44,557 nt of DNA from Lentisphaerae bacterium ADurb.BinA184. GTDB taxonomy: Bacteria; Verrucomicrobiota; Lentisphaeria; Oligosphaerales; MVZH01. This document shows, piece after piece, positions 1 through 44,557 of this stretch. The notes beneath the pieces are model-generated. The model worked only from the letters and a program-made list of their open reading frames with translations, was not told where the DNA came from and did no database searches. Location of the stretch: assembly GCA_002068325.1 (NCBI GenBank), contig MVZH01000009.1, forward strand, positions 1 to 44,557, written 5' to 3'. The position numbers and the translations under genes are program-made. Within the stretch, counting starts at the first letter, position 1. Every line of letters starts with the position of its first letter.

Positions 1-278
1 ACCATGCGCCGGCATTCGTGGAGCTGCCACTCCATCGGGCCGCGCTGCGTCTGACTGGCCCGGAACCTCAGCACGGCCTGCCGCGAAGTCACCCGCCGGC
101 CGCACAAACGGAATTGGCTCAACTCGACCCCGTACGGGTTGCGGATCTCCACGAACATGGGCCGCCGGCCCGCGCGCAACGGCACCCCGCCGCAACGCAC
201 CCGGCCGATCCCCAGGAACTCCCGCCCGGAGATGGCCAGCTCGACTTGGACGCCATTCGCGAATTCGATTTGTGACAT
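1..278 (-). CDS. Hypothetical protein, N-terminal part (runs off left edge)
   Basis: An open frame runs leftward from an ATG at 278 to the window edge without a stop, giving 92 codons. An AGAGAAGG ribosome site lies about six bases before the ATG. The protein begins MSQIEFANGVQVELAISG and continues with alternating hydrophobic and charged residues, which suggests beta strands. There is no signal peptide or membrane segment in the visible part. I do not recognise the family. It points the same way as the GH38-like gene to its right, from which it is separated by 275 bases, so the two could be co-transcribed. The presence of a good ribosome site and an uninterrupted frame are the reasons for calling it. 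Confidence 0.6.
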   Translation of the reverse strand, partial: MSQIEFANGVQVELAISGREFLGIGRVRCGGVPLRAGRRPMFVEIRNPYGVELSQFRLCGRRVTSRQAVLRFRASQTQRGPMEWQLHECRRM

Positions 279-380
279 GCCGGCCTTCTCTGTCGTGTAT
301 GACCCGCGCTTCACCGCCCCGCTCCCTATCTGCCCTTCGCCGTGTAACATACCGCCCGCGCCGACGCAGACAACACCGTG

Positions 381-396
381 CCGCTTGCAGAACCCC
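381..396. repeat. Isolated terminal repeat of the 220-bp element family
   Basis: The bases CCGCTTGCAGAACCCC match the terminal inverted repeat of the elements at 6573, 22468 and 28014. No second end or internal hairpin is visible nearby, so this is either a decayed element end or a chance match. The rest of the 279-553 gap shows nothing recognisable. Confidence 0.3.
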
Positions 397-553
397 TGCA
401 TCGGTGGCCGAGGCCGCGATGACGCGGCTGCCATGCAGGTCCAGCCGCATGCGCCTCCTCGAGCTGAGGGGGGCGCCGATGAGCGGCTCCGGCGGTTCGC
501 GCAGGCCCTGAGGGCGTGACCGGGACCCAGGGCGCCGCACCGGCAACCGGCGC

Positions 554-3244
554 CTACCGTGGGGCCGCCCCTGCGGCGCTCGGCGGGCGCAGGAGCAGGC
601 TGCGGATCTCGAAGGGGCGCAGAGTCAGCTGCACCGTATCTCCGGTAGGTTCCAGTGTTTCCTCAACGTCTTCAAGGAGATTGCACCGCGCCACGGTCTC
701 GACGGCGCCGGGGGGCAGATGGAGCCTGGCGGTGCGTGCGGCGGGCGCATGATTGACCAGGCGCAGGACGATCGCGTCGCGGGGGCCAGCGGCGAAGGCG
801 GGTTTGGCGGCCTGCAGTTCGACGTCTTCGGCGTCGAGGCGCAGCCCGAGGCCCCGCGGCGGGGGATCGGCGTCCTCGGTGGTCAGGAGGCAGGGTGCGG
901 CTTGATTGAGTGCCGCCGCCTGCAGGGCCAGGGCGGGCAGGTCCGCCTCCTGTCCGTACGGCATCAGCGAGCACTCGAAATAGTGCCAGCCGCCGTCGCG
1001 CATGCCGCAGGTGGGCATGGGGTAGTCCTGGGCGTAGCGCTCCAGGCAGTGGCCGAATCCGGGGGAGCGCAACAGAGAGATGAAGAGGGTGCCATCGGCG
1101 ATGCGGGCCGAAGGCGTTCCGCCGTTCAGCACTGCCCAGCCACACCGGCCATTCCCCGGGGCGGCGGCGACAAAGTGCAGCGCCGGCCAGTCGCCGTTGG
1201 GACTCCAGAGATGATTCTCCGTCTTCTCATAGCGATCTCGTCTGAGCCAGCCGGCGGGGATGGAGTAGTAGCCTGCATCGGTCGGCGCCTGAACCGGGAA
1301 AGCCACGCGCACCCGGCGGTCGGCGGATTTCCAGAAGATCTCATAGCCGAAATCGAGCCGTCGCAAACCCTCGATCAGGCGGACAGTGACATACCATTCC
1401 AGCGCGAAGATCTTGGGATCGGCTTCGCGGCCGAAGCGCAGGTTGGGCTCATAGCGGCCGCCATACCAGGCTTCCTGATAGCCGTCGAACCGGGCGGCGC
1501 CGAGAAGGCGGGTGTACTCCCCCAGGCCCGTGGCAAAGGCGGGCGTCCTGCGCGTGCCCCAGGGATCGCCTTGATCCTCCTCGAGCAGGATTTCGCCGAG
1601 GGTCTGTGCGGCCTCTGCCGCCGTCGCGCCGCTGCGCAGGTCGCGGACCTCTTCCACGCCATGCTCGCCGAGTCGGATTTCCAGACTGCCATTGTCCAGC
1701 CGGCGATCCGGCAGGGGGTGTGGCGGGCGGGCGGCTTCCAGGCGCAGCGACGTCCAGGCGAGCGGCTCGGCGGTCTGCAGTTCCAGGCGCGGCGTCACGC
1801 TCTCGGGGCGTGTGCGCGCGTCCGGCCCCACGGGGTTGATGAGGCGGTTCGTCGCCAGGGGCATGGCGGGCGAGTGGGCGTGCCAGGGGAGGATGACGGG
1901 ATGGCGCGTGCCGGTTTCGGCGACCGCCACGAGGGGGGGTGCGCGCCGCCAGTCCGCCGGGGGCAGTTCAGCCCGGCATGGCAGGGGTGCCGCGTGGGGC
2001 ATGAAGACGATGGCCTTTGTGCCTGGCGACGGCTTCACCTCCGCAGCCGGCGCGCGGCCCAGGGCGCGGCGTCCTTCCGCCCGGACGCGGCTCATGCAGT
2101 CCGTCATACGGTCGAGGAGTTCACGGCTGGCCTCGTCCTGGTGAGTGCCGGTGACCGCATCGTGGAAGAAGGCGAGGGGGAGTTCGAGGAAGAGCGTTTC
2201 CCAGCGCCGGCGATCGAGTCTTGCGCGGGCCCCGGCGGTGAGGGCGATGGCCTTTTCCCAGCCGTAGTAGACAGACTCCAGGCGGCGCGCCGTCTGCTTG
2301 ACGCGGATGCGGCTGACCAGGCAGCCCGTCTGGACGGGGTTGTTCTCGACGCGTGATCCGACCGCCCCGTCCGGGGCTGTATCCACGGCGTGGGCCAGGG
2401 GTTTCCAGAGGTGGGCCAGCAGGCGCGGAGTCCCCCAGCGGTACTGCACCGTCGGGTTCTCCCTCTCCCAGTAACGAAGGTGCTGGCTGAAGCCCTCCGG
2501 CGGCAGCATCTCCTCGGACGTGACCGTATACTGCGCCCAGTCCTCCAGGAAGGCGTCCGCCGCCACCGGTTCGAAGGGGGGATAGACGTTCTGCGGCAGG
2601 TCAAGCCCGGTGCCGGAACAGGCCGGGCAACCTTCCGCCGCCAGATTGTGGCAGACGCGGCAGGGCTCGTGATAGCAGTGATCAAAGAAGTACGATCGCC
2701 CCGGTGCGCCCCACCAGACCAGGACGGTGGATCCGTCAAGCCCGCGCCAGTACTGGTTGTCCGGCAGGGAATAGGACATGCCGTTGATGCCCGGAAGTCC
2801 GCATTGGCGGATCACCTGCGGGAATTGGGCGGACGACCCGAAGCCGTCGCCGTGGTTGGCCAGCAGCGGCGGCATCTTCAGCACGTCCCGGCAATAGCGC
2901 ACGCCGGAGGCGAGGTTGCGGCAGAGGGTCTCGCCGGAACACAGGTTGGCGTCAATGATGGCCTCGCCGGCGCCGCAGACTTCGAACAGCCCCCGGTCGT
3001 AGAGCGCCTGCAGCCGGGGCAGCGCGTCCGGGTGGGTTTCGAGGAAGGCGCGCAGGGTCAGCGCCTGCTCCACGCTGTAGGCGCCTTCGCCCTGTTCGGC
3101 CAGTTCGAGGTTGCGCTGGAGGCACAGCTCTTCGATGCGCCGGTAGCTGGCGTAGCGCCTGCCCTGGTAGACGTACTCGCGGTCCCAGCAGCGCCGCCAG
3201 ATCAGGTCGAAATGGTTGCTGAACTGCACGCAGACGGTCTTCAT
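554..3244 (-). CDS. GH38-like alpha-mannosidase family hydrolase
   Basis: This 896-residue protein resembles glycoside hydrolase family 38, zinc-dependent alpha-mannosidases. Near the N-terminus it has an H-x-D pair (H11, D13, in NHFDLIW), which in the family binds zinc. D133 in HGDGFGSSAQFPQ sits where the family has its nucleophile aspartate. The C-terminal half is beta-rich, as in GH38. There is no signal peptide, so it is probably cytoplasmic and acts on imported oligosaccharides. The ATG at 3244 was preferred over a GTG at 3271 because a GAGGGAG site lies nine bases before it. An insert at residues 195-209 holds CxxC and CxxCxGTG motifs, which look like a zinc-binding knuckle and are not typical of GH38. 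The family assignment is from motifs only, so exact specificity is unknown. Confidence 0.75.
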   Translation of the reverse strand: MKTVCVQFSNHFDLIWRRCWDREYVYQGRRYASYRRIEELCLQRNLELAEQGEGAYSVEQALTLRAFLETHPDALPRLQALYDRGLFEVCGAGEAIIDANLCSGETLCRNLASGVRYCRDVLKMPPLLANHGDGFGSSAQFPQVIRQCGLPGINGMSYSLPDNQYWRGLDGSTVLVWWGAPGRSYFFDHCYHEPCRVCHNLAAEGCPACSGTGLDLPQNVYPPFEPVAADAFLEDWAQYTVTSEEMLPPEGFSQHLRYWERENPTVQYRWGTPRLLAHLWKPLAHAVDTAPDGAVGSRVENNPVQTGCLVSRIRVKQTARRLESVYYGWEKAIALTAGARARLDRRRWETLFLELPLAFFHDAVTGTHQDEASRELLDRMTDCMSRVRAEGRRALGRAPAAEVKPSPGTKAIVFMPHAAPLPCRAELPPADWRRAPPLVAVAETGTRHPVILPWHAHSPAMPLATNRLINPVGPDARTRPESVTPRLELQTAEPLAWTSLRLEAARPPHPLPDRRLDNGSLEIRLGEHGVEEVRDLRSGATAAEAAQTLGEILLEEDQGDPWGTRRTPAFATGLGEYTRLLGAARFDGYQEAWYGGRYEPNLRFGREADPKIFALEWYVTVRLIEGLRRLDFGYEIFWKSADRRVRVAFPVQAPTDAGYYSIPAGWLRRDRYEKTENHLWSPNGDWPALHFVAAAPGNGRCGWAVLNGGTPSARIADGTLFISLLRSPGFGHCLERYAQDYPMPTCGMRDGGWHYFECSLMPYGQEADLPALALQAAALNQAAPCLLTTEDADPPPRGLGLRLDAEDVELQAAKPAFAAGPRDAIVLRLVNHAPAARTARLHLPPGAVETVARCNLLEDVEETLEPTGDTVQLTLRPFEIRSLLLRPPSAAGAAPR

Positions 3245-3506
3245 CGCGCCGCGCTCCCTCGCCAGGTCCACTCATGAACCGCCGAGACGCCAAGGCGTCA
3301 AGTCGCCAGATGTCTGTCAGAGCTCTGTCAAGTCGGTGCTGCGACGTTCTTCGCGCCCGTGCTGTGGCCTGCCACGATTCACGTTCGCAGGGATCATGCC
3401 GTCAGCCCAATCAGCCAGCGCTTCCTCCATCGTCGTCTCCCGTGTCTCGCCCGACGCGCCTCAGGCCGCGCCGCCGGAGGCCAGTTCCCATAACGCCCGT
3501 CCCCGT

Positions 3507-3616
3507 CACCACAGAGATCACAGAGATCACAGCGAGCACAGAGCCCTTGCCGCTCGCACTGCCGGGAGCGGCGAGGCGCATCCTCTCTGTGTCCTCTGTG
3601 CTCTCGGTGGTGAACA
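3507..3616. repeat. CACAGAG palindromic intergenic element, copy 1
   Basis: The left end reads CACCACAGAGATCACAGAGA and the right end CTCTGTGTCCTCTGTG then CTCTCGGTGGTGAAC. The right end is close to the reverse complement of the left, so the element is one long imperfect palindrome with a short central segment. A second copy lies at 8901-9016. No coding potential was seen. Confidence 0.7.
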
Positions 3617-3777
3617 GGTTCCTTGTCTTCCAGGCAAAGAGTATTGCGCCCCGCCCTGCGAGTGGAACGGCCTGCGGGACGTGCTGACGTGGGCTGGCAG
3701 GGCTGGACTCTGCTTTGGATGGGGATACCGTACCACTCTTGAGGGAAAGTCCAATTTGAGGCGAACCTGGGCACTCG

Positions 3778-3960
3778 CCTGAAGTATTCACAAAGAGGAG
3801 ACGGAGGCGGCGAAGGGGCCGCGTTGCAGAGGGGTACCGCCCCACGTACGGTTGGGCGGCATGGAAACTGACGCCTCTCTCAGTAGTTCGTAGGCCATGG
3901 CGACACAATGAGATAGGCCTACGCTATCTCCGTTGCCTCTTTGTTCATGAATCGCTCAGG
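3778..3960. repeat. 183-bp inverted-repeat element, copy 1
   Basis: The element begins CCTGAAGTATTCACAAAGAG and ends CTCTTTGTTCATGAATCGCT followed by CAGG, forming terminal inverted repeats of about 30 bases. The copy at 13844-14026 has exactly the same length and near-identical ends with a diverged middle. It lies 230 bases upstream of the secreted-protein gene at 4192. It looks like a non-autonomous, MITE-like element, since it encodes nothing. The rest of the 3245-4191 gap, apart from this and the CACAGAG element, shows nothing else I can name. Confidence 0.7.
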
Positions 3961-4191
3961 CCAGGCACGCGGCGCGGTTTCCAGGGCATCGGCTCGCGCC
4001 GGGCATCATGACAGGGCTTCTCGCCAGCGCCCCGGCCCGTCCCACAGTTGTCAGCCGTTGTCGGGGATTCCCGCGTCCCAGCACGAAGACCGTCTGCCGG
4101 GGCGGACCGAGGACGGGGGCAATGGCCGGCCACGGCAGGCAGTGGCGAGACGACAGGTGAGACGCGAACGACGCAGGAAAGGACAGTCCCC

Positions 4192-6453
4192 ATGCGCAGG
4201 CAAGCGAGCATCGGCATCCTGACGGTGGCGATGGCGTGGGCGGGGTTCGGGCTGGGGCAGGAGTCCCCGTTGCCCCGGCCCGCCGCCGGCATCTATTCCC
4301 TGGCCGAGTTCGGGGCGATCCAGCCGGGCGCGGCGGCGCGCGAGACGTACGAGCGGGCCGGCGCCGCGATCCTGGAACGCGGCGGAGGGCTGCTCGTGCT
4401 GCCGCCGGGCACGGCGCCTGACCTGGAGCCGCGCAACCACTGGGGGCCGGCGCTGACCCGCTGGCAGAATGTGGACCTGGTCGCTGTACTCGACCTGCGG
4501 TACGGCACGCCGGCCCTGAACCTGCCCCAGCAGGGCAACCCGGTCAACAACGGCTGGGCGGGCCTCAAGCTGCGCCGAATCCAGGACAGCCCGTTCGTCT
4601 ACTGGCCGTGGACGCCCTCGAAGATGCTCCACGCCTACCAGGCCGTCGTCCGGGGCGGTTCCTCGGTGCTGCGCAACGTGGAGACCGTGCCCGTCGGCGA
4701 GGTCGTGCGAATCTATCCCGAGACCATCCGCGGCATCTTTCCCAACCAGCACCTCGGTTTCCGCACCCTGGGGGTCACGCCGGCGCGGCAGGCCGCCCTG
4801 CTGGTCAAGACGCTGGGCTGGGACGGGGATCGGCACGCCCCCTATTTCATCGTCGAGGAGCTGACGGACCGCGCCAACCGCCTCGACACCCGGCCGTTCG
4901 CCCTCGAAACGGCGGGGCAGGGGGAGATCTCAAACAAGCAGGACTTCGGGGTGGCCGACATCTACAGCACGCACAACACCGACAGCCAGGCCTACGACAT
5001 CAAGGTGGTGCGCACCCAGTACGGGCATGGCGACACATTCCTGGTCGGCGCCATGTACGGCTACCAGGGCGACGTGATGTCGGGGCGCGGCGACGAACAG
5101 GGCATGGCCTTCAGCGCCGAGATCGAGCAGGATCCCGCGCCCTTTGCCGGCACGGTGGAATCGGTGGACTGGGCGACCAACGTGCTGGTCTTCCGGCCGG
5201 GCGCCTATGGTTGCGGAAAGCTGGCCACCTCGCGGCCGATCATCAACCTCAACGAGAGGAAGTGGATCATCGCCGGGACGGCGGTGGTCGAGCCCGACCC
5301 CGCGGAGGAGTCCGCGGGCGGCGGCTGGTCGGAGGGCCGCGGGCGCATCGTCGGGTCGTCCGACAGCGGCTGGAGCGAGGCGGTGGTCGGCCGCTACTTC
5401 GCGCTGGCCGAGCCGGGCGAGTACCTGGAGGGGGGCGATGGCGGCTCCTACATGTATGGGCTGGGCGGGCAGCATGGGGGGCGGACCTACCGCTGGTTCC
5501 CGATCCGCGCGTTCAGCCGCCTTCCCGATGGACGCCTGGAGATCCGCCTCGAACGCATCTGGTACACGGTGCGGGACGGCGTGCCGACACTCTACAACCC
5601 GGCCAACGCGGGACGTCCGCTGCGCTACATCATCGCCCCCGGCGCCATGGTCACCGACGTCGCCGACGGCTGGATGGAGAACCTCCACAACCGTCCCGGC
5701 CCGACACACCCGCGCACCCTCCGGCTGGCCCCCGGGCCTGACGCCGGCACGCCGCTCGATTTCGAACCGGGCGATCCGATCGTGCAGGCGGTGGGCGCCG
5801 AACCCCGCCAGCCCACCGGCCTGCGCATCCGCATGTTCAACAAGGTGCCTTCGTCCTGGCCAGGCGGGGCCATCGAGCTGTACAACTGGGGCATCGTGTC
5901 GCAGTACGCCGGCCTGCAGATCGGCGCGCCCGGCGAGGCGACGCGTCTGGATGAGGCCCTCTCCCGGCGGAAGGAGAAGCGGCCGCCCTTCCGCAACGCG
6001 GTCGTCGTGGATGTGCCCACCGAGGCGGGCATCCGGTTCAACGCTGACGTGGCCCACGGGGCGCTGGTGTTCAACCAGCCGCACGCCGCCCAACCGATGG
6101 TGTGGCGGCACGCCGGCGGCTGGACGCGCCTGGCCGTGGATCCCGGCAACGGACTCATGGAGGTGACCGGCGGCGGGCTGGCCGTGCCGGCCCTGCGCGT
6201 GGCCGGGGGGCTGTCGGCCGACGAGACGCCGGCCCGCAACCTGCGCGGACTCGACGTGCCGGTTCCCGCCGGCGCCACGCGCCTCGAGGTGAAGTTTGCC
6301 GAACCCGAGAGCGACGCGCGCTACGCGCTCACCGCCCAGCCCAACTGGGTCACCGGCTTCGGGGTCACCGCCAAGCGCGCCGACGGGTTCGCGGTCGAGT
6401 TCGCGACTCCCGCCCCTGCGGCCGCCAAGGTGGACTGGATCCTCATCCGTTGA
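4192..6453 (+). CDS. Large secreted protein of unknown function
   Basis: The protein has about 753 residues. It starts with a signal peptide: basic MRRQ, then the hydrophobic run SIGILTVAMAWAGFG, with likely cleavage near GLGQ. The start at 4192 is chosen because AGGAAAGG precedes it and the signal peptide follows directly; the frame is open further upstream without a good start. Residues 30-75 (YSLAEFGAIQPG and GGGLLVLPPGT) resemble the opening strands of pectate-lyase or tailspike beta-helix proteins, which often read 'FGAxxDG ... GGGxxxxPPG'. The remainder is Gly/Trp-rich and beta-like. I do not recognise a catalytic motif. It is probably an exported carbohydrate-binding or carbohydrate-degrading protein. 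That role is inferred from the signal peptide and neighbours only. Confidence 0.75.
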   Translation: MRRQASIGILTVAMAWAGFGLGQESPLPRPAAGIYSLAEFGAIQPGAAARETYERAGAAILERGGGLLVLPPGTAPDLEPRNHWGPALTRWQNVDLVAVLDLRYGTPALNLPQQGNPVNNGWAGLKLRRIQDSPFVYWPWTPSKMLHAYQAVVRGGSSVLRNVETVPVGEVVRIYPETIRGIFPNQHLGFRTLGVTPARQAALLVKTLGWDGDRHAPYFIVEELTDRANRLDTRPFALETAGQGEISNKQDFGVADIYSTHNTDSQAYDIKVVRTQYGHGDTFLVGAMYGYQGDVMSGRGDEQGMAFSAEIEQDPAPFAGTVESVDWATNVLVFRPGAYGCGKLATSRPIINLNERKWIIAGTAVVEPDPAEESAGGGWSEGRGRIVGSSDSGWSEAVVGRYFALAEPGEYLEGGDGGSYMYGLGGQHGGRTYRWFPIRAFSRLPDGRLEIRLERIWYTVRDGVPTLYNPANAGRPLRYIIAPGAMVTDVADGWMENLHNRPGPTHPRTLRLAPGPDAGTPLDFEPGDPIVQAVGAEPRQPTGLRIRMFNKVPSSWPGGAIELYNWGIVSQYAGLQIGAPGEATRLDEALSRRKEKRPPFRNAVVVDVPTEAGIRFNADVAHGALVFNQPHAAQPMVWRHAGGWTRLAVDPGNGLMEVTGGGLAVPALRVAGGLSADETPARNLRGLDVPVPAGATRLEVKFAEPESDARYALTAQPNWVTGFGVTAKRADGFAVEFATPAPAAAKVDWILIR

Positions 6454-6458
6454 CCGCA

Positions 6459-6473
6459 CCGGCAAAACGCCGG
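6459..6473 (+). terminator. Possible hairpin after the 4192-6453 gene
   Basis: CCGGC-AAAAC-GCCGG forms a perfect five-base-pair stem six bases after the TGA. There is no run of T after it, so any terminator would not be of the classic intrinsic type. Confidence 0.3.
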
Positions 6474-6572
6474 GGAATGCCCGTTGTTACTTGACCGGCT
6501 GGCCTGAATGATTCACCGCCAAGTCGCCAAGACGCAAAGCCCATTGACGTTGAACACGTTGCGATGACTGCA

Positions 6573-6793
6573 GAGGCGCTTGCAGAACCCCCGCGGACGG
6601 CAACTGCCTCATGAGGAGATGGAGGGCGGACCTCCGTGTCCGCCAGGTCATACCCGAAGACCCGGTTTGCCGCGGCGGAACCCGGACGACACGGAGGTCG
6701 TCCCTCCAGCCCGACAGACGGCAGTCCTTGTCGAGGCCGATGGCGACCGGGGGTTTTTCGCAGCCCCTCACGCCTGGGTTCTGCAAGCGGCTC
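6573..6793. mobile_element. MITE-like element with 18-bp terminal inverted repeats, copy A
   Basis: The left end GAGGCGCTTGCAGAACCC and right end GGGTTCTGCAAGCGGCTC are inverted repeats matching at 17 of 18 positions. Inside are two hairpins: GGCGGAC-CTCCGT-GTCCGCC at 6625-6644 and GGACGAC-ACGGAG-GTCGTCC at 6684-6703. Their loops are reverse complements of each other. Copies lie at 22468-22716 and 28014-28231. It sits between convergent genes and encodes no protein. The fragment at about 6518-6540 just before it (CGCCAAGTCGCCAAGACGC) resembles the repeat at 39920. No target duplication is obvious. Confidence 0.75.
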
Positions 6794-6862
6794 TGTAAGA
6801 TACCCGCGAGCGTGAGGCCTGACAGGCCACAACACGTGCGGGAAGGAGGTACGTCTCGCCAG

Positions 6863-8269
6863 TCAGCCGCGGCGCCGGCGGCCCGCCAAGCTCACGCCGG
6901 CCAAAGCGAGGATCAGGGCGCTCGCCGGTTCGGGGATGACGACCACATCGGTGCCGATGGCGAACAGCGAGAACGCGCCAATGCCGGCGGCACTGATCTG
7001 CTTCTTGCTCAGGTCGACGCCCGAGGTGACGTCCACCCACGCATTGCCATCGAGGTGGTACAGGCGCAGCGCCGTCTCCGTCAGCCCGAGGGAAGTTGCC
7101 AGCGCATCGTCATAGCGGAAAACGATGTCGGCGGTGCCAAACTGCAGCCCGGCGGCCGAAAGGTCCCAGACGGCCAGCAGGTTCCCGGCCGTGCGCGCCA
7201 GTTCCCCGCGGTCGGTGGCGAGGAGGGAGGCACTCAGGTTGCCGGGGGCGGCAACGTCGGTGAACGCGATCCGCAATGAGTTGACCAGGTCGATATCCGT
7301 ATCGGCCGGGTTCTCGCCCCAGTTGTAGGCCCCCGCGCCGGCGGCCACCGAAATCGCGGGCAGTACCAGTCTGCCGCCGTCGACCGCAAACCAGCCGGTG
7401 CCTCCCTTGCCGTAGTAGAAGTTGTTGTCGGCGGACAGCTTGTACTCGTTGTTGTCAATCGTGTTGGTGACGGCCGTGAAGGCGGTCAGATCGAGATCGC
7501 GATCCGCCCCGTAGCCGTTGGCGATGACGTAACCGTTGTTCCGCAGCGTGCCGGTGAGCCCAACCGTGCCGTGCCCGGTGAAGGTGCCGTAGGTGGTTCT
7601 CCGGTAGCCGGACCCGCTCATCTTGGCGGTGATGTTGCCGACGATCAGGCTGCCGCTGCCGGTCAGGGCGCCGGAGCTGCCTGCCGCGTCGCCGAAGTAG
7701 TAGTCGCCATCCCTGTCGCCCCATTGATTCTGTTGTCCGACGATGACGCTGTACCCGTTGCTGGCCAGGGTTCCGCCGGTATGGCTGATGCGGGCGGGCG
7801 TGGCGCTGCCGCCGGCCGCGTAGAAGGCCGCGCCCGTTCCGCCGGTCAGGGTCCAGGTTCCGGACCGCAGGTTGACGGCGGCTTCGCCGACGGTTGCCCC
7901 GGCCGGGCCGCCGCTTCTCAGCGTCCCGCCATTGATCGTGATGGTGGCCGAGCCGTCGCCGATCGCGCCGCCGCCGTTGCCCTGCGGTTCCAGCGTGCCG
8001 CCGGCGAGAATCTCGAGTTCCCCGCTGGCAAACTGGAAGTAACCGGGCCGCTGAAGCGCCGACAGGGTCACTTTGCCGCCGGCCGTATTGTAGATCCTGT
8101 CCCAGGAACCCGGCCACGACGCGAGCGGGGTGCCCGGCGGGTTCTCCCAGTTCAGGCTGTTGTAGTTGTTGTCCGTCCCGTTCCAGTAGAAGTCCGCCGC
8201 GGTTGCGAAGACTGAACTCACGAGAACCAGGGCCACGAACACTCGGTTGGCCAGCCACATTGCGGTCAT
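6863..8269 (-). CDS. PEP-CTERM exported protein, beta-strand repeat type
   Basis: This 468-residue preprotein has an N-terminal signal peptide (MTAMWLANRVFVALVLVSSV, then FATAADF). The Gly/Thr/Asn-rich body contains repeated GGTL and NGGTLRSGG strands, like the beta-strand repeats of autotransporter-type surface proteins. The C-terminus is a sorting signal: VVVIPEPAS, a hydrophobic segment, then GRRRRG. In this system an exosortase cleaves at the PEP motif and delivers the protein outside the inner membrane, usually alongside extracellular polysaccharide. The ATG at 8269 has an ideal AAGGAG site seven bases upstream. A second in-frame ATG at 8326 also has a GGAG site, giving a 19-residue extension. 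Transcription probably starts near 8531 (see promoter). Confidence 0.85.
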   Translation of the reverse strand: MTAMWLANRVFVALVLVSSVFATAADFYWNGTDNNYNSLNWENPPGTPLASWPGSWDRIYNTAGGKVTLSALQRPGYFQFASGELEILAGGTLEPQGNGGGAIGDGSATITINGGTLRSGGPAGATVGEAAVNLRSGTWTLTGGTGAAFYAAGGSATPARISHTGGTLASNGYSVIVGQQNQWGDRDGDYYFGDAAGSSGALTGSGSLIVGNITAKMSGSGYRRTTYGTFTGHGTVGLTGTLRNNGYVIANGYGADRDLDLTAFTAVTNTIDNNEYKLSADNNFYYGKGGTGWFAVDGGRLVLPAISVAAGAGAYNWGENPADTDIDLVNSLRIAFTDVAAPGNLSASLLATDRGELARTAGNLLAVWDLSAAGLQFGTADIVFRYDDALATSLGLTETALRLYHLDGNAWVDVTSGVDLSKKQISAAGIGAFSLFAIGTDVVVIPEPASALILALAGVSLAGRRRRG

Positions 8270-8537
8270 GACGGTACTCCTTCTGGTTGCGGTTCCTGCC
8301 GTGCGGTTGTCGTTCGGTCGCTCCATGGCGAGTCTCCGGGTTGTTTCACTTCGGTGTCGGGCGGGGATGATGAGCATGGGCAGGGCTTTCTCTCAGTGTC
8401 CGGGACGGGCCGGCCGGCGGTCCCCGCGGCCGTCGCGGCCTTGGTGTCCGCTCCAAGCCGGTTCCCACCCATGGTACACGTCCTTCGCCGTTGACGCACC
8501 CGCGCGCCACACCATGCATGCAAGACTGCGTATGCAC

Positions 8538-8565
8538 AATATAGGATCCTGCCGCGGGGGGTCAA
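8538..8565 (-). promoter_or_regulatory. Sigma70-type promoter for the PEP-CTERM gene
   Basis: On the minus strand the sequence reads TTGACC-N16-TATATT, with five of six matches to consensus in each box. Transcription would start near 8531 and leave an untranslated leader of about 260 bases before the ATG at 8269. The leader matches no riboswitch class I know. In a sequence this rich in GC such a match is unlikely to be random. Confidence 0.6.
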
Positions 8566-8806
8566 CTGGCGCGGCGTCTGGGCGCATGTCACTTCCGTAG
8601 GGATCCCGCCTGCGTTCCGATGAACGACGGGGACATCACCGCCAGACCGGGGCCGGGCAAGTGCGACGCCGGGAGATCGCCGGCCGCTGCAAGATCGAAG
8701 GATCTGGCCCCCCGGCCCTGGAGTTTGGCGCAAGTCGACTGCCATGAACGATGACACCCTTCTTGTGTTTGGCCTTTGAAATGCCGCGGCGGAGCCGCTC
8801 TGGAGT

Positions 8807-8857
8807 GCGGTCGCCCGCTTGCCACGCCATAGCCCTCTGGCGACGGCGGGCGACCGC
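8807..8857. repeat. Perfect 12-bp inverted repeat in intergenic DNA
   Basis: GCGGTCGCCCGC at 8807-8818 is exactly complementary to GCGGGCGACCGC at 8846-8857, giving a 12-base-pair stem with a 27-base loop. It lies in the 8566-9144 gap, which has no believable gene. The surrounding 8640-8880 segment looks like degenerate intergenic repeat DNA. Confidence 0.5.
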
Positions 8858-8900
8858 TTTAAACGGCCGGGGCCTGCCCCGGCGCGTTCATTGTTGCCGT

Positions 8901-9016
8901 CAACCATAGAGAGTACAGAGACCACAGAGGGGGAACTGGCTCTGCGCTGGCGTTGGCGGGTGTTTCGCGCCAACGCAAGCGCAAAGCTCTCTGTGAACTC
9001 TGTGTCCTCGGTGGTG
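8901..9016. repeat. CACAGAG palindromic intergenic element, copy 2
   Basis: The left part reads CATAGAGAGTACAGAGACCA and the right part CTCTCTGTGAACTCTGTG then TCCTCGGTGGTG, forming an imperfect palindrome like the one at 3507. The centre carries a further hairpin, GCGCTGGCGTTGGCG against CGCGCCAACGC. Confidence 0.7.
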
Positions 9017-9144
9017 AACAGATCAGGATAGCACTGGAATGGGATCTGGCGTCTGCTTCCGAACCGGCTTCACGGCTCCCTTGGAGAGGCCCTGGGAGAC
9101 TGCCTGCTGCGGAAGTGACATGCGCCCGGTGGCATTGGTCGGGG

Positions 9145-9173
9145 TTGAACCGCCTGGACTGTCGCGCTATAGT
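9145..9173 (+). promoter_or_regulatory. Promoter for purC-pckG
   Basis: TTGAAC-N17-TATAGT, with optimal spacing, lies about 100 bases before the purC start. The -10 box matches consensus at five of six positions and the -35 at four of six. Confidence 0.55.
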
Positions 9174-9271
9174 ACGCGCGATTCTCTTGGCGGCAAACCG
9201 GGCGGCGCCGGCCGCCGGGGGGCATTCGGCCGCGGGCCTGCGTCATTTCGTGCCGTGTGGAACTGGAGAGC

Positions 9272-10171
9272 ATGAAGTACGATCGTCATCACGCCCTGCT
9301 CGAGAGCGCTATCCCCGGCCTGCCCGCCCCGCGGCGCGGCAAGGTGCGGGATGTCTACGACGTCGGGGATGCGCTGCTGCTGGTCGCCACCGACCGTATC
9401 AGCGCCTTTGATGTGGTCATGCCCAACGGCATCCCCGACAAGGGCCGGGTGCTGACCGCGATGAGCCTGTTCTGGTTCGGGCGGCTGGACTTCATCCCCA
9501 ATCACCTGATCTCCGCCGACCCGGCGCAGTACCCCGCCCCGGCGCGGGTGTTCGCCGACGATTTGCGCGGGCGCTCGATGCTGGTGAAGAAGGCCGCCGT
9601 GGTGCCGGTCGAGTGCGTCGCCCGCGGCTACCTGGTCGGCTCGGGCTGGAAGGAGTACCAGGTCAGCGGTTCGGTCTGCGGCATCCACCTGCACCACGGC
9701 TACCGGCTGGCCGACAAGCTCGACCACCCGATCTTCACCCCCGCCTACAAGGCCGAGCAGGGCGAGCACGACGAGAACATCCGCTACGCCAGGGTCGTCG
9801 AACTGGCCGGGCCGGAGACGGCCGCGCGGCTGCGCGACTACACCCTCCGGCTCTACAGCGCCGCCGCCGAGCACGCCGCCCGCCACGGCATCCTCATCGC
9901 CGACACCAAGTTCGAGTTCGGCTTCGACGGGGACCGCCTGATCCTGATTGACGAAGTCCTGACCCCCGATTCAAGCCGCTTCTGGCCGGCCGCCGAGTAC
10001 CGCCCCGGCCACAACCCTCCGAGCCTGGACAAGCAGTTTGTCCGCGACTGGCTCGAAAGCGTGAAGTTCGCCAAACGCCCCCCCGCCCCGGACTTGCCGG
10101 ACGAGGTGGTGGCCAAGACGCGCGAGAAGTACTTGGACGCCTTGAAAGCGCTGACCGGCGCCGGCCTGTAG
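9272..10171 (+). CDS. purC: SAICAR synthase (phosphoribosylaminoimidazole-succinocarboxamide synthase)
   Basis: This enzyme joins CAIR and aspartate, using ATP, to make SAICAR, the seventh-to-eighth step of purine synthesis, in the cytoplasm. The 299-residue protein has the family's opening glycine loop and strands (PRRGKVRDVYDVGDALLLVATDR, then ISAFDVVMP), the NHLIS block, and the ECVARGYLVGSGWKEY block. IADTKFEFGF and LIDEVLTPDSSRFWP are the conserved substrate and metal regions near the C-terminus. Its length fits the longer yeast-like form. The ATG at 9272 has a close GGAG site (three-base spacing); a GTG at 9257 is possible but has no visible site. pckG follows after 54 bases, so the two probably share a transcript. 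Confidence 0.95.
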   Translation: MKYDRHHALLESAIPGLPAPRRGKVRDVYDVGDALLLVATDRISAFDVVMPNGIPDKGRVLTAMSLFWFGRLDFIPNHLISADPAQYPAPARVFADDLRGRSMLVKKAAVVPVECVARGYLVGSGWKEYQVSGSVCGIHLHHGYRLADKLDHPIFTPAYKAEQGEHDENIRYARVVELAGPETAARLRDYTLRLYSAAAEHAARHGILIADTKFEFGFDGDRLILIDEVLTPDSSRFWPAAEYRPGHNPPSLDKQFVRDWLESVKFAKRPPAPDLPDEVVAKTREKYLDALKALTGAGL

Positions 10172-10225
10172 CCCGGGCGGTCGGCGACGCACCCCTGGCC
10201 TGAACGCACGAACGAAAGAACGGCA

Positions 10226-12034
10226 ATGGCTTCGACGACCCAGCACAAGGCTCTCCTGAAGTGGGTGTCCGAGATCGAGAGGATGTGCCGGCCGGCACAC
10301 GTCTACTGGTGCGACGGCACAAAGGCCGAGTACGACGCGCTGATCAAGCTGACCCTGGACACGGGCGCGGCGACGCGGCTGAACCCCGACCGCCGGCCCA
10401 ACAGCGTGCTGTTCCGCAGCCACCCCTCGGACGTCGCGCGCGTCGAGGACCGCACCTTCATTTCGACCCCGGACAGCGAAGACGCCGGCCCCACCAACAA
10501 CTGGATGGATCCGGCCGAGTTGAAGCGGGAGATGGCCGCGCTGTACACCGGCTGCATGGCCGGCCGCACGCTGTACGTGATTCCCTTCTCCATGGGGCCG
10601 ATCGGCTCGCCCATCGCCAAGGTCGGCATCGAGATCACGGACAGCCCGTACGTGGTCGTCAACATGCACATCATGACGCGGGTCGGCCAGAAGGTCCTCG
10701 ACACCCTGGGCGAGAAGGGCGAGTTCATCCCCTGCCTGCACTCCGTCGGCGCGCCCCTCGCGCCGGGGCAGAAGGACGTTGCCTGGCCGTGCGCGCCCAT
10801 CGGGCAGAAGTACATCTCGCATTTCCCCGATGAGAACCTGATCTGGAGCTACGGCTCCGGCTACGGCGGCAACGCCCTGTTGGGCAAGAAGTGCCTGGCC
10901 CTGCGCATCGCCTCGGCCATGGCCCGCCGCGAGGGCTGGATGGCGGAGCACATGCTCATCCTGCGCCTCACCAACCCGGCCGGACGCCGTTTCCACATCG
11001 CCGCCGCCTTCCCCAGCGCCTGCGGCAAGACCAACCTGGCCATGCTCCAGCCCACCATCCCGGGCTGGAAATGCGAGTGCATCGGCGATGACATCGCCTG
11101 GATGAAGATCCGGCCTGACGGGCGCCTGCACGCCATCAACCCGGAGGCCGGGTTCTTCGGCGTGGCGCCGGGGACCAGCTACAAGTCCAACCCCATGGCC
11201 ATGAAGACCATCCGCGCCAACAGCATCTTCACCAACTGCGTGCTTACCGACGACGGCGACATCTGGTGGGAAGACATGGACGTGCCCTGCACCCACGGCA
11301 TCGATTGGAAGGGCCAGGAGTGGACCCCGGACATGAAGGACGCCGACGGCAAGCCCATCAAGGGCGCCCACCCCAACGCCCGCTTCACCGCGCCGGCCCG
11401 CCAGTGCCCGGTCATCTGCCCCGACTGGGAGGACCCCGCCGGGGTGCCGATTGACATCTTCGTCTTCGGCGGCCGCCGCACCCACGTCATGCCGCTGGTG
11501 CACCAGGCCTTCGACTGGGACCACGGCGTGTTCATGGGCGCCACCGCCGCCTCCGAACCCACCGCCGCCGCCCTCGACGTCAAGGTCAAGCTGCGCTACG
11601 ACCCGATGGCCATGCTGCCGTTCTGCGGCTACCATATCGGCGACTACTGGCAGCACTGGTTCGAGATGGGCGACCGGCTCGGGGAGAAGGCCCCGAAGGT
11701 CTTCTACGTGAACTGGTTCCGCAAGGACGGCAAGCGCTGGCTGTGGCCCGGCTTCGGGGAGAACAGCCGCGTCCTGAAGTGGATGTGCGAGCGCGTCGAG
11801 GGAACCGCCGGCGCCCGCCGGACGCCCCTCGGCTACATGCCGGCCCCCGCCGACCTCGACACCGCCGGACTGGAGGTCGGCGCGGCCGACCTCGAAACCC
11901 TCCTCAGCGTTGACGGCAATGCTTTCCGCGACGAACTCGACGAGCTCGACGCCTTCCTCAAGAAGGTCGGCGACCGCCTGCCGGAGCGCATGAAGCGCCA
12001 AGTCGCCGCCTACAAGCAGCGCCTCGGGGCGTAG
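10226..12034 (+). CDS. pckG: Phosphoenolpyruvate carboxykinase (GTP)
   Basis: The enzyme interconverts oxaloacetate plus GTP with phosphoenolpyruvate, CO2 and GDP, linking the citrate cycle to gluconeogenesis. At 602 residues it is the usual length of the GTP-dependent class. Family signatures are clear: YGSGYGGNALLGKKC, then the kinase P-loop FPSACGKTN at residues 262-270 with the hyperreactive cysteine C266. Further signatures are GDDIAWM, NPEAGFFGVAPGT, and the nucleotide-binding FVFGGRR and PFCGYHIGDYW blocks. The start has only a weak purine-rich site (GAAAGAA), consistent with coupling to purC upstream. It converges on the PEP-CTERM gene at 12152. No truncation or missing residue was seen. 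Confidence 0.96.
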   Translation: MASTTQHKALLKWVSEIERMCRPAHVYWCDGTKAEYDALIKLTLDTGAATRLNPDRRPNSVLFRSHPSDVARVEDRTFISTPDSEDAGPTNNWMDPAELKREMAALYTGCMAGRTLYVIPFSMGPIGSPIAKVGIEITDSPYVVVNMHIMTRVGQKVLDTLGEKGEFIPCLHSVGAPLAPGQKDVAWPCAPIGQKYISHFPDENLIWSYGSGYGGNALLGKKCLALRIASAMARREGWMAEHMLILRLTNPAGRRFHIAAAFPSACGKTNLAMLQPTIPGWKCECIGDDIAWMKIRPDGRLHAINPEAGFFGVAPGTSYKSNPMAMKTIRANSIFTNCVLTDDGDIWWEDMDVPCTHGIDWKGQEWTPDMKDADGKPIKGAHPNARFTAPARQCPVICPDWEDPAGVPIDIFVFGGRRTHVMPLVHQAFDWDHGVFMGATAASEPTAAALDVKVKLRYDPMAMLPFCGYHIGDYWQHWFEMGDRLGEKAPKVFYVNWFRKDGKRWLWPGFGENSRVLKWMCERVEGTAGARRTPLGYMPAPADLDTAGLEVGAADLETLLSVDGNAFRDELDELDAFLKKVGDRLPERMKRQVAAYKQRLGA

Positions 12035-12151
12035 GCCGTGGCCGGGCGGCGGCGGCCCTGAGCCGCAAGCCGTCCGTGCGGCCGCGCGCTTCTCGCGCTG
12101 TGGTCGCCAAGGACGTCCGCCCGGTGCGTTGGCCGGCCGGGGCCGCTCCCG

Positions 12152-13666
12152 TTACGCCTGACGGCGCCGCACGAAGGCCGCAAGGCCGGCCGCGGCCAGC
12201 AGCGTGAGAGCGCTCGGCTCGGGCACCGGCACCTCGAACGCGCCCATGGCGTAGCCGGCGCCGTCCGGCCGGGCCAGCCCGAGGAGGTCAACGGCGATGC
12301 CGAGGTTCGTGCCGGCATCGATGAGCGGGCTGCTCGTGCCCAGCGTATACGCCTCCCCGCCAGACGCCTTGAACCCCGGATCCACTGACATCGCCCCCGC
12401 GCCCGCCGCGGCATCGCCGAGGTAGTTGCTGGCCTGGCCCCACACATCGTTGTACTCAAGGACGGCCGTGCCCGTGCCGCCGTTCCGGTTGAAATGGACA
12501 CCGACCGCGCCGTTGTTGGCCACGATGCTGTCGCGCACGCGCACGCCGAGATCACTGGCTTCGCCGTTGTATGTGACGCTGATGCCGCCGCCGGGGTTGT
12601 CGACGATGGTCGAGTGCACAATGTCCACGGCGTAGTCGTTGAGCACGCGGTAGCCGCTGGCTGTGATCGCGTAGCCGCCGAGGTTGCCGGCCACCAGGCA
12701 GTTTTCCAGGTAGTACTCTCCATGCCAGTAGTCGGCACCGCCGATGGCCGCGCCGCGCGGCGCCGAGTTCCCGGTGAAACGGCTCTGCCTGACCGCGATC
12801 GGATCGTTGCCGGCGCCGTCCGGGCTGAACAGCGCGCCGCCGTTCGCGGTGGCGGTGTTGCCCTCGAACACGCACCCCTCGATGCGGGCCGTGGCATCCG
12901 AGTTCGCGCCCGTGGTCACGTGGATCGCCCCACCGGTGCCGGCGGCATTCCCCTCAAAGGTGCAGTTCTCGACCAGGTGGGTGAAGGCATACGACGGCGT
13001 CCAGCAGAGGGCCCCGCCCTGGGCGTCGGCGTGGTTGTTGACGAAATCGGAGTTGCGCAGGAGGGTGCCGGCGGCCGTGCCGGCCAAATAGACGGCCCCG
13101 CCGCTGGCCGTGGTGGTGTTGTTCTGGAAGAGGCAGTCGTTGATGGACATGCCGACTGCCCAGCCGCCGGCCCCGCCGATGGCACCGCCGGCCAAGGTGT
13201 GGTTGGCGTTCTGGAAGGTCAGCCCGTCGAACGTGCTGCCCATAGTCCAGTGGGACGGCGTGTTCTGGTAGAAGGCCCGGGTGTTCGCGCCATTGAGGTC
13301 GATGACCGAGCTGCGCGGCACGCGGCCAGCCTCGCTCCAGTCCCCGGAACCGGCATAGCCGCCCTTGATCGTCATGTACTTGGTGATCTCAATGCCGTTG
13401 GCGCCAAACGTCTCGCCGGCAATGGAATAGGTGCCGTCAGCAATCGCGAGCGTGCCTTCATTCTGCCCCACCGCGGCATTGAGATTGAGCGCGGAGACGG
13501 CGGCCGTGATGGAGTTGAAGGGGTCGGCCATGCCGCCCCCGCCGCCGGCCGGCGCCGTCACGTCTACGTAGTACGTCAGCGGGGCGGTGCTGGCGGAGAC
13601 TCCTGCCACGATCGCGACAACAAGGGCCGTCCGGCGCAGACTGTCGAGTACATGGTTCCACGTCAT
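12152..13666 (-). CDS. PEP-CTERM beta-helix protein with choice-of-anchor Q domain
   Basis: This 504-residue exported protein starts with a signal peptide (MTWNHVLDSLRRTALVVAIV, then AGVSASTAPLTYYVD). The body is a right-handed parallel beta-helix. Repeated turns such as FEGNAAGTGGAIHV, FEGNTATANGGALF and FTGNSAPRGAAI show the usual N-G-GA ladder. Near the end, DPGF...LGTSSPLIDAGTN is the 'choice-of-anchor Q' module common in PVC surface proteins. The C-terminus reads VPVPEPSALTLLAAAGLAAF then VRRRQA, an exosortase sorting signal. The ATG at 13666 is fixed by AAGGAG eight bases upstream, although the frame is open to 13777. Beta-helices of this type often bind or cleave polysaccharide; no catalytic residues can be assigned here. 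Confidence 0.88.
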   Translation of the reverse strand: MTWNHVLDSLRRTALVVAIVAGVSASTAPLTYYVDVTAPAGGGGGMADPFNSITAAVSALNLNAAVGQNEGTLAIADGTYSIAGETFGANGIEITKYMTIKGGYAGSGDWSEAGRVPRSSVIDLNGANTRAFYQNTPSHWTMGSTFDGLTFQNANHTLAGGAIGGAGGWAVGMSINDCLFQNNTTTASGGAVYLAGTAAGTLLRNSDFVNNHADAQGGALCWTPSYAFTHLVENCTFEGNAAGTGGAIHVTTGANSDATARIEGCVFEGNTATANGGALFSPDGAGNDPIAVRQSRFTGNSAPRGAAIGGADYWHGEYYLENCLVAGNLGGYAITASGYRVLNDYAVDIVHSTIVDNPGGGISVTYNGEASDLGVRVRDSIVANNGAVGVHFNRNGGTGTAVLEYNDVWGQASNYLGDAAAGAGAMSVDPGFKASGGEAYTLGTSSPLIDAGTNLGIAVDLLGLARPDGAGYAMGAFEVPVPEPSALTLLAAAGLAAFVRRRQA

Positions 13667-13843
13667 CGTCGTCACTCCTTCTCTTTGGTTGGGGCCGTTG
13701 GGGACAGGAAGCACGGGACACGTGCGGGCCACTCTTCGAAGTCGCCGAGTCAGATTGACCGTCCGTTCTCCCCTCACAGCCTAGGCTCTTCACCACCCTC
13801 TAAGGATCAGGAACCAAGGGCATTCCAACCGACTGTCGCTTCG

Positions 13844-14026
13844 CCTGGATTATTCACAAAGAGGAAACGGAGGCAACGAAGGGCTTGCGTTGCAGGGGGT
13901 TACCACTCCACGTGCGGTCGGGCATCGGGGAAAGCGACGGCGCTCTGACTGGTTCGTAGGGTATTGTGAACCAATGAGATATACCTCAGTTGTCTCCGTT
14001 GCCTCTTTGTTCACGAATCGCTCAGG
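13844..14026. repeat. 183-bp inverted-repeat element, copy 2
   Basis: This copy begins CCTGGATTATTCACAAAGAG and ends CTCTTTGTTCACGAATCGCT then CAGG. Its length is identical to the copy at 3778-3960 and the ends match it closely, while the middle has diverged. It lies between the divergent genes at 13666 and 14374 and may separate their promoters. Confidence 0.7.
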
Positions 14027-14373
14027 TTGGCGTGTCAGGGCACACCATGCAGTCAGGTGCGAGGCGGAATGCCACGACACGGTGTACCATGCCGGGCGGA
14101 CGTGACAGGCTCACCCCGCCGCCCGGCGGTCGGCCGGGCCGGCGCGCCAGACGACGCCATCACGCCGGCATCCGGTGCGAGTCCAGACTCTACACGCGGC
14201 CTCGAGAAAGTGCAAGCCCCGGGTGCGGAGCCGGGCGCACCGGGCGCGCGCTCACTGGCACACGGGCGGGAGAGCCGGTAGATTGTCTGGACGTAACGCA
14301 GAGTTGCCGAGGCATTGATGCCTTGTGTCCGAGAGGCCCCTAAACCGAAGGCAGAGAAGAAAGGGTCGAGACG
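14027..14373. other. Intergenic region upstream of the triple PEP-CTERM frame
   Basis: No gene, repeat or RNA was recognised here. It must contain the promoter of the 14374 gene, but no convincing -35/-10 pair was found. The ribosome site before 14374 is the moderate GAAAGGG. Confidence 0.3.
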
Positions 14374-17300
14374 ATGAAACGAACCGGGCTGTTGAACGGG
14401 ATCCTGACGGCGGCCGTGTGGGCGGGGTTGGCGGCGTGGCCGGCGCGGGCCGCGTGGCTACCCTTCCTCGAAGAGGATTTCAATACAACATGGGACGGCC
14501 AGGTGGTGTCGCCGGTCAATCTGCCGGGGGCGTCGTGGGCCGTCGGTCAATCGTGGGGGGGTGGCGGCGTTGTGACCTATGGCGGTGCGGTGAGCGGCAT
14601 CATGGAGGCGGATTTGGAGGCCAAGGCCAGCCTGCTGAGTGCCGGCGGCTATGTCAAGCCGACGCGCATCCTCGTCGAGGCCCGTGTCCAGACAGACTGC
14701 GCGGGCACCGATGGCGCCTGGCGCGGCGCCCTGGTCGGGTTTTCGAGCACAGCTACGGCGGGCAACGTGCGCGGCAACGAATACGGCATCGTCTTGCGCG
14801 GCGCCGATGGACAGGTCGGACTGCTGAACAGCAATGTCTTGGTTCAGGCGCTGCCCCATGCCGGCACCTGGGACAACACCCAGTACCATACCCTCTCCTA
14901 CTGGGTCGACACCGCCACAGGCAACGCCTACGATGTCATGGTGGACGGCGTCGCCTACGCCTTCTCGCCCGTGTCCTTCTTTACGGACGCCAACACCAAC
15001 TACGGCATGTTCTACGCCTCGTCGCAGTCGGCTGGCGGCTACACCCGCATGGACAACCTCCGTTTCAGCCGGATTCCCGAGCCGGCGTCGTTGGTTCTTG
15101 TGGCCGGCGGCGGGTTGCTGAGCCTGCGGCGGCGGAGGCGGGCCAGGAACGCTTGCGGCTGCCGTGCGGCAGGAACGATGTTCGCAGCCGCGGGGTCTGC
15201 CAAGCAGGCGACCTCCGCCGGAACCTGCCCGGACAATGAGGGGAACGCGACCATGAAGCGCAGTGCACAGGCCTGGGGGATTGTTGTGACGGCTCTTCTG
15301 GCGCTGGCGCCGGCACCAGCGCGCGCCGAATTCATCCCCAACCTGGCACTTGGCAGGCCGGTGTTCGCCACCAGCGCTGTCTGGGATTCCAACAACCTGG
15401 TGGACGAGGCGTTCGGCCTGCATGCCGGCAGCGCCACTTGGCATTTTGCCGCGCCCTATGCCGTCGGCCCCATCGCCCCCTACTTCGGCGGCGTTGACCT
15501 CGGCGGCGTCGGCAACACGGTGCAGATCGGCACCATCCGTATCCGGGGCGGCGATGAATACTCGGCACGCACTTGGACGCTGCAGAGCCGCGACAGCGCC
15601 GCCGATCCGCTCGACGGCCTGGTCGATTCGGGCTGGACGGACACCGGGGTCGGCCGCACCGGCGACACCACTGGCTTCCGCTACATGGTCCACTCCTTCG
15701 CCAGTCCAGTCGACACGCGCGCCCTCCGTTTCCGCATGACGGAGGGCGAGAACACCAACGACCGCCTCCAGGAACTCGAGGTTTTCAGCGCCGACCCTCA
15801 CGGCTACAGCCGCAACGCGATCGACGCCCTCGACCCGGCGCTGAGCCGCGAGGACGGCGTTCCGATCACCACGGCAACCAGCCTTGAGCGGCTCCGCGAC
15901 AACGCCTTTGACGAGGCAACGCCCGACGGCGTGCCTCCCTTACAGTACAACCTTGGCGACCCGCTGGCCCGCGCGGTCATGAACTATGACTTCACCTTCC
16001 CCAAAGCCATCACCCTCGACGGGCTGCGGTTCTACTTCATCCCGGGCATCGGCAACAGCCACGCGAACAGCGATCTGTCCATCCAAACCCTCGTTGACGG
16101 CGTGTGGACGACGGTCGCGGGCGGCTCCCAGGAACCCGATGACGGACTCAACGTGTTCGACTTCTCGGCCGCCCCCATCCTCACCGACCTGCTCCGCATC
16201 TCGCACACCGCCTACGACATCAACGGCGACCCCCGCAGCGCACTGTATGCCTACGAGATCGAACTCTACGGCACGCCAATCCCCGAGCCGGCCGCCCTGA
16301 TGCTGCTGGCCGGGGGCGGAACGTTGTTCCTGGGCCGCCGCCGCGGCGGCAGGCGGGCCGCTGGCAACCCTGCGACGAACCGGTCCTCGCACCAGCATCC
16401 AGGCACAGATAGGAGTGGAACCATGAACCGGAGCATGACGAGAGTCGGTATGGTGGCGGCGGTGGCGGTGTTCGCGGCAGTCGAGGCGTCGGCGGCAGTG
16501 TGGACGAACCTGGCGGTCGGCTCGACGGTCGGTGGCAACCAGGGCGCGCAAACGTGCCTGATCGATGAGGAAGGACAGGCTGGGAACCCCCGCTGGCACC
16601 AGACCAGCACGGATTTCGACGCGAACCCCGGCCGCATCTACTTCCATCGCGGGTCGGCCACGGACATGGCCTTCATCCGCTTCTGGGACTGGAGCGATCC
16701 CGCCACCCCTGGCCCCATGGCCTGGCGGCTGCAGCAACTGACCGGCGCCGATCCCAACAACGACGCGGACTGGACCGACATCGCCGGAACCAGCGAGGCC
16801 TCCCCCTCGGTGCCGCGGTACTACCATCAAACCTTCGCTCCGGTCACCACCTCGGCGTTGCGCTGGTACATCACCGGCGACAACCTTGACGGCGCCGGCA
16901 ACCTCCGCTACACCGAGTTCGAAATCTATGGCGCCGACCAGAATGCCCTCGACCTGACGGGCGCGGCCACCCAGATCGTCCATTCCAACGGCACCAACCT
17001 CGTCCCCTATGTCGCCGAGAACAACGTGTACAACCGCTACGACGGCCCCGGCGGCGCGCAGAAGGTCACCATGCTGTGGAGCGGAAAGCCCCTCATCATA
17101 GACCACCTCCGCATCTACTCCGAGGACCGCGCCAGCGGCATCCAGGCCTTCACCCTCCAATACCTCCGCCTCGACGGCGACCCCCTCAACGACGACGACT
17201 GGCTCGCCACCGGCATCGCCGAGACCAACAACTACACGCCCATCCTCAACTATGACCTGGGCGGCCTCGTCACCCTCGGCCTGCGCCTCGACATCACCGA

Positions 17301-17433
17301 CCCCTCGACCAACGGCGGCCACGAAATCCTCCGCCTGCGCGAACTGGAAGTCTTCGGCACCGTAATCCCCGAACCGTCCACGGTGCTGCTCCTCGCCGCC
17401 GCTGGCCTGCCGCTCCTGCGCCGCCGCGGCTGA
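14374..17433 (+). CDS. Three PEP-CTERM preproteins in one continuous frame
   Basis: The 1019-codon frame is three complete exported preproteins in series with no stop between them. Module 1 (1-293): signal peptide MKRTGLLNGILTAAVWAGLA, a LamG-like jelly roll, PEP at 235-237, a hydrophobic segment and RRRRR. Module 2 (294-683): signal peptide from M294 (MKRSAQAWGIVVTALLALAP), discoidin-like body (NLALGRPVFATSA), PEP at 637-639, then an Arg tail. Module 3 (684-1019): signal peptide from M684, a related discoidin-like body, PEP at 999-1001 and a final RRR. The linkers of 40-odd residues after modules 1 and 2 read like translated intergenic DNA. M294 and M684 each have their own strong ribosome site, so independent translation is likely. 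Exosortase could also cut a read-through product. Either three genes whose stops are missing or a true polyprotein. Confidence 0.85.
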   Translation: MKRTGLLNGILTAAVWAGLAAWPARAAWLPFLEEDFNTTWDGQVVSPVNLPGASWAVGQSWGGGGVVTYGGAVSGIMEADLEAKASLLSAGGYVKPTRILVEARVQTDCAGTDGAWRGALVGFSSTATAGNVRGNEYGIVLRGADGQVGLLNSNVLVQALPHAGTWDNTQYHTLSYWVDTATGNAYDVMVDGVAYAFSPVSFFTDANTNYGMFYASSQSAGGYTRMDNLRFSRIPEPASLVLVAGGGLLSLRRRRRARNACGCRAAGTMFAAAGSAKQATSAGTCPDNEGNATMKRSAQAWGIVVTALLALAPAPARAEFIPNLALGRPVFATSAVWDSNNLVDEAFGLHAGSATWHFAAPYAVGPIAPYFGGVDLGGVGNTVQIGTIRIRGGDEYSARTWTLQSRDSAADPLDGLVDSGWTDTGVGRTGDTTGFRYMVHSFASPVDTRALRFRMTEGENTNDRLQELEVFSADPHGYSRNAIDALDPALSREDGVPITTATSLERLRDNAFDEATPDGVPPLQYNLGDPLARAVMNYDFTFPKAITLDGLRFYFIPGIGNSHANSDLSIQTLVDGVWTTVAGGSQEPDDGLNVFDFSAAPILTDLLRISHTAYDINGDPRSALYAYEIELYGTPIPEPAALMLLAGGGTLFLGRRRGGRRAAGNPATNRSSHQHPGTDRSGTMNRSMTRVGMVAAVAVFAAVEASAAVWTNLAVGSTVGGNQGAQTCLIDEEGQAGNPRWHQTSTDFDANPGRIYFHRGSATDMAFIRFWDWSDPATPGPMAWRLQQLTGADPNNDADWTDIAGTSEASPSVPRYYHQTFAPVTTSALRWYITGDNLDGAGNLRYTEFEIYGADQNALDLTGAATQIVHSNGTNLVPYVAENNVYNRYDGPGGAQKVTMLWSGKPLIIDHLRIYSEDRASGIQAFTLQYLRLDGDPLNDDDWLATGIAETNNYTPILNYDLGGLVTLGLRLDITDPSTNGGHEILRLRELEVFGTVIPEPSTVLLLAAAGLPLLRRRG
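15238..15255 (+). promoter_or_regulatory. Internal ribosome site and start, module 2
   Basis: GAGGGGA at 15238-15244 lies eight bases before the in-frame ATG at 15253. A signal peptide follows directly. This supports separate translation of the second preprotein even though the upstream frame runs through it. Confidence 0.7.
16411..16425 (+). promoter_or_regulatory. Internal ribosome site and start, module 3
   Basis: AGGAG at 16411-16415 lies seven bases before the in-frame ATG at 16423, again followed at once by a signal peptide (MNRSMTRVGMVAAVAVFAAV). Confidence 0.7.
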
Positions 17434-17514
17434 TCTGGATCCTCGGGTTCGGGGTCCCCGCACGCCGCCGGTGCCGCGGGGCGCCCGGGGCGTGAGGCGA
17501 CGCCGCGCCGGCGG

Positions 17515-18642
17515 TCAGGCCGACTCCAGCAGGCGCCTCCAGGCCTGCCGGTGCGCCGGCTGGGTGTTCCACGTGTCCAGGTGCTCCCCCACCTTCACGA
17601 GGAATGTCCGCCGCAGGGATTCCCCACCCAAGGCCCACACTCCGCGGCCAAACTCCACAAGGTCGAACACATAAACGTTCTGCCCGCCGGCAAACGCGCG
17701 GCCAATGCGGTCGTCCAGTGTCTGCCGGTCGTCGTCCGTGGTTCCGGGCGCGGCAAAGAAGATGTCCCTGACCTCTCGCCGCCGCGCCTTCTTGATCGTT
17801 CCCTCGACGTCGTCCAGCGTCAGCCGCCGATCCTTGACTTCGACGGCCAGAACCACCCGCCCGTCACGGTCAAGGCACTCCAGATCCGCCGCCAGCCCGA
17901 CCGCTTCGTCGCTGGCGTTGATCCGGGCCCGACTCACCCGAGCATAGAGGCCGAAGTGCTCTCCGATGGCGTCAAACAAGGCGCCACACAGGGCCAGGGC
18001 ACGATCCCCGCCGGACCGCTCGCCGAGGAACGCGGCCGCGAGTGCGGTCACGGTCTCCAGGCTGACTCTGGGGGGCACCGGATAGACGAAGCGCAGAGAC
18101 TGCTGGCGCCGGTACATGACGAGAAGCACTTGCCGGAAGAGCGTCAGCGTGAAGGCCGCATCCCTGCGGGCCTCCACGTCCTCAAGGACTCTGACCAGTG
18201 TATCCCATCCCGCGACGTCCTTCTTGCTCTCGTCTCCCCTCCTCATCCGCGGAATCCGCATGGGGTTGCCCACGTATGGATCGCTCGACGATCCCAGGAT
18301 GTCCTCCTGGTCGTGATTGAAGGGGGCCAGGACCTTGCTGCCCAGGCTGCGCGCGTCCCATCCGCTCACCTGTTCCCCTGCCTCGTGCCGTTTCTGGAGG
18401 CAGAGGCAGTCGAGGGCGGGATCCGTCAGCTTGCCGAGCAGTTGGACTGGCAGGCAGAAGCGGTACGCCACCTGCCGGTGGTTCACCGAGGCGGCGATGG
18501 CGTCGCGGAGGACAGGGTCAGGGACATACACCAGATCGGGTTGCGCCATGGCGTCCGAGACGACGCGCGCCCATTCGTCGAGGAGGATCGCCTTCGCCTT
18601 GGCGAGGTCAAGGGCCTGCGTTTCACGGACGGATCGCGGCAT
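17515..18642 (-). CDS. SacI-family type II restriction endonuclease
   Basis: The 375-residue protein resembles the SacI restriction endonuclease family. Its family-like block runs LDCLCLQKRHE, GWDARSLGSKVLAPFN and SSSDPYVGNPMRIPR at residues 77-132. A PD-(D/E)xK-type nuclease core is visible with D253 (AADLEC), E268 and K270 (LAVEVKD), spaced as in other Mg-dependent restriction enzymes. SacI itself cuts GAGCTC; specificity here is not proven by sequence alone. Its ATG has a GGAGAGG site and lies inside the end of the upstream methylase gene (20-base overlap). The methylase would therefore be translated first and the nuclease by coupling, a sensible order for self-protection. Base composition is like the neighbours, so transfer was not recent or came from a similar genome. 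Confidence 0.85.
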   Translation of the reverse strand: MPRSVRETQALDLAKAKAILLDEWARVVSDAMAQPDLVYVPDPVLRDAIAASVNHRQVAYRFCLPVQLLGKLTDPALDCLCLQKRHEAGEQVSGWDARSLGSKVLAPFNHDQEDILGSSSDPYVGNPMRIPRMRRGDESKKDVAGWDTLVRVLEDVEARRDAAFTLTLFRQVLLVMYRRQQSLRFVYPVPPRVSLETVTALAAAFLGERSGGDRALALCGALFDAIGEHFGLYARVSRARINASDEAVGLAADLECLDRDGRVVLAVEVKDRRLTLDDVEGTIKKARRREVRDIFFAAPGTTDDDRQTLDDRIGRAFAGGQNVYVFDLVEFGRGVWALGGESLRRTFLVKVGEHLDTWNTQPAHRQAWRRLLESA

Positions 18643-19639
18643 GCTTGCCTCTCCGGAACGGACGCCGCGGATCGAGAAGGATCAGTTGGGCGGCGGCCGG
18701 TTCGTCTGCCGGGTACTGTGCGGGGGCAGGCGTTGGCGGCTCGTAGTTGAGCCAGAGCGACTCCGTACGCTCCCCCTTCGAGGAGTTGCAGAGGCGGGCG
18801 GCGGCGTCAACCCGATGCCAGCCGTCATACAGGCGGTCCATGAGGGGGCAGCGGTACCCCGACAGGGCGACCAGCCCTCGTGCCGCCCGCAAGGCGGAGG
18901 CCAGCTCAGCGTGCTCCTCGTCCGTCATCTCGAAACCGTAGGCCTTGGCGTCTCCCCGTGCCTCGTGGGGGTATGGCGGGTCGCAGTAGAAGAGCGTCTC
19001 AGGCGAATCGTACCGGCGGATGATCTCGATCGCGGGCACGTTCTCGATCTGCACCCGTTGCAGGCGCTGGACGATGGCGGGGAGACCTTCGACACTTCCC
19101 AGCCAGCGCGAGACCGCCCCCGCCATCCCCGCGCGCGAGGTCAGCACACAGTGCGCCCACCGTCCCTCGGAACTCGTCTGGGCCAGGCCCGTACGGGTCT
19201 GCCGGGCTCTGACAAAGAAGCGTCGCGCCCTCTCCATCGCCGTCAGGCCAGGCGTCGGCGAGCAGGCCCGCACCAGCTCCTCGCGCGAGAAGGGGGTAAG
19301 GCTGATCAGGCGGATCAACTCCTCCCCGTGCTCGCGCAGGCAGGCGAAGAAATTCGTCACCTCCGAATCGAGGTCGTTGTAGGTCTCCACCGGCGCCGGG
19401 GGGCGGTTGATCAGGACGGCGGCGGATCCGCCGAACGGCTCGCAGTAGTGGGTGATGTCTATGGGCAGGAGGGGAAGGATGAAGTCAAGGTGGGAGAACT
19501 TGCCACCGTAGTATCCGAACGCGATCATCTTCTCGCGCCGTGACTGGGCCCGCGGCACCAGGCGACGACGGTTGAAGGCCGCTGCCGGCCCAGGCCCGAC
19601 GGCGGCTGAGGCGGACTTCGCGTTGCTCGCGGAACTCAT
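18623..19639 (-). CDS. D12-class (Dam-type) DNA adenine-N6 methyltransferase
   Basis: This is the partner of the SacI-family nuclease. The 338-residue protein has the layout of D12-class methylases. The AdoMet-binding motif YYGGKF (43-48) and EPFGGSAAVL (67-76) come first, then a variable recognition region, then catalytic DPPY (220-223) and a C-terminal LSGYRCPLMD block. It transfers a methyl group to N6 of adenine within the recognition site. The start at 19639 is chosen for its GGAG site; about 37 residues of Ala/Arg-rich sequence precede the first motif, so a start at 19528 is also possible. The gene lies just downstream of recA and overlaps the nuclease by 20 bases, so the three may be co-transcribed. 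Confidence 0.9.
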   Translation of the reverse strand: MSSASNAKSASAAVGPGPAAAFNRRRLVPRAQSRREKMIAFGYYGGKFSHLDFILPLLPIDITHYCEPFGGSAAVLINRPPAPVETYNDLDSEVTNFFACLREHGEELIRLISLTPFSREELVRACSPTPGLTAMERARRFFVRARQTRTGLAQTSSEGRWAHCVLTSRAGMAGAVSRWLGSVEGLPAIVQRLQRVQIENVPAIEIIRRYDSPETLFYCDPPYPHEARGDAKAYGFEMTDEEHAELASALRAARGLVALSGYRCPLMDRLYDGWHRVDAAARLCNSSKGERTESLWLNYEPPTPAPAQYPADEPAAAQLILLDPRRPFRRGKHAAIRP

Positions 19640-19808
19640 CGGTGCTCCATGCTCGACCTTGGCCGGGACTCCGGCGCCCGCCGGTAACGGCTGCGGGAAT
19701 GTAAGGGCAAAGCCTCCCCGCGCAAGGGCGGGCAGGAGGTGCCATGACGCCCCCCAAGGCGGCGGCCGCAACCGCCGGCGTGCCCGTCTCTCCGCCGTCC
19801 CTGTCCGT

Positions 19809-20894
19809 CTATTCCCCCTCCTCCCCGCCCCCCTCGGCGGCGGCGGCGGCCTTGCCCGACCCTGGGATGAAGGTGCCCTCGGCGAGGCGCTCGCGGATCT
19901 TGGCCAGCAGGCGCTGTTCGAGGTCGGGGTTCTCCTTGATCGCGGCCTTGGTCTGTTCGCGGCCCTGGCCGATCTGCTCGTCGCCCAGCGAGAACCACGA
20001 GCCGCGCTTTTCGAGCAGCTTCATGTCCAGCGCCACATCGAGGATCGAGCCGGCCCGCGAGATGCCCTCCGCGTACATGATGTCGAACTCGGCCTCGCGG
20101 AACGGCGCGGCCAGCTTGTTCTTGACCACCTTGACCTTGACGCGGCTGCCCGTGGCCTCGCCGTTGTTGGCCTTGATCGTCGCCACCTTGCGGATCTCCA
20201 GGCGGATCGAGGCATAGAACTTCAGGGCGCGCCCGCCGGGGGTGGTCTCCGGATTGCCGAACATGATGCCGATCTTCTCGCGGATCTGGTTGGTGAAGAT
20301 CACCGAGGCCCGGCTCCTGTTGATGATGCCGGTCAGTTTCCGCAGCGCCTGCGACATCAGGCGGGCCTGCAGCCCGACGTGCGAGTCGCCCATCTGCCCC
20401 TCGATCTCGGCCCGTGGCACCAGAGCCGCCACCGAGTCAATGACCAGCACGTCCACCGCATTGCTGCGCACCAGGGTGTCCACGATGTTCAGCGCGTCCT
20501 CGCCGCAGTCGGGCTGGGAGACCAGGAGGTCGGCGGTGTTGACGCCGATCAGCCGCGCGTACTGCGGGTCGAGCGCGTGCTCGGTGTCGATGAAGGCGCA
20601 GACCCCCCCCGCCTTCTGGGCGTTGGCGATGATGTGCAGGCAGACGGTGGTCTTGCCCGACGACTCGGGGCCGTAAATCTCACAGACGCGGCCGCGCGGC
20701 ACGCCGCCGATGCCCATGGCGATGTCCAGCGACAGCGCGCCGGTGCTGATCGCGGGCACGTTCTCGTGCTGGGTGTCGCCCAGCCGCATGATGGCGCCGC
20801 GGCCGAACTCCTTTTCGATCTGGCTGACCGCCAGCTGCAGGTTGCGCTCGCGCGGATCGGCGCCCTTGCTGTCCTTGGACTTGGTCTCGGCCAT
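19809..20894 (-). CDS. recA: Recombinase RecA
   Basis: RecA forms filaments on single-stranded DNA, drives strand exchange in homologous recombination and triggers LexA cleavage. The 361-residue protein is typical in length. The Walker A box GPESSGKT is at residues 75-82. Other RecA signatures are [13 protein letters not shown], the Walker B strand [12 protein letters not shown], the loop-2 TNQIREKIG...[17 protein letters not shown], and the acidic C-terminal tail ending EGGGEEGE. The ATG at 20894 has an AGAGGAG site eight bases away; the frame is open further upstream but overlaps cinA and is not coding. It follows cinA by 149 bases, the well-known cinA-recA arrangement. No LexA box was found upstream. 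Confidence 0.97.
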
Positions 20895-21043
20895 GGCATC
20901 GTCTCCTCTGGTGGTGGGTGGCGGACGGACCCTGGGCAGGGTCGAGAGGGCATTTCCGGTTTGAGCCGTCTGCGGGATCTCCGCCGGCGCCTCTGTCTGT
21001 GCGGAAGGCTTGGGGGGCGAAAGCCCTTCCTGGGCAACCATCC

Positions 21044-22312
21044 TTATCCGGCCGGCGTCGCGGCTGCCGGCTCCGCGCCGTCGGACTCCTGCAGGGCGTT
21101 GCGCAAGAGGATCAGCGAGGTGGCGACCGCGCGGTCGCGCACCGTGCCCCGGTTGCCGGGGAACTGCCGGCAGTGAACCTCGCGCCGGTCGCGCACCCCG
21201 ATGGCCATGTAGACGAGCCCGACCGGTTTTTCGGGCGTCGCACCGCCTGGTCCGGCGATTCCGGTGACCGCGATGGCGGCCTCGACGCCGGTGCGCCCCA
21301 TGAGTCCGTCCAGCATCTCGCGGGCGGTCTCGGGGCTGACGGCGCCGTGCGCGGCCAGGGTCTGCGGCCGCACGCCGAGCTGGGCCGTCTTCCAGTCGTT
21401 GGCGTAGCACACGATGCCGCCGGCGAAGAACTCCGAGCTGCCGGCCTCGGCGGTGATGGCTTCGGCGATGCCGCCGCCGGTGCAGGACTCGGCCGTCGCC
21501 AGGCGCCAGCCGCGCCCGCGCAGCCGCCGGCCGATTGAGGCGACGACGCTGGCCTCGCCCGCGTCCAGCGCCGCCGGCCCGAACTCGGCGCGCAGGGCCT
21601 CCAGCGCCGCGTCCAGCGCCGCCGCCCGGTCGGGGGAGGCCGAGAGCCGCACGTCCACCGACAGCGGCCGTGCGCAGTAGGCCTTGGTCAGGCCGGAGAC
21701 CCCGGCCAGGGCGCGGTCCACCCGTTCCTCGACGATGGACTCGGGCACGCCGACCACCCGCAGGCCGCGCCGGGCCACATCGGGCGGCGCCAGGGCGCGC
21801 AGGCGCGGCAGGACATCATCGAGGAACATCGGGCCGAACTCGCGCGGCGGCCCCGGCAGCATGACCACCACGTGCCCGCCGTCGGCGCTCGGGCACCACA
21901 GGCCGGGCGCGGTGCCGTTGCGGTTGACGATGGCGGTGGCGCGCTCCGGCACCTGGGCCTGGACGTGCAGGGCCTCGCAGCGCAGCGGCACGTTGCGCCG
22001 CCGCAGGTACTCCTCGATGTGCCGGTAGATGGCAGCATCGAAGTGCAGCGGTGCGTCGAGCACCTCGGCGACCGCCGGGCGGGTGAGGTCGTCGCAGGTC
22101 GGCCCCAGGCCGCCGACGGTGACCACCACGTCCGCCTGGGCGAGTCCGGCCCGCACCGTGTCGCGGATCACCCCCAGTTCGTCGGGGATGCAGACTTCGC
22201 ACGCCACCGTGTAGCCGCAGCCGTCGAGGGCCTCGGCCATCAGGGCGAGGTTGGTGTTGACCGTGTGCCCGGTCAGCAGTTCGGTTCCGATGCAGATTGC
22301 CTGGATTCTCAC
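21044..22312 (-). CDS. cinA: CinA family protein (nicotinamide-nucleotide amidase)
   Basis: The 422-residue protein has both CinA domains. The N-terminal molybdopterin-binding-like (COG1058) domain runs from [20 protein letters not shown] through [19 protein letters not shown]. The C-terminal amidase domain contains [17 protein letters not shown], the serine/threonine-rich active loop of NMN deamidase, and [10 protein letters not shown]. CinA recycles NAD breakdown products and is classically linked to recA and competence. A GTG at 22312 is taken as the start because it aligns with the usual family N-terminus (about two residues before the first strand). An upstream GTG at 22384 would add 24 residues with no ribosome site. 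An AT-rich stretch at 22386-22413 upstream is the likely promoter zone. Confidence 0.93.
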
Positions 22313-22467
22313 GGGGGTGCCCTGCCGTCCCCGCCGCTCGATGCCCGGCCGGGAACACCGGGCAATATGGCGGCCGACCGGCACGATTCAAGTAAGTATT
22401 AGTGAAAAAGTGTACTTCCTCGGGCCGTCCCCTCGCGCGGGGGGTGCGGCTCGAGCTAGTTCATTAA

Positions 22468-22716
22468 GAGGCGCCTGCAACCCCCGCAGACGACAACGGC
22501 CTCGTGCGATGGAGGGCGGACCTCCGCCTGCCTGCCGTGACGTGCGCGGCGTAGGCAAGTGTCCGCCAGGTCATATCCGAAGACCCGGTCTGCCGCGGCG
22601 TAACCCGGACGACACGGAGGTCGTCCCTCCAGCCCGGCAGACACCCGTCCGTGTCGGCGCCGATGGAGGGCCGGGCTCCGTCCAGGCCACTCATGCCAAG
22701 GTTCTGCAAGCGGCTC
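22468..22716. mobile_element. MITE-like element, copy B, with insertion in a hairpin loop
   Basis: The ends are GAGGCGCCTGCAACCCCC and AGGTTCTGCAAGCGGCTC, matching the family at 6573 and 28014. The right hairpin GGACGAC-ACGGAG-GTCGTCC (22607-22626) is intact. The left hairpin is interrupted: about 33 extra bases sit inside its CTCCGT loop, while the stem halves GGCGGAC and GTCCGCC remain. The rest of the 22313-22898 gap shows nothing else recognisable. Confidence 0.72.
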
Positions 22717-22898
22717 GCAACCGAGAAGGCTCGAAGACTCAAAGCCCTCCAACCGGCTGCCGCCTGACCGGCCACGGAACGCCATCCGCCCAGCGGACAG
22801 GCGGCGTTCCGAACCGTGGCAAGGCGTGCGGATCCCGCACAAACGACGCGGCGACAACACGTTCTGAACTCGCGAGTCGTCGCGGCGAGGCCGGGCGG

Positions 22899-23834
22899 TC
22901 AGGCGCGGCGGCGCAGGGCGAGCAACCCGGCCAGGCCCACCAGCGCGATCGAGGCGGGTTCGGGCACCGTCGTCGCCGCCACGAAGTTGTCCCACACCTC
23001 GGCGTCGGTCAACGCCCCGCTGTAGTAGCGGGTCATGCTGTAGCCCATGTTGCGCAGCTCGCGGCCGTTGGCGCCCGCCTGGCCCCAGATCTCGCCGAAG
23101 GCGTGGTACTCGACGGCGGGGGCGGTGGTCAGCGAGAGGGTCATGGCCGGCTGCAGAACCCCGTTGACGTAGTGCCGGACTTCGTTGTTGGCGGCGTCGT
23201 GAACCTTGACGAAGTGGAACCACTCGCCGACGGGGATGATGCCGGTGATGTCCGTCCCCACGTAGCGCAGGCCCTGGGGGCCGCCGGCCTGGTCATCCAC
23301 GAAGGTGCGCGAGCGCAGGGGCGTGGCGACGCCGCCGTCCATGTAGAGGAAAGTGTTGTCGTTGCCGCCGTGGGTTGTGCCCATGCAGGAGTTCTCGTAG
23401 GCCTGGTACTTGTCGGCGTTGGTGGCGCCGGTGTCGAGTTTGAAGATGCCTTCGTAGGTGTAGCCGGTGACGCTGCCCAGGTTGTAGGGTGTGAAGTCGC
23501 CGCCGGCGATGATGCCGAACAGCTGGAAGTCGAGGTACGCGCGGTCCATGGACTTCTTCGGGGTGGCGCCTTCGGGGAGCGTCGCGCCGTTGCCCACGTA
23601 GACCGGGGCGCCGAAGTCGGCCGTGGTCACCGTGATGCCGTGGTTGGTGTAGTTGACCGGATAGCCGTCATCGGGCACGAGGCTGGCGCCGCTGTTGCCG
23701 GAGATGTCGCGCAGCACGGTGCCGTTCCACGAGGCCGGGTCATTCACGTCGTAGTACCGGATCAGGGTGGCGGCGCGGGCCTGGAGGGCGGCGGCGGCGA
23801 GGACGGCGGCGGCGAGGACGAGCATCTTCTTCAT
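22899..23834 (-). CDS. PEP-CTERM exported protein, LamG/jelly-roll type
   Basis: This 311-residue preprotein begins with a signal peptide (MKKMLVLAAAVLAAAALQAR, then AATLIRYYD). The body resembles a concanavalin-like LamG jelly roll. YTYEGIFKLDTG, WFHFVKVHDAANNEVRHYVN, GVLQPAM and YYSGALTDAEVWDNF match the strand order and the closing helix of that fold. The C-terminus TTVPEPASIALVGLAGLLAL, then RRRA, is an exosortase sorting signal. The ATG at 23834 has AAGGAG eight bases before it. A second in-frame ATG at 23912 has an equally good AAAGGAG site, adding a 26-residue Cys-containing leader before the signal peptide. It probably displays a carbohydrate-binding domain on or outside the cell. Confidence 0.87.
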   Translation of the reverse strand: MKKMLVLAAAVLAAAALQARAATLIRYYDVNDPASWNGTVLRDISGNSGASLVPDDGYPVNYTNHGITVTTADFGAPVYVGNGATLPEGATPKKSMDRAYLDFQLFGIIAGGDFTPYNLGSVTGYTYEGIFKLDTGATNADKYQAYENSCMGTTHGGNDNTFLYMDGGVATPLRSRTFVDDQAGGPQGLRYVGTDITGIIPVGEWFHFVKVHDAANNEVRHYVNGVLQPAMTLSLTTAPAVEYHAFGEIWGQAGANGRELRNMGYSMTRYYSGALTDAEVWDNFVAATTVPEPASIALVGLAGLLALRRRA

Positions 23835-23909
23835 GACGGCGACTCCTTGGTTGCAGTTGCAGCTCACACGGGCGGCAGAGGCGGCGGTGAGACGGTTGAT
23901 GCAGGCGAG

Positions 23910-23926
23910 CATGGTGGGACTCCTTT
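23910..23926 (-). promoter_or_regulatory. Alternative in-frame start with strong ribosome site
   Basis: AAAGGAG at 23920-23926 precedes an ATG at 23910-23912 that is in frame with the PEP-CTERM gene 78 bases downstream. Translation from here would place a 26-residue leader ahead of the signal peptide. Confidence 0.5.
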
Positions 23927-24060
23927 TCGGGTTGGGGGCTGCGAGGCGGGCACTCAGGGCGTGGGCAAGGGAAGACACAACGACGCTGTTCTTGCTGCGG
24001 ATTACTCTAGCCTTCCGAGGGCGGCGCCGCCACCGCGCGGGCCGTGCGGCACGGCGTCGT

Positions 24061-24441
24061 TCAGCCCTCGGTGACGACCGAGGCGCAGGCCAGATTGCGT
24101 TCGTGGCTGATGGTGACGTGGACGCGGCGCACGCCGAGACGCCCGGCGGTGACAGCCCCCTTGCCATGCAGGCACACCGCAGGCTGACCCGACGGCCAGC
24201 GCACCACCTCGATGTCGTGCCACTGACAGTCCGCCCCGATGCCCGTGCCCAGAGCCTTCGCCACCGCCTCCTTCGCGCACCAGCGCCCGGCGTAGTAGGC
24301 GGCCGCGGCCACCGCGGACTCCGGCGCCCCCCCCTGCTCGCCGGCGGTGAAGACGTGCCGCAGGAAACGCACGCCGTGGCGGGCGATCAGGTCGCCGATG
24401 CGGGCGACCTCGATGACGTCAATGCCGACTCCGAGAATCAT
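24061..24441 (-). CDS. acpS: Holo-[acyl-carrier-protein] synthase
   Basis: AcpS transfers the phosphopantetheine arm of CoA to apo-acyl carrier protein, activating it for fatty-acid synthesis. The 126-residue protein has the family's standard length and motifs. GVGIDVIEVARI near the start carries the Mg-binding aspartate; WCAKEAVAKALGTGIG is the signature helix with the catalytic Glu and Lys; VHVTISHERNLACASVV closes the fold. ATG 24441 (MILGVGID) matches the usual family start; an in-frame ATG at 24453 would add four residues and lies closer to the GAGG site than is usual. The yjbQ-like remnant lies just upstream on the same strand. Confidence 0.93.
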   Translation of the reverse strand: MILGVGIDVIEVARIGDLIARHGVRFLRHVFTAGEQGGAPESAVAAAAYYAGRWCAKEAVAKALGTGIGADCQWHDIEVVRWPSGQPAVCLHGKGAVTAGRLGVRRVHVTISHERNLACASVVTEG

Positions 24442-24489
24442 GACGCCTGTCATCCTCGACGCCGGACCGGCACGGCCGGGCCCCGCCGC

Positions 24490-24600
24490 TCAACCCCCGC
24501 TGGGCAGCAGCTGAACGGCCACCTGCCGCGAACGCGGCCCGTCGAACTCGCAGAAGTAGATCGCCTGCCAGGTACCCAGCCCCGGCATGCCGGAAATGTA
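24490..24600 (-). pseudogene. 3' remnant of a YjbQ-like (UPF0047) gene
   Basis: The minus strand ends in LGTWQAIYFCEFDGPRSR, then QVAVQLLPSGG and a stop. The GTWQxIYxCEFDGPR block is the well-conserved C-terminus of the YjbQ/UPF0047 family (about 130-140 residues, secondary thiamine-phosphate synthase activity reported). Upstream, the frame meets a TAG inside the REP palindrome at 24648-24660, and nothing resembling the rest of the family is visible on the far side of the transposase. Only about 36 of 130-odd residues survive. The simplest reading is that the RAYT/REP unit arrived here and the 5' part of the gene was lost. Confidence 0.65.
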
Positions 24601-24647
24601 CCGCCGCATCGCCCGCCGACAACCCCCACGACCGTCGCCCCAACCCA

Positions 24648-24674
24648 CCCGCTAAAGCGGGAACTCCTGGCGGG
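24648..24674 (+). repeat. REP palindrome abutting the RAYT stop codon
   Basis: CCCGCTAAAGCGGG, then AACTCCTGGCGGG, ends at the base before the transposase stop codon. The hairpin is CCCGC-TAAA-GCGGG. The same unit in the same orientation lies on the other side of the transposase at 25317, so the gene is bracketed by REPs. Confidence 0.8.
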
Positions 24675-25280
24675 TCACATCGCCGGGGCGTCCCACCCTC
24701 TTCCGTAATTCCGCACCGGGAACGCCCGCCAGTTGCGTTCCGCGACATCACGTCCGACCGCCGACAGATAAGCCGCCGCACTTGAGCAGGGCCAGTCCTG
24801 CCATCTTGTCGTGTACCCGTGATGGACGGGATTGTGGTGCACGTAATTCAGCGTCGCCCAGAAATGCCGCTCCGAGCGGATGGCACGTTCGACCGCGCGA
24901 TGCCAGCACTTGCGGCCCACCTGGCTGTCGGCAAGGTTCCAGCAGCGCGACGTGCGCCCATGGAGACGCCCCAGTTCATCGAGCAGCGCCATGACCTCAG
25001 GTGCGTGCACCAGCGCGTGGTAATGGTTGGGCAGGACACACCACGCGTACACCACCGCCGCAGACCGGCGGAACGCCTCGAGGAGGAGAGCCTCGAACTC
25101 GACCAGTCGTTCGAGGCTTGCCCCAAGGACCGGCCGATGTTCGTAGTTGGCGGCGTCGAGGTGGTAGTCTCTTGACTCGCCGCAACGGTGCGGGGGACCG
25201 TGCCAGGGCAGCCCTGAGCCCTGACGGCGCTTCAGGACTTCGGCGCGCTGCTCAGGGGGCATGTGCCGCCAGTTGTACAT
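24675..25280 (-). CDS. REP-associated tyrosine transposase (RAYT)
   Basis: This 201-residue protein is a Y1-type, IS200-like transposase of the REP-associated class. These enzymes nick and join single-stranded DNA at REP hairpins and act in the cytoplasm. The metal-binding HUH-type pair is in VLPNHYHALVH (H86, H88), and the conserved NYVHHNPVHHGY block with candidate tyrosines Y146 and Y156 follows. Length is near the usual 150-220 residues. No frameshift or early stop is seen, so it may be active. It is bracketed by REP sequences and followed, on its 5' side, by a four-unit REP-pair array. The start codon has only a weak site (GAGGCAGG). Its insertion probably destroyed a yjbQ-like gene. Confidence 0.9.
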   Translation of the reverse strand: MYNWRHMPPEQRAEVLKRRQGSGLPWHGPPHRCGESRDYHLDAANYEHRPVLGASLERLVEFEALLLEAFRRSAAVVYAWCVLPNHYHALVHAPEVMALLDELGRLHGRTSRCWNLADSQVGRKCWHRAVERAIRSERHFWATLNYVHHNPVHHGYTTRWQDWPCSSAAAYLSAVGRDVAERNWRAFPVRNYGRGWDAPAM

Positions 25281-25316
25281 GGAGTCAGGCCTGCCTCGAT
25301 GAAGGAGGTACTATAC

Positions 25317-25697
25317 CCCGCTGAAGCGGGAACTCCTGACGGGTGCTCCCCCCGGTCAGAAGTCCCGCCTTCAGGCGGTGCAGGAACAGGAGCCCCGTGA
25401 CCACCGACTTCCACTCCCCCGCTGAAGCGGGAACTCCTGACGGGTGCTCCCCCCGGTCAGAAGTCCCGCCTTCAGGCGGTGCAGGAGCAGGAACCCCGCG
25501 ACTACCGACCCCACTCCCCCGCTAAAGATGGAACTCCTGGCGGGTGCTCCCCCCGGTCAGGAGTCCCGCCTTCAGGCGGTGCAGGAGCAGGAGTCCCGCG
25601 ACTACCGACCCCACTCCCCCGCTAAAGCGGGAACTCCTGGCGGGTGCTCCCCCCGGTCAGGAGTCCCGCCTTCAGGCGGTGCAGGAGCAGGAACCCC
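25317..25697. repeat. Tandem array of four REP-pair (BIME-like) units
   Basis: The units start at 25317, 25418, 25518 and 25618, with a period of 100-101 bases; the last unit is partial. Each holds a forward palindrome (CCCGCTAAAGCGGG then AACTCCTG), a short spacer, and an inverted palindrome (CAGGAGT then CCCGCCTTCAGGCGG). This is the classic inverted REP pair. Units 1-2 carry CTGAAG and units 3-4 CTAAAG in the first hairpin; unit 3 has a damaged stem (ATGG for GCGG). It is not a CRISPR array because the whole unit, spacer included, is repeated. Confidence 0.85.
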
Positions 25698-25722
25698 AGT
25701 CGGTCAGCCCGTGGGGTGGCCT

Positions 25723-25812
25723 GTGGAGGGACGGCCTCCGTGCCGTCCAGGTCGCACCCGCCAGACCTGGCCTTTCGACAGGATCCGGCGGACACGGAGG
25801 TCCGCCCTCCAC
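25723..25812. repeat. Inverted hairpin pair of the CTCCGT-loop family
   Basis: The left hairpin is GGACGGC-CTCCGT-GCCGTCC and the right hairpin GGCGGAC-ACGGAG-GTCCGCC; the loops are reverse complements. These are the same motifs as inside the MITE-like elements, but with different stem sequences and no terminal GAGGCGCTTGCAG repeat. The 25813-26108 remainder before the next gene shows nothing recognisable. Confidence 0.65.
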
Positions 25813-26108
25813 CCACGCCCATCATGTCCCACTCGACAACCGAGCACACGCCAACTTCGGTCGCGCGCAGTTGACGGATGGCCGTCGCGGGTGTATGGTC
25901 GCACCCTCGGGTGCACAGTAAGGGTGCGGCATGTGTTGATTTGCCGCAGGCTGGCAGGATGGTCGGGCCGCCATCCACGAACGGAACGCGCCGCGCGTTC
26001 CCAACGGGAGACAGGCCACGCGGATGCGCAGACGGCGCCGGCGCGCCCGGCCCGTCGGCGGAATGCCCGCCCCCCCCTGTCGCCCCCAAACTGCGGGAGG
26101 TGACCGCC

Positions 26109-27275
26109 ATGCCACAGACGGCAGACTCGCGGATCCGCGAACGCCTCGGCCACGTGCGCGGCCAGGCGGAGAAGCCGACCTTCTGCGTAGTGGGCGCCGG
26201 GCACGGCGGGCTGGCCATGGCCGGGCATCTGGGGGTCATGGGCTTCCCGGTCCGGCTGTACAACCGCACCGACGCCCACCTGCACGCGGTGCGCTGGCAC
26301 GGCGGCGTCCAGCTCGGCGGCGAGGTGGAGGGTTTCGGCCCGGTCGAGGTGGCCACCAGTTCCATGGCCGAGGCGGTGGCCGGGGCCGATGTGGTCATGG
26401 TGGTGGTGCCGGCCACCGCCCACCGTTTCATCGCCGAACAGATGGCCCCCTGCCTGCACGACGGGCAGGTCGTCGTGCTCAATCCCGGCCGCACCGGCGG
26501 GGCGCTGGAGTTCCGGCACGTGCTGCGCGCGCACCGCTGCGAGGCCGCGGCCGTGGTTGGCGAAGCCTCAACCTTCCTCTACGCCTCGCGGGCGCTGTCC
26601 CGCCAGGAGGCCCGCATCCACCGCATCAAGAACACGGTCCGCTACGCCGCGCTGCCCGCCTACTGGATCCCCGACGTCCTCCCCATCCTGACCCGAGCCT
26701 TCCCGCCCTTCTCGGCCGGCGACAACGTCCTCTCCACCGGCATGGAGAACATCGGGGCCATCTTCCACCCCGCCCTGACCCTGATGAACGCCGGCTGGAT
26801 CGAGGCGACACAAGGCGACTTCGACTATTACCTGGACGGCATCACCCCCTCGGTGGCGCGGGTGCTCGAACGCCTCGACGCCGAGCGCGTCGCAGTGGCC
26901 GCCAGCCTCGGTGTGCACGCCATCTCGACACGCGAGTGGCTCTACCTGACTTACGACTCGCCGGGGCGCGACCTCCACGAGGCGATCCAGAACACGGCCA
27001 TCTACCGCGGCATCCGGGCGCCGCAGGGCATCCAGCACCGCTACGTCACGGAGGATGTGCCGATGAGCCTGGTGCCGCTGGCCTCCATCGGCCGCATGCT
27101 CGGCGTCCCCGTGCCCATGATGGAGCTGGCCATCAGCCTGGCCGACGCCATGCACGGCGCCGACTATTGGAAGGAGGGGCGGACGGTGGAGCGCATGGGC
27201 CTGGCGGGGCTGTCGGTGAAGGAGATCCGTCAGGTCGTCGTGGGTGTTGAACGCAACCCTCCGGAGGGCACATGA
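26109..27275 (+). CDS. NAD/NADP octopine/nopaline (opine) dehydrogenase family protein
   Basis: The 388-residue protein has a Rossmann domain starting at FCVVGAGHGGLAMAGHLGVM (GxGHGG, residues 29-34). VVMVVVPATAHRFIAEQMAP and VVVLNPGRTGGALEF are the next strands and loop of the opine dehydrogenase family. A helical C-terminal domain with the family's conserved histidine/aspartate region (NIGAIFHPALTLMNAGWIE) follows. Enzymes of this family reductively couple an amino acid to a keto acid, or run the reverse reaction; the substrate here is unknown. The ATG at 26109 has GGGAGG eight bases before it. It is followed after one base by a small membrane-protein gene, so the two form a coupled pair. 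Confidence 0.85.
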   Translation: MPQTADSRIRERLGHVRGQAEKPTFCVVGAGHGGLAMAGHLGVMGFPVRLYNRTDAHLHAVRWHGGVQLGGEVEGFGPVEVATSSMAEAVAGADVVMVVVPATAHRFIAEQMAPCLHDGQVVVLNPGRTGGALEFRHVLRAHRCEAAAVVGEASTFLYASRALSRQEARIHRIKNTVRYAALPAYWIPDVLPILTRAFPPFSAGDNVLSTGMENIGAIFHPALTLMNAGWIEATQGDFDYYLDGITPSVARVLERLDAERVAVAASLGVHAISTREWLYLTYDSPGRDLHEAIQNTAIYRGIRAPQGIQHRYVTEDVPMSLVPLASIGRMLGVPVPMMELAISLADAMHGADYWKEGRTVERMGLAGLSVKEIRQVVVGVERNPPEGT

Positions 27276-27276
27276 A

Positions 27277-27951
27277 ATGGATACTCTGATGGCCTATGTG
27301 GCCCGCATGCCCGGCTGGCTGGTGGCGGTGATCGTGGTCGTGGCCGGCTGGCTGGCCGCCCTCGTCGCCCGTGTCGTGCTGGCCCGGGTGCTGGCCCTCT
27401 TCCGCTTCAACCGGCTGTGCGGGCGCCTCGGCCTGTGCGATTTCCTGCGCAAGGGTGATGTGACGCTGACGCCGTCCGAAGTCCTGGGCCGCGGCGCGTT
27501 CTGGGTGATCCTGGGCGCGGCGTTGCTGAAGGCGGCGGCGCTCTTGGATGTGGCGGCGGCCGAGACGTTGCGGCAGCGGGCCGTGGCGGCGTTGCCCGCC
27601 TTGGTGAGCGGCGGCCTGGTCTTCGTCGTCGGGCTGCTGCTGGTGGCCTTTGTGGCGGGGTTTGTGCGCACGGTGGCCCGCAACGCCGGCAGCCCGTACG
27701 CGGAGCTGTGGGGGCGGGTCACCCGCTGGGCCGGCGGCATCCTGATGCTGGCGGTCGCCATTGAACAGGCCGAGGTCCGCGGCTCCGTGCTGGCCGGCGT
27801 GCTCTACATCGTCACCGGCGCGGGCGCCCTCGGCCTGGCCCTCGCCTTTGGCCTGGGCTGCAAGGACATGGCCAGGGAGAGCATGAAGAAATGGATGGCC
27901 GAAATGCGCGAACGGCACCGCGACGCCTCACACCCCGACCTCGAAGGTTGA
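27277..27951 (+). CDS. Small inner-membrane protein, MscS-type TM-helix-like
   Basis: The 224-residue protein has about four hydrophobic segments: residues 10-35 (WLVAVIVVVAGWLAALVARV), 70-90, 108-132 and 150-190. The GxLAFGLGCKDMARESMKKW end resembles the gating-helix region of the mechanosensitive channel TM-helix family, where G/A-rich helices precede a cytoplasmic domain. The MscS beta domain itself is absent, so it would be a minimal channel-like protein at best. The ATG lies two bases after the opine-dehydrogenase stop, with GGAGG nine or so bases upstream, so translational coupling is likely. A membrane partner or exporter for the dehydrogenase product is possible but is inference only. 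Confidence 0.75.
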   Translation: MDTLMAYVARMPGWLVAVIVVVAGWLAALVARVVLARVLALFRFNRLCGRLGLCDFLRKGDVTLTPSEVLGRGAFWVILGAALLKAAALLDVAAAETLRQRAVAALPALVSGGLVFVVGLLLVAFVAGFVRTVARNAGSPYAELWGRVTRWAGGILMLAVAIEQAEVRGSVLAGVLYIVTGAGALGLALAFGLGCKDMARESMKKWMAEMRERHRDASHPDLEG

Positions 27952-28013
27952 GCGCCGCGAGATCCCCGTGGGCGGCCACGTCTGGCCCGCGACGGGCACC
28001 GCGTCAGGCAGTG

Positions 28014-28231
28014 GAGGCGCTTGCGGAACTCCAGCGGACGACAACTGCCTCGTGCGATCGAGGGCGGACCTCCGTGTCCGCCAGGTCATACCCAAAGACC
28101 CGGTCTGCCGTAACGGAACCCGGACGACACGGAGGTCGTCCCTCCAGCCCGACACACAGCAGTCCTTGTCGAGGCCGGTGGAGGCCCGGACTCCGTCCCG
28201 CCCGCTTATGCCAGGGTTCTGCAAGCGCCTC
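28014..28231. mobile_element. MITE-like element with 18-bp terminal inverted repeats, copy C
   Basis: The left end GAGGCGCTTGCGGAACTC and right end GGGTTCTGCAAGCGCCTC match in inverted orientation at 16 of 18 positions. Both internal hairpins are intact: GGCGGAC-CTCCGT-GTCCGCC at 28063-28082 and GGACGAC-ACGGAG-GTCGTCC at 28122-28141. It lies between two genes on the plus strand and encodes nothing. The remaining 28232-28423 is the leader of the next gene. Confidence 0.75.
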
Positions 28232-28423
28232 AGTGGCGAACCGCGATCGCACGGACGGCCACGCGGTTCGAGAGCGGACCGGAGGCCGCCCCTCGTGTCG
28301 CTCCGTGCCCTTCGTGGTGGAACGCGTCCCGCGTCTCCCGGCGCGAACGCCCTCCCGGCCTCCCGGCCTTTCAACTCTTGCCCTTCCATCCAGCGGGACC
28401 ACGGTGCGGAGGCAGGTTGCGTC

Positions 28424-30298
28424 ATGACCGAACGGTTGACCCGCACGGACATCATCGGGCTGGCGCGGCCGGCCCTTGACGCGCACACCCTCGGCCTGAC
28501 CTCGCTGGCCAACCTGCTGGCCGACTGCGGGCTGCGCTGTGTGCTGGCCGACGTGCGGGTCTGCGCCGCCCTCGACACGCCGGGCGAGCCGGCGAGCATG
28601 GAGCGGATCGGCGGCTGGATCCGCGAGCATGGCATCACGGCTCTCGGCTTCAGCTACCGGCTCGATCCCGAGGACGGCCTGCGCCTGGCCACGCTCCTCG
28701 TGGCCGGGCTGCGGGCATCGCGCCTCCTGGCCGGGCAGGGCGGGCCGGTGCGGCGGCTCTACGTCGCGGGCCTGCCGCGCACCTGCGCCCGGATCCGCGA
28801 ACGCCTCCCCGAGGTCGCCGCCACCTTCGAGGGCGACGAGACGCCGGCGGAGACCCTCGAACGCCTCGGCGTCGAGACCGCCGCCATCCCGCGCGACTTG
28901 GCGGCCGGCGCCCGCTACGACGAAGACCGCCTGGCCTTCGGACAGGCTTTGATCCGCCGCGGCGGACACCTGGCGGTCGCCCCCCCCGAACGGCCCCCGT
29001 ACCCCGAGTACGGCACCCGCCGCGACACCCTCCTGGCCCGACTGGCCAGCGCACAACGCCATGACCTTCCGCCCCTGATGCGCGCCCACGCCGGGCCCTT
29101 CCTGCCCGACCGTCGCGAGGCCGTCGCGCTCTTCCTCGAGTGGGCGCGGGACCTGGCGCGCAGCGGACACCTCGACGTGCTGTCCATCGGCACCTCCCAG
29201 CTCTCGCAGTCCGACTTCGGCAGCGACTGGGGCGACCGCCCCAACGGCGGCGGCGTGCCGCTCAACACCCCCGAGGAGTACGCCGCGGTGTGGGCCGCGG
29301 CCCGGCCGATGCTGGTGCGCACCTACGCCGGCACCCGCGACCTCGTCGCCCTGGCCCGCCTCTACGAAGAGCGCCTCAACATGGCGTGGCACGCCCTCTC
29401 GCTGTGGTGGTTCTGCCAGCTCGACGGACGCGGGCCCTACACCGTGCGCGAGAACCTCGGCCAGCAGGTTGAAACCCTCCGCCTCATCGCCGCCGCCGGC
29501 AAACCCTACGAGCCGAACGTCGCCCACCATTTCGCCTTCCGCGGCGCCGACGATGTGACCGCCCTGGTCGCCGCCGTCCTCGCCGCCCGCACTGCCCGCG
29601 CCTGCGGAATCCGCACCCTGATCCTCCAGGTTATGCTCAATACGCCGCGCGCCACCTGGGGGGTGCAGGACCTGGCCAAGGCCCGCGCCTGCCTGGCGCT
29701 CGTGCGCGAACTCGAAGGCCCCGGCTTCCGCGCCATCCTGCAGCCGCGCGGGGGGCTGGACTTCTTCTCGCCGGCCCCCGACAAGGCCAAGGCCCAGCTG
29801 GCCGCCGTCACCGCCCTCATGGATGACATCGAGCCGCGCGACCCCCGCAGCCCGCCGCTCATCCATGTGGTCAGCTACTCCGAGGGCTACCAGCTGGCCG
29901 ACCCCCCGGTCATCAACGAGAGCATCCAGATCACCCGGCACGCCCTCGCCGAGTACCGCCGGCTGCGGCGCAAGGGCGACATTGACGACATGGCCGGACA
30001 CCCCGACGTCACACTGCGGACCGCCACCCTGGTGGCCGAGGCCCGCACCGTCCTCCAGGCCATTGACGCCGCCATCCCCGGTGTCACCTCGCCGTACGGC
30101 CTCTACCAGGCGCTGGCCATGGGCTTCCTCCCGGTGCCGTACCTGTGGCAGTGCCGCGAGGAGTTCGCCGAGGCGGTGCGCTGGCAGACCCGGCTGCACC
30201 GCGGCGGCGTCGAACTCGTGGACGAGCGCGGCGCGCCCGTCCCCGCCGCCCAACGCGGGCTCCGCGTCCAGATGCGCCGACAAGGAAAGGACGGCTGA
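28424..30298 (+). CDS. Cobalamin-dependent mutase-like fusion (glutamate mutase S/E-like)
   Basis: The 624-residue protein has an N-terminal B12-binding Rossmann domain. DAHTLG (D19, H21, G24) is the DxHxxG motif that supplies the lower cobalt ligand; GFSYRL near residue 77 and LYVAGLP near 113 occupy the positions of the SxL and GG motifs. From about residue 160 the sequence fits a TIM-barrel mutase of the glutamate mutase E type (HHFAFRGADDVTALVAAVLA and HVVSYSEGYQLADPPVINES blocks). Glutamate mutase normally has separate S (about 137) and E (about 483) subunits; a fused form would be about this length. It would rearrange a carbon skeleton, substrate unknown. The next gene starts two bases after its stop. 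The B12 domain is a firm call; the barrel identity is moderate. Confidence 0.65.
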   Translation: MTERLTRTDIIGLARPALDAHTLGLTSLANLLADCGLRCVLADVRVCAALDTPGEPASMERIGGWIREHGITALGFSYRLDPEDGLRLATLLVAGLRASRLLAGQGGPVRRLYVAGLPRTCARIRERLPEVAATFEGDETPAETLERLGVETAAIPRDLAAGARYDEDRLAFGQALIRRGGHLAVAPPERPPYPEYGTRRDTLLARLASAQRHDLPPLMRAHAGPFLPDRREAVALFLEWARDLARSGHLDVLSIGTSQLSQSDFGSDWGDRPNGGGVPLNTPEEYAAVWAAARPMLVRTYAGTRDLVALARLYEERLNMAWHALSLWWFCQLDGRGPYTVRENLGQQVETLRLIAAAGKPYEPNVAHHFAFRGADDVTALVAAVLAARTARACGIRTLILQVMLNTPRATWGVQDLAKARACLALVRELEGPGFRAILQPRGGLDFFSPAPDKAKAQLAAVTALMDDIEPRDPRSPPLIHVVSYSEGYQLADPPVINESIQITRHALAEYRRLRRKGDIDDMAGHPDVTLRTATLVAEARTVLQAIDAAIPGVTSPYGLYQALAMGFLPVPYLWQCREEFAEAVRWQTRLHRGGVELVDERGAPVPAAQRGLRVQMRRQGKDG

Positions 30299-30299
30299 C

Positions 30300-31637
30300 A
30301 TGGCAGGCATCGCCGGCATCGCACAACTCAACCGCACGACCGAAGTCAACCGCATGCTCGACCGGATGGCGCACCGCGGACGCCGCCACCGCGAGGTCTT
30401 CCAGACCGACGGCGTCACGCTCGGCGCCCTCTCCTCTGAGCTGCGGCGGCCCTCGCCCCCCGGCGTCGGCCGGCTGGTGCGCGACTACGCCGGCTACGGA
30501 CACTACGCCCAGGCCCAGATCATCCAGGATCGCCTCGTGCTTCTGCGCGACCCCCTCGGGGCCGCCCCGCTGTACTATGGGAAGACCGCCGACGGCGCGC
30601 TGTGCTTCGCCTCGGAGGTCAAGGCCCTGGCCGAGGTGACGCCGCGTGTCATCGAGCTGCCGCCGGGCTCGGTCTATGACGGCCGCCGCGTGGTCCCGCA
30701 CTTCCGGCTCGTGGCGGGCCCGGCCCTCAAGGAGCCGCCCGAGCGCATCGCCATCGAACTGCACGGACGTCTGAGCGACGCCGTGCAGAAGGTGATCCAG
30801 CCGGCCGGCTTCGGCTCCTGGCTGTCCGGCGGGCTGGACTCCAGCGCCCTGGTTGCCCTGGCCCGGCCGCGTACCCGCACCCTCCATACCTTCGCCGGCG
30901 GACTCGCCGGGGCGGCGGACCTGAAGTTCGCGCGCGCGGTCGCCGATTTCGTCGGCACCCGTCATCACGAGACCGTGCTGTCGCCGCGCGACCTGCCGAG
31001 ACTCCTGCCGCAGGTGATCTACCACCTCGAGTCCTTCGACGCCCTGCTGGTGCGTTCGAGCGTCGTCAACTTCGCCGTCGCCAAACAGGCCGCGGAGTAC
31101 GTGCCGGCCGTGCTCTCGGGCGAAGGCGGTGACGAGCTGTTCGCCGGGTACGAGTACCTCAAACGCCTCCCGGCGTCACGGCTGGCCGGGGAGCTGCTTG
31201 ACATCACCGGCCGCCTCCACAACACCGCGCTCCAGCGCGTGGACCGCTGTGCCGCCGCGCACGGGCTGGTCGCGCACACCTGCTTCCTCGACCCCCCGGT
31301 CGTCGAGCTGGCCCTGCGCATCCCCGTCGAGTACAAACTGCACGGCACCGTCGAGAAGTGGATCCTGCGGCAGGCGCTCAAGGGCCTGTTGCCGGACGCC
31401 GTGCTCGAACGCACCAAGTCCAAGTTCTGGCAGGGCGCCGGGGTCGGCGACCTGCTGGCCCGGCACGCCGAGAAGCACGTCTCCAACCGCGACTTCCGCC
31501 GCGAACGGCGCCTGCCCAACGGCTGGACGCTGGCCTCCAAGGAGGAACTGCTGTACTACCGCCTCTTCCACGAACACTTCGGGAACCTCGACAACTTGGA
31601 GTGGATGGGGCGAAGCAAGACCGCGACGCCCGCCTGA
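30300..31637 (+). CDS. Asparagine-synthetase-like protein lacking the amidotransferase cysteine
   Basis: The 445-residue protein has the two domains of glutamine-dependent asparagine synthetase (AsnB). The N-terminal class II amidotransferase domain begins MAGIAG, where active enzymes have MCGIAG; the nucleophile Cys2 is alanine and the domain is short (about 135 residues). The synthetase domain is intact: the ATP-pyrophosphatase motif SGGLDSS (176-182), VLSGEGGDELFAGYEY, and KWILRQAL...LPDAVLERTKSKFWQG. It should adenylate a carboxylate and use free ammonia or another nucleophile. It is translationally coupled to the B12 mutase-like gene, so the two probably act on one pathway, perhaps amidating the mutase product. 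That is inference. It could also be a beta-lactam-synthetase-like cyclase. Confidence 0.8.
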   Translation: MAGIAGIAQLNRTTEVNRMLDRMAHRGRRHREVFQTDGVTLGALSSELRRPSPPGVGRLVRDYAGYGHYAQAQIIQDRLVLLRDPLGAAPLYYGKTADGALCFASEVKALAEVTPRVIELPPGSVYDGRRVVPHFRLVAGPALKEPPERIAIELHGRLSDAVQKVIQPAGFGSWLSGGLDSSALVALARPRTRTLHTFAGGLAGAADLKFARAVADFVGTRHHETVLSPRDLPRLLPQVIYHLESFDALLVRSSVVNFAVAKQAAEYVPAVLSGEGGDELFAGYEYLKRLPASRLAGELLDITGRLHNTALQRVDRCAAAHGLVAHTCFLDPPVVELALRIPVEYKLHGTVEKWILRQALKGLLPDAVLERTKSKFWQGAGVGDLLARHAEKHVSNRDFRRERRLPNGWTLASKEELLYYRLFHEHFGNLDNLEWMGRSKTATPA

Positions 31638-31688
31638 GAACGCGGGGCCGATGGCGCGCGGCACGTTCGGGGAACCAGCGGGGGGCGC

Positions 31689-31787
31689 GGTGGAGGGACG
31701 GCCTCCGTGCCATCCGGGTCAGGTGGAGGGACGGCCTCCGTGCCGTCCGGGTCAGGTGGAGGGACGGCCTCCGTGCCGTCCGGGTCA
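31689..31787. repeat. Three tandem 33-bp copies of the CTCCGT-loop hairpin
   Basis: Three head-to-tail 33-base units (31689, 31722, 31755) each hold GGACGGC-CTCCGT-GCCGTCC; the first has one stem mismatch (GCCATCC). A degenerate opposite arm, GGCGGACACGCCGGCCCGCC, lies at about 31820. This shows local amplification of one half of the inverted pair. The rest of the 31638-31989 gap shows nothing else firm. Confidence 0.8.
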
Positions 31788-31989
31788 GGCCCAACCAGCC
31801 TAATCCTCGCCTGCGACCCGGCGGACACGCCGGCCCGCCCGCCGCATGGGGCCCCTCGGGCCGCCGTGAACAACGCCAGGCCGCCGCCGGGTCGCGGGCG
31901 CCTGCCGGAACGGTATATTGACCGGTCTGGTGTCGGACAGCCGTTGGGCCGACGCCACGGCGTACGAACGGCAAACGCGCGGAGTCCCC

Positions 31990-33105
31990 ATGAATGTTCC
32001 CCTGCTGGACCTGAAGGCGCAGTACGCGACCATCAAAGACGAGATTGATGCCGCGGTGGCCGAGGTCTTCGCCACGCAGCATTTCATCGGCGGCCCTCAG
32101 GTCGCCGGGCTCGAAGCCGAGGCGGCGGCCTACTGCGGCTGCCCGGCCGCCGTCGGGGTCAGCTCCGGCACCGACGCCCTGTTGGTCTCACTCATGGACG
32201 CCGGCATCGGGCGCGGGGACGAGGTCATCACCTCGCCGTACACCTTTTTCGCGACCGCCGGAAGCATCTGGCGCGCCGGCGCGCGGCCTGTCTTCGCGGA
32301 CATTGACCCGGCGACCTTCAACCTCGACCCGGCCGCCGTCGCCGCCGCCGTGACCCCGCTTACCCGCGCCATCATGCCGGTCCATCTGTACGGGCAGATG
32401 GCCGACATGGAGCCGCTCCAGGCCATCGCCGCACAGCACGGGCTGCTGGTCATCGAGGACGCCTGCCAGGCCATCGGCGCCGAGTACAAAGGCCGGCGCG
32501 CCGGCTCGATCGGCGACTACGGCTGCTTCTCGTTCTTCCCGAGCAAGAACCTCGGCGGCGCCGGTGACGGCGGGCTGGTCAGCTGCCGCGACGCGGCGCG
32601 CGCCAAGCGCGTGAGCCTGCTCCGCAACCACGGCGCCGAACCCAAGTACTACCATTCCGTCATCGGCGGCAACTTCCGCCTCGACGCCCTGCAGGCGGCC
32701 GTGGTCTCGGTCAAACTGCCCCATTTGGACGACTGGTCCGAGGCCCGCGCGCGCAATGCCGCCCGCTACGACCGCCTGCTGACCGAGTCCGGAGTGGTGG
32801 CCAAGGGCGCGGTCGCAGTGCCTCGGGTCGTGCAGTCGCGGCACATCTTCAACCAGTACGTCATCCGTGTGCCCCGGCGCGATGAGCTGCGGGCGTTCCT
32901 TGGCGCGCAAGGGGTGGCCAGCGAAATCTACTACCCCGTGCCGCTGCACCTGCAGGCGTGCTTTGCCGACCTCGGTTACCACCCGGGCGACTTCCCCGAG
33001 AGCGAACGGGCGGCCCGCGAAACCCTCGCCCTGCCCATCTACCCCGAGCTGTCCGATGCCCAGGCCGAGTACGTCGTCGCCCGCATCGCCGCGTTCGGCC
33101 GGTGA
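31990..33105 (+). CDS. DegT/DnrJ/EryC1/StrS family PLP aminotransferase
   Basis: The 371-residue protein belongs to the sugar aminotransferase family that adds amino groups to nucleotide keto-sugars for surface polysaccharides, antibiotics or glycoconjugates. The start MNVPLLDLKAQYATIKDEID, GVSSGTDALLVSL, VIEDACQAIGAEYKG and the PLP-lysine block FSFFPSKNLGG (K186) are all standard. GGNFRLDALQAAVVSVKL and the C-terminal EIYYPVPLHLQACF also match. Length and motifs are complete. GGAG five bases before the ATG fixes the start. It is alone between two repeat regions. Given the flippase and glycosyltransferase 5 kb away, a role in making an amino sugar for surface glycan is reasonable. Confidence 0.93.
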   Translation: MNVPLLDLKAQYATIKDEIDAAVAEVFATQHFIGGPQVAGLEAEAAAYCGCPAAVGVSSGTDALLVSLMDAGIGRGDEVITSPYTFFATAGSIWRAGARPVFADIDPATFNLDPAAVAAAVTPLTRAIMPVHLYGQMADMEPLQAIAAQHGLLVIEDACQAIGAEYKGRRAGSIGDYGCFSFFPSKNLGGAGDGGLVSCRDAARAKRVSLLRNHGAEPKYYHSVIGGNFRLDALQAAVVSVKLPHLDDWSEARARNAARYDRLLTESGVVAKGAVAVPRVVQSRHIFNQYVIRVPRRDELRAFLGAQGVASEIYYPVPLHLQACFADLGYHPGDFPESERAARETLALPIYPELSDAQAEYVVARIAAFGR

Positions 33106-33259
33106 CCCCCTCCAGCCGCCGTGGAACGTGACCCCGCGCGCCACCGTGCGAAGCCCCGGCTGACGGATCCGCGGGCCGCGGCCGCCTCCGTGTGTTCTCA
33201 AGCCGGAGAGCCATCCCGCCACCCCCTTCCGCCCCCCTGCCGGCCAACCAACCCAGTTC

Positions 33260-33610
33260 GTGAAAACAGCCCCTTCCAGTTCGTGAAAACAAGGCCGTTT
33301 TCACGCACTCGCGGCGTTGCGGCGGGACGGCGGCGGAATCAGGTGTGCATCCGTCGGGAACGCTGCCCATCCCTGGCCGACGCCCTGTCGTCTCCGTGGG
33401 GCCAGTGCGTGAAAACAGCCCCTCCCAGTTCGTGAAAACACGGCCGTTTTCACGCACTCACGGCGTTGCGGCGGGACGGCGGCAGAGTCGGGAGTGCATC
33501 CGCCGGGAACGGTGTTCATCCCTGACTGAAGCCCCGTCGTCTCCGTGGGGCCAGTGCGTGAAAACAGGCCCCCGCCAGTTCGTGAAAACACGGCCGTTTT
33601 CACGCACTCG
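33260..33610. repeat. 149-bp tandem repeat with GTGAAAAC/GTTTTCAC hairpins
   Basis: Repeat units start at 33260, 33409 and 33558 (the third is partial). Each carries GTGAAAAC twice and one inverted copy, so that GTGAAAAC-ACGGCC-GTTTTCAC forms an eight-base-pair hairpin, followed by CGGCGTTGCGGCGGGACGGC. It lies between convergent genes (DegT and the 1416-residue protein). It is not a CRISPR array, as there are no variable spacers. The flanks 33106-33259 and 33611-33722 show nothing recognisable. Confidence 0.8.
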
Positions 33611-33722
33611 GGTGATGCAGGAAGAGACAATGCGCGGGCGGGCGCGGCTGCGCGCGGGAGGGCGCCCGTGCGTTCAGAGGCGTGTGCGCGAGGTGCAGCG
33701 GCGCGTCAGCACCGGCCACGGT

Positions 33723-36700
33723 TCACTCGATGCGGACGACGCGGTAGTCGCGCGGGCGGATGGGGAGGATGAGGGTGTCGCCTTCGAGGCGGGGTTCGAG
33801 GGCGGCGGCCTGTTCCGCCTCACGCCCGGCCTCGCCGACGAGCAGGTCCTCGGCGGCGACCGACTCCGCCTCCTCGCCGGTCAGCAGGTCGTCGGCCTGC
33901 TCGAACAGCTCGGCGGTCTCCTTGCGGGTGTCGGCGGCGCCGAGGTAGTCGTCGCCGGGGGGCGGGTCGAAGGCGGGGTCGGCCTGGGCCACGCGCAACT
34001 CGGCGGGCAGCCCGAGCCGCGCGCGGTCGAGGCGGACGCGGGCGGTGATCGGCTCGCGCCGGCGGTTGCTGGCGACCAGCAGCAGCTTGCCGGGCATCCG
34101 GTAGAAGGACACCAGGGTGTCGCCGCCGTTGCCGTCCTCGACCGTCACGCCGCTGTTGGCCTCCCAGTAGGGATGGAAGGTCGCGGCCAGATCGCCGGCG
34201 CCCCAGGCCAGGGCCTCCCGCCAGAACGCCTTGTAGACTTCGCCGCCCTGCCCCTCGTAGACCGTGGACGTCTCGTAGTGCGCGAACTGGCTCTGGGCCT
34301 GGCGGGCCATTCGCCACTGCCAGCGCGGGAACTGGCTGCGCGTCTTGTTCTCGAATCCGCCCTCCGAGACAAACGGCATGTAGAACGTGGCCACACCCCA
34401 CAGGCGGGCGTTCTGAAGCCCCTCGAACCGCTCCTTCGACGTGCTGTCTATCCAGTCGCGGCTCTGCAGGGAGACGATGGGCGAGTTCTCGCCGTCCAGC
34501 GTCGAGTCGCAGAAGACCAGGCCGGCGTACTGCCAGGAATGGGTATGATGGGCGATGAGGATGGGGGCGCGGCCGTGGGCGTGGAAGAGGCCGCGCCAGC
34601 GCTTCATCAGCTCGCGGAAGGCGAAGTTGGTGACGCCTGGCTGCTCGCCGCCGTCGGGCAGGCGGACGGAGTGGCCGGCCTCGAGGTTGCGGGCCGGGTG
34701 TTCGTAGCACTCGTCCAGGTAGATGGCGTCCCAGATGCCGCGGCCGATCCATTCGTTCATCTCCCAGCACAGGTAGTTGACGAACGAGGGGGTCAGCGAC
34801 ACGGCCCCGCTCTCGCCCGAGCGCCACTCCCAGCCGTCATAGGCGCCGGCGCGGCAGCTGAACCAGGCCTTGGACAGGTACAGGGTGCGGATGGCGCCGG
34901 GCAGGGCGCCTTTCATATAGGGGATGCAACTCTCGGCGTACTCCCAGCTGGGGCCGGCCTCGGGACGGCGCGGGTCGGCGGCCGGGAAGACTTTCATGTC
35001 ACCCGCCTTGGGATCGATCGGCCACGGCCGGAAGGCGTCGTAGATGATCAGCGGCGGCCCGCCGCCCGCGGGCGGCGTCTTCTCGAAGAGCCGGTACTTC
35101 TCGGGCAGCGGCCGGGCCGGGTGCGGGAGGAGTCCGAAGACGATCGGCGTGCCGGCGGTGTAGTCGGCCGGCTCGGGGACGAAATTGAGCTTCACCAGCA
35201 CGCGGTCGCCCTCGCGCACCAGCTCGATCGCACTTCGGGTTTTCGACTGGACCCAGCCGGCGGCGTTGTCACAGAACCAGAACAGGCCGCGGTCCATGTC
35301 GTTGACGTCGAGGTGGCCGAAGAAGCCGTAGGCCTCGGTCTTCGCCCGGATCGGCGCCCAGTAGTCGGCCCACGCCAGCTGCGGTCGTTTCTGCCGTTCC
35401 CGCGTGTAGGCCTGCCACACCGCGTAGGGGGGATGCGGCGCGCGGGATTCCAGGAGCACGCCGTCGGCGTCGCCGACCGTGCCGGTGCGCACCCCGCGGT
35501 CGCCCATGGCGTGGTAGAGGAAGCGCCGGGCCCGCTCGGCGCGGACGGGGATGACGAGCGACAGCGGGGCGACCGGCTGGCGGGTCGGCGCCACCCGCAG
35601 CTCAAACCGCACCATGCCGTCGAACTCGATCCGGCAGTCAAGGCTGACGTTGCAGGTCGCACCGGTGAAGCTGGCCTGCCAGTCGGCCTCGACGTTGCGC
35701 GAGGGGCTGACGGCCCGCAGCTGCCCGGCCATCGCCGCGCCGTCTTCGCGCAGTTCGCAGGCCGCCGCCAGAAGGTCGCCGCCGGCGGCGCTGACCTGCG
35801 CCGGCAACCCGTTGTCGGCCAGCAGGTAACGGCTCATGCGCGTGGCGATCTCGCGGCCGTTGACTTCGATCGGCGTCCACGGGGGCGGGGCTTCCTGGAG
35901 GATGCCGGCGGCGCACTCCCGCCACGGCTCCTCGCGGTACTCCCATGGCACGGTCTCGTCGAGGACGGCCCGGCCCTCCGTGTCCTTGACCTGGAAGGCC
36001 AGGCGGTAGGCGCCGGGCGCCAGCGGCCGGCCCTCGCTGAGCACAACGTGGAACCCGTCGTCTTCAAGGGCCACCGTGAACGGGCCCAGCACGGGCTTCC
36101 CCGACTCCGCCGCCGCCCCCATCGAAAGTACCAGCGTTGCCGGCCTGACGGCCTCGGGTAGCAGCGGCGTCAGCCCAAACTCCAGCTTGTGGAGCGCGTA
36201 TTTGTACGAGATGCTCTCGCGGTACAGCTTGATCGGTTTCAGCTCGCCCATCCAGCGGCGGCGGGCCTGCTCGACCTCGTCGTCCATGAGCGGCCAGCCA
36301 TAGCCGACCACCTCATCAATCTCGATCCGCGGCGGGGCGCCGTCCGCCCCCGACACCTCCTGCGTCACCCCGAACTCGACGTAGAGCGGTTCGAGGCGCT
36401 GGCGCAGCGCGGCCTCGGCGCGCCACAGCCCGCCCGAGCGCTTCCCGTTGATGAAGAGGGCGGCGCCGCCCGCGTCGTCGCCCGCCCACACCACCACCAG
36501 GTGCGTCCAGTGCCCGGGATCGAGCGGGATGCGCTGCCGTTCGAGATTGTAGGCGCGCGGGAGGGAGACGGTCATGAAGACGGTCGGCTTGCCGCTGTCC
36601 GGGTCGCGCCCGACCAGGCGGGCGACGCCGAGGTTCAAGTCGCGCGGCGGCGAGTGGTGCCAATACCCGGTGACATCGTCCCAGTTCACCGGCCGCAGCC

Positions 36701-37973
36701 AGAATTCCAGCGAGCCCTTCTGCGCGGACATGCCCGGCAGGGGGATGCGGGGCAGGCCGATGCCGGGATCAACGACCCAGCCCTTGCCGCGGACGCCGTC
36801 CACTGACAGGCCCTCGGTGCCGAGGCCCTTCAGGTCAATGGCGATGGCGGCCTCTCCGGCGCGGCTGAAATCCAGTGCCGTCCCCTTGTCCAGCGAGGCA
36901 TGGAAACGGGTGCCGTCCTCGCGGAAGAAGGGGCGGTCGAATTGCAGCGGGCGGGCGGCGGCCGCGTCGCGCCAGGGCAGGCCGGGCCGCTCGTAGAGCT
37001 CGCGCACGCGGCTGGCGGCACGAACCTCGTCGAGAGTGCCGGTGAAGGGCTCCCCGCCGGAGCTGTTGGCGCCGAGGGCCAGTTCCGCCTCGCGGCCGCC
37101 GAGGAAGGCGTAGCTGTTGTAGCGTTCGCTCAGGTACCAGGCCACGTCGGTGCCGTTGACCTTGAGCCGCGCGTCCCACGGCTCGCCGCCGCCCGGCGTC
37201 GGATGCGGCTGGTTGTAGACCGCCACGTGGTGCCACTGCCCAGGCGCCACCGGGTCGGGCGAGATGATGTCGGCCGGCCGGGCTTCGATCAGCGCGATCG
37301 CCTCCGGGGTAGGGGCCTCCTTGGCGTTGGGGTCGCGGCCGGGGAAGCCGTGCGGGTGTTTGAGCTTCAGCTCGAGGCGTCCGTCGGGGTGCAGGAGGAC
37401 GCGCGACTCGTCGCCGGCCACGGAGAAGATGCAGGCCGGCGCCGCCGGCAGGCGCTCGACCTTGAACCAACACTCGACGAACTGCACGTTGCCGACCTTG
37501 GCCCGTAGCGGGCCGCCTTCGCCGCACGCCAGCCCGGCCCCGAAGCGGCCCTCCGCCGTCGTCGCCATCCCGTCCGGAAGTTTCAGCTGCAGCCGCCGGT
37601 CGCTGTAGTCGAGGATCGTGCCGGCTGGGGCGGCGGCCTCGGCGACCGGGGGCAGCTTGAAGGCGTCGGGACCGCCGGCCGCGGGGATCTCGCCGAGCCC
37701 CAAGTCGGGGTCGGCCGCCTCGAGGTCGTCCAGGTCCACCCCGAGTGTCTCCTCATGGATCTTCTCCTTGACCGACTCGGCCAGTCTCTGGCGGGGCGAG
37801 ACTTGGGGCGGCCCAAAGTGCAGCAGCAGGGTTGTGGCCTTGTCGGCGGAGTATTCGAGCCACCAGGCCTCGCCGTACTGGTACTGCGGGCCGCGCCCGG
37901 CCCAGGCGCGCGGCGTAACCGCCAGCACGGCGGGCAGGAAGACAAGCGCGATGTACAAAGCGGCGCGGCGCAT
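33723..37973 (-). CDS. Giant secreted LamG-domain protein with hydrolase-like C-terminal region
   Basis: The 1416-residue protein starts with a signal peptide (MRRAALYIALVFLPAVLAVT, then PRAWAG). Two LamG/concanavalin-like domains are visible. The first, about 100-330, has VECWFKVERLPAAP, GQWHHVAVYN and FTGTLDEVRAASRVRELY. The second, about 395-570, has GSLEFWLRPVNWDD, GHWTHLVVVWAG and IEIDEVVGYGWP. From about 850 the sequence resembles the DUF6067-type, glycoside-hydrolase-like proteins common in PVC bacteria and Bacteroidota. WDAIYLDECYEHP (near 1080) looks like a barrel strand with acidic catalytic candidates, and ILIAHHTHSWQYAGL follows. There is no PEP-CTERM signal. It is probably an exported polysaccharide-degrading enzyme; the substrate is unknown. 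Confidence 0.8.
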   Translation of the reverse strand: MRRAALYIALVFLPAVLAVTPRAWAGRGPQYQYGEAWWLEYSADKATTLLLHFGPPQVSPRQRLAESVKEKIHEETLGVDLDDLEAADPDLGLGEIPAAGGPDAFKLPPVAEAAAPAGTILDYSDRRLQLKLPDGMATTAEGRFGAGLACGEGGPLRAKVGNVQFVECWFKVERLPAAPACIFSVAGDESRVLLHPDGRLELKLKHPHGFPGRDPNAKEAPTPEAIALIEARPADIISPDPVAPGQWHHVAVYNQPHPTPGGGEPWDARLKVNGTDVAWYLSERYNSYAFLGGREAELALGANSSGGEPFTGTLDEVRAASRVRELYERPGLPWRDAAAARPLQFDRPFFREDGTRFHASLDKGTALDFSRAGEAAIAIDLKGLGTEGLSVDGVRGKGWVVDPGIGLPRIPLPGMSAQKGSLEFWLRPVNWDDVTGYWHHSPPRDLNLGVARLVGRDPDSGKPTVFMTVSLPRAYNLERQRIPLDPGHWTHLVVVWAGDDAGGAALFINGKRSGGLWRAEAALRQRLEPLYVEFGVTQEVSGADGAPPRIEIDEVVGYGWPLMDDEVEQARRRWMGELKPIKLYRESISYKYALHKLEFGLTPLLPEAVRPATLVLSMGAAAESGKPVLGPFTVALEDDGFHVVLSEGRPLAPGAYRLAFQVKDTEGRAVLDETVPWEYREEPWRECAAGILQEAPPPWTPIEVNGREIATRMSRYLLADNGLPAQVSAAGGDLLAAACELREDGAAMAGQLRAVSPSRNVEADWQASFTGATCNVSLDCRIEFDGMVRFELRVAPTRQPVAPLSLVIPVRAERARRFLYHAMGDRGVRTGTVGDADGVLLESRAPHPPYAVWQAYTRERQKRPQLAWADYWAPIRAKTEAYGFFGHLDVNDMDRGLFWFCDNAAGWVQSKTRSAIELVREGDRVLVKLNFVPEPADYTAGTPIVFGLLPHPARPLPEKYRLFEKTPPAGGGPPLIIYDAFRPWPIDPKAGDMKVFPAADPRRPEAGPSWEYAESCIPYMKGALPGAIRTLYLSKAWFSCRAGAYDGWEWRSGESGAVSLTPSFVNYLCWEMNEWIGRGIWDAIYLDECYEHPARNLEAGHSVRLPDGGEQPGVTNFAFRELMKRWRGLFHAHGRAPILIAHHTHSWQYAGLVFCDSTLDGENSPIVSLQSRDWIDSTSKERFEGLQNARLWGVATFYMPFVSEGGFENKTRSQFPRWQWRMARQAQSQFAHYETSTVYEGQGGEVYKAFWREALAWGAGDLAATFHPYWEANSGVTVEDGNGGDTLVSFYRMPGKLLLVASNRRREPITARVRLDRARLGLPAELRVAQADPAFDPPPGDDYLGAADTRKETAELFEQADDLLTGEEAESVAAEDLLVGEAGREAEQAAALEPRLEGDTLILPIRPRDYRVVRIE

Positions 37974-38234
37974 GCACGGGTTCCTGAGAGGGGTGTGCCC
38001 TGTCGGTCGCGGGCCGCGGAGCGGTCCCGTCGTCCGTCGTCAACGCAGGTCGGCGGCCGTGGCCGGCCCCTGTGACAGACGGCAGGACTTCGCCTCCACG
38101 GCGAGTTGAACAAGGTAACCCGTCGGGCGGCCGCCGCAACCGTTGAACTCGGGCCTCTGGCGGTTACCCCCATTGCAGGCCGTTGATGGGAAGGGCGGCG
38201 ACCGTTCAGGACGCGATACAGGCACAGGGCGCGC

Positions 38235-39959
38235 ATGTCTGACGACTCCACCAGCCCGGCCCCCGAACACCGCACCCTCGGCATGCGCATCCTCCGCGCC
38301 GGGGCCGCGGTCGGCATCGCCCACGTTTGCCTGAAGTTGGCCTCGGTGCTCCAGGTCATGGTGCTGAGCTGGTACCTGCCCGCCGGCACCTACGACGTCG
38401 TCTACGCCTTCGCCTTCGAGGGCTGCCTGTTCAGCCTGTTCCTGATCGGCGAGGAAGTCATCGGCCCCTCCTTCCTGCCGGTGTTCATGCGCGAGAAGGA
38501 CGAGCGCGGCGAGCCGGCCGCATGGGCCTTTGCCAACGTCATCCTGACCGCCCACTTCCTCCTCCTTGTCCTGGCCGTGCTGGGCATTGTGCTGTTCCCC
38601 AGCGCCGTGGTGCGGCTGTTCACGGCCTGGAGTGCGGAGAACGAGCCGGAGAAGTTCGAGCTGGCGCGCCGCAGCCTGGTGTGGCTGGCCCCGGCCCTCG
38701 TCGGGCTGTCCTTGGCCTCGACGACGTACATGATCCTCAACGGCTACAAACGCTTCTTCCTGGCCGCCTTCGGCGATGCCTCGTGGAAGATCTGCGTGCT
38801 CATCGCGGTCGGGCTGGGCATGGGGGTGTTCGGGGTCGGCATCCGCAGCTTGATCTTCGGACTGCTCGTGGGCAGCGCCGCCAAGCTGTTCACGCACCTG
38901 GTCGGCCTGGTGCGCGAGCTGCGCCACTTCCGGCCCAGCCTGCGCCTCTCGAACCCGGCGGTGCGGGCCATGATGGTGCTGATGCTGCCGCTGGTCGCCG
39001 GGATCATCCTCGCCAAGGTGCGCGACGTGTACAACAACGTCACCATCCTCTCGCACTTGCACGCCGAAGGCCTGCTGCAGGCCAACTCGCTGGGCCGCAA
39101 ACTCTACTCGTCCGTCGGCTGGCTGGTCCCCTACGCCCTCTCCATCGCCATGTTCCCCTTCTTCTGCGAGCTGGTCGACCGCAACGACGTGAAGAAGCTC
39201 GGCGAGGTGCTCACCCACTCGGCCCGCCTGTTGCTGGCCGTGTTCATCCCGTTCGCGCTGGTGTGCCTAGTCATGGCCTATCCAATCTCATCGTTCCTTT
39301 TCCAGGCCGGCCGCTTCGGCCCGGAAATGGTCTCGCGCACCGCCGTCTCGACGGCCTGCTACACGCTCGTGCTGCCGGCCTTTGCCGTGGAGTACCTGCT
39401 CATGCAGGCGTTCTTCGCGAACCGGCGGATGGTGTCCATCACCGTGGTCGGCGTGATCTTCTCCGTCCTCACCGTCGCCATCAGCTACGTCGGCATCAAG
39501 GTGTGCGGGGCCACCGGCCTGGCCGCCCTCGCGGTGGTGGCGCTGGGCATGACCGTGGCGCGGACGCTGAAGGTCGTCACCCTGGTGGTCGTCCTCCGGC
39601 GCTTCGTCCCCGCCTTCCCCTGGCGGGAGACGGCGGGAATCCTCGTGAAGGCGACGCTGACCGGGGCGGTGGCGGCCGGGGCCTGCGCGGCGTGCGACTA
39701 CGGGTTCACGCACGCAATTTCGGCCGGTGCCGGCAAGTCCATCATGCTCCTGCGGCTGGCGGCCGACGGTGCCGCGGCGGCGGCCGGGTTCGCGGCCGGG
39801 GCGCTGATCTTCCGCCTACGCGAACCGGCCGAGATGCTGCGCTGGGCGGCGGCGAAACTCCGCGGCCGGCGCCCGCAGGCTCCCCTCGGCGAAAAGCCCG
39901 CAGACGGCGCGGAAACCTGCCGCAAAGACTCCAAGACGCGAAAGGACTCAAACCCCTGA
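38235..39959 (+). CDS. MurJ/MviN-like lipid-linked glycan flippase (MOP superfamily)
   Basis: The 574-residue integral membrane protein has about 14 hydrophobic segments, as in MurJ and Wzx-type flippases. The block LASVLQVMVLSWYLPAGTYD and the later NNVTILSHLHAEGLLQANSL and KLGEVLTHSARLLLAVFIPF loops fit the MviN pattern. It should flip undecaprenyl-linked sugars (lipid II or an exopolysaccharide unit) across the inner membrane. A glycosyltransferase gene follows 40 bases later, which favours an exopolysaccharide role over peptidoglycan. The last 14 residues (TCRKDSKTRKDSNP) and the stop are encoded inside a small inverted repeat (39920-39977), suggesting a late insertion replaced the original C-terminus. 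Confidence 0.88.
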   Translation: MSDDSTSPAPEHRTLGMRILRAGAAVGIAHVCLKLASVLQVMVLSWYLPAGTYDVVYAFAFEGCLFSLFLIGEEVIGPSFLPVFMREKDERGEPAAWAFANVILTAHFLLLVLAVLGIVLFPSAVVRLFTAWSAENEPEKFELARRSLVWLAPALVGLSLASTTYMILNGYKRFFLAAFGDASWKICVLIAVGLGMGVFGVGIRSLIFGLLVGSAAKLFTHLVGLVRELRHFRPSLRLSNPAVRAMMVLMLPLVAGIILAKVRDVYNNVTILSHLHAEGLLQANSLGRKLYSSVGWLVPYALSIAMFPFFCELVDRNDVKKLGEVLTHSARLLLAVFIPFALVCLVMAYPISSFLFQAGRFGPEMVSRTAVSTACYTLVLPAFAVEYLLMQAFFANRRMVSITVVGVIFSVLTVAISYVGIKVCGATGLAALAVVALGMTVARTLKVVTLVVVLRRFVPAFPWRETAGILVKATLTGAVAAGACAACDYGFTHAISAGAGKSIMLLRLAADGAAAAAGFAAGALIFRLREPAEMLRWAAAKLRGRRPQAPLGEKPADGAETCRKDSKTRKDSNP

Positions 39960-39977
39960 GCGTCGGCGTCTTCGCGG
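39920..39977. repeat. Short inverted repeat forming the flippase C-terminus
   Basis: CCGCAAAGACTCCAAGACGC at 39920 pairs imperfectly with GCGTCGGCGTCTTCGCGG at 39960-39977; the flippase stop lies between the arms. Fragments with the same GCCAAGACGC core occur near 3280 and 6520. It is a small dispersed palindromic repeat. Confidence 0.55.
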
Positions 39978-39999
39978 CGAGTCCGGCAGGGCCTCCAGT

Positions 40000-41139
40000 G
40001 TGGTGAAGCGCATCCGCATCGTCCAGATCCTTGAAGCCACGGCCGGCGGCACGCGGCGGCACCTCTACGACCTGGTCACGCACCTCGACCCGGCGGCGTT
40101 CGAGGTCTCGGTCATCGCCTCGACGGGCCGCGAACCCGGGTTCGCAGGCGACATGGAAGCCTTTGCCGCGCAAGGGATTCGAACGGCCGTCGTGCACATG
40201 CCCCGGGCCGTCCGCCCCGCCGCCGACCGGCGGGCGCTGGGCGAGCTGCGGCGGCTCCTCGGCGAGTGGCGGCCGGAGGTCGTGCACACGCACAGCTCGA
40301 AGGCCGGCTTCCTCGGGCGGCTGGCGGCCCGCCAGGCCGGCGTCCCGGCCAGCCTCTACACCCCCCACTGCTTCGCCTTCGAAATGGAGGTTTGCGGACT
40401 CCGCAAATGGCTCTACGCGAGGCTCGAACGGCACGCGGCGCGCTGGTGCCGCCGCCTCGTCTGCGTCTGCGACCACGAACGCCGCCAGGCCCTGGCCCGA
40501 CGGATTGCGGACCCCGCACAACTGGTGGTGATCGAAAACGGGGTGGCCCCGGTGCCCCCGGCCAGCCCCATCCCGCGCGAGGCCCTGGGGCTGAGCGCCG
40601 CCCATTGCGTGGTCGGACTCGTCGGCCGCCTCTCCCCGCAGAAGGGGCACGAGGCCTTCCTCGATGCCGCCGCCCGCGCGGTCCGCACGCACCCCCAGCT
40701 GCGCTTCGTCTTCCTCGGCGACGGCGACCGCCGCCCCGCCATCGAACGGAAAATCGGCGCCCTTGGCCTGCGAACTCGCTGCGTCCTCCTGGGTCAAAGG
40801 GATAACGCCCGTGCGTACTACGGGTGTTTTGACCTGGTCGCCCTGCCGTCGCGCTGGGAAGCCCTGCCGTACACGCTCCTGGACGCGATGGCGGCGGGGA
40901 GGCCGGTCGTCGCCACCGCCGTCGGCGGCCTGGCGGACGTGGTGCACGAGACCGGCTGCGGCGAAGTGGTGCCGCTGGACGATGCAGAGGCCATGGCCGC
41001 GGCGCTTGGCAGCCTGGCCGGGGATGCGGCCCGGCGGCAGGAGCTGGGCGGACGGGGGCGGGCCGCCGTGTCCGGGCGGTTCCGTCTCGACAGCATGGTG
41101 GAAAAGCTGTCGGCGGTGTATAGACAGTGTGTGGACTGA
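40000..41139 (+). CDS. Family 4 glycosyltransferase (GT-B fold)
   Basis: The 379-residue protein transfers a sugar from an activated donor to a lipid-linked or polysaccharide acceptor at the inner face of the membrane. N-terminal half: RIVQILEATAGGTRRHLYDL (glycine-rich acceptor loop) and EVVHTHSSKAGFLGRLAARQ. C-terminal donor domain: VVGLVGRLSPQKGHEAFLDA and FLGDGDRRPAIE, then SRWEALPYTLLDAMAAGRPV. The last resembles the EX7E motif, but its second acidic residue is Asp. The start is GTG (40000 or 40003) behind AGGG. It follows the flippase by 40 bases and precedes a secreted protein gene by 50, so the three look like one operon. Confidence 0.92.
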   Translation: MVKRIRIVQILEATAGGTRRHLYDLVTHLDPAAFEVSVIASTGREPGFAGDMEAFAAQGIRTAVVHMPRAVRPAADRRALGELRRLLGEWRPEVVHTHSSKAGFLGRLAARQAGVPASLYTPHCFAFEMEVCGLRKWLYARLERHAARWCRRLVCVCDHERRQALARRIADPAQLVVIENGVAPVPPASPIPREALGLSAAHCVVGLVGRLSPQKGHEAFLDAAARAVRTHPQLRFVFLGDGDRRPAIERKIGALGLRTRCVLLGQRDNARAYYGCFDLVALPSRWEALPYTLLDAMAAGRPVVATAVGGLADVVHETGCGEVVPLDDAEAMAAALGSLAGDAARRQELGGRGRAAVSGRFRLDSMVEKLSAVYRQCVD

Positions 41140-41189
41140 GCGCGCAGCGCGGCGGGCGCGGCAGCCGGAGCGAGGCGGAGAACCCAACG

Positions 41190-41780
41190 ATGAACACCCG
41201 GACACACTTGGCGGCGCTGGCCGCCGCCGTCTGCGCAGGGCTGGCCGGCGCGGCCTGGGCCGGCGACGTCGTCTGCCTCGAAGCCGAGTCCGCCATCGAG
41301 GTCACCGCCCCCATGCTGCGCACGGACATCGCCTTCCCGCCCGACGGCAAGTCGTCGGCCGTGCTGGCCAGCAGCTCGGGCGGCCGCTACCTCGAGATCC
41401 CCGAGGGGGCCGGCAAACCACCCGAGGCCGGCGGCGACGCCACGATCGAGTTCACGCTCGACCAGGCGGGAACCTACACGCTGTGGTGCCGGGTGTGGTG
41501 GCTGGACGGCTGCGGAAACTCGCTGGGAATCGCCATCAACGGCGGCAAGGACTTCACCTTCGGCCAGGACGCCACCTACAAGAAGTGGCACTGGGTCCGC
41601 TCCCCGCCCCGCCTCGAACAGCTCATGCTCAGCGCCGGCAAGCATACCCTCAAGCTGATGAACCGCGAGGACGGCATCGCCATTGACCAGATCCTGCTGA
41701 CCGTCAACCCGCGCTTCATCCCCGTGGGAATCGAAAAGCCCACCCCCCAGCCCAAGCCGGCCACACCCACCACACCCTGA
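41190..41780 (+). CDS. Secreted carbohydrate-binding-like (CBM6-type) protein
   Basis: This 196-residue protein has a clear signal peptide (MNTRTHLAALAAAVCAGLAG, then AAWAGDVV). The mature part begins CLEAESAIEV and continues with FTLDQAGTYTLWCRVWWLDG and HTLKLMNREDGIAIDQILLT. That layout (an opening 'EAES', Gly-Tyr-Thr-Leu-Trp strand, closing 'DGIxIDxIxLT') is typical of CBM6-like or similar beta-sandwich modules in PVC secreted proteins. The C-terminus is a Pro/Lys/Thr tail without a sorting signal. GCGGAG nine bases before the ATG fixes the start. As the third gene of the flippase operon it may bind the exported glycan. Confidence 0.8.
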   Translation: MNTRTHLAALAAAVCAGLAGAAWAGDVVCLEAESAIEVTAPMLRTDIAFPPDGKSSAVLASSSGGRYLEIPEGAGKPPEAGGDATIEFTLDQAGTYTLWCRVWWLDGCGNSLGIAINGGKDFTFGQDATYKKWHWVRSPPRLEQLMLSAGKHTLKLMNREDGIAIDQILLTVNPRFIPVGIEKPTPQPKPATPTTP

Positions 41781-41802
41781 CGGGCGGACCGGGACGGCCC
41801 GC

Positions 41803-43230
41803 CTACCGCCCGACCTTCAGCCACGGGGTGCGGCGGTTCCACCTTTCGAGCTGTGCGCGCAGGCCCGCCGCCTCGGCGATCCCCTCGGCCGTCTCGGCCA
41901 GGTTGCGCAGCTCGAACGGGTCTGCCTCAAGGTCGAACAGCCAGTCGGCGGCGCCCTCGACCGGATGGCGTTCGGCGTCCAGCGGCATGGCGAAGAGATG
42001 GCGAGGGGTGCGCACGCCGATGTACGGGCAGCCGAGCTGGGAGGGGTCGGTCTCGATGAAGGCGCAGTTGAGGCCGAGGGTCTCGGCACCGCCCTTGACC
42101 AGTGGCGCCAGGGAGCGGCCCTGCATCTCGGGCACCGGGGCCAGGCCGCAGAGGTCGAGCAGCGTCGGCGCCACGTCCACCATCTGCGCGACCTGTTTGG
42201 TGTTGACGCGCGGGATCAGGCCGCGCGGCCAGTGCCAGACCAGCGGGATGCGGATGGACTCCTCATACAGGCAGTCCTTGTTGAAGAGGTGGTGGCTGCC
42301 GAGGTTGTCGCCGTGGTCGGAGAGGAAGACCACCAGGGTGTTCTCTTCGAGGCCGTTGTCCGCCAGCGCCGCCATGAGCTGGCCCACCAGGGCGTCGGTC
42401 CACGACACGGCGCCGTAGTACAGCGCCGTCAGGTGGCGCAGGTCAAACCCCGGCGGCAGCGCGTCGCCGGGCTGTTCGCCGGTGCGGCCGGGGTAGCCGC
42501 ACTCGGGCGCCGCGTTCCAGCACGGCCCCCACTGGCGCCAGAAGTAGTCCCAGATCGTGTAGACCTTGAACCACGTCTCGTTGTGCGCCATGCCGTCCTC
42601 CCCGAACACGTTGGGCCGCAGCGGGATGGACTCGGGGTCGAACCGGCCGGCGAAGGCCTCCGGCATCTCGGCGGCGCCGATCGGCATGTGCGGCAGGGAG
42701 ATGTTGTAGAAGAGGAAGAACGGCTGCTGGCCGCGGGCCGCCAGGTAGTCCCGCACACGCCCGGCCTCGTAGTCCGGGGCGAACGGCCCCACCGTGAACC
42801 ACGGACGGTCGTCCTCAATGTACGTCTGCTGGCGGTAACGGTGGATGGTGAGCGGGCAGACGGCGTGTTCGAAGCCCAGCGTCCGCGGGGCGGGATCGAG
42901 GTGCCACTTGCCGATGACGGCGGTCTGGTAGCCGGCTTCGCGGAACCGTTCCGCCAGCGTCGGCGCGGGCAGGCGGCGGCGGCGGGGACAGGGCGGATCG
43001 TCGGCCACATTGCCCAGCTCGCCGGTGCAGGTGCGCCCGTACTGGCCGCTGAGCAGGGATGAGCGGGCCGGCGTGCAGACCGGGTTGTTGGTCATCGCCA
43101 GGTCAAAGCGTACACCGCCGGCGGCAAGGCGGTCAATGTGGGGCGTCTGGGCCGCCAAGTCGCCGTAACAGCCGACGGCATGGGCGCGGAGCTGATCGCA
43201 CAAGCAGAGCACGACATTCGGCGGTGTCAC
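41803..43230 (-). CDS. Sulfatase (formylglycine-dependent)
   Basis: The 475-residue enzyme belongs to the alkaline phosphatase/sulfatase superfamily and should remove sulfate esters from sugars. The signature NPVCTPARSSLLSGQYG holds C52, which the family converts to formylglycine, in the CxPxR motif. Metal-site residues are D12 in LCDQLRAHAVG and the aspartate/histidine of FLSDHGDNLG. GKWHL and the closing LFDLEADPFELRNL, LEADPxExxNL block are standard. It lacks a signal peptide, which is unusual for sulfatases acting on external glycans, so it may be cytoplasmic, unless the start is wrong. The start is GTG with AAGGACG upstream. Together with the GH38-like enzyme it fits breakdown of sulfated glycans. 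Confidence 0.93.
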   Translation of the reverse strand: MTPPNVVLCLCDQLRAHAVGCYGDLAAQTPHIDRLAAGGVRFDLAMTNNPVCTPARSSLLSGQYGRTCTGELGNVADDPPCPRRRRLPAPTLAERFREAGYQTAVIGKWHLDPAPRTLGFEHAVCPLTIHRYRQQTYIEDDRPWFTVGPFAPDYEAGRVRDYLAARGQQPFFLFYNISLPHMPIGAAEMPEAFAGRFDPESIPLRPNVFGEDGMAHNETWFKVYTIWDYFWRQWGPCWNAAPECGYPGRTGEQPGDALPPGFDLRHLTALYYGAVSWTDALVGQLMAALADNGLEENTLVVFLSDHGDNLGSHHLFNKDCLYEESIRIPLVWHWPRGLIPRVNTKQVAQMVDVAPTLLDLCGLAPVPEMQGRSLAPLVKGGAETLGLNCAFIETDPSQLGCPYIGVRTPRHLFAMPLDAERHPVEGAADWLFDLEADPFELRNLAETAEGIAEAAGLRAQLERWNRRTPWLKVGR

Positions 43231-43377
43231 GGGCGGACGTCCTTCGCGCTACAAGAGGCCGGGAACACGGTGCCGCACGTCCTTGCCGTACAGTAAGGCC
43301 TCCGACCGCCGGCGGCAAGCCGGCCCCAGCACCCGGCGGCGACGGCGTGCCCGTGCGGACGCCGCTCCGCGGCGGCG

Positions 43378-44557
43378 TCAGTCGCGCCGGGCCGGCGGCC
43401 GCGGGCCGACGTCGGAGAGGTCAATCGGCGTGAAGCCCAGCCCCAAGGCGGGCGAGCCGGGGCGCAGGCGGAAGTCGCGTCTGCGGAGATCCCGGCAGCA
43501 CGGGTCGGCGGTGCAGGAGTGGGTGTCCTGTCCGAGCCCGACCCATTCCGCCCAGGTCAGCGTCCGGTCACCGGCGTCCTTCACCTCCAACCCCTTCCCG
43601 GAGACGTCAAAGGCGAGGTTGAGGTCGCTGCGGAAACGGCGCTCGGCGAGGTGATGCTGGTAGCCGGCGGCGTAGACCGGCTTGCCGTCGGTGATGAGCA
43701 GGTTCTGGCTGAAGGTGATGCCGTTGTGCTCATCGGCGCGGCTGTAGCAGGCGACCGCCTCGCCGCCGAAGGCGAAGACATTGTTGCGGACGATGTTCTC
43801 GCGGCCGTAGTGCTGATGGAAGGCCTGGCGGTCGGCGTCGTGGCAGACGTTGTTTTCGATGAGGATGTGGCTCGACCCCTCGTCGGGGTAGATGCACCAG
43901 CCGCCGTAGTGGGCGCTGCGTACGTTGTGGATGAGGTTGCCGCGGATCACCGTGCCGGGCTGCACGCCGAGGGTGTAGATGCCGCCCATGTCCGAGAGCA
44001 GCCCCTGCCCGATGTCGTGGATGTGGTTCTTCTCGATGCGGTTGTCGCGGCTGACGTTCGCCTGGTAGCCCCACTCCCACCCGCACGAAATCCCCGTGTA
44101 GAACAGGTCGTGGATGTGGTTGTGCGCAATGACCAGCCCGTAGCCGTGCATGGCCAGTATCCCCACCGCCGAGTGGAAGACCCGCCCGGCGGCGGCGATC
44201 TCGTTGTCGGTGATCCGGCACAGCCCGGTCTCGCGCACCGGCATCTGGTCGCGCGCCGCGGCGCCGTTGACCTTGACCCCGCCGGCCCCGAGTTCGCGAA
44301 AACGGTTGCCGACGATGCGCAGGTTCCGGCAGCCGTCGCCGAGTTCGACGGCGTACCACCCGGCCAGCTCGACCGTGCAGTTCTCCAAGGCGCAGTGGCG
44401 CGCGGCCTCGAACGCGATGACCCCCGGCACGTCGCAGGCGGCCTGGCTGGCGGCGGCGGTCCGCCCACGGGATTGGCGGCGGCTGAACGCCGGTCCCGCG
44501 CTCTCCGGATCGCTGGCGCCGAGCACGCGGGCGCCGTCGTGGCTGGGATGCCGCCAG
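43378..44557 (-). CDS. Right-handed parallel beta-helix protein, C-terminal part (runs off right edge)
   Basis: The frame stays open to the window edge, so the 5' end is missing; 392 codons are visible. Repeating short turns mark a parallel beta-helix: CTVELAGWYAVELGDGCRNL, RIVGNRFREL, GVKVNGAAA, ITDNEIAAAG, IAHNHIHDLFYTGISCG, IEKNHIHDIG, RGNLIHNVRS, IENNVCHDAD and VRNNVFAFGG. The NxI/NHIHD pattern is common in PVC secreted polysaccharide lyases and epimerases. No signal peptide or catalytic residues can be judged, as the N-terminus is missing. The C-terminal SPALGLGFTPIDLSDVG is the usual end of this architecture. It is on the same strand as the sulfatase, 147 bases upstream, so the pair may be co-transcribed. 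Confidence 0.85.
   Translation of the reverse strand, partial: WRHPSHDGARVLGASDPESAGPAFSRRQSRGRTAAASQAACDVPGVIAFEAARHCALENCTVELAGWYAVELGDGCRNLRIVGNRFRELGAGGVKVNGAAARDQMPVRETGLCRITDNEIAAAGRVFHSAVGILAMHGYGLVIAHNHIHDLFYTGISCGWEWGYQANVSRDNRIEKNHIHDIGQGLLSDMGGIYTLGVQPGTVIRGNLIHNVRSAHYGGWCIYPDEGSSHILIENNVCHDADRQAFHQHYGRENIVRNNVFAFGGEAVACYSRADEHNGITFSQNLLITDGKPVYAAGYQHHLAERRFRSDLNLAFDVSGKGLEVKDAGDRTLTWAEWVGLGQDTHSCTADPCCRDLRRRDFRLRPGSPALGLGFTPIDLSDVGPRPPARRD

Follow-up and report, generated by a model that had tools for sequence, protein, structure and literature searches.

The frame at positions 14374..17433 is best described as one instance of a translational fusion between tandem PEP-CTERM genes that recurs in this bacterial family, and for which maturation as a polyprotein is a plausible hypothesis. 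The window, 44,557 nucleotides, is the whole of one contig (C9) of a 4.76 Mb genome (G000) that was assembled in 575 contigs and is 82% complete. In the reading that we favour, with modest confidence, tandem PEP-CTERM genes, mostly duplicates, were joined by the loss of stop codons, and the resulting chain is tolerated, each junction carrying a full set of processing signals.

The frame encodes 1019 amino acids on the forward strand without an internal stop. Searches with the curated models TIGR02595/PF07589 returned three matches over the curated cut-off, at residues 234-256, 635-657 and approximately 998-1018. The first and second motifs are followed by 763 and 362 residues, respectively, and only the motif of unit 3 lies at the extreme C terminus. 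Each of the three units begins, at M1, M294 and M684, with charged residues and then a hydrophobic stretch, which together are signal-peptide-like in sequence and hydropathy. When the ribosome sites of the 17 in-frame ATGs were scored, the two strongest were those of the ATGs at 15253 (−8.5 kcal/mol) and 16423 (−6.9 kcal/mol); the first start, M1, scored −4.5 kcal/mol. These results bear out the original prediction of a single stop-free frame with PEP motifs at residues 235, 637 and 999 and strong internal ribosome sites at 15238 and 16411, and agree with its signal peptides at the same three methionines. In an ordinary operon of PEP-CTERM genes, each gene has its own stop and its own ribosome site. 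The present frame has such sites, at 15253 and 16423, and neither junction has a stop.

Unit 1 comprises a predicted signal peptide (14374..14451, residues 1-26), with an MKR n-region and a hydrophobic core ending in ARA, a mature domain (14452..15072) and a PEP-CTERM motif with its helix and Arg cluster (15073..15141; TIGR02595, 24.6 bits). It is joined to unit 2 by a stop-free linker of 37 codons (15142..15252), where the ribosome-binding site gagggg precedes the ATG at 15253. Unit 2 begins with a predicted internal signal peptide (15253..15327, residues 294-318), whose hydropathy peak of 2.4 follows a loop of net charge +8, and continues with a mature domain (15328..16278) and a second motif, helix and Arg cluster (16279..16344; 20.1 bits). 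The second linker, 26 stop-free codons (16345..16422), has the ribosome-binding site taggagtgg before the ATG at 16423. Unit 3 consists of a predicted internal signal peptide (16423..16494, residues 684-707; net charge of the preceding loop +7, hydropathy peak 2.5), a mature domain (16495..17364) and a PEP-CTERM motif with its Arg tail (17365..17433; 19.5 bits), where the only stop of the frame, a TGA, falls one residue after the motif.

The mature domain of unit 1 has paralogues on two other contigs, C118 and C92 (36-38% identity), and may be a beta-sandwich, possibly concanavalin-like. Unit 2 gave a weak match to PF00754 (E 0.0082), and its model resembles, at low confidence, the F5/8-type-C (discoidin)/CBM32 fold. 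The structure models of these two units had a mean pLDDT of 49 and 46, respectively, and their fold matches are hints only. According to BLASTP, units 2 and 3 are distant paralogues (27% identity, E 2e-7). Downstream of the triple frame, at 17515-19771, a SacI-family restriction endonuclease gene adjoins a D12-class adenine methyltransferase gene beside recA. The endonuclease and methyltransferase genes are an apparent restriction-modification pair; they and RecA appear unrelated to the triple frame.

To judge how unusual a missing stop is, we counted the residues between the end of each PEP-CTERM motif and the next stop in the surrounding sequence. The curated-model search found approximately 140 motifs in this genome, of which 128 were readable. 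A stop followed within 5 residues in 101 of the 128, within 10 in 115 and within 31 in 125, with a median of 1, as expected from the original premise that these proteins normally end soon after the Arg tail. This distribution matches that of Haft et al. 2006 (PMC1569441), who reported that 87% of PEP-CTERM motifs have fewer than ten residues after them and that the motif is C-terminal virtually without exception in known members, and who suggested that the few motifs lying well away from the C terminus may have no function. The last suggestion counts against a chain that is both joined and processed. Because 115 of the 128 motifs are followed by a stop within 10 residues, the absence of a stop is exceptional in this genome. 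Only three run-ons exceed 50 residues, two in the present frame and one on contig C114, and all three enter another complete PEP-CTERM unit. Over the readable tails of this genome and of a second, G001, stop-free run-ons occurred at 5 of 12 motifs with another PEP-CTERM motif closely downstream, versus 0 of 146 others (Fisher p ~1e-6).

By chance, an in-frame spacer of the length found here would be stop-free with a probability of ~0.16-0.20 per junction at 70% GC if stops were not under selection. The original prediction had supposed that lost stops would be harmless because exosortase removes the tail. This proved too simple: tails are very short, and the long run-ons enter only units with a signal peptide and a PEP-CTERM motif. 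Were long tails harmless, the ten tails of 12-31 residues would imply, by a rough estimate from base composition, ~20 tails of more than 31 residues; those entering non-PEP sequence numbered 0. Stop-codon reassignment was ruled out, as TGA, TAG and TAA each end other PEP-CTERM genes. A motif on contig C28 was also rejected as a run-on, its stop falling inside the span of the model. On that contig (L105, C28:23660-24082), a PEP-CTERM gene ends with a TGA at the Arg tail; the PEP-CTERM fragment that comes next in this frame has no signal peptide and looks like a broken tandem copy.

Altogether, five stop-free junctions were found at four non-orthologous loci in two genomes of the same family and different genera. 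Each of the four loci has a single uninterrupted frame over several products, as a polyprotein does. On contig C114 of the present genome (L065), three related genes lie in tandem and the first two share one frame. In G001, two paralogous units share a frame of 1449 amino acids on contig C35 and another two a frame of 473 amino acids on contig C164. Eleven further genomes of the order were searched motif by motif (236 motifs), and no two motifs lay in one open frame. A junction model, applied to 388 genomes of the phylum and 119 of the class, detected no stop-free junction beyond the five used in training; its remaining long junction-like matches contain stops. Because this model scored only 15-49 candidates per genome, its result does not establish that such fusions are rare in other genomes.

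All of these genomes are metagenome-type assemblies in hundreds of contigs, the two with fusions being fragmented and about 80% complete, and an error of sequencing or assembly could in principle hide a stop. We consider this explanation very improbable. It would need five independent junctions, all of them beside PEP-CTERM genes, the chance of which is <1e-4 even if 1 in 100 stop bases were wrong. The frames are intact on either side of the junctions, and the units are too divergent for the collapse of a repeat, with a nucleotide identity of at most ~69% where measured and, for units 2 and 3 of the present frame, the 27% protein identity given above.

The fusion is, from sequence comparison, the derived state, because the single-unit paralogues end at a stop 0-3 residues beyond the tail. 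These include the paralogues of unit 1 on C118 and C92, a paralogue of unit 2 on C140 and, for the units of C35, genes on C204 of G000 and C136 of G001. In related genomes, the search found no orthologue of the C9 locus itself. Elsewhere in the present genome (L066, C21:28326-29324), the two members of a tandem PEP-CTERM pair share a frame, one TGA being the only stop in the spacer of ~46 codons, and units 2 and 3 of C114 are likewise in the same frame, one stop apart. Such pairs stand one mutation short of fusion, as would be expected of its precursors.

The best reading of the linkers is that they are old spacers. On a codon score, linker 1 (−3.99) falls between coding sequence (−3.61, sd 0.20) and intergenic sequence (−4.29), and linker 2 (−4.31) is like the latter. 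Because the ribosome sites are retained, the linkers are intergenic-like and the paralogues bear stops, the triple frame would most simply be three cistrons whose stops were lost. Intergenic-like linkers fit a very recent loss of stops as well as they fit a linker that is discarded, and we counted them against a joined and processed chain. They are also what would be seen if stops had recently been lost, without adaptive value, in decaying or redundant duplicates, the chain not being properly processed and the units surviving through internal initiation. The strength of the internal ribosome sites of C9 and C164 points the same way, as does a dN/dS of about 0.65 between the joined copies of C114, and redundancy is frequent in tandem duplicates. 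Nevertheless, we think this account rather unlikely, as every downstream unit is open to its own PEP-CTERM motif and stop, no long run-on enters non-PEP sequence where the above estimate anticipates some twenty, and unit 2 of C114 has no conventional start by which it could survive. The dN/dS between joined copies at the other two loci (~0.25 for C35 and ~0.2 for C164) reflects stronger constraint than at C114, and these ratios show that the joined units evolved as proteins. They give no date for the fusion, as the divergence could mostly precede it.

With respect to internal starts, the junctions are of two kinds. At both C9 junctions and at C164, a good ribosome site still precedes an ATG at the start of the downstream unit, and at C9 units 2 and 3 are probably also initiated separately from these sites. 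At C114, where the linker is ~18 codons long, the stretch from the Arg tail to the signal-peptide core of unit 2 holds no ATG, GTG or TTG; translation of unit 2 therefore most likely has to come from unit 1, and unit 2 is probably made only through the joined chain. At C35 (L157, ~3432, reverse strand), a CTG lies behind a strong ribosome site, in the place of the ACC-ATG of the other tandem units; it is possibly a start codon or a recently lost ATG. The downstream unit is open for about 400 codons at C114 and 720 codons at C35. Translation through the junction is thus the likely sole source of the downstream product at C114 and a possible one at C35; at C9 and C164 it is not required. Since no junction contains a stop codon, any ribosome that initiates at unit 1 must produce the joined chain as well.

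The original prediction had offered two readings, cistrons that lost their stops or a polyprotein matured by repeated cleavage. Both are still tenable, C9 favouring former cistrons and C114 a joined chain, which suggests that they are two views of one thing. It might further be proposed that selection has kept the fusion, for equal amounts or for joint surface assembly of the products. In keeping with this, the fusion recurs at four loci, and the second units of C114 and C35 rely wholly or largely on the joined frame, yet have stayed open. We regard such selection as improbable: at C9 and C164 the internal ribosome sites have remained strong, the linkers of the fused junctions have no evident sequence in common, and searches of other genomes yielded no orthologue of any fused locus (C9 had only paralogues or motif-level matches, and C164 had no relative within the order), so that nothing points to maintenance over the long term.

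Returning to the favoured reading, in which the joined chain is tolerated, the genome encodes one exosortase, on contig C227 (PF09721, E 9e-52; TIGR02602 over cut-off). It is nearest to XrtW, and its Cys, Arg and His motifs are visible in the sequence. The protein (L046) matches only the N-terminal part of the XrtW/XrtD models; the EpsI-like part is a separate gene, overlapping and downstream of the exosortase gene.

From the known roles of exosortase and signal peptidase, the following course may be envisaged. With the stop codon between neighbouring PEP-CTERM genes lost, and at C114 the start as well, the signal peptide of unit 1 would begin export, and the PEP-CTERM helix would halt transfer with the Arg cluster staying in the cytoplasm. 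After a short, positively charged cytoplasmic loop, the following signal peptide would restart export. Signal peptidase would then cut after the internal signal peptide and exosortase at PEP, which would let each mature protein, three in the present frame, be freed and would leave a small membrane hairpin. At C9, the internal ribosome sites would add separate starts for units 2 and 3. The loops at the junctions of the fused loci are 14-46 residues long with a net charge of +5 to +8. This charge fits the cytoplasmic side, and the signals appear in the order and on the sides expected, the helix running out-to-in and the signal peptide in-to-out. That these loci form an actual polyprotein system, in which PEP-CTERM signals alternate with internal signal peptides, exosortase and signal peptidase do the cutting and one pass of the ribosome yields several surface proteins, is a possibility to which we give somewhat less than an even chance; at loci of the C114 type, it would be the only route to the downstream product.

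A partial precedent is Bradyrhizobium fbcH, which encodes a fused cytochrome b/c1 precursor that is cut at an internal signal sequence. As proposed here, one chain with an internal signal sequence is separated by signal peptidase, a cleavage that in our case is presumed. By contrast, fbcH joins two subunits of a respiratory complex, and no sorting enzyme acts on the C terminus of the upstream product. PEP-CTERM/exosortase (EpsH) sorting is another parallel: each unit of the frame has a predicted N-terminal signal peptide along with the PEP motif, the hydrophobic helix and the Arg cluster of that system, and the genome encodes an exosortase as well as PEP-CTERM motifs numbering well above a hundred. 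Unlike the C-terminal motifs of known members, two of the three motifs in the frame are internal and are followed by another predicted signal peptide. The LPXTG/sortase, GlyGly-CTERM/rhombosortase and MYXO-CTERM systems also use a tripartite signal of motif, helix and basic cluster, the basic part being cytoplasmic (PMC3237569); these systems depend on other enzymes. In the literature examined on these three systems, we found no account of tandem in-frame units. Our searches found no paper on PEP-CTERM together with polyproteins and nothing on point concerning internal sorting signals and bacterial polyproteins.

The tag on which exosortase acts has been taken to be C-terminal, and PEP-CTERM motifs at internal positions have been suspected of having no function. 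The recurrent in-frame fusions are natural test substrates for whether exosortase can cut an internal signal, and for whether a sorting helix and a signal peptide together form a working in/out hairpin. If both hold, such chains will be misnamed by gene callers built on the assumption of a single sorting signal in each protein, and there would be a simple route from tandem duplicates to bacterial polyproteins. The recurrence at four loci suggests that the cutting enzymes of these cells tolerate, or use, a simple bacterial polyprotein.
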